Assembly: GCF_026210795.1 (NCBI RefSeq) | Contig: NC_089437.1 | Coordinates: 3,472,001 to 3,536,000 of the forward strand | Direction: 5' to 3' | Length of the DNA: 64,000 nucleotides | From: Rhizophagus irregularis | Lineage: Eukaryota; Glomeromycota; Glomeromycetes; Glomerales; Glomeraceae | Shown here: positions 1 through 64,000 of the stretch, piece by piece | Numbering within the stretch: the first letter of the stretch is position 1 | How the letters are laid out: each line of letters starts with the position of its first letter | The notes under the pieces: model-generated | What the model saw: only the letters and a program-made list of their open reading frames with translations | What the model was told of the DNA's origin: nothing | Database searches by the model: none | Program-made: the position numbers and the translations under genes

Positions 1-755
1 TATCATTATTTGAAATTGTGGGAATCTGATTGTTAGTTCTTATTGTATGCTTTTAATATTTCCTTACTTGCAAATAGTTCATCACGTTAATCCTCTTTCT
101 AGAATAAGTAATTCTTCTGGAATCGTTGTTTTAGAAATTGAACAAATTGAATAGAACATTGTTTTGAATATAATACCCTGACAACTTTCACCCTGACAAG
201 TGACAAGTGACAAGTAACAACTTTCCTCGTTGTTCCTTAGATCTACATTCTTTACATAGTAAGGATCTTTTAATACTTATTTTGTTTATCTCAACAAGGA
301 ATTCCTGGTTTAACAAATTAAACAAATTAACAGTCGCTTTATTGTCTCTAGCTTCGATCGTCTCCCTTTTAAAAATAAGTTTTTAAAGAATTTCAATTAG
401 TAACCTATCAAATAACAAAAAAATCGATACTTGCAAATAATCAAAATAATACGTGTTCAAGGAGTGTTGCTTATCAAGAGTATTTGACAAACTTCATCAT
501 GATTGTCCGAACTTTGATGTAATTACAAAATCTGTTAATTTTATATTAGAATTGAATAAATAAAAGATATTGTGAGATCATTTATGATAATTATACGATA
601 AGGAAGGGACGAAAAAATTTCGGGATAAAAACATTTTTCCATCATCTTGGCCTGCATTATGAACTTATAAATTCATTAGCATATGATTGTGCATGATTCA
701 CACGCCGATCCAACTAGTGTTTTTCAGCCGTCTCCCTTTTAAGTCAATTAAAATG

Positions 756-825
<70 letters not shown>

Positions 826-955
826 CTAAAAAAAAAAAAGAATCCTTATTTAAATGGTGTTTTTCTTCTTTTTTTTTTTTCTTAAAAAAAAAAGAAAGAA
901 ATTATTAATTGAAAGAAAAAAAAGAAAAAGAAAAAAAAAATTTCTTACTTTAATC
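1..955. other. Intergenic, upstream of F-box gene
   Basis: No gene recognised. A short direct repeat of tgacaag lies near 180-220. A very long T tract, interrupted by single C, runs from about 759 to 826, with A-rich and T-rich runs to about 940. The low-complexity reading frame over this tract (poly-Phe/Lys) is not a gene. Confidence 0.6.
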
Positions 956-1758
956 ATGGTAAAAGATCTTCCAAGGGAATTGTGGCTCGAAATTTTTAAA
1001 CATTTTATTGTTAGTTTTGGGTAAATAAAATAATTATTATTATTATAAAATATATATATATATATATATCTATATTTAATGTAAAAAATTTAATTTATTA
1101 TAGTGTTATGGAACTTTATAAATATCGTAAAGTTTGTAAAGTTTGGTTTGAACTTATTATCGTTATTTTGATTGATAAATTAACGAGTATGATAACTAAA
1201 ATTAAGGTAAATTAAAAAAAATATTTCAACCACATCTTTTTTTTTTATAAATATTAAAAATTTAATTTTTCAAATTTTTATATTTAATAGTATTATTATC
1301 AAATTATAAGAGGATCAATTAAAGAAGAAATTAAAAGCAATAGTTCACCACCTCCATCACCATCTCCATCATCTCATTCATCCACTCAACAAACAATGAA
1401 TAATTTTATCACATATAATTATAATACAGAATCATTTGAATGTAATTTTATTACGACATTAAATAATGATAAAAGTGAAGAAGGTAAAAAGAAAGAAAAT
1501 ATTAAAAAAAAATATAGTGAATTTTGCATAATATTTCATTTAATTTATGAAATTTTAAATGTTGATTCAATTAAAAGAATAAGAGAATATTTAATACATA
1601 ATTATTGGTTAAATATTGAAGAAGATATTATTGATGATGATTCCAAATATTTTCAAAAAATTATTGTTAGAGGTGATAAATTATTACCATATATTGATTA
1701 TATTGATCAAATTAATGATTTAATCTGTTATTTTAATAATTTAACTACTGCTCAATAA
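956..1758 (+). CDS. F-box-like protein, three exons
   Basis: Exons are 956-1020, 1104-1206 and 1291-1758, giving 211 codons before the stop. The start follows an A-rich leader. The protein opens with LPRELWLEIF and, after the first intron, reads YKYRKVCKVWFELI; this is the layout of an F-box (Leu-Pro start, then a C-x-x-W element), the Skp1-binding module of SCF ubiquitin ligases. After the F-box there is a Ser/Pro-rich stretch (about residues 73-91) and an acidic, Asn-rich tail with no recognisable substrate-binding repeats. Exon 1 is 65 nt, the same length and phase as exon 1 of the convergent gene at 1878-2718, so the two are probably old paralogues. At 211 aa it is short for an F-box protein. 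The substrate is unknown. Confidence 0.66.
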
Positions 1759-1877
1759 AAAAAAAATACATATATATATATATATATTATATATATATTA
1801 TATATATATATATTCCTTGAAAAAGTTCTATAATTATTATATAGTTACTTTAATCTACATAAATAATAAATTTTGAT
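1759..1877. repeat. TA-rich spacer between convergent genes
   Basis: This 119-bp spacer holds a run of alternating TA, broken into ATATATTA blocks, at about 1769-1812. It must contain the 3' ends of both flanking F-box genes. I see no other element. Confidence 0.6.
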
Positions 1878-2718
1878 TTACAAATCATCAAAATATGGAT
1901 CACCATAAATAACATAACTAGGGGATTTTCTGAGCTCGACAAAAGTATTATCATCAAATATGTGATAAACTTTTTCCCAAAATATCTTTGCTTTAATCTT
2001 CAATGATTCCAATTGTACTTCATTTTCATCTCTTAAAACATCATTATTACTTAATATAAAAGAAAACTCACCTTGATTATTATTCGTATCATTTAGTATA
2101 CTTGGTTTAAATAATGTGAAAGTATGAAAAAATGGATGATTATATTTAAAATTCACTTTAATATCTTGTTCCGGTTTAATTATTATCGTTTGTCGTGGGA
2201 AATTAAAATTAAATCTTTGATTTATTCGATCAAATGAATGTAATTCTGCTGCTGCATGCATACGTGGATTGGATATTCCAATCTATGGGGGAAGGAAGGG
2301 AGGGGAAAGGAAGGGGGGGGAGGGAAAATATATACGACGGAGATGATTATGAATAAAGTTTTCCAATTATATATCACAATGAAAAAAAAAAATTATTTCA
2401 AATTTACCACAATTTCCCAAGACTTGTGATTTTGCTTAGATAATTCATCGAAAACGCATTTAAGAATAATATCATTCCATTTTTTACACGTACGACGAAG
2501 TATAATGAGTTGTTTAAAATTATTTGATCTATTGTTACAAAAAAAAAGAGTAGATTAGTCATATAAATTTATAATATAAAAAGGATTATATAATAAAAAA
2601 AAAATAATAATATTAAAATAATAAAAATAAAACCAAAAAAACAAAAAGCTTACTTTGAGTTAAAAAGGAATCTAGTAAAAATATCAATTAATATTTCAGC
2701 CGGTAATTTTTCAGCCAT
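1878..2718 (-). CDS. F-box-like protein, three exons
   Basis: Read on the minus strand, the exons are 2718-2654 (65 nt), 2528-2408 (121 nt) and 2282-1878, giving 196 aa. It begins MAEKLPAEILIDIF and continues LRRTCKKWNDIIL after the first intron, matching the F-box pattern. The rest (ISNPRMHAAAELHSF and following) is Asn- and Phe-rich and matches no domain I know. Introns 1 and 2 contain A/T runs, and intron 2 has a G-rich stretch (2287-2321 on the plus strand). The likely role is a Skp1-docking adaptor of an SCF ubiquitin ligase; this comes from the motif only. The gene converges on the F-box gene at 956-1758 and shares its exon 1 length and phase. Confidence 0.62.
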
Positions 2719-3005
2719 AATTAATAATATTAATAATAATAATAATAAAAAACAAATAAATTGAATATCTAAAATTGAAAGGATTTATTGGGAAAAAAAA
2801 AAGAATGAGATATATAAAAAATTCAATTCATAACGGAATATCACTTAATTAATGCACCAAAAATCATACGATTTTATTAACGTGTCAAATACCTCAAAAT
2901 ACTTTTGTTATGTTCCATTCAGACTGTCCTTATTTACTACTCGTATTACAAATAGTAAAGTAATGAGGAAGGTGTGACGACCGCTTTGGACTGGGGGGGA
3001 CCGAA

Positions 3006-3013
3006 TCACGTGA
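3006..3013. promoter_or_regulatory. TCACGTGA E-box palindrome
   Basis: Perfect 8-bp palindrome with a CACGTG core, the general target of fungal bHLH factors of the Cbf1/Ino2-Ino4 type. It lies 288 bp upstream of the minus-strand F-box start and 2.3 kb upstream of the carboxylase. Function is inferred. Confidence 0.3.
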
Positions 3014-4504
3014 ATTTTTTGTATTGGACCACGGCTTTACCGTTCAAAAATTTTTTCAGGACTATATTTAAAAACGACTAAAATTTCTCCTGATAATTAT
3101 TTATGTGCATATATATATTAATTTTTAAAAAAAATATTATTTTAATATTTACTTTTATGATTTTTTTCGATCTCGATTTACTTCTTTAATCGATTGTTTT
3201 TTGGACTTGAACTTAAAAAACTTTTAAAATCGAGTTTATACCCGATTTAAAAAATGTCAAAATTGTGTCACGATGATCTGTGAGAAGGAAAATAATCAAA
3301 ATTAAGTATTATCAAATAATATTTTTCATTGTTGTTGATATTCGTTAATAATGGATTTTCCATTGAGAGAAAACTCGAGTTTTGAATAATTACGTGAAAT
3401 TTTTGGATTGACGATCCTGACGATTTAACGCGGATACCAGGGTTAGTCCTGACCCGGGTCATAACCCGAGTTGTAATCAAACCGGTTATCATTACATAAT
3501 CCAATTTTTTTTTTTTTTAGGAAAATCTTGATAAGCATTTTAACGGTTGACATCATAAATATCAATAAACGGTTAATACATACGGGTTGAAACTGGCCGG
3601 AAGTTAACTGCATTTAATCGAGGTTCTTCGGATAATCAGAAAAATTCGATATATTTCATGAAAAATTCGATTTTTTTAATGAAAAATTTCTTCCACAATT
3701 TGAAATTTCAAATATTATATTAATAATTTTTTCATGCTAAATTTTAGAACTTTCAAGAAATTATGAAGTATAAAAAACGTTAATAATTTCATCACGTTCC
3801 ACAGAAATGAAGTAAATGTTTATTTTTTTTTTCATATCGTAAAACGTTATAATATCTGTTGATTTTTAGCATAAAAATTTTTCAACTATAAATAAAAAAA
3901 ATAAGGTTTAAAAAAAAAAATTCTATAAAAAAAGATTTTTTCATTGAAATATTCACGATTGTAATCAAAGATTAGATTATCCTATTTATGATTAATGAAA
4001 AAATAATTTTAAACAAAATAAGAAAAAATTCATTTCCAGATTTACAGTGACATCATGATTTTTTTAAAAGTTTTTTTGCATATTTTTGAGTCAAAAAATT
4101 TCACAAGTATGTCAGATATGTCATTGATTTTCCTTTTAAGTGTATTTCATTAATTAATGACGCAGTATTTTTGAAAGTATATTTTTTTTTATGACGTAAT
4201 TTTCTTTTATAAAAAGTTTTTTTTTTCTTTTCTTCTAAAATCTAAAAATCATCAATTTTTTATTTGAGAAGGAAAATTAATTTTCAATTTACTTGATAAT
4301 AATAAATTAATTTCGCGTAAATAAAGACCAATTATGAGAAAGTATTGCTATATATGGATGAGATAATAATACGTATTGGGGAAATATGTTACACCAAATT
4401 ATTATCCAGTATAATGCCGATTTGTACCATTTCGGTATGGCTTATTAGTTAACACAAAGTGTTTTATTTGGATGGCGCAGTAAACTTCGCGTTTGTGCAA
4501 CAAT

Positions 4505-4512
4505 TCACGTGA
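4505..4512. promoter_or_regulatory. TCACGTGA E-box palindrome
   Basis: Second perfect TCACGTGA, about 820 bp upstream of the carboxylase start codon. In budding yeast, ACC1 is controlled by Ino2/Ino4 through a related CANNTG element; the link to this site is inference. Confidence 0.35.
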
Positions 4513-4819
4513 TATGCAGTGTTCTAGCAAATTCGTTGTTTCTTTTTTCAAACACATTTTTTGAAACCTTTTTTAAATTAATTTTAAAACAAATTTGTCA
4601 TCATCATCCTGATCAACATATTTGACATGATGACAATAATGATAATAATCTTTTAATCGATAAAATCGATAACAGTTTTTTTTTTTTGGTTGGGGACTTG
4701 GGGTAAAAAATTTAGTATAAGAGTAAATCAATATTGTCATAAAACTTCTTAACAATGTTAAATGATGAGTAGTCATTCCGGTTAGATAAATTTTACGTAA
4801 TGATTCAAAAGGCTTGGTG

Positions 4820-4827
4820 TCACGTGA
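4820..4827. promoter_or_regulatory. TCACGTGA E-box palindrome
   Basis: Third perfect copy, about 500 bp upstream of the carboxylase start. It continues as CACGTGAAAA, which resembles the yeast inositol-sensitive element (CATGTGAAAT). This is the best-placed of the three for carboxylase control. Confidence 0.4.
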
Positions 4828-5330
4828 AAAAGGTACGTTAGTGCTGTTTTTGACTGGTAATATTTTGATATAAAATTAAACTGCCAAATTTTGGGGCTTT
4901 GGGGCTAATCTCAATTTGAAAATTAAATATATTTTGTACAAATTTTAACACATGCATTTTGTTATATTCGGAAAAATAGTTAAGATCTTAAAAAAAAATT
5001 AATTTCTTTTGTTTCAATCTTAATTAAATTTTTTTTTTTTTTTTATGATTTTTTTTACTTTAAATTGAACCCTTTTTTTTCTTTAAAAAAAAATTTCAAA
5101 AACATTCCTTCCTTTCTTATTTTTTCCTTACGAAATTTATTTATTCAAAAAAAAAATAAAAAAAAAAAAATTCCGAAAAAATTAAATTCAATGAGAAATT
5201 TCTATTTATACAATTCAAAAATATACATAAACTAATTTAAATAAAGTAATAAATCGACATAAAAGAATTTTCTTTTTTTAAACACACTTGTATAAATAAA
5301 TCAATTTTTTTTTTTTTGTATTTTTGTACC

Positions 5331-8300
5331 ATGAGCAGAAATATTGAACAATTTATTGGTAAGGTGGTTTTTTTGGACTTATCCCTTAAATGTGATTTAT
5401 TTCTATTTATGTATAATTAATTTTTTTTTTATATATATATATATACATAAAAAAATAATTATATATATATATTCTTAAATATTCTTTTTTTTTTCATATA
5501 TAATTCAGGAGGAAATAATTTACAAAATGCTCCTAGAGGTCCCGTAAGAGATTTTGTAGAAAAACATAATGGTCATACTGTAATTACAAAAATTTTAATA
5601 GCAAATAATGGTATAGCAGCTGTTAAAGAAATTAGATCCATTAGGAAATGGGCTTATGAAATATTTGGTGATGAAAGGGCTATACAATTTACCGTAATGG
5701 CTACTCCTGAAGATTTAAAAATCAATGCCGAATATATTCGAATGGCTGATCAATATATTGAAGTACCTGGTGGTTCTAATAATAATAATTATGCTAATGT
5801 TTCTTTAATTGTTGATATTGCTGAACGTACTGGCGCTCATGCTGTTTGGGCTGGTTGGTTAGTTATTATTAAAAATTATTATTAATATTAATTATTTTTA
5901 TTATTATTATTTTTATTTTATTTATTAATTAATCAATAAATCATTTTAATATAGGGGTCATGCATCTGAGAATCCTAGATTACCTGAATCTTTGGCTCAA
6001 AGTAAAAATAAGATAGTTTTTATTGGTCCTCCTGGTTCTGCGATGAGATCTTTAGGTGATAAAATATCTTCTACGATTGTGGCTCAATCTGCAAATGTTC
6101 CTACAATGGATTGGAGTGGTAGTGGTGTTGTTCAAACTGAAATTGATGATCAAGGTCATGTTATAGTTCCTGAAAGTGCTTATGAACAAGCTTGTGTTAA
6201 AGATGCTGATGATGGTTTAGATAAAGCAAAAAAAATCGGGTTTCCTGTTATGATTAAAGCTTCTGAAGGTGGTGGTGGTAAAGGAATAAGAAAGGTTGAA
6301 AATTCTGAAAATTTTAAACAAGCTTTTGTTCAAGTTCAAGGTGAAGTTCCTGGTTCTCCAATTTTTATCATGAAACTTGCTGGGAATGCTCGTCATCTTG
6401 AAGTTCAAGTTTTAGCTGATCAATATGGAAATGCTATCTCTTTATTTGGAAGGGATTGTTCTGTTCAAAGGAGACATCAAAAAATTATTGAAGAAGCTCC
6501 TGTTACTATTGCTAAACGTGAAACTTTTGAAGCTATGGAAAAAGCTGCTGTAAGATTAGCGAAACTTGTAGGTTACGTTAGTGCTGGTACTATAGAATAT
6601 CTTTATAGTCATGAAAGAGATTTTTTTTGTTTTCTTGAATTAAATCCAAGATTACAAGTTGAACATCCTACTACAGAAATGGTTTCAGGTGTAGATTTAC
6701 CTGCTGCTCAATTACAAATTTCTATGGGAATTCCACTTCATCAAATTCGTGATATAAGAGTTCTTTATGGTTTAGCTCCTAGTGGTACTTATGAAATAGA
6801 TTTTGATTTTTCAAATCCTGAATCTCTTCAAACTCAGAGAAGACCTGCTCCAAAAGGTCATGTGATAGCTGTTCGTATAACCGCTGAAAATCCTGATGCT
6901 GGTTTTAAACCAAGTAGTGGTATGGTACATGAACTTAACTTTCGTAGTAGTACTAATGTTTGGGGTTATTTTTCTGTTAATTCTGCTGGTGGTCTTCATG
7001 AATTTGCTGATTCTCAATTTGGTCATATTTTCGCTTATGGTGAAAATCGTCAACAATCTCGAAAAAATATGGTGGTTGCTTTAAAAGAATTATCAATTCG
7101 TGGAGATTTTAGAACTACTGTTGAATATTTAATTAAATTACTTGAAACTCAAGCATTTGAAGAAAATAGTTTTACAACTGGTTGGTTAGATATGTTAATA
7201 TCTGATGAAAATTTAACAGCTGAAAAACCTGATAAAATGTTGGCAGTCATATGTGGTGCTGTTACAAAATCTTATACTGAAACTATGGAATCCGTTTCTG
7301 AATATAAACGTTTCTTGGAAAAAGGTCAAATTCCTAACAAAGATATATTACGTACTGTTTTTACTACTGATTTTATATATGAAGGAGTTCGATATAAATT
7401 TACTGCTACCAGATCTGCTCCTCATTCTTTTACACTTTATTTAAATGGATCAAGAGTACAAGTTTGTGTTAGAGCTCTTACTGATGGTGGATTATTAGTT
7501 TTATTGGATGGAAAGAGTCATACTTGTTATTTTCGTGAAGAAGTTCAAGGAATTAGATTGATGATTGGTGGTAAAACTTGTTTACTCGAACATGAAAATG
7601 ATCCAACACAATTACGTTCACCTTCGCCAGGAAAACTTGTTAGATTTTTGGTAGAGTCCGGTGATCATGTAAATAGAGGTGATGCTTTCGCTGAAATTGA
7701 GGTATGATTTTTATAAAAGTATAAAATTGAATTTATTTTTAAGTATAAAATTGATAATTTAAATTTCATATTTTATTTCATATTAGGTGATGAAAATGTA
7801 TATGCCACTTGTTGCAACAGAAGATGGTATAGTTCAATTCATAAAACAACAAAATTCAACACTTGAAGCTGGTGATATCATTGGTATTCTCACTCTTGAT
7901 GATCCTAGTCGAGTTCGTCACGCGTTACCTTTTGAAGGACAAATCCCTGCAATGAATCCTCCTGTTATAATTGGTGATAAGGCTCATCAGAGATATCGTG
8001 AAGTCTTTCATATTCTTGAGTGTATACTGGATGGTTATGATAATCAAGCTATGTTACAGTGTAGTGTTAAAGAATTAATAGAACTTTTAAGAAATCCTGA
8101 ACTCCCTTATTTAGAATATCATGAAGTATTGTCAACACTTTCTGGTAGAATTCCATCCAAGCTTGAAGCGTCTTTACAAAAAATTTCTAGTGAAACATAT
8201 AATCAAGGATTAGAATTTCCTGCCAAAACATTAAAAGAAATGATAATTAATTATTCTCGTGATTCTGTCAATCCTTCGGATCTCATAAGTTTTGAATCTA

Positions 8301-11300
8301 CAATCGCTCCTTTGAATGAAATTCTTGATCGATATGTTTCTGGTATAAAATATCGGAAATGGAATGATATCATTTATTTATTGAACAAATATCATGAAGT
8401 TGAAGTTTTATTCTCGAACTCTGATAAACGCGATAAACGCGAGGAAGAAGTTGTTCATTCTTTACGTGATAAATACAAGGATGATTTGGATAAGGTCATA
8501 ACTACAATTTTATCGCATTCCAAAATAGGATTAAAGAATAATTTAATATTGCATCTTTTAGATCATATTAAACCTGAAAATGTTGGGCAAGCTCTTGATA
8601 AATTCTTTTCACCTATTTTGAAAAAATTGGCCGAACTTAGAGGTCGTTTCACAACAAAAGTTTCATTAAAAGCACGTGAATTACTAATTCATTGTCATTT
8701 ACCTTCTTATGAAGAAAGATACACTCAGATGGAACAAATATTGAAAGCTGCAGTTATTGAAAGTCATTATGGAGATGATGGTTATGATTATCGAACTCCA
8801 AGTTATGATTCACTTAAAGAATTAATTGATACAAGATTTTCAGTTTTTGACGTACTTCCAAATTTTTTTTATCATCAAGACAATTGGATTGGACTTGCTG
8901 CGTTAGAAGTTTACGCTAGGCGTGCTTATCGTGCCTATCAATTAATGGATGTTGAATATCATACAGATAGCGTTCCATTTATGGTTTCTTGGAACTTTTT
9001 ACTTCATAGTGCTCAAGCTAATAGTTCAAAATCAGAACCTTTTACTATGAGACGATCTGGTTCAATATCGGATTTAAGTTATATGATTCCAAAAACTGAG
9101 AATGAACCTTTACGTATTGGTGCTATGATTGCTTGTACTTCGAATGAAGTAATAGAAAAAAATTTACCACGTATATTAGCATTATTCCCAAAAATACAAA
9201 ATGATAGATGGAAACCTCAAGGTTCATCAGATAGGAGCAAAATTAATAATATTCTAAACCTTGCTTTAAGATTAGGAGATGATGCTTTAGAGGATGAAAC
9301 TTTAAAACAACAACTTAAACCTCTTATACAACGACATTCTTATGAATTACGTGAACATGGAATAAGACGTGTTACTATTGTACTATTTCGTAAAGGTCAA
9401 TATCCAGGATATTTCACATTCCGAGAGTCTACAGGTTATGTTGAAGATCAAACGATTCGTAATATTGAACCTGCTATGGCCTATCAACTTGAACTTACGA
9501 GATTATCTAATTTCGATATTAAACCTTGTTTTACTGATAATAGACAAATTCACGTTTATTATGCTGTTGGTAAAGAAAATACTTCAGATTGTAGATTCTT
9601 TATTCGAGCTTTAGTTCGTCCTGGTCGATTACGAAATAGTGTACGTACTGCAGATTATTTAATATCAGAATCAGATAGATTGTTAAATGAAATTTTAGAT
9701 TCTCTTGAAATTGTTAGTTCGGAACATAAGAATTCGGATTGTAATCATTTATTTATAAATTTCATTCCAATATTTGTATTGGAACCGAGACAAATTGAAG
9801 AAGCTGTTAAAGGATTTATAGACAGGCATGGAAAAAGATTATGGAGATTACGTGTTACCGGAGCTGAAGTTCGTTTTAAGGTCGAAGATCCTACTTTAGG
9901 AACGCATTATTCTTTACGTATCATCATTAATAACGTTTCTGGATATGTTGTTAAAGTTGAAACTTATCAAGAGGTGAAGACAGAACGTGATAGTTGGATA
10001 CTTAAATCAATCGGAAAACACGGTTCAATGCATTTACAACCAACTCATACACCTTATCCAACGAAAGAATGGCTTCAACCAAGGCGTTATAAGGCTCATC
10101 TAATGGGTACCACTTATGTTTATGATTTTCCTGAACTATTTCGTCAAGCTATTAGAACACAATGGAATCGCGCATCACATTATAATCCAACTCTAAAATG
10201 TCCAAGTGATGTTTTGGAAGCTAAAGAACTTGTTCTCGATGAAAAAAATAAATTACAAGAAGTGGAAAGAGCTCCAGGAACAAATTCATGTGGTATGGTC
10301 GCATGGATCTTAACGCTTTTCACTCCTCAATATCCCAAAGGTAGAAATATAATTGTTATCGCGAATGATATCACATATCAAATCGGATCTTTTGGGCCCA
10401 ATGAAGATCAATTCTTTTATAAGGCAACTGAATTAGCAAGAGAATTAGGAATACCAAGAATTTATCTTTCGGCCAATTCTGGTGCAAGAATTGGATTGGC
10501 AGAAGAAGTTATGAATCATTTTCATGTTGCATGGGTAGATCGAGAAAATCCAAGTAAAGGTGTGAAATATCTTTATCTTGATTCAGAAACTTACAAACAC
10601 TTGGAACAAAATGAAAGAAAATCCGTTATTGCGGAAGAAATAGTTGAAGAAGATGAAACACGATATAAAATCACCGATATTATTGGATCAGAAGATGGAC
10701 TTGGAGTTGAATGTTTGAAAGGTTCAGGATTAATTGCTGGAGCTACATCACGTGCATACGAAGATATCTTTACAATAACTTTAGTCACCTGTCGTTCAGT
10801 TGGTATGTAACATTTAATAAATTCATGTTATAAATTTAATTTATGTTTATAAATTTTTATTAATAATTTTATTCTTTTTCTTTAACTTAGGTATTGGAGC
10901 ATATTTAGTAAGGTTAGGACAACGTACAATTCAGAATGAAGGTCAACCTATTATTTTAACTGGAGCACAAGCACTAAATAAAGTGTTAGGGAGAGAAGTT
11001 TATACCGGAAATATACAACTTGGAGGTACACAGATTATGTTTAAGAATGGAGTTTCACATTTAACTGCACAAAATGATTTGGAAGGTATTACAAAGATTA
11101 TGCAATGGCTCTCTTATGTTCCATCTGTTCGAAATTCACTTGTACCAATATTCCCAAGTTCGGATAATTGGGACAGAGATGTTAGTTATATGCCTCCTAA
11201 AGGAACTTATGATCCAAGATGGTTAATTGCAGGAAAATATGAAACTGAAAGAGAACCTAGTAGTTGGGTTGGTGGATTCTTTGATAAAGGATCATTTGTT

Positions 11301-12530
11301 GAAACATTAGGCGGATGGGCGAGAACGGTAGTAGTTGGAAGGGCACGTCTTGGTGGAATCCCAATGGGCGTTATAGCAGTTGAAACACGTACCGTCGAAT
11401 GTATAGTTCCAGCTGATCCAGCTGATAAGGAATCACATCAACAAATGATGATGGAAGCTGGTCAAGTTTGGTATCCTAATTCAGCTTATAAGACAGCACA
11501 ATCAATTAATGATTTTAATAAAGGTGAACAGTTACCCTTAATGATTCTTGCTAATTGGCGTGGATTTTCAGGTGGTCAACGAGATATGTTTCAAGAAATT
11601 TTAAAATATGGATCTTATATTGTAGATGCTCTTGCTAACTATAAACAACCAGTATTTGTATATATAGTTCCTAATGGTGAACTTCGTGGTGGAGCTTGGG
11701 TTGTAGTGGATCCTAATATTAATATTGATATGATGGAAATGTACGCAGATACAAAATCAAGAGCTGGTGTACTCGAACCTGAAGGTGTGGTAGAAATTAA
11801 ATTTAGAAAACCACAATTACTTTCAACAATGGGAAGGTTGGATGAAACATATCGTAACCTTAAGAAGTCATTGGATGACCCAACAATATCTGAAATACAA
11901 AAACAAGAGATCAAAAAACATTTAGATGCGAGAGAACAAGAATTATTACCAATATATTCACAAATTGCTATACAATTTGCAGATTTACATGATACGCCAG
12001 GAAGGATGAAATCTAAACAAACTATAAGAAAAGCTTTAGAGTGGAAGGATTCTAGGAGATTCTTTTATTGGAGAGTTAAAAGAAGATTACATGAAGAATA
12101 TATGTTTAGAAAATTAATTGAAGCGAATAATAAATTAAATAGAAATCAAATGACGGAACATTTAATTAATTGGTTTAAAGAAGATAATATAGTGAATGAT
12201 AATAGCGAATTTGATTGGGAAGAATCTGATGAAATAATTGCGAAATGGTTAGAAAGGATATTAGAGGAAAATAATAGAGACAATCAAGAAGTAAGTGATG
12301 ACGGTGATAATGGCGATGATGAGACTAAAATTAATATTAATAATTTAATTCCAAAAATCACGTTTAAAGAGAGAATTGAGAAAGTTAAAAATGAAGCTAT
12401 AAAACAAAGTATTTTAGATTTAAGTAAAAATCATTTAAAAGCTGTTATTCAGGGATTTGAAAAATTATTTGAAACATTAAACACGGAAGAAAAAAATGAA
12501 TTATTAAATAAGCTAGCAACAAACTGTTAA
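5331..12530 (+). CDS. ACC1: Acetyl-CoA carboxylase, multifunctional
   Basis: Exons are 5331-5358, 5509-5857, 5955-7701, 7787-10802 and 10891-12530, giving 2,259 aa, close to yeast Acc1. The enzyme makes malonyl-CoA for fatty acid synthesis in the cytosol. Visible modules in order: N-terminal [13 protein letters not shown] and the biotin carboxylase ATP-grasp loop GGGGKG (residues 231-236); the biotin carrier motif VMKM with biotinyl Lys711, whose codon begins 6 nt after an intron; a long central region; and the carboxyltransferase halves with SANSGARIG (about 1602), [16 protein letters not shown] (about 1853) and GGQRDMF (about 1940). The segment [13 protein letters not shown] (from 1129) aligns with the yeast Snf1 site around Ser1157; Ser1134 fits Phi-x-R-x-x-S-x-x-x-Phi. 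The start codon is the first ATG and joins in frame through a 28-nt first exon. No lesions seen. Confidence 0.97.
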
Positions 12531-14477
12531 AAAAAAACAAATCATTAAAAAAGAATTAGATAAAAAGTAATTTTTATTCTTGTAAAAATAATTTGAATAT
12601 TTTTGTACCTACATATATTCTTGTATTTCATTATTGTATTTTTTTTTTCTTTGCATAAATTTTCAGTATCAATAAAAATAATATATTCACTCATTATTTT
12701 AAAAGAGATTCTTAGAATATCAACATCAGGAATTGTTTTGGGTTTTCAGATTTTATAGATTTTATTGAAAATTCATTATATTGAAAATTCATTATTTTGG
12801 AATACTTCAATCTTATATGTAAATGTAACTTGCGGGTAAGTGTGAATATTTTAAAATTTTAAAAATTTTTAAAATAGTATTCTTTAAAGTGTTCTGGTGT
12901 TATGGGCGGTGTTTATTTGATATAGCGTTAAAAATAGTATTAATATTGATGTCAAATTTCTTATTTCTTTTAGGGGTACATGTTATTATTATTTCAATAA
13001 TTTTTGTTTACAGTAGCCCTCTACGTCGTGTTGAAGAATGATCTAATATCAGTGTTGATAGAACATCTTATTTTGTCATCTAGTAATACGATTTGACGAG
13101 TTTGAAAATTTAGCACGTGGCGCAGCAAATATTTAACGAACATATATTAGCTAATATTTTAGGGAGCGGGGGAAGAAATTCCGTAATTTAATATGTTGTA
13201 TGAATATGTAAAGTATTTGAGAGCAATTTTTACTTTACCTTTGTAACAGTTAATTTATAATTTGGTCCAAGTTCATTATACGTATCCAATTTTTGATCAC
13301 ATTACCCTAACCCTATTTCATTTAGCAAAAACACTGAAATCACGCTACAAAATTGAAAAATAAATGTAGTACGATAATTTCATTAAAAAAAAAATATCTA
13401 TTTTTTCACAAATATTTAATCAATATTAATTAACATATGTGTGTCCAAAAACAAAAGGTCTCACGATGAATTTTGCGTAGCGAATGTAGCGAATAGGTGA
13501 TCCAAAAATTAACTTGTGCGTTGGTAGTGTTAGTTACTCGAATTGACGACTGCAATTAACGCTATCTTATTGGATGAATGCAATTTTCTCTCTCTTAGTT
13601 TGGCTAGAACACCAAGTTATTCGTGCAATGTTGCGATTGAGGTAAGTATTATAACACGACATGCACGACATGATCTTATTGACCACGCGATACGATGTTG
13701 TTAAAAAACGTTTTCGGTAAGTGGGACAAGTTTCCCGTGTAAATATATTTAACAAAAAAATGCATCTAGAAATAACATCTTGCTAAATTAATGGATTTTT
13801 TTAACAGGGTTACAGTTTACTCCTCCCCCCCGTGAGATTTATTGTCACGTACTAGGGAGATCCTTCACAAGGTGCATTCACGACTCATGCGTGCTAAAAC
13901 TCAGAATCAAAGTATCAATTTTGTACGTACCTCATTACGCTAGTATTACGCTCTTCAAAAAGTTAAGAAAAAAGCGAAAAATTCGTTAATAGGTGATTGT
14001 TCTATCATAGCAGATAAGTACACGCAAATTTATGCAAAAAATAATGCTTTTGAGATCGGATCAAAGAATTTAGAAGGATTCGATTTGGTTTACTCTCGAG
14101 GTAATTTTCTTTTATTTTTTTTTTGGTAAAATGCTTTTACTCACTATGATGACGATGGTGTTGTTATTAAGCATATAATGAATGATATATTTGAATCGCA
14201 CAATCATTTCTTGTCCGGTGCTCTTTAAGGTTCAGGTATAGTTAAACTAGTTAACGACGTGCTTTTTATATTTCTTTATAATGATTTGACTTTGGAATAT
14301 TTTTAAAAATTTTATCTTTATTCGTTTAATATTTTAAAAAATAATAAATATTTAAATTTAATGATAAAATAATGTTATACTATATATAAAAAAAATTTTT
14401 TTTTTTCTAAAGAATAAATAAGTATATATATAATATATATATATATATATAATTTTTACAAATCATGGTTATTTTAC
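12531..14477. other. Intergenic between ACC1 and EF-hand/TLDc gene
   Basis: Both flanking genes end here: ACC1 from the left and the minus-strand gene from the right. An AATAAAA signal lies at about 12671, a likely ACC1 polyadenylation signal. The rest (including about 13000-14300, slightly richer in GC) holds no gene I can support. A CCCTAACCCT string near 13300 is only two telomere-like units. Confidence 0.5.
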
Positions 14478-17146
14478 TTATTTTGTTTGTTTTGGGAATA
14501 TTCTATATACTTCAAAATCATCTAAATTTCCTCCATTAATCTTTAATTCTTTATCATAAAAGCGATGTTCATAATGAATTGTTGGAGTTTTATTACAAAT
14601 TATAAGATCACAGAAATTTGGTCCCGTCTCTTTTTTATGACGTAATGCATTATAATGATCATGTACTCGACTAAGCTTGGAATTTTCTATTTTATCCTTT
14701 TCAATTTTGAATATGAAAGCTTTTTTAGATTCAATTGGATAAGTAGCTTTAACACTACGACCAGCAATCTTCCATTTTTCAGGATTGTATCCACCAATAA
14801 GTTCTCCTGTCTCTCTAATTCTTGCAATTGTTAAAGTATTTGCTAAATTATCACATTTTTCATGAAAAGCTGCACAAGAAAAATGATCAGACGTGCCTCG
14901 GTATACCAATTTAAAAACATAAGATGGGTATTCTGGTTTGAATGGTTTTTTATCAATAAAACTCGAAATAAGACTTCCATATTTTAGATTTTCGTTAATG
15001 ATAAGGTTTGCATTCTTTTCTCTTGCTTTTGGTTCATTTTGTAGAACCATAGAAGGATTTTGAAGTATTGGAGTATTAGTTTGACTAGATGGACTATTAC
15101 CCATCATATAAGATTCCATAAGGGTTTCATATATATCACCATCAAATAACCATTTATATGGTCTAACTTGTTGAAAGAAAAGATCTGAAGTTATCCATTT
15201 GAATCTTATTAAAGGAATTAAATCATTCACGTTAGCTTTCAATTTACTAAAATCTTCTTTAGGCCATTTTGAGGGTGAATCTTTACTAATAGTTGAATCT
15301 TGTGTAATACCCCATTTAATTATGAAATTCCAAAGATCAATTTCATTTGCAATTAAATCATCTCTAGATAGGAAACTGAGTAATACTTTCTTATCTATCG
15401 AACCAGGATCTTCTGATTTGAGTATAGTATCCGGATCTTGACAAAGTTGATCAAGGCAATATCTTTGAATTTCATGAAAAGCTTCACGTTTGGAAGAAAA
15501 TTTTTCAAGAGTAATTAAATTTTCTTGAATCCATCCATGATGATTTTCAAGGAAAATTGGTTGTAAGCATTCACTAAATCCTTGAATTCCTAATTCTTCA
15601 CAGGTTTCAAGAAGATCCAAAAATTCGGGTGATGACAATTCATTAGTTTTGATAATTCCAACGGCTCCACCATATATATAACTAAAAAAAAAAAAAAAAA
15701 AAAAAAAATTTAAATATAAATAAATAATTATTTAAACAAAATTTTAAAAAGTATATGTTTTCATTAAATAACTTACTCTAAAACGATTCTAAAAATTTTA
15801 GGTGAGATGTTTTCTTTTTTGAAAATAGTGATATTTTCTTCATCAACGCTATCACTATAACTCATAAATGAGGATAATGCTGAATAAAAATAAGAAACAG
15901 TTGAATTATCTTCTTCAGTCTTATTATTTTCTGATTTTTTGGATAAAGCAGCATTAAAATAAGCAGATCTAGCTTGAAGAATAGAAGAATGTGCTTGAAA
16001 TTCTTCAACATCTGATTCTTTTCCAATTATTATTTTAACATCAAATTCCTTTGATTTGGTTAAAAAATTGGTTAAATCTTCTGATAATTTATAAAGAGAT
16101 CTTATTATAATATCATCTCTAGTAAAATCTGCAAATTCTGAAGTAGAAGTAACTGAAGTAGCATCATCAATAACATTCAAACCAGAAATCGATCCTTTTG
16201 TTTCATGACTTTTCGATCCAGTTGATGATTTTTTTGATTCTGTCACTGATCCTGTCACTGATCCTACAACTGATGATGGTCTTGATCCTGTCACTGACCC
16301 TACAACTGATGATGGTCTTGATCCTTTCACTGACCCTACAACTGATGATGGTCTTGACGAAGGTTTTGGAGGATTTCCTTTTGAATTCAATTTTTTCTTT
16401 GCAGCGTACATACAAAACTGAAAGAGTGGAATATTTTGATATGAGAAGATTAATATACTATAGAATATTATATAAAATAATTAAAAACTAAGACCTCAAT
16501 TTACCTCATCAAATAGGATATACCCTCCGTGATTCACATCAATCTCATCAAATGCCTTCTTAAGTTCTTGATTCGATAACCCCTCTAGCCCCATAATTTT
16601 ATGTCCTTGCTTAAATTCTTGTAAACTAATACGATTATCATTATTTTTATCAAGTTTCTTAAACAACTGAAATAGCTCATCGTAGTAATAAAGAAATTCG
16701 ATAAGACGATTGAATTCGGAAAGTTCGATATAACCATCCTAATAGCAATAATACAGGTTTAAATATGTATGTACAATGGATAGTTAGTGTATAGTTACGG
16801 TAATGCATTTCAGGAACGCATATTTCCGAGGGTTTGGAACGTTTATTTCAGAATTTGTAAGATATTTTTCAAATAACGAACCTTTGAAATATCAGCAGCT
16901 TTGTATGCTCGCATGATAACGGGTTTATTTTTTGAAAAGTGTGGATAAAGCTCAAGGACAGCCTTATCTATTTCAGCGAGAGACAAGATACTGTTTCCAT
17001 TATAATCAAACTTATCGAAAATCTTATCGAAATGAAAGAAAGTCAAATATTTCATTAAAAATAAAAATCGGAATGGGTTTAAACAATCGTAAATATTATT
17101 ATACCTTTTTAATTTGAGTTTCTTCTAATTTTTTTAGAGTTGTCAT
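14478..17146 (-). CDS. EF-hand / BTB / BACK / TLDc fusion protein
   Basis: Minus-strand exons are 17146-17105, 17022-16882, 16738-16505, 16417-15777 and 15681-14478, giving 753 aa. Residues 15-139 hold EF-hand-like calcium-binding segments: DYNGNSILSLAE, then DKNNDNRISLQEF and DVNHGGYILFDEF. A 12-residue repeat (SRPSSVVGSVTG, three copies, residues 160-195) forms a low-complexity linker. A BTB fold follows (about 265-365, with FDVKIIIG and DYIYGGAVGI), then a BACK-like helical region, then a TLDc domain (about 585-748, with FHEKCDNLANTLTIARI, GELIGGYNP and FEVYRIF). BTB proteins usually recruit Cul3 ligases, and TLDc domains bind V-ATPase or protect against oxidative stress in other eukaryotes. 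BTB-BACK-TLDc is common in these fungi. The calcium-binding front end is less usual and suggests Ca2+-gated activity; that is inference. All splice sites keep one frame. Confidence 0.82.
16256..16357 (-). repeat. 36-bp coding minisatellite
   Basis: About three tandem 36-bp units (recognisable as gatgatggtcttgatcc on the plus strand) encode the SRPSSVVGSVTG repeats in the linker of the EF-hand/BTB/TLDc gene. The period is a multiple of three, so copy number can change without a frameshift. Confidence 0.85.
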
Positions 17147-19799
17147 ATTTGAGACAGAAAGAAATTTTGTTTTGTAAAAAAAATAAAAAAATAAAAATGA
17201 CAATTAGCTGTTTAAAAGTATATATTTATATATTCTAGGACATTCCGAATTGTTTATCATGTTTTTTTTATTTAGTGTCCCAAAAACAAAACTTTATTTT
17301 AAAAACAAAATGGAAAAATGGCGTATACAAAACTTTATTACCCCATGAAGCATTTTAAGGAGAATAAAGACTAACTATTGTACCATGGAATGATAATAAA
17401 AATCAAAAAAATTTTTTGTTGTACACAAACAATATGTACAATTTTATATCAAACATTCGTATTGTTTTGTGTTTCCTAACCCGGAATTCGGAATCCCGGA
17501 TGGGGATAATCTGGACCAACCCGATAACCGGATAAAGTCTAATTTCGAATAATCACATTATTTAATATTTAATATTATTATTATTAAGGCACGAAAAATA
17601 TCGAGATTGGGATGAAATTACAAACAAATGTTAATACATTATAAAAGTTATAAAACATAAAATTTCCAAAAATAGGTGCTTATATAATAACTGATGATTG
17701 AACGATACAACGAGACACAGCAGAACTTATAATAATAGAAAAATGAACTATAAGATTGATTTTAAAGTTCACATTTATTTGTTTTTATAAAGATACGTTG
17801 GAAGAGGTAAATGAATTATTTACTTATTAAATGTTTAAGCTCAAAGAAAAAAAAAATGGGTCATAAAAATTAACATGGAGGATTTTATCGATGGTGATGA
17901 TTTGAAGATTGGTGAGAAATGCAAAATACATATGTGCATCCACTAAACTTTAATGGTAATATTACGGATATTTCAAAGGAGTAGTACTTGGAAACAAGGT
18001 TTATTCATTTATGTTTCTCAAAATTGCTTGGCGCTTCAAAAAAAAATTAAAGAAGAATAGTTAAGAATGTCGTAGCCAAATTGGATTACTTCTTAAGTAA
18101 TTTATTTAATTTTTCTAATTTAAGTTGAATCAATCAAAATTAATTGCCATATTACTAAAAACGGTGTTCGTTTGGGATCCAAATATCGACACCATAATAA
18201 GAATAATTTGAATCCAAGATGAAGCTTATCATTTGATTTACTTCGTGATGCATATGCAGTAAATCACTAATCTTTATATTCTTTGTTATTCTCTAACATT
18301 ATTGCAAATAATGGTTAGGTTAAAAGTAGTGATATACGAACTATGAAACGAATTTTATATATAAAAAAATTAGATGTAATTTTGAATGAAGAATTGTGAG
18401 AACCATAAAATTACGGGTGAAACATAATTTAGCCGTGGTTTGTTTTCCTTTCATATATTTTACAATCGAAAGTATAAAATTAAATATGGTAATATTTGAT
18501 ATTTATTTTCATACGTATACCTACAACAATTATTGCAAACTATCGAACATTTTTGTATTACTTGCTATAAATAGTAAGATTGATAAACATATCCGTTTCA
18601 TCTAGCCATAAATGGGATGTATTAGTATACTTTTCAAGTTAGGTTAATGATATATTTGGTGTTACATCAAGTCGCTCTTCTACTATTTTTTTAATTTTCA
18701 CGATATAGAAAAACAATACTTAAAATACTTTTATTCATTATATGCACATAATAGTTTACTGCTGTCTGATAAACAAATGGGGTCATTACCCTATTTTTTT
18801 TTGATAATACCTGTTTAGAAAAATTTTTTTTTTTAGGTTCATTTGTCAAATCTCATCTATTTGATCTAAATAACTTTACGACCCCTTCGTAAATAAAAAG
18901 TTGTGAACCATTAAAATGGCGTTTGGCGTACATTCAAAAAAAAAAAAAATACCGGCCGTACCCCTTTCATTCTTATTCCTATTATGTTTATTGGCCGTCC
19001 GAATATGAATAATATATAATGACTAATTAGAATTTAAAACCGAGTTCAAATTTTTTTTAGTATTATTTATCCGTATATAGTAATCAATATGTATATCATA
19101 TTTATGGGTGTAATTTTTTTTTTAATGAATAATAAATTAGTATTATTTTAATTAGTATTATTTTCATTTTTAATGAATAATAAATTAGTATTATTTTAAT
19201 TAGTATTATTTTAATTAGTATTATTTTCATTTTTAGTGAATAACAAATTAGTATTATTTAATTAGTATTATTTTCATTTTTATAGTCTAATCCTATTTTA
19301 ATATTATCGGTTACATTAAACTTGGACATTTTTGTAACGTGCATCAAGCGTCTGGTTTTTTTCGCGTTCAATGTTTTTATTTGAATTAAAGATTATAATT
19401 AAACTAATTATGAATTTAACTCTCATTTAATCTAATTTTAGTTTAATAATACTAGTATTTACTTTTGTAAATGAAACAGGAAATTCTTACTTCAATGAAA
19501 CAAATTTTATTGATATTTGATTAATATAGGAATCATGAAAAAAATAAAAACTTTATCGAGTAAAATAATTGAAAATTTAATTATTAAGTATTATTAATTA
19601 TATTTAATAATATGTAATAATAATGTTTATTGTTACAGTAATAAATTTGTGATACAATATAAGTATTTAATTCATTAATTATAATTTATAAGCTTCATCA
19701 TAACCTTTTTTTTTTAATCCTTGTTTGAACTCGATGATCTTTAAAATTATATATATCTGCCATTCGAAATGATAGCATGTTGCATTAGCTAACCAATTA
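17147..19799. other. Intergenic, no gene seen
   Basis: AT-rich, no supported gene. It should hold the promoter of the minus-strand EF-hand/TLDc gene at its left edge. A GC-richer patch at 17478-17535 carries CCGGA/CCCGG words. A tandem repeat at 19125-19285 is listed separately. Confidence 0.5.
19125..19285. repeat. AT-rich tandem repeat
   Basis: Repeated blocks of attagtattatttta and ttttcatttttaatgaat alternate several times, with nested 17-bp and about 60-70-bp periods. It looks like replication-slippage expansion; no coding content. Confidence 0.75.
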
Positions 19800-21165
19800 T
19801 AATAAATTTGGAAGATTTCAAATTCAAACTATTCTTCCTAGAAGTCTTAAAATATCCAGAAAATATGAAAATTCTGGATATTGTTGAATCTCTTACTAAG
19901 GATGAAATTATGAAACAATGATTATTATAAAATGACAGGTACAATAAGAATTTGTAAATGTTTCGAAATTATAAATTATTCAAATTGGACATCTTGAAAC
20001 GATATATTGATGATCTTAATACAAAAGTGTCAAATGAAAAGATAAGCGTACAGTCCAGTACGGTAAGTACGATAATTTACATGCAAAATATTAAATATTT
20101 GACTAATGGTAGATTGTCTGAGCAAATTGGATTTTGGACAGTAGGATTCTAAAGAATAGAGCTGCGACTCGTCATAATTTCAGGATCAGGATTCGTACTC
20201 AAATAAAGAAAAAAATGGTTACCCGATCCCTTAACGGGTATTACCCATTTATACCATTTATACTCATTTAGCATTTTACCAAATATTACCCGAGTAATAT
20301 CCGAGTGTACTTGGGTAGAAGTTTTATGTATTTTTTAAAAGTTTTACTTTTAATGTACTTTATCTTGAAACAAATATAAAAATAATTCATCTTTATTTTC
20401 AAATAAGTGTTTTATAGAAGAATGATTGAAGTGAAAAAAAAAATAATATTTTATTGTTCAATAGCCTAATTAAAATAAATTGGTAAAATTTTGGTTTCAT
20501 ACATCTTCTTTTGTCAGTGGTATAATTACCTGCATTTGAAAATAATCTCTCACTTAAGTATTTGAATTTGAAGATATTTTCTTGCAAGGTAAGCAATAAA
20601 TAGAATTCTGTTTGATGATCTCTTCACGGATTTGCATTTAATAACTAGAATAGGAGGACGTACGTTAAAACTTGAGATTTCAGTATCAATGTTTATTTTC
20701 TTTATATAATTTTGATTATTATAAATTACTCGGGTAATATTCGGATCGACCCTTTAAAATATAAAACGGATACAAACCCAATTTTACCCGTTTGTTATTT
20801 TATGATCCGGATTCTTGGTATACTCGGATTGTACTTGGGTAAATGAGTAACGAGTCGCAGCTCTACTAAAGAAAGGTAATTAAAAATATTTGGAATTCAA
20901 GGAAATAGAACATGTTGAAAGTGCTGATAGTAATATTCATGAGACATTTACGTGAAGGGTATTCCGTTTTATAATTTTATTTTACAGAGGAAATCACATG
21001 TATTCAGTACATGTAATAAACATGTATTGTTATAGTTTGACAAAAAGATCATCAGAAGAATATTGCAATTTGTGATGAATTATATGAATATCTTCAGCAT
21101 CATCTTACATGGAAAAAAGGATTTATATATTAATAATTTGGATTTGTGATCTAGCTGATAAATCA
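19800..21165 (+). pseudogene. Kinase pseudogene split by a hAT insertion
   Basis: Decayed copy of the zinc-knuckle kinase family (compare K3 at 55129). Exon 1 relics: ESLTKDE near 19890, a truncated knuckle (RICKCFE near 19948), SNWTS near 19980, NIKYLT near 20090, then DSKE. A 709-bp hAT relic interrupts here, and the frame resumes as SKER-stop-LKIFG, where the family has SKEKQLKRFG. An exon 2 relic follows at about 21000-21165 (RKSHV, SLTKRSS, LVMNYM, then a remnant of the FGFCGPADK segment). Stops, indels and loss of most of the zinc knuckle and catalytic loop make it non-functional. Confidence 0.72.
20157..20865 (-). mobile_element. Non-autonomous hAT element with transposase relic
   Basis: A perfect 16-bp terminal inverted repeat (tagagctgcgactcgt at 20157-20172, its complement at 20850-20865) is flanked by a perfect 8-bp target duplication, ctaaagaa (20149-20156 and 20866-20873). 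An 8-bp duplication and TAGAG-type ends are hAT hallmarks. Inside, on the minus strand near 20596-20450, LSERLFSNAGNYTTDKR matches the hAT C-terminal dimerisation motif (SERxFSxAG). Only this scrap of transposase is left, so it is an internally deleted copy. Sub-terminal ACCCG/CGGGT words occur in both arms. Confidence 0.9.
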
Positions 21166-21185
21166 TAAAATGGCGGCGAAGGCGC

Positions 21186-21372
21186 ATTGGTCTAAATGAC
21201 TTGTATCATTAGTCACATGTCATTTAAGGTCAAATGACGAATGACATATCATGTAATCTTATTTTTCTTTTTATCCTGATTCTGGCCTACTTTAATTTCA
21301 TACTAAACTAAAACTTGGCTAATATCGTAAATGACTTAAATGACAAATGACTAAATGGCCTGTGACATTCAA
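21186..21372. repeat. AAATGAC-rich repetitive segment
   Basis: AAATGAC and its complement GTCATTT occur many times within about 190 bp, in both orientations, between two kinase relics. The left and right halves are partly inverted, so it may be a small degenerate foldback element; no target duplication was found. Confidence 0.4.
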
Positions 21373-21424
21373 AGATCACCTAGACGGACTGGGGTAATTT
21401 CAAAATTTCTTCGTAATCATTTCA

Positions 21425-21545
21425 AAATTAACCAGACGAAATTTCCCACATAATCATACCAAATACTATAAATACCAGGTGCAAAAGTGGTTTCTTTTTC
21501 AGAAATGATTTCGGGTGATATATAAGGAAGATTTCCATTAGGGTA
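21425..21545 (-). pseudogene. Kinase activation-loop fragment
   Basis: The minus strand reads NLPYISPEII...TTF, then a one-base frameshift, then the equivalent of WEISSG. This is the APE-motif segment of the family (NLPYIAPEVICGK...WEISSG in K1). The fragment covers about 40 residues only. Confidence 0.75.
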
Positions 21546-22337
21546 GGGACGAAAACGGTCACGGTTATTAACTGGTCATGACTGTGACAGATATAGGTTG
21601 GCCAAAGACTTCTGACCGAACCGTTTGACAAACCATTTAACCGAAAATTATAGTAGTTATGGTTTATTCTTAGATATAAGATTATTTAAAAAAAAAATAT
21701 TATTGTTCATTTTTGATCAAATTGTTTATCCGGTCATTTCAAACGGTCAGTCAAGGTCGGTCAAAGGTTCTTAACCACCGTTGCCATCTCCAATATTGCG
21801 ATAAGTTAATGCAAATTTGGATTTATAGAGCAGAATTCCTTTGAATTTACATTATTCAACATAAAAGTATCAATGTTGAATAATAGTGTATTATTAGGAA
21901 AGAACGTCAGGTATCATGTACGATAATAATTTAAAGTAGAAAATTTTATTATATGACCTAATTACCCGAACAACAGTATTTCTGTAACAAATAATATAAT
22001 TTAATTAATGTTAAAAAATGAATTATTCAAATTACAAACTAAGAAGTTTGCTAGTTGCTACTCTATTCTTAGTGTTTAAATAATTCTAAATGAGAAATTA
22101 ATAATAGTAATTAAAAGATTTGTATTATTTATTTCATGGGTAATCCCTGGAGCGTGTCACTCATTAAATATAACGTGATTAATTATTTTTTAAACTATTT
22201 AACTATTTATCTATTAAAGATTTTTCTGGCGAGACCGAGAAATAAGTAAACGAAGATTCACGGTCAATTATAAACTCAGCTAACTCAAAAATCAGTATGA
22301 AGGAAATCATGAGTGACACTTAGTTCGATTAAATAAT
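21546..22337. other. Spacer with possible short hAT-like insert
   Basis: From about 21543 to 21796 the sequence starts agggtagggacgaaaacgg and ends ccaccgttgccatctcc. These are imperfect inverted ends of the TAGGGATGGCAACGG kind seen in hAT MITEs; I found no clear target duplication. 22002-22095 closely resembles 48412-48490, the 3' flank of K2, so it is duplicated kinase 3' flank. Confidence 0.4.
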
Positions 22338-24699
22338 TTAAAATCCATCTATATTAAAAAAAAAAATAGTCATTAAAAGAAGCCTAAACATTTAATTTTA
22401 AAAATTAATTATTTAAATTATAATTACCATCTGGAATTTCAAATTCATCTTGTTCTTCTGAATGAAGATTTGGATTATACATTGTATCTTCATCTACAAG
22501 TAAAATAATAATTAGAAATTGGTTATAAAATTTATAATTAAACAAATATTATAAATCATATACCATCAATATCATCAATATTGGTGTGCTTCTTTACTTG
22601 CAGTGTAATTTCTCTATTATAATCATATTGAATAATATCTATAAAATTAATTATTATTAATAAAAACTTCCAATTTGCATAATCCATTATAATTATAATT
22701 TTACTCACTATTATTTGAATTTATTTGCATATTTTCAAATACTTCAGATAATTTTTTATCGTCATCTAATTATTAAAAAAAAATTAACAAATTTTTCAAA
22801 GAATGGAACTTCAAATTAATAATAATTATTCACCTTTAATTATGTTGCTTGATTTTGATGTATTAAATGTTTTACTATCACTTTTGTTATTAAAATCGTC
22901 AACTAAATGGATTAATTAATAAACAAATAGTTATTATTGTTATTGAAGTTAACTTTTTCAAACATTTTAATTTTTTACTTACTATTATAAGGAATGTTAT
23001 AGCTATAAGGTTTACTGTGAAATGCTTTATAATTATGTTAGTTGAATACTTAAAATTTAACTAAATATAAATTAATAATAATAGATACCTTCTTGTTCTT
23101 CTGTTTAATTTGAACAAGATATTTAAAAAACAGTGTATGTTAGTAATATCCAAAACATAATATACATTTGCAATATATAAATATATGTCTTTTTATACCT
23201 TCAGTTGCATTTTTTGGTTCTGGAAGATTTTTAAATTGATAAACCTTACTTGTAAATAATCTACTACTTGTACTATTAATTTCAAAATTATTTATTTCAT
23301 TTATTTTTGAAATAGTATTAGCTTTTTGTTTAGATAATCTAGTTTTTTCAATTAATTTTTTAATTATGCTTTTATTCTTATTTAATTCATTCTGATGATT
23401 TAATCTATTTATTTCTCTTATTTCAACATTAAGAGTTTTAATACCAGGTCTTTTTTCTGGATCTGCATCCCAACATTGTTCCATTAATTCTTTATATTCT
23501 ATAGGAGTTCCTGGTACTACTTTTGGTCTCATTCCATTTATTATTTTTAGTGCAAGTTCACAATCATTTTCAAAATTAATAAAAGGTGGTTGTCCAGACG
23601 AAATTTCCCACATAAGCATACCAATACTATAAATATCAGATGCATAAGTAGTTCCTTTTCCACAAATTACTTCGGGAGCTATATAAGGAAGATTCCCATA
23701 TATACTATTTAATGGTTTATCAGCTGGTCCACAAAATCCAAAATCACTGATTCGGAACTCTTGAACCAATTGACTAAATAATATGTTTCCAGAATGTAAA
23801 TCTCTATGGATTACGTTATCTTGATGGATTTCAAAAAGTGGTAAAGTAATATTCCCAATTATTTGAATTCTTTCTTTCCATTTAAGTTTATTATGATTTT
23901 GTTGTAAATATTCTCTTAAATTTATATCCAAACGACTCATTACAAGCATATAATTTCCATTTGATGGATTTTTTGTTAAACCATAACATTCAACAACTTG
24001 TGGATGTTTGTTACTTATAGATAAATGAGATTTACCCTATTAAAATGAATGCATATTAATATAAAAGAATTTTGAATCACCATTTTCAAATACATTTAAA
24101 TTACATACCTCTTCAAACCAACTTCTATTAGCACTTTCAACATTTTCTAACTTTTTGAGTATTACATATTGCGCTCCAAATCTTTTTAATTGTTTTTCTT
24201 TTGAATCCCATTCATTATAATGACCATCAATCCATTTTGCCGTATAAATTTCAGAACATCCACCTTTAGTTAAATAAATAATATTTTGTAAATTATTATA
24301 TGGGATCCATTCTACTATCCTATCTATTTTAATTGTTTCCATTTGACATTGCTGTATTAAATTATCAATATCATTATTTCCAGATGTCCAATTTGAAAAA
24401 TTCGATTTTAAATAATTTCGAACACAATATTCACAAAATAACGTAGCTAAACATTCATCATGACAATTTTCACAAATTCTTTTTGTTCCTTCATTTAAAA
24501 AAAGTTTATAATAATCAGAATTTTTATTTAATTCTTTTATTGCATATGATTTTTCATTTTTTGTAAGAGATTTATCAGCAAGGATAGTTTTTTTTATAAA
24601 TTCAAATTTTTTGTCTAAGGTATTTTGAATATTATAATCTATTAATGCATATGCTTTATTATTTACAGTATTAACTAATTCTTTTCGAATTTCAGTCAT
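22338..24699 (-). CDS. Zinc-knuckle TKL-like protein kinase K1
   Basis: Minus-strand exons are 24699-24109, 24036-23199, 23100-23089 (12 nt), 23024-22983, 22902-22834, 22765-22709, 22638-22564, 22493-22428 and 22348-22338, giving 586 aa. An N-terminal helical region is followed by a Cys cluster (Cys76, 79, 83, 89, 92) and FSNWTSGN. The kinase fold follows: EWIPYNNLQNI, glycine loop TKGGCSEIY, beta3 Lys182, alphaC Glu196/197, HRDLHSGN (Asp276, Asn281), DFG (295-297) and APE (317). All catalytic residues are present, so it is probably active. The tail is acidic, Asn-rich and spread over mini-exons with phase-1 borders; the last exon adds only Asp-Gly-Phe. Skipping the final splice would end the protein a few residues later near 22404. 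Substrate unknown. Confidence 0.85.
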
Positions 24700-25225
24700 G
24701 ATGGACAGTTTTTTGACAATAAAAAAATGCTAGTTTAATAAGTTTAACAGTAAGAAGAATTGTGGAACGGAATTTTATGATTCCGACATCCCTGTTGTTA
24801 TACAAATATGTTATGTAACTCACATGGGATGGATCATCATTTACCCTACAGAAAATTTCATGGGTATCAAAAAATTGGTTCGGTATTTGAATATTCGTAC
24901 TATAATAGGAAAGTAATGTCAAAAAAAACCAACACAGCATAAATAATGAAAATTAATTCGTATCACTATTTTAGGTTGCGCTTGAACAAAATCAGGACAA
25001 GAAAACCATTCACAACGTATTGGAGAATTTTTATGCAATAAAATTATGATATATTACAAGCGTGTATTCTTTTAATTATGATAATTTATTTTCTTAATCG
25101 TTAACAAAACCAAAAAAAAAAATAATGTTTTACAAGAATTTTAATTTATAATTTGCTATTGATTTTAATGTAGGAAATAATTAAAGTTATAAAATTTTTC
25201 ACACTATGATTTCACATACTAACTA
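24700..25225. other. Promoter-side spacer of K1
   Basis: AT-rich, no gene. It holds the 5' flank of K1; short frames here look random. Confidence 0.5.
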
Positions 25226-25232
25226 ATAGTAC

Positions 25233-25939
25233 CTAGGGGATAGATAAATAAACGGGGGGGACAACTCAGGGTTACACATATTTATGATCACAAGACAGAA
25301 CTGAAGTCACATAAAATTGGTTACACAAAAAAAAATCCATATTAAATTTCGCAAAATTTTTAGTTTTTTTTATTTTTCTCAGCACACATACATAGAAGAG
25401 CAGCTGATGTTAAGAGTTAAGGTTGTGCGTGCTAGCTCTATACAAGCGAAGTTTTTTTATCCAAATATGACCACTGGTTGCTTTGTTCTTAGTTTTTATA
25501 TGTTTTTACCACTTGATAATAGAAAGTTAGAAAATTAAACTTTTTTTTTACAAGTCTTAATAAAAAAATTATAAATATTTTTATCTAAACCATTTAAAAA
25601 TAGTGTTTACTTCCTTTATTGTGTATTATTTTCAAGTATATAATAAAATTTTATATAATTTTGAGGTACTTAAAGTAGCTGATGCTAAATATCTTAAGAA
25701 CTAGAAACGCGAAGGCGATAAAATTCACATCATGTATAGCTTCGCAATGTGCCGTCATGGTGTGATTGTATCATATCGTAATTATCACTTTTTTATTAAA
25801 ATAAGACCATTGGGATTTTCAGATTTTTCGCACATCTATAGTAAACTATAGTAATTTATATATGGCTTCAGTTCAATCCGTGATCCATATATTTGTGTAA
25901 CCACGAGTTGTCCCCCCCGTTTATTTATCTATCCCCTAG
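25233..25939. mobile_element. 707-bp TIR DNA transposon (MITE-like)
   Basis: The two ends form a perfect 35-bp inverted repeat, beginning ctaggggatagataaata and including a run of seven G (complement at 25905-25939). Past this the inverted similarity continues with a few mismatches to about 78 bp (GGTTACACA, GATCAC, GAACTGAAG). A perfect 7-bp direct repeat, atagtac, flanks it (25226-25232 and 25940-25946). No transposase is recognisable inside; a 73-codon frame at 25317-25538 has no family features. The perfect ends suggest recent movement. The superfamily is not assigned: 7 bp is not hAT (8), Tc1 (2) or PIF (3). Confidence 0.88.
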
Positions 25940-25946
25940 ATAGTAC

Positions 25947-26519
25947 AACTTTTTTTATAAAAAGACGTTCAAATTTAAAATAATTATTATAATTCAGAAA
26001 AAATCTTTAATTACCAAAAAAATCCTTTTTAATCCAAAGTCAAATACTACCGTATTTATAGTAATGGCGAAGATCAAAAATTCATAATAAAAAAAAAATT
26101 TTAAAGTACTTGTTACTGTTACTTTGAGCGGCGAACCGGCGACACGCCAGAATCCTACCACTACGCAACACAAATTTCTTATTGATATTACCATTATATA
26201 ACGTGAATATTTTTATTTTTACAATATCGAATTCCAATTTTAAAGTTTGTATATCTTTTATTTACGTCCATAACACTAAGTAATAATATTTTTTTTTTTT
26301 AAAAAAAAAATTAGTAACGCGTTTATTTATTTATTAATCATTTAACAGAAAAGATTACATAAACATTAAAACACCTAGAAAGCAAATTAAATAAATTAAT
26401 TTACCCTTAATACTAACTAAAGTATTCGAACAAATACTAGTATCTACTAATATCTATCTAATCTAAAAAAAAAATAAACTAATTTTATAGTTAAATTCCA
26501 ATTTTTCGTATCTTTTCTT
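25947..26519. other. Spacer next to LINE relic
   Basis: No gene. A T-run then A-run at about 26289-26311 may be the old poly(A) end of the adjoining minus-strand LINE relic. Confidence 0.4.
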
Positions 26520-29069
26520 TCTGTGAATCTACTAATTATTTTATTTTTCGTTACTAATTTAATATTTTGTTCTCTATTTTTGTATTTTTCACTAATTTTT
26601 AATTTTTTTCTTTGATTTCTATACTTTTATCTCCGCACTTCATATCCCTATCTATAAATTTTCTAACTTTTTTATCCAATTTTTTAATACCTAAACTCTG
26701 TTCTATCTCATTAACTTCATTACACCTTTTGTTCCAAAACTCTTTCTTTAACGCATTGAAACAAAAACTCCAAAGCTCGTTAATAACTTCTTTCTCGTCT
26801 TTATCTTTTGATAACGTATTAAATTTTCGATTATAAACTCCTCTAATCAATTCCCAATATTTCTCTTTTCCAAGTAAACTCAGCTTCTGATTTTTCGTAT
26901 AAAATTTTTAAAAAACTAAAATTTATGTTCTGTAAAAATTTGATTTTTTCATGCTTTTCTTCCTTCAATAAACTTTCTTCAAAATTACTAATCGAAAGTT
27001 TTAAAACTTCTTTTATCGTTAATTCATTAATCTCACAGATCCATAAATGGTCCCAATCTTCCACACCATTCTTGCACCTAATACATTGATCTGTTTCTAT
27101 CTTGTTTACATCTCTTTTATATAACACCTCATACATTGGTAAATCCTTTAAAAAATTTTTAATTTTATATGAACGCTCCCATACATCATCTTTCTCAATT
27201 TCCCATGATGTATAAATATTTCTATTACTAATAAACTGTAATGTTTTATTCCAATCGAATTCATCCTTATAATTATAATAAAAGAGATCTTCCACCTTAC
27301 TACTGTTAAGCATTTCATTTTTCCAAATTAATTCAGAACACTTTTTACGCCACGCTCTAAGCCCTCCTGAAATTAAAATTTTCTTCCAATAAAGATTAAA
27401 TACATTACCTCATCTATAAATTTCATCTTATACGACTTAGAATCCATCATCGCTTTATTATTTACTAATTCCTCTCTTAACTTAGTTTAACCTTATTTTT
27501 TCTAAACTAGATAAAATCAAAAATTCATTTTCTATAAATTTAATATTCATTTTTTCCATATAATTTTCTAAAAAAGCTAATTCCAAATATAACACTTCGT
27601 CTAATGTTCCTTTTATTACTACTATTTTTAAAATCTTCTAATAGTCTAAGCACATAACTATTAACTCCTAATCCAACGTCACTTCCTCTATCAATTATTA
27701 ATATTCCCAAAATAATACCTCTTATAATAATTTTAAACTCATTTTCAAGATTATCGTCATATCTTACACTAAATTTCAGTTCTTCCTTATCGCTATTATA
27801 ATTTTTCCTAATTAAAATATTTAATATATATTCATAACTTCTTTTACCATTCTCTTCCATCCTATTTCTTATTTTTATATTTTCCACTAATAAAAATATT
27901 TCTTCTCCCCTCATACCCTTTTTTTCTTCTTCTATTAAACTATTTTTTAAAAATTTAATAAAATTTTCATCAGTCTCTATTAATTTATCGATTAAATCAA
28001 TTCTCCAATTATAAAATTCATCATTTATATCATATTCCACGTATTCTCTTATTATTTCATTTTTCTTGATAATATTCCTTAATGACTCATAAGGTTTTAA
28101 AATTGTCTTTCTACTCTTTTTTTAATAATTCTGCTTTTTTGATTATTTATATAAATTAAACAAAAATCATTCTCATCTTTATTATTCTTCTTACTTACAT
28201 TCTTTTCGCATCCACTGCATTTCACTAACTCAGGTGAGTTGTCAAGATCTACTATATCATTATTAACAACCATATGATATCCTAATCTTTTATATTTTTT
28301 ACTTCTTGACTTCTTTTTATCTATCCCAAAAATTGGCATTCCTTGATCGTTATTCCAAGAAATTACCTAGTATCTTCTCTTCTTCGTCAAATAATTTCAG
28401 ATGTATCTCTTTTAAATTTTTCTCTCCACACAAATATTTATCTTTAACTCTTCTCGTCATTTGATCTTCAATTACTTCTCTTTCTATTTTTTTAAACCAT
28501 CTTGGTATTTTTCCTCTTAAATTTAAACCTTTTTCCATTATAAAATGTTTCCATTTCATTGGATGAACGCTATCCCCTTCTAACAACTGTGGTAAAAAAA
28601 TTATTCCTTTCTTTCTTCTTGAATTAGCGCTCAATTTAATTTCTTTTTTTGTTAAAAAATCAATTATTTCTAATCCACGCCCTTTTATTCTATGTTCATC
28701 TTCTTTGTCTTTCGTTTCATGTATACATAAACACATATCCTCACTTTTTAATAAGTTTATAGCGTCTCTAATCCAACAATGTTTCCCTCTATATTCTTCA
28801 AATTCCATTTCTCCAGGACATTTTGCCGTCCATATTCTTTTTTGTTTTTGTAAAAACTTTATTTTAAACAAAGTTTTTAATTTATCATTTCCATTACTAC
28901 TTTGATAAATTATATTTTTACTTATACTTTCTAGCTGTAAATCATAAATTGATTTGAGCCCATATATTTCTTTATCATGAAGAATAAAATTGGGTGTCGA
29001 TTTTGATAAATTTGCACTCTTTTTAATTAAAATTCTTATCTTCCTCATTAAGTTTTCGGCATTCTTCAC
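26520..29069 (-). pseudogene. Decayed non-LTR (LINE-like) retrotransposon 3' part
   Basis: Five open blocks in different minus-strand frames follow each other: 29069-28350, 28339-28097, 28040-27540, 27313-26843 and 26850-26599. The join near 28345 is a one-base frameshift, because the frame before MPIFGID reads WNNDQG. A C2HC knuckle, CIRCKNGVEDWDHLWIC, near 27065 and a C-terminal WNKRC...IEQSLGI segment are what I expect after the reverse transcriptase in LINEs of these fungi. No reverse transcriptase catalytic motif (F/YxDD) was found, so the copy is 5'-truncated as well as broken. Identification is by resemblance only. Confidence 0.5.
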
Positions 29070-30295
29070 TAAATAATAATATTACAAATTTAATGATTTT
29101 TAAAAATAATGTAAAAATTTATAATATTAATTTATAATATATATTGAATTCGGTAAATTCTAACAGAATTAGGTTCCCAATTATGAATAAATATAAAATA
29201 CCAAGCCAATAATAATCGAAGTTGACCAAACTAGAAAGAGAAATATTAAATTATACATTTTTATGGGTTTAAATTGGAAAGCTTTTCGTATTTTGAAATT
29301 ATAATAATAACCCCAGTAAATAGTTTTTCTTTTTTCTCCGCCGCTGTCTATATTTATCTGAAGGACTTAGTTTTTTTTTGCCTCATCCGAAAAACCGGAC
29401 TGGATGTCAAGTTCAAAATTTTACTTTGTCCCGAATAATATGAAAACAGCTGTAAAAATAAAATCCCGGGCGACGGCTGGGTCAAAAAAAAAGACAAATT
29501 GTGATATGTGTGATATGAAAACCGAATTTATAACTTTGCGCCGCCTTATTAATACATTGATTTAATGGACGAAACTATCATTAAAATATATCGCTTTAAA
29601 TATTTTAAGTAGTTCAAATGAATATTTAAAGGTGTTTATTAATATAACAAATTATTGGATAAAAATAAATTTAAAAAAATAACAAAAATTTGTAGATTTT
29701 TAAGTGTGCTACTCGTAAATACACCTAATAATTCTGTTTTCCACAAGTACTTATATTAAAATTTAGAGAAATTTTAAGTAAATTCGAGAATAACCAAAAT
29801 TCTATTTGGTAACCAGCTCTATCACTGCGTATAATGGATCGTAAAAAAAAATCAAAGGGAAGAAATATGAGATTTTCAAAGTTTGAGTTGGAAACTTAGA
29901 GATAATGGCATCACAGCTCTTTTTTTTTTTAAAAAAAAAAAAAAGTTATTAATATATAGTTTTTTAAAATGTAGATATTACTAAAAAAGAAAATTATAAA
30001 TTGTTTAATAAATATTTAACAAGAAGCATTAATATTGTTTTAAAAATTGTTATTAAAGAAGTGAAATACGAATTATACTTTACAGACATATGAATCTAAT
30101 TATGTTCCAGGTTGGCATTTGTTCAACACAATTATTGCTAATGACAAAAAAGTTGCTTTTAGATTGCACATTCCTGGTAGAAGATCTGAATTTTTGGGCA
30201 ACGAGAAACCATCGAAGCTGCATATTGGGTGATTTTTTTGAAGGTGTCACTAAGAACTTGGAGACAATATAACGAAACCTGTAAATTATAAGATT
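29070..30295. other. Spacer with one orphan coding-like patch
   Basis: Mostly AT-rich and empty. At 30096-30262 on the plus strand, two frames joined by a frameshift read like protein (GWHLFNTIIANDKK and then DFFEGVTKNLE); I do not recognise the family. It may belong to the decayed gene that follows. Confidence 0.4.
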
Positions 30296-31054
30296 TATAA
30301 ACCTCCAAAGATCACATTCATATTATTATACAATTGCCTGTCATTACTTCTCGTTTTAACTAAAAAAGATTTTGTATATTTTAAAAATATTTTTCCTGAT
30401 GGTCTTGATGATGAAGTTACTATATTTTTCAAATTCAGCCTCCAGACTTTCCCCAATGCTTTGCCGCCAAGATATATATTTGACTCCAAGATTATTAATT
30501 ACTACAGATGTTGCATTAATAGCAAGTTGGATTGATAAGAAAAAGGAACACCTTATCATTTTAAAGATTTACCTTTTAAATTTAATCTTATCTGTTATTT
30601 GTCGTGCTAGTCGCGATGGTTTTGGGATTGATAAATTCCATAAACATTGCGATAATAAGGGACCAACTGTTCTTATAATTACACCCAAAAGATTGGTGGA
30701 TATAATCCATTAGAATGGTGTCGTACAAAAATGGTAGCAGATGAAAGATCTCGTAACCACAAAAAATTATCAATGTAAAACGTCAAATAGTTTTTATTTT
30801 CATTAACAAATCGATTTAATCCTATATTAAGTCGAGTCAATTTTGAAAAGGAAGCAATCATTTGGAGTAAAAATGAGGGACCATATTTTTGGTTACAATC
30901 AAATCATCAGGATCTTTTATTAATAATATTGTTGGTAAAAAGCAAGCAACATTCATATGAAAAGAAAATCATTAATAAAGAAACTTTTGAAATAGAGGAA
31001 TATGAAGTATTTCAAGTTATTGATAATAGATTATCTACCTTTATATTTAGTTAG
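30296..31054 (+). pseudogene. Decayed BTB-BACK-TLDc family gene (C-terminal part)
   Basis: Recognisable pieces of a TLDc protein lie in order on the plus strand but in three frames: a BACK-to-TLDc linker (FPDGLDDEV near 30393, LPPR near 30468), DVALIASWIDKKK near 30507, PYHFKDLPFKFNL near 30550, RASRDGF...FHKHCDNKGPTV near 30606-30670, GGYNPLEWC near 30690, then SRVNFEKEAIIWSKNEGP near 30833 and ETFEIEEYEVFQVID near 30980. The FHxxCDNKGPTV and GGYNPLEW words are TLDc signatures. At least four frameshifts and stops. The BTB half is missing. Confidence 0.75.
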
Positions 31055-32254
31055 GTTTCAAAAGATTTTTAAGAAAATTTTTACTTATTATTCTTATAAT
31101 TCTGTGTTTATATTGGCTTTATTCTAGAGGTACTAGGAGTTTTAGTACATCACTAATATTTTTGAAAATATACTGTAATAAGTTACGCAGTAATGGGTTT
31201 TTCGGTTAGTGATGTAATGATTGATATACGCCCACAGAAATAGTTATAAAATTTGACGTCATATAAAAGATTACGTGAGAAATTATTGCAAACACATGTA
31301 TACTATCGGAGTTTACATGTTTGTAACATGACTCATCATGGTTAAGTAAAATATAGTATAAAAAACCACTTTTTTCTCTTTATTCTCTTCAACTCCTCTC
31401 TCCTTTTTTATTCCTTCTCGCTTTTCTTTTTCTTTTATTTATTTTTTTCTCGTTAAGTATGGTAATAGGTAAGGCACAACCAACTCCACATCTCATTTTA
31501 AACCGTAGGTACGACCAACTTCACGTTAAAAACTTTAAAAAAGTTAAAGCCATACTTAAACAAATTTTTCTAATAAAATTGAGTCGAGAAACCTGTGTTT
31601 ATTGCTCGTTCGACTTTCCCACATTACGTATATATACGTACGTATTTTATGTATGTATGTACATAGTACGTATGGTGTATATATGTAAACCAAATAATTA
31701 GATGGGGGGATGAGAAAGCTTATTTTTGATTTTACAAAAATAATTTCTTTCTTGTTCTGATGCACATGTGCATAAGTAGTCGTATCTGGGGCCAGAACAT
31801 AACTAAAAAAACACAGTTTACATATAGAATTGGTCAAGTTGTGAATGTTGTTATATTATATATATATCTATATGTCCGAACGTCTCTGCTCAATTTTTGT
31901 TCTTAACAACCCAAATATTTTTTTTTTTAATCCTATTAATTATAAACTGGTTGTATAAGATTATAGGTAAGTGATTTCTTTTTTACCCTGAGCGAAGCTT
32001 GCCACCTCTACGTGGTGTTCAGGAGAAACAGTTGTAAGTTAATAACTGGCCAAGAGCAAGCAATATTTGCAATATTTCATTTTACATATTTTTGGAATTA
32101 TTGCACCATTTTGTATTGAATGTCACGTAAATATGTTTATTCATAATATTAGCATCATGTTACAAAAGTTAAGGATTCTTGTTAATAAGAAATCATAATT
32201 TTATAATTAATTATAATTGGAATACTTTACTTACTATTACTACTATTTGAATAA
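31055..32254. other. Intergenic, no gene seen
   Basis: A pyrimidine-rich stretch (CTC/TTC-rich) runs from 31372 to 31452, and TACGTA/TATGTA words cluster at 31625-31690. The frames at 31459-31701 (+) and 31556-31837 (-) overlap each other in low-complexity sequence and are not supported. Confidence 0.5.
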
Positions 32255-34075
32255 TTTATTTGCATATTCAGTTTTCAGACACTTCAGATAATTTTCTGAT
32301 TTTTAAAAATTAATAAATTCCTTCAAAAAAAGTAAAACTTTAAAATTAATAATTAAAAATTATTTACTTCAATTTTGTTAATTGATATCGATGTGTTATC
32401 ATTATTTTTGTTAATAAAATCGTCAACTATATGAAATAATTAGTCAAATTATTATTAAAGCTATTTGATTTTTTTTTAGAATAGTTACTATTATAAGGAA
32501 TGTTATAACTATAGGTTTTACTGCGAAATGCTTTATAATTATGTTAGTTGAATACTTACATTAAATTAAATATAAATAATAGATAATGTACCTTCTTCTG
32601 TTTAATTTAAACAAAATGGTAATTTAAAACAATGTTGGTAACTTGCAAATATAATAAAAGATATATGTCTATTCATACCTTCAGTTGCATTTTTTGGTTC
32701 AGGTAGATTTTTAAATTGATAAGCTTGTAAATAATCTGCTACTTGAATTGTTAGTTTCAAATTACTTATGTCATTTATTTTTGGAGCAGTATTTGCTTTT
32801 GATATAGATAATCTGATTATTTATATATATATATTCAATTAATTTTTTAACTTTACTTTTATCTTTTTTTAACTCACTTTGATAATTTAACCTATTCATT
32901 TATTCTATAATAAAAAAAAGAGTATTAGTATCGGGCCTTTTTGTTGGATCAGCATCCCAACATCGTTCCATTAATTCTTTATATTCTAAAGGAGTTCCTG
33001 ATACTATTTTTGGTCTCATTCCATTTATTATTTTTAGTGCAAGTTCACAATCATTTTCAAAATTAATAAAAGGTGGTTGGTTATCCGGATGAAATTTCCC
33101 ACATAAGCATGATGCCAATACTATAAATATCAGAGGCAAAAGTAGTTTGTTTTCCACAAATAACTTCGGGTGCAATATAAGGAAGATTTCCATATATACT
33201 ATTTAATGGTTTATCAGCTGGTCTACAAAATCCAAAATCGCTAAGTTTGAATAATTGAGATATAGTACCAAATAATATATTTCCAGAATGTAAATCTCTA
33301 TGAATTACATTTTCTTGATGGATTTCAGAAAGTGAAAAAGTAATATTCCTAATTATTTGAATTCTTTCTTTCCATTTAAGATTATTATGGTTTTGTTGTA
33401 AATATTCTCTTAAATTAACATCCATATGATCCATTACAAGTATATAATTTCCATCTGATGTATCTTTTATTAAACCATAACATGGGACAACTTGTGAATA
33501 TTTTTTACTTATAGATAAATGAGATTTACCCTAAAATTAATAAATATTACATAAAATATTTGAATTATCATCTTTCAAATACATTTAAATTACATACCTC
33601 TTCAAACCAACTTCTATTATGTATTAGCATTTTCAACATTTTCTAACTTTTTGAGTACTACATTTTGCTCTCCATATCTTTTTAATTGTTTTTCTTTTGA
33701 AACCCATTCTTCATAACTTCCATCAATCCAAACTGCTGTATAAATTTCAGAGCATCCGCCTTTGGTTAAAAATTTAATATTCTTTAGATTATCATATGGG
33801 ATCCATTCTACTATATAATCTGATCTAAGTGTTTCCATTTGACATTTCACAAATTCTTTTTGTCCCTTCGTAAAAAGAAGTTTATAATAATCAAAATGTT
33901 TATTTAAAGAATTTATTGCACATGATATTTCATTTTTTGTAAGAGATTTATCAGCAAGAATAATTTGTTTTCTAAATTCAAATTGTTTGTCTAAGGTACT
34001 TTGAATATTATAATCTGTTAATACATATGCTTTATTAATTGCAATGTTAAATAATTTTTCTCGAATTTTAGTCAT
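32255..34075 (-). pseudogene. Kinase pseudogene (K1-like) with several small insertions
   Basis: Minus-strand relative of K1, starting MTKIREKL at 34075. The Cys cluster and the WTSGN linker are deleted: GTKRICENC...QQCQMET in K1 has become GQKEFVKCQMET, with the frame restored. In exon 1 a 5-bp insertion after ENANT brings a stop; in exon 2 a 4-bp insertion after WEISSG brings another. Between them the catalytic parts survive (HRDLHSGN, DFGFC, NLPYIAPE). A 3-bp insertion makes SIGIMLMW from SIGMLMW. The tail exons are still visible, but the 12-nt microexon is reduced to 6 nt (32597-32592) and later exons carry stops. Confidence 0.85.
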
Positions 34076-36282
34076 GGTGAATTTAAAAACTTTTGATTTT
34101 ATTATAAAAAAAAATAGTCTGATTTTAAAAAGAACGGTCATTTCGTTATTGAATTATATAAACAAATATGTCATGTGACATCAAAAATGATTTCGATGTT
34201 CCGTTCATTGAACAAATATTATTATATGATTGTACTGTATTACAAGCGTACAAAGAAAAAAAGATACTCTTCAAGTAACACGCAATAGAAGTCGATTAAG
34301 TTGATTAAAATTTTATTGTTTTTGGTGATTCTGCAAACAAAATCAGAATAGAAAGAATTTTTATGTATAAAAAAAATATTAATAATTACAACAATAATAA
34401 TTTAATATTATTCACGCCTTAAACATAATTATACGTGAACAACTGAACACACAAATGTTCAAATTTAAAAACACCACTTATAATTAAATGAGTTTTTTTT
34501 TACGAACAAACTTTTATTGTGCTTTTTTACCTTCAATTGTAGGTTAGAGTTTTATAATTGATGAAATCAAAATTTCCATCACGTTAAAAAGTTTATCAAA
34601 AGCTTAATTTAATAAATCACAATTTAATATTTTTTAGATAACAATTTTCCATGAACAAGAATTCCTTCAACATAAATTCTCACGTCTTCTAAATTTATCA
34701 TAATTCTTGTACCGTATATAATGATTTGTTCCAGTATATTCATCATCAATTATTTTATTTACCAATACTAATTTACTAGTATATAAATTATATATTGATA
34801 AAAAGAAAATTTTTTTAAAAAAATTATTTCGTAAAAAAATAAAACTAGATTGTAAGAATTTTAAAGATTACTATTACAATTACATACACGACATTTTAAT
34901 TTATTTTCATAAAAAGATTAACATCATATTATTCTTAAATTTAAGAATTGTTTTATGCTTTTTATGTAAAAAATTTGAAAATAGCGTATACCCTATCCTA
35001 TATATAGCACAAAAAGTTACAAAAAGTCTAATTTTATTATTCTTTTCAATGAAACTCTTTGAATTAAAAAAATCATACCAAAAATATAATTAATGAATCT
35101 GAAAAAGTAATAGTATGCAAATGATGCATAGTATATGAAAACATTTACAAGTGATTCATCAATTTGGGACGTTTCGATCCGGATAAAAACAAATTTTGTA
35201 GTAAGCGCTTTACGAATCATAAAATTCTGATTGTTAGTTCATGGAATATTTCAGCTATCCAAAATCTGCAATTCGGGATAAAACCTCGGTTTTTTATTCG
35301 GATATTTGACCAGGTCAAACTACCAATAAATACAATTGATTGCATAAATTTTTTATTAACATAGAAGAACAATGGTTTTACACATTATATACTTAATTTG
35401 CATATTGTCTAATACTATTAAATATTTATATTTTTGTATTTCATAGTAACATCATAATAATTTCTATTAATACGACCAATACATGTAATCATATCATTTT
35501 TTTTTCTTGATTTAAGGAAGGAGATGAAATATTTTATTCTTCAAATTCCATTCAGAAAAAGTAAATGAAATTAAAATTAGCTAATGATAAGAATTTTGAT
35601 CTTGAAATTTCTGAATTCTTTAAATAATTTACAATATATAAATATATAAAATAAAAATATAATTAGAAGTAGTAAAGTTTTTTGCAAATTTATATTATCG
35701 TAACTATGTTATTTGCGTATTACTATTCATAATTTATATAACTTCAATTTAATTAATTGAACTATTTGAGTAAATGATTTAGCATTTGATTTTTTTAAAA
35801 AAAAATTATAAATTTATATTGTTTTGCATATTAAACCTACTTGATGGACAAATATTTATGTCAGTAATTAATATTGATAATATACTGTACAAATAATTTA
35901 ATACTTTTGTTAATTAAGATTTTGAAAGAATTCACTTTCTGATAATCCTTTTAGTCATATCATCCTAAGAAAAAAAATACTTTTACGTTGTCAAACAAAG
36001 CAATGTAAAAATTTAATTATTTATTATGTATTATTTTCAATCCACCAGAGAATAATAATTTTTTTTTTCTTTTTCATCATGAAAAACTAGTAAAGGCAAT
36101 AGTTAATTAAAATTTTTTTTTTTTACAAGTTAATAATTGTTATTTACATTATACACCCATATCAACTTTTACCTCAAAAATTAAATTAATATTAGAGGCA
36201 GCAATTGAAATGATAAAACTATGATTATATTAAAAAATGAGAGAAAGAAATTGAAATATTATAAACGCTGTGTCATTATTAG
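34076..36282. other. Intergenic, no gene seen
   Basis: Very AT-rich. On the minus strand near 34780-34660, a short patch reads IMINLEDVRIYVEGILVHGKL, which is protein-like but isolated and not recognised. Nothing else is supported. Confidence 0.45.
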
Positions 36283-36372
36283 CCGCGTGCGGCGCAGCGC
36301 CAGTCAGCTGGTCGTGGAATTCGACCAATAGAATTGATTGACCAATGCAAAAATGCAAACTCATGCGCCTTA
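36283..36372. other. GC-rich island of unknown nature
   Basis: About 90 bp with GCGGCGCAGCGCC and CAGCTGGTCGTGG words in otherwise about 25% GC sequence, directly before the dynamin-like exon. It is reminiscent of a SINE or small-RNA head, but I could not fit tRNA A and B boxes or a cloverleaf. Confidence 0.3.
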
Positions 36373-36426
36373 TCGTAATAGAAGGTTTCCCTAACTGTAT
36401 TTTTTTTTTTTGCTAAATTTTTCAAA

Positions 36427-36593
36427 ATGATTCTACTTAATTCCCCACTATCAACTGACATTCTTAACATTCTAAGAAAACGAATAAATTATAATGAATT
36501 TGAAAATAATATTCCAAATATTATTGTATTTGATGAACTATCAAGTAGTAAATCTTCTTTTTTACGACGTTTATCTGTTTTACCAAATTACAG
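36427..36593 (+). pseudogene. Dynamin-like GTPase first-exon fragment
   Basis: Opens MILLNSPLSTDILN and reaches NIPNIIVFDELSSSKSSFLRRL, then a good donor (CAG|GTAAGA). The pattern IPxIxVxxxxSSxKSS is that of the dynamin P-loop (normally GDQSSGKSS), but the Gly before Lys is Ser and GDQ has become DEL, so nucleotide binding is probably lost. No G3 or G4 motif follows; the next 700 bp hold decayed kinase-type sequence instead. Best read as a captured or orphan exon. Confidence 0.4.
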
Positions 36594-36779
36594 GTAAGAG
36601 TGAAAAACATAATTTCTTTCATATAAAAAAAAGAGAAACATAGATTTATAAACGTTATATCTTTGAATTATAAGGATAAAGAACGTTAAATACATGTTCT
36701 TTGTGACTAGTTTAACAAACCTTATTATTTATAAATTAATTTAATTAATTCAATATTTTTTTTCAATGAAACTGCGAAG

Positions 36780-37330
36780 ATATTCCAAAAGAAACTTTGC
36801 CGATTGTTTAGAAAAAATTGTTTCCATCAATTCTTACGATTATTCGAAAGTGGTGGTTAGTGAGCGGTTCTGTAAAAGTGTCATTTATGTTAGTTGGTAA
36901 TATGCTAAAAATATTATCTATTTTGGTAATGTTAAAAAAGGACTTTTCAAATTGGACATATGAAAATAAACTTATACTAATAAAGATATTGAGGCTGATG
37001 ATAGTAAGTAGTTCAAATAGAAATATCATTTGTAATAAATCAAAAATGCTAATATTCTTTTGATTTAGGTTAATTTAAGAACACATTACTTGGCTTCAGA
37101 AATGAAAGTAAGTGTATTTTAAATAATTTCACAAACTTGAAACTCGCTCAACATTGCTTAATAAAGGAATTTTCAAATTGGGAAATCTGGAAATAATGAA
37201 TAATAATTAATAATGTTATAAAGGAATTTCAGAAATCCTACGTAGAAATACTTGAACTGACGACAGTGAGTGGTTCATGTAGAACTGTCATTTGTATTAA
37301 TTGGAAAAATGCTAATATGTTTTCAATTTA
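36780..37330 (+). pseudogene. Two badly decayed zinc-knuckle/linker units
   Basis: Two stretches resemble the linker after the knuckle in the kinase family: FSNWTYEN near 36945, and a second at 37170-37190 whose DNA still aligns to the FSNWTSGNNE codons. Each is followed by a similar 65-bp intron-like sequence (gtaagtagttc at 37001, gtgagtggttc at 37268, both ending TTTAG). They look like eroded copies of the units that make up the array further right. Confidence 0.35.
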
Positions 37331-37790
37331 GAAACTTTTAAGAGATATTCACTCACTATCAGAAACAAATAAGGATATTCGTTATTATTTAAGCAAACGA
37401 ACAAAAATATTAAATACAAAAGTTGCTCAGAATGATATCTATTCATATTATTCTGGAAAATGTGGAAAATGTGGTAAGAAGTATGCAGATATGACAAATA
37501 AATGGTGTAAATCATGTCAAATAAATCATTTAAAAAATAATTTTACAAACTGGACTAGTAAAAATGAAAAGATAGTTTCATTCAATAAATTCAATTAAAA
37601 ATTAATGATATAATTTTTGAATGGATACCATATGATCAATTTACTGATAAAAGCGATAAATGTGATTTCATTAAAATATGGAAAAATGGTCCATTATATA
37701 ATGATAAAAAAATATTGTTAAGGAAATCAAATAAAGAAGTTGATTTAAAACATTTATATAATTCATATAATATGATCAATAAAATTTTTC
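37331..37790 (+). pseudogene. Array unit 0: decayed zinc-knuckle + kinase N-lobe exon
   Basis: An acceptor at 37330 (TTTAG) leads into KLLRDIHSL and then CGKCGKKY...WCKSCQ, FTNWTSKN, a frameshift near 37577, then EWIPYDQFTDKSDK and IWKNGPL. It is very close to unit 1 of the array (40713-41166), including the aberrant TDKSDK sequence, so one is a recent copy of the other. The glycine loop is gone. It is separated from the array by about 2.9 kb of unrelated DNA. Confidence 0.7.
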
Positions 37791-38294
37791 TGATTTTCTT
37801 TTTGCTTCTTTTCTGCTATTGAATGCTTCAAATGATGAACAAGTGAAACTTTTTTGTAAATTGCGGTTCCTTTAGCCATTTGGTTAGTAAATTCTGCTTT
37901 TTCGCACTAAACACCAATAATAAAAGGTTTATCTTCAATTTGTTCGATATGTTCGATATTCTAGCCATTCATACATTAATAGCTATTTTTATTATCTTGA
38001 TTTGGTTTATTTTTCCTTTTATTTGTGTTATTAACATGATCTTGTTCTGTTTTTCCGGGTAAAAACAGTTTTCCATCAGTAAACATGAAAAATTCAATGT
38101 GCAAAAAATTCACGCAAATATGTTATTTTAAAATCCCCACATAGATAAATTGTATTTGCAAACCTTATATTAATTCACATGTTAATTATATCCAATAAAA
38201 ACCTTACACGAAATTTTTAATGATATTTGTAAATAAAATTACCAAACTCATTTACGAAAATATAAAAACTTTCTTTCATATTATATAAATAAAT
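37791..38294. other. Spacer with weak antisense coding-like patch
   Basis: Minus-strand frames at about 38060-37800 give fragments such as FIIGV and AEFTNQMAKGTAIYKKVSLVHH with stops between them. They suggest an old unidentified gene relic. The plus-strand frame 37880-38062 is its shadow. Confidence 0.3.
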
Positions 38295-38555
38295 GGTTTG
38301 TGCGCGATGCGTACAGATGTGCGCAAATGTGCGGAAAGTAATGACTAATGATGTGCGGAAATGTGCGCAAATGTGCGGAAAATAAGCAACAATGTGCGGA
38401 AGCGGAAATGTGCAAAAATGTGCGCGATGTGCGGAAATGTGCAGAAAGTAATGACTAATGATGTGCGGAAATGTGCGCAAATGTGCGGAAAATAAGCAAC
38501 AATGTGCGGAAGCGGAAATGTGCAAAAATGTGCGCGATGTGCGGAAATGTGCGGA
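38295..38555. repeat. 110-bp minisatellite built of GTGCGGAAAT words
   Basis: A 110-bp unit occurs about 2.3 times (for example, the same 10-mers recur at 38331/38441 and 38411/38521). Inside each unit an approximately 10-bp word, atgtgcggaa or atgtgcgcaa, recurs. It is far richer in GC than its surroundings and is followed by a GCGCGCGC patch at 38571. The frames over it encode His/Ala/Cys repeats and are not genes. Confidence 0.85.
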
Positions 38556-39168
38556 GTTTTTAAAAATTTTGCGCGCGCACACTCTGCAGTTCGCACATTG
38601 AATTTCAAACACTGGTTGTACGATAGTACATCAAATAACACAAAGACAAAAAAATGCTAATAGCTAGCGAGTATAATGTGACACGGAATCATTTTACTAA
38701 CAACAATTGAGAAGAACGTATATAACTTAGTATGTCAATCATCAGATCTTAACATATTCGCATTTATTTATTTATTTATTCGGAATTTTTTCATTTCTGT
38801 TTTTCCTTTTTCTCTAATAGAATTAGAGCTTAGATCCGTTATCCGTATTTTACGGTGTAATACCTAAGCCCGTGATAAGTCACGTTGCCACCTTAGATAT
38901 TGACAAAATATTACTTTATTAATAATATAAATAAATACAATAATATGCTTGGTTTAATAATATTAAATAATGGTTAAATATTTATCCTAAAATTTTAAAA
39001 TAATTCTCAAAATTCGTAAACTTTTTTTTGGGAGGTTAAAATAATTTGCTATTTATATTGTAATACCTATTGAACTGTCCTACACCTTTTTATGTTAAGC
39101 GTTGCCTCAAAAATTAAATATTTACTAAACACATTGCTAAAAAGCATTGTTCCATATTATCCAAACTA

Positions 39169-39393
39169 GGGATTGGAATCGATTAATCGAAAATCGACAA
39201 AACATAGTAAAATCGATTCTCGAGAATCGATTCTCAGCAATTTTTTACATATAAGTTAACCTGACTCCAAAGTAATTTTTCATGCCGGCCAAGTGCTGAT
39301 TATTTTCGTTGAAATTAGAAACTGATTCAAAGTTAGGTTGGTCGTCTATAAGAAAAATCTTGAAAAGATTCGATTTTCTATTCCAATCCCTCA
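39169..39393. mobile_element. Short inverted-repeat element (putative MITE)
   Basis: The left end agggattggaatcga and right end ttctattccaatccct form imperfect terminal inverted repeats, with ATCGATT and GAATCGATT words inside. About 225 bp. No convincing target duplication, so the limits are approximate. Confidence 0.45.
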
Positions 39394-39763
39394 ATGGTTT
39401 AATTCGTCCTTAAATGTAAAATCATTCTGATAACCAATTAAATCATCCTAATCACTTGATCTAATAACTCATTAGTTTAACGTCATCTCGGACGCTAATC
39501 CTTCCTAATTCTGATTCATCATAGTTTAATGTCATTGCGGACCAATTAAAATACAATTTTAAACTACTAAAAATTTATAAAATATAATACTGCGCCTCAC
39601 AATTAATAAATTTACTACGGCATTACAACGGATATCTAACTAAATTTATCCGGATAAATAATCCGGTTCAGAATAATTTGGGCCATATTTATAGTGATTA
39701 TTGTACAAGATCGTTAAATAAATTTCCATTTTAAGAATTCATGTCTAATTTTGTGTCAAAATT

Positions 39764-39835
39764 TACCTTTTTGACCCTCCTCGTGTTATTTTTTGACCCG
39801 CATATACTGTATTACATAGAGGAGGGTCAAAAAAG
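39764..39835. repeat. Hairpin-forming inverted repeat
   Basis: The left arm cctttttgaccctcctc and the right arm gaggagggtcaaaaaagg pair over about 17 bp around a 37-bp loop. ATCCGG/CCGGAT words lie on both outer sides (39647-39665 and 39930-39962), so the whole 39640-39965 stretch may be one degenerate foldback element. Confidence 0.55.
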
Positions 39836-40027
39836 GATGTCGTACAGGGTCAAAAAGATAATTTTTGCAATTTTGCGTGAGACGCTATCGCCAAAAAGGA
39901 AATGATCGTCTTCACGATTAAAATTAATCCGGATAATTCGGATAAATTATCCGTTTATCCGGAGAGTTTTTTCATTTCTTGCTTTTTTTTCCTTTAATAG
40001 AATTCTCCGAACTCTTTTTTCCCATAA

Positions 40028-40545
40028 ATGGACGGTGTTCGTGTCGTAATATCAATTGGTAATTATCTAAATTCATTTTTTAAATACTGCTATTATTCAG
40101 AAAATCATCACTAAAAAATTTCATTTATTTAAACCAAGAGATTTTGGAACAACATATTCTGTAAGTTATTCTATTTAATCTTTCTTATTTTAAACTATTG
40201 AACTTTCATTAAATCATTGTAAAATTTTTAGGGATTCACATATGCACATAAAGTGAATAACGAAATTATTACGAATGATACTTGGCCTGACCAAATCGGT
40301 CCATTAAAAACAAATACAGTATTACAGTATGATGAAAATTTTAAATTTGTCGAAGAATGGGGTTATCCAGCGTTAGCTAAAAGACCAAAAAAAAGTAAAG
40401 GAAAGTCAAAAATCAGTTTGTTTCAGAACCGGTTGAGCATTTTAAATTACATTTATATAATATTCCCGATGATGAGAAACCTGTTCTGCCTAAAGGAGTA
40501 AATTATAGGAAAGCCATCATTGATTACTTGAAATGTATGGGAAAA
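40028..40545 (+). pseudogene. HSP70-like 5' fragment
   Basis: Exons are 40028-40058, 40141-40160 and 40232-40545. The start reads MDGVRVVISI and joins across an intron to DFGTTYSGFTYAH, the phosphate-1 motif of HSP70/actin-type ATPases. NDTWPDQIG, then VEEWGYPAL and VNYRKAIIDYLKCMGK follow, typical of the large HSP70-like (HSPA12-type) families of these fungi. A one-base frameshift lies in an A-rich run at about 40390-40420, and only the first ~150 residues of about 550-600 exist. The fragment ends at a phase-0 donor (AAA|GTAAGA), and the next acceptor, at 40712, opens array unit 1 in phase 0. An HSP70/kinase-array fusion transcript is therefore conceivable. Confidence 0.75.
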
Positions 40546-40712
40546 GTAAGAATTTTTGTATTTATTTAAGTATGGTCTTTTTTGCTGATAGTTGATCAAG
40601 GAGATAATAGGAACTAAATGGCCGAATGTAAAACATGTTAACAGTTGTTTTATATATTTAAAAATTTTTAATATTAATATTAATTTTGTTTTTTATTTAT
40701 TTGTACAAATAG

Positions 40713-41722
40713 GTTAACATATATTTAACAGATGCTAGTTTTAATTGCAACGTATATGGAATATCTCAAAATCCAGTTACAGAAGATTATTTAATAGCTT
40801 TTCAAGATAGATATTGTGTCAAATGTGATAAAAAATACACAAATGCTAAGTATAGATGGTGTAAAGTATGTCAAATAAATCATTTAAAAAGTAATTTTAC
40901 AAACTGGACTAGTAAAAATGAAAAGATAGATAATTTCATTCAAAAAATTCAATTAAAAATTAATAATTATAATGATATAATTTTTGAATGGATACCATAT
41001 GATCAATTACTGATAAAAGTGATAAATGTGATTTCATTAAAATATGGAAAAATGGTCATTATATTATAATTATGATAAAAAAATATTATTAAGGAAATCA
41101 AATAAGGAAGTTGTTTTAAAACATTTATATAATTCATATAATATGATTAATAAATTTTTACATAAGGTATGTTTTATATAGTATTTAGTCAAAATTTTTT
41201 AATATTAATTTTAATTTTAATTTTGTTTTTTTTTATTTATTTACACAAATACTAGGTTAAAATATATTTAACAGATGCTAGTTTTAATTGCAAAGTATAT
41301 GGAATATCTCAAAATCCAGATACAAAAGATTATATAATAGTTTTTCAAGATGGTTATTGTATCAAATGTGATAAAAAATACACAAATACTAAGTATAGAT
41401 GGTGTAAAACATGTCAAATAAATTATTTAAAAATAATTTTACAAACTGGACAAGTGGAAATGAAAAAATTGATAATTTTATTCAAGAAATGCAATTAAAA
41501 ATTAATAATCATAATGATATTATAATTGAATGGATACCATATAATCAATTTAAAAATATTAAAGAAATAGGCGAGGTTGATTCTTCCAAAATTTATTCAG
41601 CAATATGGAAAGATGGTCCATTAAATTATGATTTTGATAAAATGGAATTAAAAAGAATATCTTCTAAAAATGTTTCTTTAAAATGGTTACAAATTACTAA
41701 TTCTGATGAATTTTTAATTAAG
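40713..41722 (+). pseudogene. Array units 1 and 2: frameshifted N-lobe exons
   Basis: Unit 1 (40713-41166, 454 nt) and unit 2 (41256-41722, 467 nt) have the same layout as units 3-8: the hinge strand YGISQNP, then CVKCDKKY...WCKVCQ, FTNWTS, EWIPYDQ or EWIPYNQF, and IWKNG or IWKDG. Unit 1 has a base lost after YDQ and further indels, leaving out-of-frame stops. Unit 2 has lost one base in an A-rich run just after the knuckle (CQINYLK). Both keep good phase-0 splice sites (AAG|GTA donors, TAG|GTT acceptors), so the exons may still be recognised. Sequencing or assembly error in homopolymers could explain the unit 2 lesion. Confidence 0.75.
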
Positions 41723-41802
41723 GTAATATATTTTTTATAAATTTCTAAAATAATTTTGAAAATTAGGAATATTATAATGATTCATTTTTTATGTACAAAT
41801 AG

Positions 41803-44800
41803 GTTAAAGCATGTTTAAGCATTGTTAATTGTAAAATATATGGAATATCTCAAAATCCAGATACAAAAAATTATATTATAGTATTTCAAAATGGATACTG
41901 TCTTAAATGTGGTAAAAAATATACAAACATCAAGTATAAATGGTGTAAATCATGTCAAATAAATTATTTTAAAAATAATTTTACAAACTGGACAAGTAAA
42001 AATGAAAAAATTGATGTTTTTATTCAAGAAATACAATTAAAAGTTAATAATCATAATGATATTATAATTGAATGGATACCATACGATCAATTTGAAAATA
42101 TTAAAAAAATAGGTAAAGGAAATTTTACTATGACAGTATTTTCAGCAATATGGAAGAATGGACCATTAAATTATTATTGTAGTAAAATGGAATTGAAAAG
42201 AATGTTTAACAAAAATGTTTCTTTAAAATTTTTACAAAACATTAATGTTAATGAATTCTTAACTAAGGTACGAATCTTTTATGAATTTAATTACTTCATT
42301 TTATAATATTATAATAATAATAATTCCTTTTTTATGTATAATTAGGTTAAAATGTACTTAAAAAATACTGATAGTAATTATAAAATGTATGGAATATCTC
42401 AACATCCAGATACAAAAGATTTTATCATAGTTTTACAAGATAAATATTACATAGAATATAGTAAAAATTATTGTAAAAATTGTAATGAAGTATATACAAA
42501 TATAAAATATAAATGGTGTAAACCATGTCAAACAAATAATTTAAAATTAAATTTCGGTGAAAATAAAATAATTAATGATTTGATTTTAGAAATGCAATCA
42601 GAAATCAATAATCCATTTGATATAGTATTTGAATGGATACCATGCAATCAGTTTAATGACATTGAAGAAGTAGGAAAAGATGTTCTTGAAATAGTATATT
42701 CAGCTATATGGAAAGATGGTCCATTATATTATAATGGAAAAAAATGGTTAAGAAAATCAAATACAAAAGTTGCTTTAAAATGTTTATATAACTCACAAAA
42801 TAATATTAATGAATTTTTAAATAAGGTATGACATTTTTTTGTAATTCAATTTAATTAAAATATTGAATAATAAAATTTTTTCTTAATAAATAGGTTAGAA
42901 CACATTCAACAAATGTTTATAATTGTAATAATATTCAAATACATGGAATATCTCAGAATCCAAATACAAATGATTATATAATAATTCTTCAAAGTAAATA
43001 TTGTGAAGAATATAGTAAAAAGTGTTGTATAAAATGCATGGAAAAATATACAAACATAATGTATAAATGGTGTAAGTCTTGTCAAATAGATTTCCTAGAA
43101 AAAAATTTTAAAACTTGGACTAGTGGCAATAAAAAAATTAATGATTTCATTCAAAAAATGCAATTAAAAACCGATAACTTATGGGATATAATATTTGAAT
43201 GGATACCATACAACCAGTTCAATAAAGTTAAAAAAATAGGTAGAGGTAATATTGCTACAATATATTCAGCAATATGGAAAAATGGTCCATTGTATTATAA
43301 TTATAATAAAAATGAATTGACAAGAAGGTCAAATAGAAAAATTGCTTTGAAATGCTTATATAATTCACAAAATAATATTGATGAACTTTTAAATAAGGTA
43401 TGAATAATAATATAATTTGTAAATTTAATTTAAATATTTCTTTTTTTTAATATATAAATTATATTTTGTATATTCTAGATTAATACGTTTTTATCAAATA
43501 AGGATAATAATAATTTTAAAACGTATGGAATATCTCAAAACCCAGATACAGGAAATTATGTTATAGTCCTTCAAGATAAATATTATAAAGAATATGGCAA
43601 AAGTTATTGCAAGCAGTGTACTGAAAAATATACAAATGTAGATAATAAATGGTGTAAACCATGCCAGATAAATTCTTTAAAAAATAATTTTACGTATTGG
43701 ACTAGTAAAAATAGGAAAATTGATGATTTTATTCAAGAAATGCAATTAAAAATTAATAATTGGGATGATATAATATTTGAGTGGATACCATATGACCAGT
43801 TTAATGATATTAAAGAAATAGGTAAAAGTACTATTTATTCTGCAGTATATTCAGCAATATGGAATGATGGTCCATTATATTATGATAATAATAAAATGGA
43901 ATTGAAAAGAGTATCAAAAAGAAATATCATCTTAAAATCTTTACATTATAATATATGTAATTTACAAAATACTATCAATAAATTTTTAAACAAGGTAAGA
44001 AGTCCTTTGTGATTTTAAATCGAAAATTTTTTTAATATTCTTTTCACATTTAAATAGGTTAATACATATACGGGTAATAGTAAAATATATGGAATATCTC
44101 AAAATCCAGATACAAACGATTATATAATAATTTTCCAGGAAACATATTGTGCAGAATATGGTATAAAATATTGTGAAAAATGTGATGAGAAATATACGGA
44201 TACAAAGTATAAATGGTGTAAATCGTGTCAAATAAATAATTTCAAAAAAAATTTTATAGACTGGACCAATGGAAATAAACAAATTAACGATTTTATTCAA
44301 GAACTACAATTAAGAATTAATAATTGGAACGATACAGTATTTGAATGGATACCATATAGCAAGTTTAGTAATATTAAAGAAATAGGTAAAAGCGGTTATT
44401 CTTCAATATATTCAGCAATATGGAAGGACGGTCCATTATATTATGATCATAAGAATAGTAAGGAGTGGATAAGAAAATCAGATAAAAAAGTTGTATTAAA
44501 ATGCTTAATGACCAGCGAATTTTTGAATGTGGTATGAAACTTAAACCTTTGATCTAAAAAATATATCTATTATTATATATTAATTTTTTTTATATTTAAT
44601 AGGTTAAAGCATACTTGGCAGATAAGGATAGGATTATTCTTAAAGTATATGGAATATCTCAAAATCCAGATACAAAAGATTACGTTATAGTTTTACATAA
44701 TAGTAAGATGATTGAAATTTATGAAAGATATGTGAAAAAATCTATTACAAATTGGTTTTATAATTTGCTAATCGACGAAAAAATCATAGATTTTATTCAA

Positions 44801-45935
44801 CAAATGCAATTAAAAATTAATTATTATTATGATATAATATTTGAATGGATACCATACAATCAATTTGATGATATTGAAGAAATAGGCAAAGGTGGTTTTG
44901 CTACGGTATATTCAGCAATATGGGAAGATGGTCCATTATATTTTGATGATAATAAAAAGGAGTGGACAAGAGAAATGAACAAAAAGGTTGCTTTAAAATG
45001 CTTACGTAGTTCACGAAATATCAATGAGAGATTTCTAAACGAGGTATGAGATTACAGTATAAAACATTTTATAAGTTGTTCATTGATTTAAATGTAACAA
45101 TTATTTTTTTTTTTAATAGGCTAAAGAATACTCAATCGATAGTCTTAATATTCTTAGAATATATGGAATATCTCAAAATCCGGATACTAAAAATTATATT
45201 ATGATTCTTCAATATGCGGAGGGTGGTGATTTTAATAAATGGATAAATGGAAATTATGAGAATTTTGATTGGACGAATAAAATAAAAGTATTAAATAATA
45301 TTATTAATGGTCTTAAAGAAATTCATCAAAAAAAGAAAGTTCATCATGATTTTCATACAGGTAACATATTATTTCTTTTTAGTAGCATTAGTGATATTAG
45401 TGATTATACACGTATTTCAGATATGGGATTATGTGGAGAAGTTGATAATATTGATGAAGAAAAAATTTATGGAGTTATGCCTTATGTAGCACCTGAAGTA
45501 CTAAGAGGAAAACTTTATACTCAAGCAGCGGACATATATAGCTTTGGTATGGTTATGTATTTTATAGCAACCGAAAGACAACCTTTTGCTAATCGTGCGC
45601 ATGATGAATTTTTGGCATTAGATATATGTGAAGGAGTTAGACCCGAAATAAATAAATTGAAAGCACCAAAATTTTATATAGAGTTAATGAATAAATGTTG
45701 GGATTTAAATCCAAATAAAAGACCAAATGCAACAGAAATAAGTGATCAAATAAGTCTTTGGAAAAATGATGATTTTGAACATGTAGAAAATTATCGAAAA
45801 GCAAATCTTTTTAAAAGGGACCAATTAATAAATCATCCGCAAGCTATTTATACATCTCGAATACTCAATCCTTATACAAAAAATCTATCAAAATATTATA
45901 ATTCCAATTGTTCAGAATGTGCAATTGTTGATTAA
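41803..45935 (+). CDS. Tandem zinc-knuckle/kinase N-lobe array with one C-lobe
   Basis: Exons are 41803-42267, 42346-42825, 42894-43397, 43479-43994, 44058-44531, 44603-45043 and 45120-45935: 1,231 codons open throughout if all are joined. The true 5' end is not known. Each of the first five (units 3-7) encodes the hinge strand YGISQNPDT, a CxxC...WCxxC knuckle, a Trp-containing linker, EWIPYNQF, a glycine-loop region, the beta3 Lys and an alphaC stub. Unit 8 lacks the Cys pairs but has the best glycine loop, IGKGGFATVY, VALK and the alphaC Glu. The last exon supplies hinge and C-lobe: HHDFHTGN (HRD with His for Arg), DMG in place of DFG, and VAPEVLRGK. HHD-type loops are usual in this fungal family, so activity is possible. 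All introns are phase 0 and 63-81 nt. Confidence 0.8.
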
Positions 45936-47548
45936 AAATAAGCAGTATATTATTATATAGTTTTTGTTCAACACTGATTGTGAAGTAGATGTAAAAAATT
46001 TTTTTACATAAATAAAATCAGTTTGTAATTGAACAAATATAAATACATTATAATTGAAAATTTTAATAAATTTTTACATCATTAATTAAAGTATATTTGT
46101 TCGGATTGTTTTCATATATATTTAATTAACTGAAAAAGTATTGGTCAATTATTATCATTGATATATATACTGTATCATCAATTTCTTTAAATTTATGTCC
46201 TAAATAATTTTCAGCACAAAGCATTCGATATTTATTACATTTTAATGTTTACATCAAGTAAAGTTTAATTAGTGATCCCGTGCCCTATAAAATTTTTATC
46301 CGTTATTTCTGTAAAAACTCCCTAAAAATGAGCCTTTCACGGATCCATTCACGGAAAATGTAAATAATTTGATAAATTCCGTGATATAAGGCTATTAATT
46401 CCGGAAATATGAGCCTTTTACGGAAAAAAAAAGACGGAATAATAAAATTGGATCGACTTTTTTTACAGGGTGAGTCCAAGTGCAAAAGTGCAAATTTATG
46501 CAATTTTTTTCTGATACCCGTTAAATACATAATATTTATTCCAAATTTTCAAATAGTTTATTTTTTAAAATAATTTTTTCACATAATTTTTTACACGCCA
46601 AGATTCCATTTTCTGCAGATCTTTACAGCTGACTCGTGGATCACGAACTAAACTAATACTGAAAGCAAAATATATAAACTAGCTTGAAAAATATTAAAAT
46701 ATTAACAAATATTATTTTATGAAATAATTAATTATTTTATTATAGTGATTTTTTAATGGTACAATAATTTTCTATTTTAATATTTTAAATATATAAAATC
46801 ATTTTTAATGATTTGTTAATTAAAATTTTGAACTTTTACTTATTTTTCAATATCGACGTAAATTTTTTTATATTTCAAATCACCGGGTGATCATCACCGG
46901 TGATCATGATAGTTAGAAAAATTCTTTTTATATTTATAAATTATTTTACTTTAATGCTATTTTCTTATCGATTTACTTATTCAAATTTACTAGTATAAAA
47001 ATGAAAGTGATTAGTTTAAATAATGCTTACGTGAAGTATCTATCTGATACATCATTGTTTCGTCATTTTTATAATAAATCTAGTGTATATTGAATTGAAT
47101 AACTAATTATATTATATTAAATCAGTATTAAATCGAACATTCTTTACGATACAGATGAGTCTCATTTAATTATAAAATTTCAATTATTTTTTTTAATTTC
47201 GAATTTATTTAATTATCAAAAATTTGAAACCTAATTTTTATACTGTATCCGGTTTCTCTTTATCGTAAATCCGAATCGAAGAAATTGGATTTATTTCCAA
47301 AGAATTGGAAATCAGGTTTCAAACTCTAAATATTATATAAATAAACTTAATTATTGTATATGTTCTAAGTAAGCACTGGACATTTTTTACGTATGTTATT
47401 GATCACTTTATAATAGTGATACACAAATTTTGGTCGCTTCATAATTAGTGATATACAAAATTTTGATCACTTTATTATAAAATAATAAATAAGATAAGAT
47501 ACACGAAAAAAGTCTCAGTTACTTACGTCATACATATCCAATAACTTT
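45936..47548. other. Intergenic, no gene seen
   Basis: The array gene ends at the left edge. Words such as TTTTTACGG and ACGGA (46300-46445) resemble those in the tandem repeat after K4 (61990-62345), so a dispersed repeat fragment lies here. A small palindrome, CACCGGTGATCATG, is at about 46893. Confidence 0.5.
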
Positions 47549-47674
47549 ATTATCAGTCATGTTTATGATAACTGATTTACACTAGGATGCTACTCTATCA
47601 TGTGGCCTTCGGCCATATGATATACATAGCAATCCTAGTGGTAAATCAGTTATCATCTACAACATGACCGATAA
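47549..47674. mobile_element. 126-bp foldback (hairpin MITE-like) element
   Basis: A near-complete palindrome: TTATCAGTCATG...GATAACTGATTTAC...CTAGGATGCT on the left mirrors AGCAATCCTAG...GTAAATCAGTTATC...CATGACCGATAA on the right, around the centre GTGGCCTTCGGCCAT. The RNA or single strand would fold into one long hairpin with a few mismatches. No target duplication noted. Confidence 0.7.
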
Positions 47675-47974
47675 CAATTACTTATTTAATGAAATAAAAC
47701 TTTTAAGATTTGATAAATAATCACTTTTATTATTTATTGATTTAAATATTAGAAATTTTATAAATTAAGAAATTAAAATATCATTCATAATTTTTAACTT
47801 TACCAACAATATGATCGTTATAATAAGTTATGAAAAATAAATTCAATGTATATATTTAAAAGTATTTTTAAACGCGTACTTTCTTGTTTTAAATAAATAA
47901 TATTTAGCTTTCTTAATTTCTTAGCTTCGCTACTAAAAATTTAAAAAAAAAAATTATAAAAATCCAATCAGCTA
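47675..47974. other. Spacer, no gene seen
   Basis: AT-rich; only GGG-free low-complexity sequence. Confidence 0.5.
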
Positions 47975-48325
47975 TCTATTAAATTTCAGAGCATCCATTT
48001 TTAGTTAAAATTATTTTCTTTTTTGTCATGGCGTTTTATTTGAAATTTGTCAATTTAACATTATTTTTATGTAATTAGTTTGAAATATATATATATATAT
48101 TTTTAATAATTTACAATATTCACAATATAATATAACTAAACGTCAATCTTTACAATTTTCATAAGTTCTAAGGATAACTTTACAATAAACAAAATTTCAA
48201 TTAATATCTTTACTGCGTATGATTTTTTCATTCTTGTAAGAGGTTCGTCAAGCAAGAATAATTTTCCTTTAAATTTATGTCGTTCTCTATATTATTTTAA
48301 ATGTTGACCTTTAATAATACATATA
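47975..48325 (-). pseudogene. Kinase exon 1 relic
   Basis: On the minus strand, near 48290-48190, the frames read NNIERHKFKGKL...DEPLTRMKKSYAVK, matching NIQNTLDKKFEF...DKSLTKNEKSYAIK of K1. Near 48035-47985, LTKNGCSEI matches the glycine loop LTKGGCSEI. The order matches an intact exon 1, but the knuckle and linker between them are gone and stops interrupt. Confidence 0.7.
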
Positions 48326-48596
48326 CACTATGAAGTCCAACAATACGTGATTTATTCATCATAATTTAATGATTTTATTTATTAACTCATATATTTATTT
48401 ATAAAATAAAGTGAATTATTCAAATTACAAACTAAGAAACTTGCAAATATTTGCTACTCTAAACCTTAGTGCTTAAATAATTCTAAATAATAATTATAAT
48501 TAAATTTAATTTAATAGATAGTTAAGATCCATTTTACCTAAAAATTGGTTATTATAAGTTAATATTAATCATACGCAAGAAAGATATTCTAAAATC
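48326..48596. other. 3' flank of K2
   Basis: 48412-48490 is closely similar to 22002-22095, showing that the K1 and K2 loci share duplicated 3' flanking DNA. Confidence 0.55.
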
Positions 48597-50686
48597 TTAC
48601 TTACAATCAGTAACTTTTAATTCATCTCGTTTTTCTGATGAATGAAAATTTGGATTATATGTTTCATCTTCATCTAATTTTAGAATTAAAATAAAAATTA
48701 TATTATATATAATTCTAAAATAATTACTTACAACGACGAAATAAAAATTTTTGATATCTAAGAATAATTACCCTTATCATTATTTTCCAACTTTACTTTC
48801 TTAGGGTTAGGGTTAACAGTTAAATTATTTTGTCCTTCTACTTTAAAGTAATAGAAAGTTAATTATTTTTTTTACTAACTGTTGATAAATAAAATGACTC
48901 ATTACCATTAAAGTAAATTCTTTTATTAGATTCGTCTTCTACTATTTTTTAGGAAAATTAAAATATCGTTAAAATCATACCAACTAATAATTTCAATATT
49001 AATTAAACTTACCTGTAATCATACCATCTTGTAAATCAAAGTCAAATTGTATACTATGGTAAGCTATAAAACAACGTTATATATACTATATTTTCCCACA
49101 TACAAATTGTTTAAACAAATATTGATGATTACCTTCTTGTTCTTCTATTAAATAAAATTATAGATAAACGGTTATTATGATGTTAATTAATCTTGATAAA
49201 TAAAAATCTTTTTACCTTTTGTTGCATTCCTTGGTTCAGGCAAATTTTTAAAATAATAAACTCTGCTACTAGAATTTCTAAAAAAGGTGTTAATAGAGTT
49301 AGTAGAACTTATACTAAAATTTGTGTTTAATTGAAAGTTATCTATGTTTGTAATGTTATTTGTCTGTTGTTCATCATTTTCATTATTGAGATATTTTCTA
49401 TATAAAGAACTTATTTCCTTATCAAGAGTATAGATATCAGGTCTTTTTGTTGGGTCAGCATCCCAACATTGTTCCATTAGTTCTTTATATTTTAAAGGAG
49501 TTCCCGGTATTATTCTTGGCCTCATTCCATTTATTATTTTTAATGCAAGATCATAATTATGTTTATAAACAAAAGGTGGTTGTCCGGATGAGATTTCCCA
49601 CATAAGCATACCAATACTATAAATATCAGATGCAAAAGTAGTCCTTTTTCCACAAATAACTTCGGGTGCAATATAAGGAAGATTTCCATATATACTATTT
49701 AATGGTTTATCAGCTGGTCCACAAAATCCAAAATCACTAATTTTGAATAATTGAACTATTTGATTAAATAATATGTTTCCAGAATGTAAATCTCTATGGA
49801 TTACGTTATTTTGATGGATTTGACGAAGTGCACCAATAATAGCATTAATTATTTGAATTCTTTCTTTCCATTTAAGTTTATTATGATTTTGTTGTAAATA
49901 TTCTCTTAAATTTATATCATAACGACTCATTACAAGCATATAATTTCCATTTGATGGATTTTTTGTTAAACCATAGCATTCAGCAACTTGACTATATTTG
50001 TTACTTATAGATAAATGAGATTTACTCTATAAAAATTAATGCATATTAATATAAAAGAATTTTGAATCACCATTTTCAAATACATTTAAATTACATACCT
50101 CTTCAAACCAACTTCTATTAGCACTTTCAACATTTTCTAACTTTTTGAGTATTACACTTTGCCCTAATCTTTTTAATTGTTTTTCTTTTGAATCCCATTC
50201 AACATAATGACCATCAGTCCAATCTGCCGTATAAATTTCAGAGCATCCACCTTTAGTTAAATAATTAATATTTTGTAAATTATTATATGGAATCCATTCT
50301 ACTATTCTATATAGATTAATTGTTTTCATTTGACATTGCCGTATTAAATTATCAATATCATTATTTCCAGATGTCCAATTTGAAAAATTTGATTTTAAAT
50401 AATTTCGAACACAATGTTCACAAAATAACGTAGCTAAACATTCATCATAACAATTTTCACAAATTCTTTTTGTTCCTTCATTATAAAGAAGTTTATAAGA
50501 GTCAGAATCTTTATTTAACTGATTTATTGCAAATGATTTTTCATTTTTTGTAAGAGATTTGTCAGCAAGAACAATTTTTTTTACAAATTCAAATTGTTTG
50601 TCTATAGTATTTTGGATATTATAATCTATTAATGCATATGCTTTATTGATTACAATGTAAACTAATTCTTCTCGAATAGAAGTCAT
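48597..50686 (-). CDS. Zinc-knuckle TKL-like protein kinase K2
   Basis: Minus-strand exons are 50686-50099, 50026-49216, 49144-49133 (12 nt), 49063-49013, 48941-48906, 48840-48772 and 48673-48597, giving 547 aa. It is the closest intact relative of K1: the same CENCYDEC...CEHC cluster, FSNWTSGNNDIDN, glycine loop TKGGCSEIY, VILKK, HRDLHSGN, DFGFCGPAD and IAPEVICGK, with every catalytic residue present. The tail differs: AYHSIQFDF, then a 36-nt exon, then a 69-nt exon encoding NPNPKK whose DNA contains two TTAGGG telomere units, then DEDETYNPNFHS to the stop. The mini-exons have phase-1 borders. A TCACGTGA site lies about 205 bp upstream (50892-50899). Confidence 0.85.
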
Positions 50687-50891
50687 AACTGATAACAGAT
50701 AACGTGAGATAAACTTTTTATTAAAAAAATTGAAATTTAATATAACAAATTCCGGTGTCGTGAAACAAGCAAATATGTCGTTGTTGATTAGACCGAGTTA
50801 ATGCATAAATAAATGGTGATAAATAGAGTGATACTTGCAGATGCATTAACCAAAAACGATATAACAAAGAATGGTCAATCACGTTATTGAA

Positions 50892-50899
50892 TTTCAAAA
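50892..50899. promoter_or_regulatory. TCACGTGA site upstream of K2
   Basis: Perfect palindrome about 205 bp upstream of the K2 start codon, followed closely by a TGACGTGATC. A matching site lies upstream of K4 (59853-59860). Confidence 0.35.
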
Positions 50900-53800
50900 T
50901 CACGTGAATGACGTGATCAAAGAACTAACTGTAAAAAAGGGAAGATTATGTAATTTGAAAATTTTACATACAGTATGTACGTTTATCGTTATACCACCAG
51001 TAATAACTTTTTTTTTAAGACTACTGAGAATTCTTTTATAACTTGATTTATATCAAATAAACAAATCCTCAAAATGATTTTGACAAATTACAATTTTTAG
51101 TATAGTAATAATAATTGACATTTTCACAATCCAATGTGTATAATTAAAGCATAAATTATTTATATCTGTCGTCAAATTTAAAAAATCAAAAATAGTAATT
51201 TATTTTCTTATGGTCATTTATTGTAAGATAATATAAAAATTACACTCTTATAAAAATGTTGATTGAATCGGTTCGAGTCAATCAATACTCATAGCGATCT
51301 TAGTAGTGATCGAAGCCTTTTGATTAATCAATTAGACATGATTGAGTCGAAACTCGATCAAAATCATCAAACATGTATTTTTAGACAATATTTATAGCTT
51401 CGATAATTTTAATGGATGATTTAATAATGAATTAAGTCAATTTTTTATGTTGTTTAAAATTGAGATCATTTATTATTTACTTTTATGATCTATTATAACG
51501 ATAACATATTTAAATCTTAAAATTTTCTTTTTTTTTATATTCTTTATATTGTTCAATATTTGATTATATTTTTTTTATTCAAAATCTTCTATCAAATATC
51601 CTTTTCTTATTTATTATCGAATTAATAGCTCTGAACAATCTCGGGTTTTTTTTTAAAAAAAAAACGATAATAATATCCGACTTAATATTTCCTAAATCGT
51701 TATATGATTCAATTCCGGTTCACGAAAATGGATAAAATGTAAATCATCAAATTTAATTATAATTAATTAATATAAAATGCTTTATTTGTTAAAGAAAAAA
51801 AATCAAACACGATGAATAAAAATCGTGATTAAATTAAAAAAAAAATTCAAAAAGTAATTGGAGAATAATCTGATTCTATATACCCTTTTATCACCATAAA
51901 ATAATGCTTAATTAAGACGTGACGGTTACGCCTCGATGATATATTCAAATGAACGAGCTTTATGCCGGAGAATATTATACTAGTCAAATGATATCAAATG
52001 GATAGTTTGCAAAAATGTAAATATTTTACTACGTAAAATGAAAATAAATTTTAACAAAAAAATTATTCCAAATTAATTCTCTATTTGCTATCTTCTATTA
52101 TAAAATTTCTTGATTTATAATAGCCGACATTAAATAAATAGCAATTATAAAATACAAACTAACCTACATATATTTTGTTAAAGTTTCTACAACAGTCTCA
52201 TCAATATTTTCAGAAATCTTTTGTTCAATAATCAATACGTATAGCGTCCAAGATTCTAAACTTGATATAATAAAACAGGAAGTAGTGAATTTATAAAACT
52301 ACTCCTTCAAATTCCTTGATACTACTATCTTCAAATTCCTCAGTGCTATTTCCTTCAGATTCTTCAGTATTACTGGAAACTAAACTAGTTTTAAGATTTA
52401 ACGTAAATAAATGTACCCTGAACGTTCAACATAACCTTAATGATTGTTTTTGGCGTCTGAACCACATACTCATCCACTTGATCTCAAAGACATACGTGGC
52501 AGAGATTATAAATCTCCTTCTATTACAAGTAAATATTAAAAAACTTAGAGGCTAAATCGTAATATAAAGAAACAAATTAAAATGGACCATCAAACCTTAC
52601 GTTCTTGTATTCCTCTTTTAATAACCATTTTGCGAATCAAGAACGAAAATAACGAAAATGGACATTATTATGAATAGATAAGTTAATAAACGTCCTTTTA
52701 CGCATCAATTACTCTTCCCTTCACGTTAACATACATTTCTCATCTCAATAACCTCGCTACAACAAAAATCAAGATCAAACTTTAGTATCAATACTGTATC
52801 GTTCATCATAAAATAAAATTGTAATTCCTACTCACATGTTTGGTTCATTTGGTGATGGTGACGTTTCGATAATGCTTCTTTTTTAAGTCAACCCCAATTT
52901 TATTTTTTCCCGATGTACTGTATGATCTTATTTTTAACGTTCATTATCAGCGATCAATGATGGTTATTGACTTATAAAGACTTCTTCATCGATTGGAATA
53001 TTGGACTTAATAATTTTATTAGTCCAATAAAATTCAATTTTATTGGACTTATAAGCCTAGCAAACACAGTGAGTTATTATTCAAGCTCCTATTAGGCTTA
53101 AATTGTAAAACATGTCAATTTATATGGTAAATACGTATATAAAAAAAAATAAAGTAAAAAATAAATAAAAATAAATCAAATACCAATAAGAAGTGAATGA
53201 AATTTTATTATAATTATGAATATCCTCGTTGTCATGATCATGAAATTAGAAACTTCAACCTGCAATAAAAAAATTATTTTTTAAAAGTAAAAATAAAAAT
53301 AAATAAATAAAATAAATTAAGCTGAGTTTGGTTATGCAGAAAAAATTTATTAAATAAACCTACTCATGTCACGAAATACTTGCAATGTCACCATTGTTCA
53401 CACGGGAATCGTATACAATTTCAAAAAGTTTCGCAACATTTTCCGCCGATCTTTGAAATTAGCGATTTTTATAGCTATTTTAATGTTTCACAACCTAAAT
53501 TAACGTGTTACATGCTCAATTTAAAAAACTACTTCACAATTTTAAACCAGTAAGTAAAAGAAAAAAATTAATATTTCTATTAATATTAAAAATTATTTTT
53601 TAACTTACACTCTTTTTTTTTTCCTTATAGAAATACCGTATGTATAAATAAAAGTGTAAGTTATGGTGTAGGATTTTTGATGAAGTTTTCTTTGTTCTTA
53701 ATAAACTAATTTTATACTGTTTAAGATTTTTTTTTTATTAGTTAGAATTATCATTTTGCTAATTAATTTTTAAATAAATGTTCTTAAATAACAACTAAAA

Positions 53801-54549
53801 CCTTTTAAATAAAATGAAAGGAATCAAGAATCCTTTATGAAACATCTTTTGGTAAGAAATATAATTTTTGAAAATTTTTATGGCGGATTTTATGCAAGTG
53901 AAATAATCGTTAATTTCTCAGCAAACTACATCCTAAACGAATTGTTTTTATATTCATTTGAAAGGCAAAAACTTACTCTAGCTTAACAAATAAAGATCAT
54001 TCAAATTGAATCATTACACGTGGAGATATTAACGATCAAATTCAAAAATTGAAAATAAATGTATTGAACGAATTATTCAGCAACTAGTAATTCAATTCAT
54101 GCGATTTTTGATTCATTGGGCTGATCGTGATTTTCTCTTTCAGATGAATACAAATTCATTCGTCTAGCTTACATACAGTATACGTTAAGTTACTTACAAG
54201 AATTTTATTCCGATTTCTAGATTTTTAATGATGTTACTTTAAAAAAAAATCAAAAATCATATAGCTAATTGAATTGGCTGTAACAACAATTCGAATTTTT
54301 TAATAAAGCTGATTTTTGGGTGTAAAAACTAATGGAGAAATGATGTCATTAGGGCAGAGCGTCAATTACAAACGTATTAGTTGTATGTATCACAAATTTT
54401 TCATCCATAATTGAATTTCGGAAATTTTTTCTAAATTTTCTAGATCGTCAAAATTTCGGATATTAATGTGGCCGAAATTGAAAATTTTGTAACAAGCAAA
54501 CTGTGAATTTTTACCGGATTAATTAGAAAATTCGAATATGTACCGTATA

Positions 54550-54795
54550 ACGGGGGCCACAGTACCCCCGGGTATGATACAGATTTCAGAGGTTTTGGCC
54601 TTATACCCCCCACCATTGCGTGAGTTTTTATTATTAGTAGATATGTATAAAACTTATATAATAATTGGGTATTTATCACGAGTAATACCTAGGTAATTAT
54701 TAAATTATTTTAAATAACAAAATCGGTAGAAAATGGGAGTTCTTTTTTGTAGGGTACTGTGCATAGGGGGAGTACTGTGCCACTGTGGCCCGCAA
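54550..54795. mobile_element. GC-rich inverted-repeat element (putative)
   Basis: The left end, gggggccacagtaccccc, is mirrored at the right by gtactgtgccactgtggccc, with GGGG/CCCC runs between. The ends pair imperfectly as terminal inverted repeats of roughly 25 bp. No target duplication identified, and the frame through it (54440-54679, minus) is not a gene. Confidence 0.4.
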
Positions 54796-55128
54796 AATAC
54801 ATGTAAATTGAAATCTTGTTTACTAAATTTAGAACACAGGTGGGAGATCTTTATTTATACACGTGTTTGTTTGTAAATAGAATTTATAACATATGACGTC
54901 ATGTAAGTTTAAAAAATATATATATATATGATGCCTCATGGTTCACGTCTGAAAAAACTGAAATTAGAGTATGTAAACGATCGGCTGTAAACAACACGTT
55001 TATCATCATCGTGTTACAAAATCCAAAATCATAACCCCACTATACAAATTTCTAATTTAGAACCTAAGTAGGAGTTATCCAACAACTCAAACAACTCTCT
55101 CTCCCAAAAAATAATATATACATATAAT

Positions 55129-57550
55129 ATGTCTTTTATTAGGAATAAATTAGTTAGTGATGCAATTAATAATGCATATTTATTAATAGATTATGATAAA
55201 AATGAAGAAGGACAATATGAATCTATAAAACAAACCATTCTTAGTGACGAATCACTTTCACATGATGAAAAATTAGAAGCAATAAATATAATAAGTAAAA
55301 ATTTTGATGGGTTTAAAATTCTTGATAATGAAGGAACAAAAAGAATTTGTGAAAATTGTCAAGAAGAATGTTTAGCTAAATTATACTGTGAGCATTGTGT
55401 CCGAAATTATTTGAAAACCAATTTTGAAAAATGGACATCTGGAAATAATGATGTTGATAATTTAATACAGCAATGTCAAATGGAAACAATTTCACCGGAT
55501 AAGATAATAGAATGGATACCATATAATAAATTAGAAAATATTAAATATTTGACTAAAGGTGGATGTTCTGAGATTTACACAGCAGATTGGATTGATGGAA
55601 GATATGAAGAATGGGATTCAAAAGAAAAACAATTAAAAAGGTTTGGTGCACATGAAGTAGTATTAAAGAAGCTAGAAAATATAGAAAATACTAATAGGAA
55701 TTGGCTTGACGAGGTAATTTTTAATTTAAATAAAAATTGTTTACGATCTTATTAACAAATCTCATATTAAAAATTCAGACTAGATCTCATTTTGCTATCA
55801 ACAATAAATATGGATCAGTAGTGCAATGTTATGGTTTAACAAAAGATCAATCAAATCAATCAAATCAATCAAATCAACCAAATGAATCAAATGAAAATTA
55901 TATTCTTGTAATGAATAGAATGAAAATGAATTTAAGGGAATATTTGCAACAAAATTGTAATAATCTAACATGGAAAAGAAGAATTAAAATTGCTGATGAT
56001 ATAATTTTTGCACTTTCCAATATTCACGAAGAGAAAGTAATTCATAGGGATCTGCATTCTGGAAATATATTATTTGATGAAAATAGTCAAATATTTTATA
56101 TTAGTGATCTTGGGTTTTGTGGACCGGCCGATGTTCCATTAGATGGCACGTATGGAAATCTTCCATATATAGCACCAGAAGTTCTTTCTGGAAAAGAAAC
56201 TACCTTTAAATCTGATATTTATAGTATCGGTATGCTTATGTGGGAAATCTCATCCGGACAACCACCTTTTATTAATTTCGATCATGATTTTGATCTTGCA
56301 TTAAAAATAATAAATGGAATGAGACCAAAAATAGTACCAGGAACTCCTCCAAAATATAAAGAATTAATAGAACAATGTTGGGATGCTGATCCGTCAAAAA
56401 GACCCGATATTTCCCATCTTGACAATAAAATTTTCGAGATCAACAAATTGTATCATCAAAATAATAATGATGAACAGTTAGATGTTTTAAATATAAGTGA
56501 TGTGAATATTAGTATCTCAGTGAATTCTTTAATTAGTAGTTTTAGTAAAATACACATTTTTGGAGAAATGCCAGAACCAAGGAATTTCACTGAAGGTAAA
56601 TTATTTCATATTATATATTATTAATAATCCTTTTATAATTAATAATATTAAATTTATTATCTTTATTATCTTTGAGTCAACAGAAGAACGAGAAGGTAAT
56701 TTAAATTAGTTTATTTAATAATAAAATAATTAAATACTAATTTTTTTTAAAGCTTACTATAGTAATCAACAAGATTTTGTTATTCCCGATAGTAGGTAAG
56801 TATTTGCTTAAAATTAAAGTTTTAAATTATATTATTTAAATAATTATTAATTTTTTTTAAAAAAAATTGAAGATATATATTTGGACGTCAAACCGAGAAC
56901 AATGATTCAACTGGTAAGAATATTATGTTTATAATTTATTTGATTATATGATCTAATAATAATTTAATTAATTTAGATAAAAATGTAAAGGGTGAATCTA
57001 AAAGAATTTATTCGAATAATAATTTAGACAGTAATTAATTTTTAACAATAATAGAAATTATGCGTTGATGATTAGAAACTAAAAATTATTTTTTATTGCT
57101 TTTAAAACAATAGGTGAAAAATTTAAGAAAATAAAATTAAGTGAAGACGAAGGTAATAATATTTAATGTTTTATTAACGTTTAAGACTCTTTAATATCTT
57201 AATTTTTTAAAAAAAAATTAGAAACACAATTTGATAATAAAGGAGAATTCAATTATATAAGAGAACATTACATCACGAATACTACGAATGATGGTGAATA
57301 AAATTTATTTAATTGTCTTTTTTTTTAAAAAAAAAAAATTCTAATATTAATGATATTATGAATATAGATATGAATATAGATGACGGTGATGATACGTATA
57401 ATAATCCGAATCTTCATTCAGAAGAACAGGATGAATTAGAAATTTTTGAAGGTAAATTGGTTTAAACATAATTATACTAATTCTACTGTTTTTAAATTAA
57501 AAGAAAAAATAAAATTAATTTTTTAATTTTTAATTTTTATTTTAGATTAA
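55129..57550 (+). CDS. Zinc-knuckle TKL-like protein kinase K3
   Basis: Exons are 55129-55713, 55779-56595, 56684-56695 (12 nt), 56753-56795, 56873-56913, 56977-57030, 57114-57152, 57222-57293, 57368-57451 and 57546-57550, giving 583 aa. The N-terminal half matches K1/K2, with CENCQEEC...CEHC and FEKWTSGNNDVDN. The kinase fold has TKGGCSEIY, VVLKK, HRDLHSGN, DLG instead of DFG, and IAPEVLSGK. The hinge region carries a unique Ser-Asn-Gln repeat from (TCAAATCAA)n near 55847-55875. The tail has eight small exons; most have phase-1 borders, except the 43- and 41-nt pair, which share a phase-2 intron. NNPNLHSEEQDEL near the end matches the K1 tail. The 56977 exon would hit a stop at 57037-57039 if its donor were not used. 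Confidence 0.83.
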
Positions 57551-58206
57551 CGATAATTTCAGAACTATACTCGTAATAGTTTCGACATTATAAGTAGAAA
57601 TATTCGCATTATTTTTAGAATTAATAAACTACTATGACGGAATAGTAAATTTTTGCATAACCAATATTTCGTCCCACAGAAGAGCACGAGAGTGTAGTCT
57701 GGCTGGGAACACAGCATCCGTTGTTGTCGTAAACTTTCCGGTGAGAGAAGCTAACTTGCGAATTGGGATTATCTTCCTTGAGCTTACTTTGTATCAGATC
57801 TTTTATCTTGTGCTTCGGTAGTTCGATCATTGTTCTGAAATTTATTATCATTAGTCTATCATTTCTACTATTTCATCAATTGAGTGTGAGACTATTTATT
57901 ATTAAGTAAGTTAATTTCTTATATTTCTTCTTACGTAATTTTATTAAAATTAACCAATAACCTAGGGACTTTTGACATATGTCGTATTAAGAGAGATAAA
58001 AAAATTTATCCATTACAAGAACTTATTTCAATTTAAATATTTTAATAGTTTATTAGTACAATACTTTTAAATCCATAATTTTATATGTATTCACATTATC
58101 AATAATTATTTTCTATTTTTAATATTTCCAATATAAAATATAAAGAAATTTAATTTTTTATAAATATAACGATTGCCACATTTGATAATTATTTAACGTA
58201 ATCAAC
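57551..58206. other. Spacer, no gene seen
   Basis: The 76-codon minus-strand frame at 57621-57851 has balanced composition and reads IELPKHKIKDLIQSKL, but I recognise no family and see no splice context. Left unassigned. Confidence 0.4.
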
Positions 58207-58353
58207 TACTTTACAGAAACGTAGCGATGGCTTAATGCGCAGTAGCTGCGTTATAAATACACAGTGACCACATTATGTAATCGTAAAGAAATTACATATA
58301 TGCAGTTACTGCGCATTAAGCCATCGCTACGATCTTGAAGTTTCTGTAAAGTA
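58207..58353. mobile_element. 147-bp foldback (MITE-like) element
   Basis: CTACTTTACAGAAAC, then GTAGCGATGGCTTAATGCGC on the left, is mirrored by GCGCATTAAGCCATCGCTAC and GTTTCTGTAAAGTA on the right. The inner arms match over about 30 bp with one mismatch; an 8-bp insertion separates inner and outer arms on the right. The loop is about 55 bp. A strong hairpin is predicted. Confidence 0.75.
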
Positions 58354-58544
58354 CATAAGAAGTTATATTATATCGATCGAGAATTCAATATCAGATATTT
58401 TGAAAGTAATATTCCACTTCCGTAAATATAATTAACATCTGACCGATCGATTTAAAATACGAACAATTCATTATAAAATATTTTATTTATTATAGTAACA
58501 ATTATTAAAACTAATTAAAAATGCAAAATTTGTGCATAGTATTA

Positions 58545-58670
58545 AATGTTTGATTAAAGGCGGTTTTCTGAAATTTATACATCAGCTTGGATTGATGGGA
58601 AATATGCAAAACAGGATTCTAGAGAAAAATGGCTATTAAAAAAACGGTGGAGATCATCGAATAATACTTA
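58545..58670 (+). pseudogene. Kinase glycine-loop fragment
   Basis: Reads IKGG, then with a short frameshift SEIYTSAWIDGKYAKQDSREKW. This corresponds to TKGGCSEIYTADWIDGRYEEWDSKEKQ of the intact kinases. The fragment covers about 40 residues, then ends in stops. Confidence 0.8.
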
Positions 58671-59510
58671 AATGATTGAAAGTGCCTCTGAATGATGTCT
58701 AGTCTAACGTAACTTTTTATCTATATATGTATATATACAGTATATACAGTGCGTTATGTTTGGTTTGGTCCCAAAATACGAAGGTTTAAAAGATCCTATT
58801 TAAATTTTATGATTAAAAATTTTGAACAAGTTAGTGAAACTCAAGGATTACTATTCGATCCACAGGTTAGGAATTCAGTTAAACAAACTTTATTTTCAGG
58901 AAAAGCAAAAGGATGGGCTAATTTTTGATGTGGGCTGTATATTTATCAAACAAAAGTTTTGAACGAATTAAATTTGAACAAACATGAGAATGTTTAATAG
59001 TAATACGTGTTAGAAGTTCTTTTTGTGTAATTGTAATTATAAATGCTTTTGTTTTCGGCATGTGGCGAAGGATCATCAATTAATTTATTTATTTATTAGT
59101 AATTACTAAATGAATGTTTATTTTTTTAGAATTTTAGAATTTTAGAATTATAGAATTTTAGAATTAGGTGCCCTATAAAAAATGTTTGTACGATAAAATA
59201 TTCGGAATGGGGTCAATTTTCCGGACACTCGCACGTTATTATACAATATTTGTTACAATTTAATACAAGATGCGGAGATTGAGAATTTTTAACCATGATG
59301 AATGTCCAATAAATGTCAAGTAAATGTTCGGAACGGAATCGATTTTCCGAACAAAAAACCGAACAGTGTTTGGGCAATATTTTTTATAGAGATGGTTAGA
59401 TTTTGTGTAATAACCAGGAGAAAGGATAAATTTCCAGGTTAAATACGAAATTTCTGGTAAACCACAGAATTTTTCATGTTTTATCGCTAATAGAAAAATA
59501 AAGAGCCTTA

Positions 59511-59613
59511 AGATATTTAATTGCTATGTTAGCGATACAAATAACAAAAGAAATTAAATTAAAATATCTAACTGCTATGTTAATAATGCGAGGAATAAAA
59601 GAAATTATATTAA
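59511..59613. repeat. 51-bp tandem duplication
   Basis: Two copies of a 51-bp unit, recognisable from tgctatgtta at 59522 and 59573 and AAAAGAAATTA at their ends. The two differ at several bases. The 74-codon frame over them has no family features. Confidence 0.7.
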
Positions 59614-59852
59614 AACGCTTTGTTGTTATAAATTATTGCATTGCTTTTATTCAAATCATTTCATGTTCTTTTGGTCTTGGCGTAGTTTACCAATTTTTCA
59701 ATAATTTGAAATTTGACCGAATGTTCAATGACCTTTGGCTTATTACGTGATATCTCTAATAATTTTTTAATTTTTTAGTCCCGATCACGTGCGTTAAGAT
59801 CAGTTGTAAAACATGATGATATAAATTCTAAAAATGATTGGTTCATAACAAA

Positions 59853-59860
59853 TCACGTGA
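59853..59860. promoter_or_regulatory. TCACGTGA site upstream of K4
   Basis: Perfect palindrome about 320 bp upstream of the K4 start, with a further TCACGTG at 59784. It parallels the site upstream of K2. Confidence 0.35.
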
Positions 59861-60177
59861 TTGATCATTGAAAGGTTATAAATACAATATTATAAGTTTT
59901 CATACCTTATTTAAACATATCAGTTTAACTTTATAAACGAAATTCTATATTTTTTGTCACGTTATTGACGTGAACACTACGTCGCTACGCTTTTAACATA
60001 ATCAATGTTGATCAAAAATTAATATAAACATGTTTATATTAAATTGTTTCAGAATTCCGAATTAAACCGTATTGTTTGTTATACATTTATTTAATATTTA
60101 ATAAACAATTTTAAAATTTCTTTTTTTTTCCCACAAAAATAATTTTAAAGACCCTTTCATTATTATATTATCGATTA

Positions 60178-61888
60178 ATGACTGAAATTCGATATGAATT
60201 GGCTGTTGCTGCAATTAATAGAGCAATGACATTAATTGATAATAATATTCATGATAATCTTGATAAAAAAAGTGAATTTTTACAACAAACTATTCTTGCT
60301 GATGAATCTCTCACAGAAGATGAAAAATTAGTATCAATAGATTTTATTATTAAAAATTTTGATAAACATAAAATCCAAAATAACAAAGGAACGAAAAGAA
60401 TTTGTGAAGATTGTCAAAATGAATGTTTAGCTACTTCATATTGTGAATGTTGTATTCGAAATTATTTAAAATCGAATTTTTCAAACTGGACATCAGGAAA
60501 TGATGATATTGATAATTTAATACAAAATTGTCAATTGGAAACGCTTAAACCAAGTAGAATATTAGAATGGATTCCATATAATAAATTCCAAAATGTCAAT
60601 TATTTAACTAAAGGTGGATGCTCCGAAATTTTTATAGCGGATTGGATTGAGGGGCGTTATAACGAATGGGATTTGAAAGAAAAGCAATTAAAAAGAGTCG
60701 GTAAACGTCAAGTAATACTTAAAGGATTAGAAAATATTGAAAAAGCTAATAGAAATTGGTTTGATGAGGTAGGTATAATAGAATATTATCGAAAATTTTT
60801 CGTTAAAAAAAAAATAATAATAATAATGAAATAAATATCATTATTTTTATAGGCCAAATCTCATATAACAATAAGTAATAAATGGGATAATGTAGTAGGA
60901 TGTTTTGGTATAACACAAAATCCATCAAATGATAATTATATGCTTGTAGTACAACTAATGGATACCGATTTAGAAAAATATTTACAACAAAACAATCAAG
61001 AACTTACATGGAAAAAAAGAATTCAAATTGTTCAACATATAATTTATGCACTTTCCAGAATTCATGGAGAAAACGCAATTCATAGAGATTTACATTCTGG
61101 AAATATATTATTTTTGCATCTTAATCAAAGTTTTTATATTAGTGATCTTGGATTTTGTGGACCAGCTAATGTACCAATAAATGGTACATATGGAAAACTA
61201 CCATATATAGCACCAGAAGCTATTGTGGGAAATAAAACTACTTTTGAATCTGACATTTACAGCATTGGCATACTTATGTGGGAAATCTCATCTGGTCAGT
61301 CACCTTTTGCTAATATCAGTCATGATATTAATCTTGCAATGAATATAGTAAATGGAATGAGGCCAAAAATAATTCCAGGAACCCCCTTAGAATACAAAAT
61401 ATTAATGGAACAATGTTGGGATGCTGATCCAGCAAAAAGGCCTGATATTAATAGTCTTTACGATAAAATAAGCGAAATAAAAAATTCGTATAACCAAGAA
61501 CATCATGAAACATTTTCACACGCAAATGTTACAAATTTTAGTTATACTAAATCTATCAGCAAAGTACATATGTATGATAATTTACCTGAACCAAGAAATG
61601 CTACTGAAGGTAATGTAAGCAGTTAAATAAATGTTTGTAATGTATATATATTTAATTAACGTTATTGATTCTTTAATTAATAGAGGAACAGGAAGGTATA
61701 ATAATCGAAAAATAAAAAATTTGATATATTCAATCATTTTTTGTAAATTTTTTTTTTTTTTTTTTAGTCTATGATAGTACGCAATATGATTTTATTATTC
61801 CGGACGATATTAGTAAGTAAAATATCTTTAACTTTACCACTGTGAATATAATGTAATAATTTTATTTTAAATATATAGGCGATGATTA
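60178..61888 (+). CDS. Zinc-knuckle TKL-like protein kinase K4
   Basis: Exons are 60178-60768, 60853-61609, 61684-61695 (12 nt), 61768-61812 and 61878-61888, giving 471 aa. CEDCQNEC...CECC and FSNWTSGNDDIDN precede the kinase fold: TKGGCSEIF, VILKG (beta3 Lys kept), HRDLHSGN, DLG and IAPEAI. It has the shortest tail of the four: microexon, then VYDSTQYDFIIPDDI, then a last exon adding Ser-Asp-Asp and a stop. That last exon and its 3' flank are tandemly duplicated 279 bp downstream, giving a second acceptor and an alternative end (Ser-Asp-Asp-Tyr). A further candidate tail exon with the right phase lies at 62946-63019. Confidence 0.84.
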
Positions 61889-62395
61889 ACCCAACACTTT
61901 ATCAAAAATTTGACTCCTGAAAAATCGTTTTATTTATAATCAATTACGATTATATTTTTAGATAAGTGATAATTAATCACAAATATTTAGTTTGTAATTC
62001 CCTACAGTATAAAAAATTTATTCTGTGTTTTTTATTCCATGTTATTTCTGTAAATATATCATATTTCACGGAGTTTTTACGGAAACTACGGATAAAATTT
62101 AAAAATAATTTATTTTCTTTTATTTTTTTCATACTTAATTTTATTTAAATATATAGGTGATGATTATTAACTTTCAAAAATTTGACTCCTGAAAAATCGT
62201 TTCAATTACGATTATATTTTTTTAGATAAGTGATAATTAATCACATATATTAGTTTTTAATTCTCTACAACATAAAAAATTTATTCCGTGTTTTTTCCGT
62301 AAATGTATCATGTTCACGGAGTTTTTACAGAAATTACGGATAAAATTTTTTAAAAAAATAATTTATTTTCTTTTATTTTTTTCATATATGTATTA
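61866..62395 (+). repeat. About 279-bp tandem duplication with terminal exon
   Basis: Two head-to-tail copies, offset 279 bp, share AAATATATAGG(C/T)GATGATTA, ATTTGACTCCTGAAAAATCG, GATAAGTGATAATTAATCAC and CACGGAGTTTTTAC. Each copy contains an intron acceptor and a short K4 terminal exon. Copies differ by point changes and small indels. Confidence 0.85.
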
Positions 62396-62945
62396 AGCGT
62401 ATTTCATTTTACTCTACTTCATTAATTTTTAGCGAGGGTTTTTCTGTAGTGCATGCTTTTAAGGATTAGTTCTTTGTGAATTTTGATTTTTTAATACTAA
62501 AGTAATAAAAGCATTTAGTTTAGAAGTTTATAGTAAAAAAAAATAAACCGCTACCTCAACCTCGTAGATGAACTTGCACTTTTTTCATAATTTAGAAAAT
62601 ACTTTCACTATAATACTAGTTAAGTCATGATAATTTAACGTTGTCTTTTTTTCTGTCTTGGTGGTGCATCGAACTCCCTGCGGCCGATGGTTGATCATGA
62701 TCACCTTATAAAAATGGATAAAGCTTTTTTTTTTAAAAAAAAATAAAAATAAAAAAACAAATCTCATTGAATATTAGCAAGTGTTTGATAGTAATTATTC
62801 AACTATACATCATAAAAGTATAACATTTTTTGTAATCTATATCCCCATAGATAAAACGTTCTACGTTCTTGATTTCTGTAACTTCTAAAGTAATTAATGA
62901 ATTGAAAAAAAAAATATTTAATGTTTTAAAAAACTACTAAAACAG
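62396..62945. other. Spacer downstream of K4
   Basis: AT-rich, no gene; the minus-strand frame at 62585-62767 runs through A/T homopolymers and is not supported. Confidence 0.5.
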
Positions 62946-63019
62946 ATGAGAACGCTGACTTAAATCAAACACAAGAGGCTGGTGACGATAATAATAACTT
63001 ATCTATTAAGGAAAATTGA
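62946..63019 (+). other. Candidate kinase-tail terminal exon
   Basis: After the acceptor AAAACAG, a phase-1-compatible frame reads DENADLNQTQEAGDDNNNLS and ends IKEN-stop. The composition (Asp/Glu/Asn/Gln-rich) and phase match the tail exons of K1-K3. It could be a distal alternative end of K4 or a relic of another kinase. Confidence 0.4.
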
Positions 63020-63040
63020 TGATTAAAGTGATTAGTAAGT

Positions 63041-63373
63041 TTATTTAAACAGGAACTTAAAAGTAGCACAGAGGATCAATCCACCAATACAAACAACCAT
63101 TAGAAGTTGTATGATAATTAACACAATAGCCAAGGAGAAGTGAATTGTAGGCGTGATTGTAAGATTACCACCCAAGAATGGTACTATCAGACGTCCAGCA
63201 GAAAATGTTAAGTTAAAAATATTGGCCAAATTTCGTTCAAGTGGTTTAAAATTTACGATTATTAAGTACGCAAGTTCCAAGATGACAAGACATGTTAATT
63301 GTGCGATTCCACTGTGGTGACCTATTGCTACTACTAGCGAATTAAGAAGCTGGTATCCCATTAATACACGATC
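63041..63373 (-). CDS. 3' exon of a polytopic membrane protein (Flc/TRP-like)
   Basis: The minus-strand exon starts after an acceptor at 63374 and reads DRVLMGYQLLNSLVVAIGHH, then two strongly hydrophobic spans (IAQLTCLVILELAYLIIV and SLAIVLIIIQLLMVVCIGGL), ending FKFLFK-stop. The pattern LVVAIG...GIAQ, LELAYL, then a Pro-containing loop resembles the membrane core of fungal Flc/TRP-like channels (flavin/calcium carriers of the ER and vacuole). The first Met at 63361 could be taken as a start, but the in-frame DRVL before it and the acceptor suggest upstream exons to the right, possibly beyond the window. Family assignment is tentative. Confidence 0.45.
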   Translation of the reverse strand, partial: DRVLMGYQLLNSLVVAIGHHSGIAQLTCLVILELAYLIIVNFKPLERNLANIFNLTFSAGRLIVPFLGGNLTITPTIHFSLAIVLIIIQLLMVVCIGGLILCATFKFLFK

Positions 63374-64000
63374 CTTTAATTAATTTGTATATAATATAGT
63401 ACACCAAATAAAGTAATCCAGCAACTGTTGGTTTTTACTCCTGCTCGCGTCTATAATGTTCGTAGTAGTTACCTAGGAATTCTTCCTTTCGGCATCTACA
63501 AGATCTTGTCCGGGTCAGTTAATATAGAGAAAAAAAAGTAATAGGATAATACATCATGTTGACCTAACAATTGTATACAGATGCGCTAAACAAGTCTCAA
63601 ATATGCAATAAAATTATATTACTCACTACATGCAAAATAGCATGAAATGATTACAACTACTACTCTCTGAAATTGTTATTTATGTTCATATATTGAATTT
63701 GCTCTTCAGTTAGTAATACTAAAAAATTGATTAAAAAAAAAATCGTTAGTATGGTTGGTACCAGGGAACCACACTACATAAAAAAAAAACCTCCAAGAAA
63801 AGTGAAGGTAGCAAAACCACTTCAGTGTTCAAGAAGACAGGATTCTTTGCCCTTAATTAGTGTTGATAGATCTGTCATCCTGCCCTAGATCTTGCACAAT
63901 AAAGGATAAAGGGACTAAAAAGTCCCTACTGTCATGGTCTTGATACTATCGCAGGAGTACATAGGTTAATCCCTTCTTCAGGAAAACCAGTTCCACCTCT
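63374..64000. other. Window edge, unassigned
   Basis: It should contain upstream exons or promoter of the membrane protein if that gene is intact. On the minus strand near 63500, MPKGRIPR precedes a possible donor (AG|GTAACT), but I cannot chain it with confidence. Sequence at 63770-64000 is richer in GC, with short open frames and no recognised product. Confidence 0.3.

Follow-up and report, generated by a model that had tools for sequence, protein, structure and literature searches.

A tandem array of zinc-ribbon and kinase N-lobe exons with a single C-lobe exon in Rhizophagus irregularis, a likely member of a large poly-N-lobe kinase family

Results

The exon array and its open reading frame

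The window analysed here is a stretch of 64,000 nucleotides of the R. irregularis genome (NCBI RefSeq assembly GCF_026210795.1, contig NC_089437.1, positions 3,472,001 to 3,536,000), and all positions refer to it. It contains a row of related exons that ends in one exon coding for a kinase C-lobe (Table 1). When U3 to U8 and the C-lobe exon (41803-45935) were joined, the translation comprised 1,232 codons including one terminal stop, every exon being a multiple of three, which agrees with the 1,231 open codons reported in an earlier note on this DNA. The phase-0 introns described there were also found from U3 to the C-lobe exon, with lengths of 78, 68, 81, 63, 71 and 76 nt. The note had counted eight like modules, but only U3 to U8 are open, whereas U1 and U2 are broken as single exons, with frame changes inside them. 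The frame of the remainder of U2, its N-lobe part, includes an ATG at 41411, and a start there would give a frame of 1,335 codons (312 + 3,696 nt including the stop). Collinear high-identity homology between the window and its paralogs on contig 28 (loci L017 and L018) can be followed back to about 41379, a point within U2, and further upstream there are only weaker unit-to-unit matches of about 73-80%. The window units share 46-60% identity with the first row of two alignments. A piece upstream of the array (about 40020-40545) was reminiscent of Hsp70, but searches of Pfam and PDB gave no support for this.

Table 1. Features of the array in the window.
Feature	Position	Strand	Basis
U0, decayed, first-exon type: ribbon and N-lobe, without β4-β5, in two reading frames	37407..37786 (about)	+	six-frame translation, profile match
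U1, broken: β4-β5, ribbon, linker, N-lobe start, then frame change	40713..41166	+	
U2, mixed exon whose upstream and N-lobe parts lie in different frames	41256..41722	+	
Possible first coding exon MSNKLF...FLIK, 104 codons, without ribbon	41411..41722	+	ATG and donor located; role inferred from L017/L018 alignment
U3: β4-β5, ribbon, Trp linker, N-lobe from β1 to helix C; near-canonical glycine loop, Glu to Lys in helix C	41803..42267	+	
Intron U3-U4, phase 0, GTACGA...TAG	42268..42345	+	
U4: U3-type module, degenerate glycine loop, Lys at helix-C Glu position	42346..42825	+	
Intron U4-U5, phase 0, GTATGA...TAG, second in-frame codon a stop	42826..42893	+	
U5: U3-type module, near-canonical glycine loop, Lys at helix-C Glu position	42894..43397	+	
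Intron U5-U6, phase 0, GTATGA...TAG	43398..43478	+	
U6: U3-type module, degenerate glycine loop, Lys at helix-C Glu position	43479..43994	+	
Intron U6-U7, phase 0, GTAAGA...TAG	43995..44057	+	
U7: U3-type module, degenerate glycine loop, Val at helix-C Glu position	44058..44531	+	
Intron U7-U8, phase 0, GTATGA...TAG	44532..44602	+	
U8, terminal: without ribbon cysteines; loop GKGGFATVY, β3 Lys, final codon the helix-C Glu	44603..45043	+	
Intron U8-C-lobe exon, phase 0, GTATGA...TAG	45044..45119	+	
C-lobe exon: β4-β5, hinge, VHHDFHTGN, DMG, APE, stop	45120..45935	+	PF07714 match, motifs

Only the last N-lobe belongs to a complete kinase domain

Each unit joins the start of a second kinase exon (β4-β5) to the ribbon and N-lobe part of a first kinase exon, as had been proposed, and the only C-lobe, common to the whole array, resides in the last exon. 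U3 to U7 end after helix C and have no C-lobe of their own: after β5 the chain enters the ribbon rather than the hinge. When U8 is joined to the C-lobe exon, the product matches a single kinase domain over its whole length (PF07714 positions 5-257 of 258, E = 7.8e-38). Taken singly, the C-lobe exon matches positions 58-257 of 258 (E = 1.6e-30) and U8 positions 5-51 (E = 0.03, under the curated cut-off), so the domain is split just after helix C by a phase-0 intron. The β3 Lys, helix-C Glu, HRD Asp, Asn, DxG Asp and APE are all present (VALK, FLNE, VHHDFHTGN, DMG and APE), with His in place of Arg in the HRD motif. The nearest solved relatives in PDB were EGFR (1.2e-21) and 7t6f, a "Tyrosine-protein kinase" (1.6e-20), and since these outscored MAP3K9 (best E = 5.9e-19), RIPK4 (1.1e-18) and MAP3K7 (1.8e-18), the placement in a kinase group, such as the tyrosine kinase-like (TKL) group, is loose. 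We know of no N-lobe repeats in the latter three kinases.

U3 to U7 gave no kinase match in Pfam and only weak matches in PDB (best kinase E = 0.12). That the internal units fold as N-lobes is suggested by their sequence similarity to U8; an AlphaFold2 model of exon U5, built with five other window exons, had a mean pLDDT of 39 and was set aside. The cysteine module had been called a zinc knuckle. A CCHC knuckle has the pattern C-x2-C-x4-H-x4-C, whereas 139 of the 149 internal units of the scored arrays carry CxxC...CxxC, which is nearer to a zinc ribbon and is lost in U8; Pfam returned sub-threshold matches only for this region, some of them to zinc ribbons. The β3 Lys is present in 136/149 internal units. 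A glycine loop had been ascribed to every unit, but U8 alone has the canonical form, U3 and U5 have a near-canonical one, and that of U4, U6 and U7 is degenerate. Among U3 to U8 the helix-C Glu is kept in U8 only.

Kinases with a single N-lobe also occur in the same genome, for example two in the window (55335-56486 and 60390-61539) and one at locus L027 (7787-8970). Like the arrays, they have the CxxC ribbon, the WTSGN linker, EWIP, an N-lobe exon that ends after helix C and a C-lobe exon that opens with β4-β5. Unlike the arrays, they have one N-lobe and no exon in which β4-β5 is fused to the ribbon.

Arrays of the same design are spread over the genome

The earlier note had described one array. 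Its layout was confirmed, and the array is one of a large family of genes built in the same way. Junction-peptide queries of the same genome revealed at least 408 distinct fused-unit sites in at least 147 clusters on at least 24 of the 32 contigs (one of 750 matched junction places was left untyped). Among the matches listed, the median spacing of the sites was 545 nt and 214 of 261 neighbouring gaps measured 450-700 nt. Since the same layout recurs across the genome, that of the window is more than chance.

Of the fetched loci, the first 20 were the largest clusters, L021-L033 were a random sample, and L034-L036 were chosen for long frames. All 13 random clusters proved to be arrays with 4-9 N-lobe slots before one C-lobe exon; this exon was broken in four, and three were fully open. 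Altogether 33 arrays were annotated, and in each a single C-lobe exon goes with 4-12 N-lobe slots, where the calling script ends a chain whenever it meets a C-lobe exon, the slot numbers of L001, L004, L009 and L020 are minima due to the locus edge, and the seven slots of L016 include one C-lobe piece. The counts omit chains that have only one or two units or lack a C-lobe exon, i.e. the single kinases (window, L027), pieces in L007, L011, L016, L017, L024, L026 and L030, and the array of L017, which has no C-lobe exon in the fetched stretch. Except for the window (U1) and the edge-cut first array of L004, chains start with a first-type exon, and these first exons are devoid of β4-β5. Eleven of the 33 arrays were open throughout and had every splice site, a further one was open as far as the locus edge that truncates it, and the remaining 21 had at least one automatic defect call, although some of those calls are intronless joins. 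In IMG/VR and GTDB contigs, 5 and 17 stretches, respectively, matched one of two short peptide patterns, and none was confirmed as a relative.

The ATP-binding loop depends on the position of the unit

The picture of equivalent N-lobes had to be amended, as only the last N-lobe of an array as a rule keeps the ATP loop. A GGF-type loop, a pattern chosen after seeing the terminal units, occurred in 30/30 terminal, 1/148 internal and 0/28 first units (P = 2.9e-35), and a loose glycine-loop pattern in 25/29, 5/149 and 0/28, respectively (P = 1.5e-21). The helix-C Glu was present in 29/29 terminal units versus 78/149 internal ones (P = 9.6e-8). In the loose-loop and helix-C Glu scoring, four of the 33 terminal units (L015, L016, L018 and L033) were split or unusable. 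Unit 6 of L016 was counted as internal in the loose-loop, helix-C, nearest-relative and dN/dS analyses and as terminal in the tree and GGF counts. The nearest relative of a terminal unit was the terminal unit of another array in 27/29 cases, and the terminal label changed 9 times on the tree compared with 28.5 times after shuffling. Terminal units are not united in a single clade, and the biggest clade made up almost entirely of them contains 9/30.

Internal units show signs of coding constraint

The dN/dS of internal units was 0.47 (0.41-0.54, 28 pairs), compared with 0.61-1.10 in neutral simulations. Whole terminal units were no more constrained (0.50, 0.33-0.81). In the loop segment, dN/dS was 0.03 (0.00-0.23) in 7 terminal pairs and 0.78 (0.53-1.15) in 28 internal pairs. 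For the helix-C/β4 linker we obtained 1.22 (0.87-1.70), but neutral simulations averaged 0.67-1.06 there, and therefore positive selection is not claimed. Between the window and L018, dN/dS was 0.27 (5 unit pairs, 792 codons), with intron divergence of 0.186 versus dN of 0.116 and dS of 0.428; in the youngest pair, L010 and L011, the introns differ at 4/541 sites (0.007) and dN is 0.009. Intron divergence in these two pairs thus gives weaker support for coding constraint.

Of 227 unit slots, 15 were split and 212 were not, six of the latter without a donor found. Neutral change would be expected to create about 125 stops among the 1,446 differences in the 28 pairs, which were chosen as intact. 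Moreover, six natural open reading frames (L006, L028, L033-L036) hold two units with no stop between them. In 121 of 192 introns the second codon was a stop, and 183/192 contained a stop in frame; at loci other than the window the script sought phase-0 splice sites only.

Discussion

We consider it fairly likely from the sequence that the locus belongs to a large poly-N-lobe kinase family, in which exon-duplicated modules of a zinc ribbon and an inactive N-lobe serve one kinase. The predicted spliced protein would alternate ribbon and N-lobe along its length, with each N-lobe split after helix C and receiving its β4-β5 from the next exon. The joining of unit to unit is seen at the DNA level in the six natural two-unit open frames. 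The last N-lobe and the single C-lobe would form the sole ATP-binding kinase. The internal N-lobes, mostly devoid of the glycine loop and about half of them of the helix-C Glu, retain the remaining core residues and mostly stay open. They probably serve as non-catalytic repeats for docking or recognition, which may gather partners (other kinases, N-lobe binders) and regulate the terminal kinase in cis. More tentatively, and with the balance of our judgement somewhat against it, the N-lobe may have become a free repeat module, with roughly a hundred or more genes coding for chains of up to about a dozen mostly inactive N-lobes with zinc ribbons, an evolvable recognition array that is read by one kinase and varies by exons.

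Alternatively, the internal units could be relics that are skipped in transcripts, or the arrays could be mostly dead, the product being an ordinary kinase with a single N-lobe. We regard this as unlikely: 212/227 unit slots are unsplit, internal dN/dS (0.47) lies below the neutral range of 0.61-1.10, the ribbon cysteines and the β3 Lys persist in 139/149 and 136/149 internal units, and two-unit open frames exist. Still, at least one automatic defect was called in 21/33 arrays, two of the window units, U1 and U2, are broken, and intron divergence in the youngest pair is not above dN. A published R. irregularis assembly of this size has a QV of 36.27, about one error per 4 kb, and therefore some array defects may be assembly errors (PMC10234402). 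That the tandem units themselves were falsely repeated is hardly credible, since the layout recurs on at least 24 contigs. Repeats are hard to assemble and neighbouring units are alike in some other arrays, but one falsely repeated copy is improbable for the window array because its units are just 46-60% identical to the reference rows, and here this explanation is close to refuted.

With phase-0 boundaries the C-lobe exon could follow any unit in frame, so that one N-lobe exon at a time could be spliced to it and many kinases produced per gene. Interchangeable exons would share their functional residues, and these differ: the glycine loop is regular only beside the C-lobe exon (25/29 versus 5/149 by the loose pattern, 30/30 versus 1/148 by the GGF pattern), and the adjoining unit always keeps the helix-C Glu (29/29). 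As first exons also lack β4-β5 and frames with two units occur, we think mutually exclusive splicing very improbable. A slightly better, though still poor, chance is given to intron retention, by which N-lobe chains free of a C-lobe would arise as separate inhibitory products alongside the full kinase. Because in-frame intron stops are frequent (at codon 2 in 121/192 introns, anywhere in 183/192), retention would usually end the protein soon after a unit; however, GTATGA and GTATAA could be no more than the usual donor consensus in this genome.

Inactive kinase-like parts that control an active kinase are a feature of JAK-type kinase-pseudokinase proteins, whose pseudokinase keeps both lobes, unlike the internal units of the arrays, which have no C-lobe. 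In the HipBST split kinase an N-lobe-like domain apart from the kinase core controls the core, but this system is bacterial, belongs to a different kinase family, and employs a separate, unrepeated protein. In plant tandem kinases (the wheat WTK family, Lr9), a degenerate kinase module lies in cis with an active kinase, and a decoy and output model has been proposed (PMC10260399). These proteins are described as having two kinase domains, whereas each of the 33 arrays has one C-lobe exon for 4-12 N-lobe slots and thus not the two or more complete kinase folds per chain of a tandem kinase. No description of a kinase with six or more N-lobes was found in the full-text literature searched, which was mostly open-access. 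Such a family is easily overlooked, because Pfam kinase models miss U3 to U7 and kinases are normally counted as whole two-lobe domains. If translated as predicted, the arrays would mean that one half of the kinase fold is able to multiply as a repeat module, and would illustrate clearly how the ATP loop can be lost according to position. They would also offer a lead on the role of part of the kinase expansion in arbuscular mycorrhizal fungi, for which one published annotation gives 2,533 kinases (PMC10234402).

The array had been thought to descend from head-to-tail kinase genes that lost their C-lobes. The phase-0 units, the shared C-lobe and the exon fusion were confirmed, but repeated C-lobe losses are unneeded. 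All intact internal units examined have the same β5-to-ribbon layout, from which we infer one founding fusion followed by duplication of a symmetric exon. The fusion would have joined the β5 end to the zinc-ribbon start of a kinase gene, and the fused exon, bounded on either side by a phase-0 junction, could thereafter have multiplied in tandem. Unequal exchange between units would change the copy number. The arrays of L010 and L011 have 10 and 11 units, respectively, with the one-unit difference at the 5' end. Their last eight N-lobes match exon for exon at 95.6-100%, whereas the first two exons of L010 align with the second and third of L011 at only about 87%.

Exon structure of the window array

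The window forms part of contig 9, one of the 32 contigs that make up a genome of 146,748,485 bases, and the exons of its array were reconstructed both manually and with a script. Units U3-U8, exons that each carry beta4-beta5, a CxxC...CxxC zinc ribbon (without the cysteines in U8), a Trp linker and the kinase N-lobe from beta1 to helix C, gave together with the last exon (C-lobe exon, 45120-45935) 1,231 open codons followed by a stop, the same count as in the earlier note. All of these exons have lengths that are multiples of three, and the introns between them are 63-81 nt long with GT...TAG ends. Of the eight exons described earlier, U3-U8 are open, and in U1 and U2 the frame changes internally. 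The C-lobe exon alone matched a kinase C-lobe in Pfam (PF07714 positions 58-257, E 1.6e-30), U8 alone gave a faint N-lobe match (positions 5-51, E 0.03), and when joined they formed a single complete kinase domain (E 7.8e-38). The exon boundary therefore lies directly after helix C, the Glu of which is the final codon of U8. No kinase was detected by Pfam in U3-U7.

Two arrays on contig 28 (L017 and L018) are collinear with the window array (81-85% in the longest blocks). The collinear match starts at 41379, within U2, upstream of which only weaker unit-to-unit matches were found; just downstream, an ATG at 41411 opens the frame running through U3-U8 and the C-lobe exon. Collinearity from this point together with the in-frame ATG indicates that the intact gene likely occupies 41411-45935 from a putative start, with seven N-lobes in 1,335 codons; on this reading the sequence before it (U0, U1 and the first part of U2) would consist of fragments that are older or of foreign origin. 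In the fetched stretch of L017, a close relative of the window array, the C-lobe exon was not seen. Immediately before U1 lies a piece of a broken gene (~40020-40545, + strand) that looked Hsp70-like, a resemblance for which Pfam and PDB searches gave no support.

The gene family across the genome

A 76-residue query spanning the beta5/ribbon junction of U7 (best 150 of 2,709 candidates) and four more queries taken from other arrays (at least 150 places each) were used, and 749 of the 750 listed places were merged into at least 408 distinct units. Among the matches listed there were 147 clusters on 24 contigs, 96 of them with two or more units, and the median unit spacing was 545 nt; some neighbouring clusters may belong to one array. 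We fetched 20 stretches at large clusters and 13 at clusters drawn at random from the remaining 126. All 13 random clusters proved to be arrays consisting of a first exon, internal units and one C-lobe exon (broken in 4 of 13), with 4-9 N-lobe positions (slots) each, yet seven of them had only one unit among the matches listed. Over all loci we found 33 arrays with a C-lobe exon and 4-12 slots. Their first exons lack beta4-beta5, and an in-frame ATG is present for 23; their C-lobe exons retain the catalytic Asp (32), Asn (33), the DxG pattern (31) and APE (31). On contig 14, the units of clusters 712667-715553 and 720302-723142 scored identically among the matches listed and were offset throughout by 7,589 bases, which apparently reflects a very recent whole-array duplication.

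Place in the array and the ATP site

The place of a unit in the array decides what becomes of its ATP site. By a loose pattern the glycine loop was intact in 25/29 terminal units (those beside the C-lobe exon), 5/149 internal and 0/28 first units (P 1.5e-21). The four terminal exceptions were GKGGFATVY variants with one residue changed each. With a GGF-type pattern defined after inspection of these exceptions, and with L016 relabelled on account of its split C-lobe exon, the loop was found in 30/30 terminal, 1/148 internal and 0/28 first units; in the random sample only, the counts were 12/12, 1/39 and 0/10. The helix-C Glu was present in 29/29 terminal units, in 78/149 internal ones and in 15 of the 28 first units that were usable, the beta3 Lys in 29/29, 136/149 and 23/28, and the ribbon cysteines in 25/29, 139/149 and 18/28, respectively. 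The window array is milder than most in loop loss, because the loops of U3 and U5 are near-canonical.

Joining of units

The array introns (n=192) have a median length of 71 nt. An in-frame stop is present in 183 of them, and therefore an open frame normally needs splicing. In 121 a stop stands as the second in-frame codon, in most cases supplied by a GTATGA or GTATAA donor; retention of such an intron would thus terminate the chain directly after the unit. Two consecutive units share one natural open frame in six cases (L006, L028, L033, L034, L035 and L036, the last three fetched for long frames visible among the matches listed), which is the strongest support here for two units per chain. 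Judged by their sequence, L006 and L036 seem to be joined where the exon boundary normally lies, and the stretch that links the units of L028 and L034 might also be a readable intron.

Selection and history of the units

For internal units dN/dS was 0.47 [0.41-0.54] (28 mutual-best pairs between arrays), simulated neutral values being 0.61-1.10 depending on the mutation model. The window array and L018 gave 0.27 over 792 codons, and only 15/227 unit slots were interrupted, whether by a stop or by a change of frame. In the loop segment dN/dS was 0.78 for internal pairs and 0.03 for terminal pairs (terminal n=7 only). Counting against constraint, whole terminal units (0.50 [0.33-0.81]) were not below internal ones, the introns of the youngest pair (4/541 differences, versus dN 0.009) showed no more divergence than its replacement sites, and only 11/33 arrays were fully open with every splice site found. 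The published assembly of R. irregularis DAOM197198 (146,773,001 bases, 32 scaffolds) is given a QV of 36.27 in the passages compared (PMC10234402), at which an error would be expected about every 4 kb, and array defects are therefore not divisible between decay and assembly error.

The nearest neighbour of a terminal unit was another array's terminal unit in 27/29 cases; about half of the internal units (71/149) had theirs within the same array. In a tree covering all 206 units, changes of the terminal label numbered 9 (28.5 when shuffled) and those of the array label 101 (177 when shuffled); a single terminal-unit clade was not seen on this tree, the largest nearly pure clade holding 9/30. 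From exon 3 of L010 and exon 4 of L011 onward to the C-lobe exon, these arrays of 10 and 11 N-lobes match exon for exon (95.6-100%), and their 5' exons match at only about 87%. Such a pattern fits whole-exon duplication and loss in which the terminal unit stays with its own C-lobe.

Possible role of the internal N-lobes

Sequence architecture, phase, position-dependent loop loss and natural two-unit frames are established. Beyond these, we propose that a spliced message would hold the whole array and that the internal N-lobes would fold and may serve the terminal kinase as docking or recognition repeats. We prefer a docking role because the modules retain the core and ribbon yet lose the ATP loop. 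The nearest working analogy is that of plant tandem kinases, which have two kinase domains, a degenerate one of which may act as a decoy, according to the passages compared (PMC10260399). Such array genes were not described in the results of full-text literature searches, and the published passages compared make no mention of N-lobe exon arrays; judged from sequence, the architecture is real, and it is an apparently undescribed one within a known superfamily.

Other features of the window

Decayed unit and single-N-lobe kinases in the window
Feature	Position	Strand
U0, decayed unit	near 37.4 kb	
Single-N-lobe kinase gene or fragment, usual R. irregularis type	23248-24567	-
Single-N-lobe kinase gene or fragment, usual R. 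irregularis type	32912-33940	-
Single-N-lobe kinase gene or fragment, usual R. irregularis type	about 49295-50554	-
Single-N-lobe kinase gene or fragment, usual R. irregularis type	55335-56486	+
Single-N-lobe kinase gene or fragment, usual R. irregularis type	60390-61539	+

Tandem repeats were observed at 16247-16357 (36-base period, 3.1 copies, 97%) and at 38316-38552 (110-base period, 2.2 copies, 98%), the latter with the core ATGTGCGGAA.
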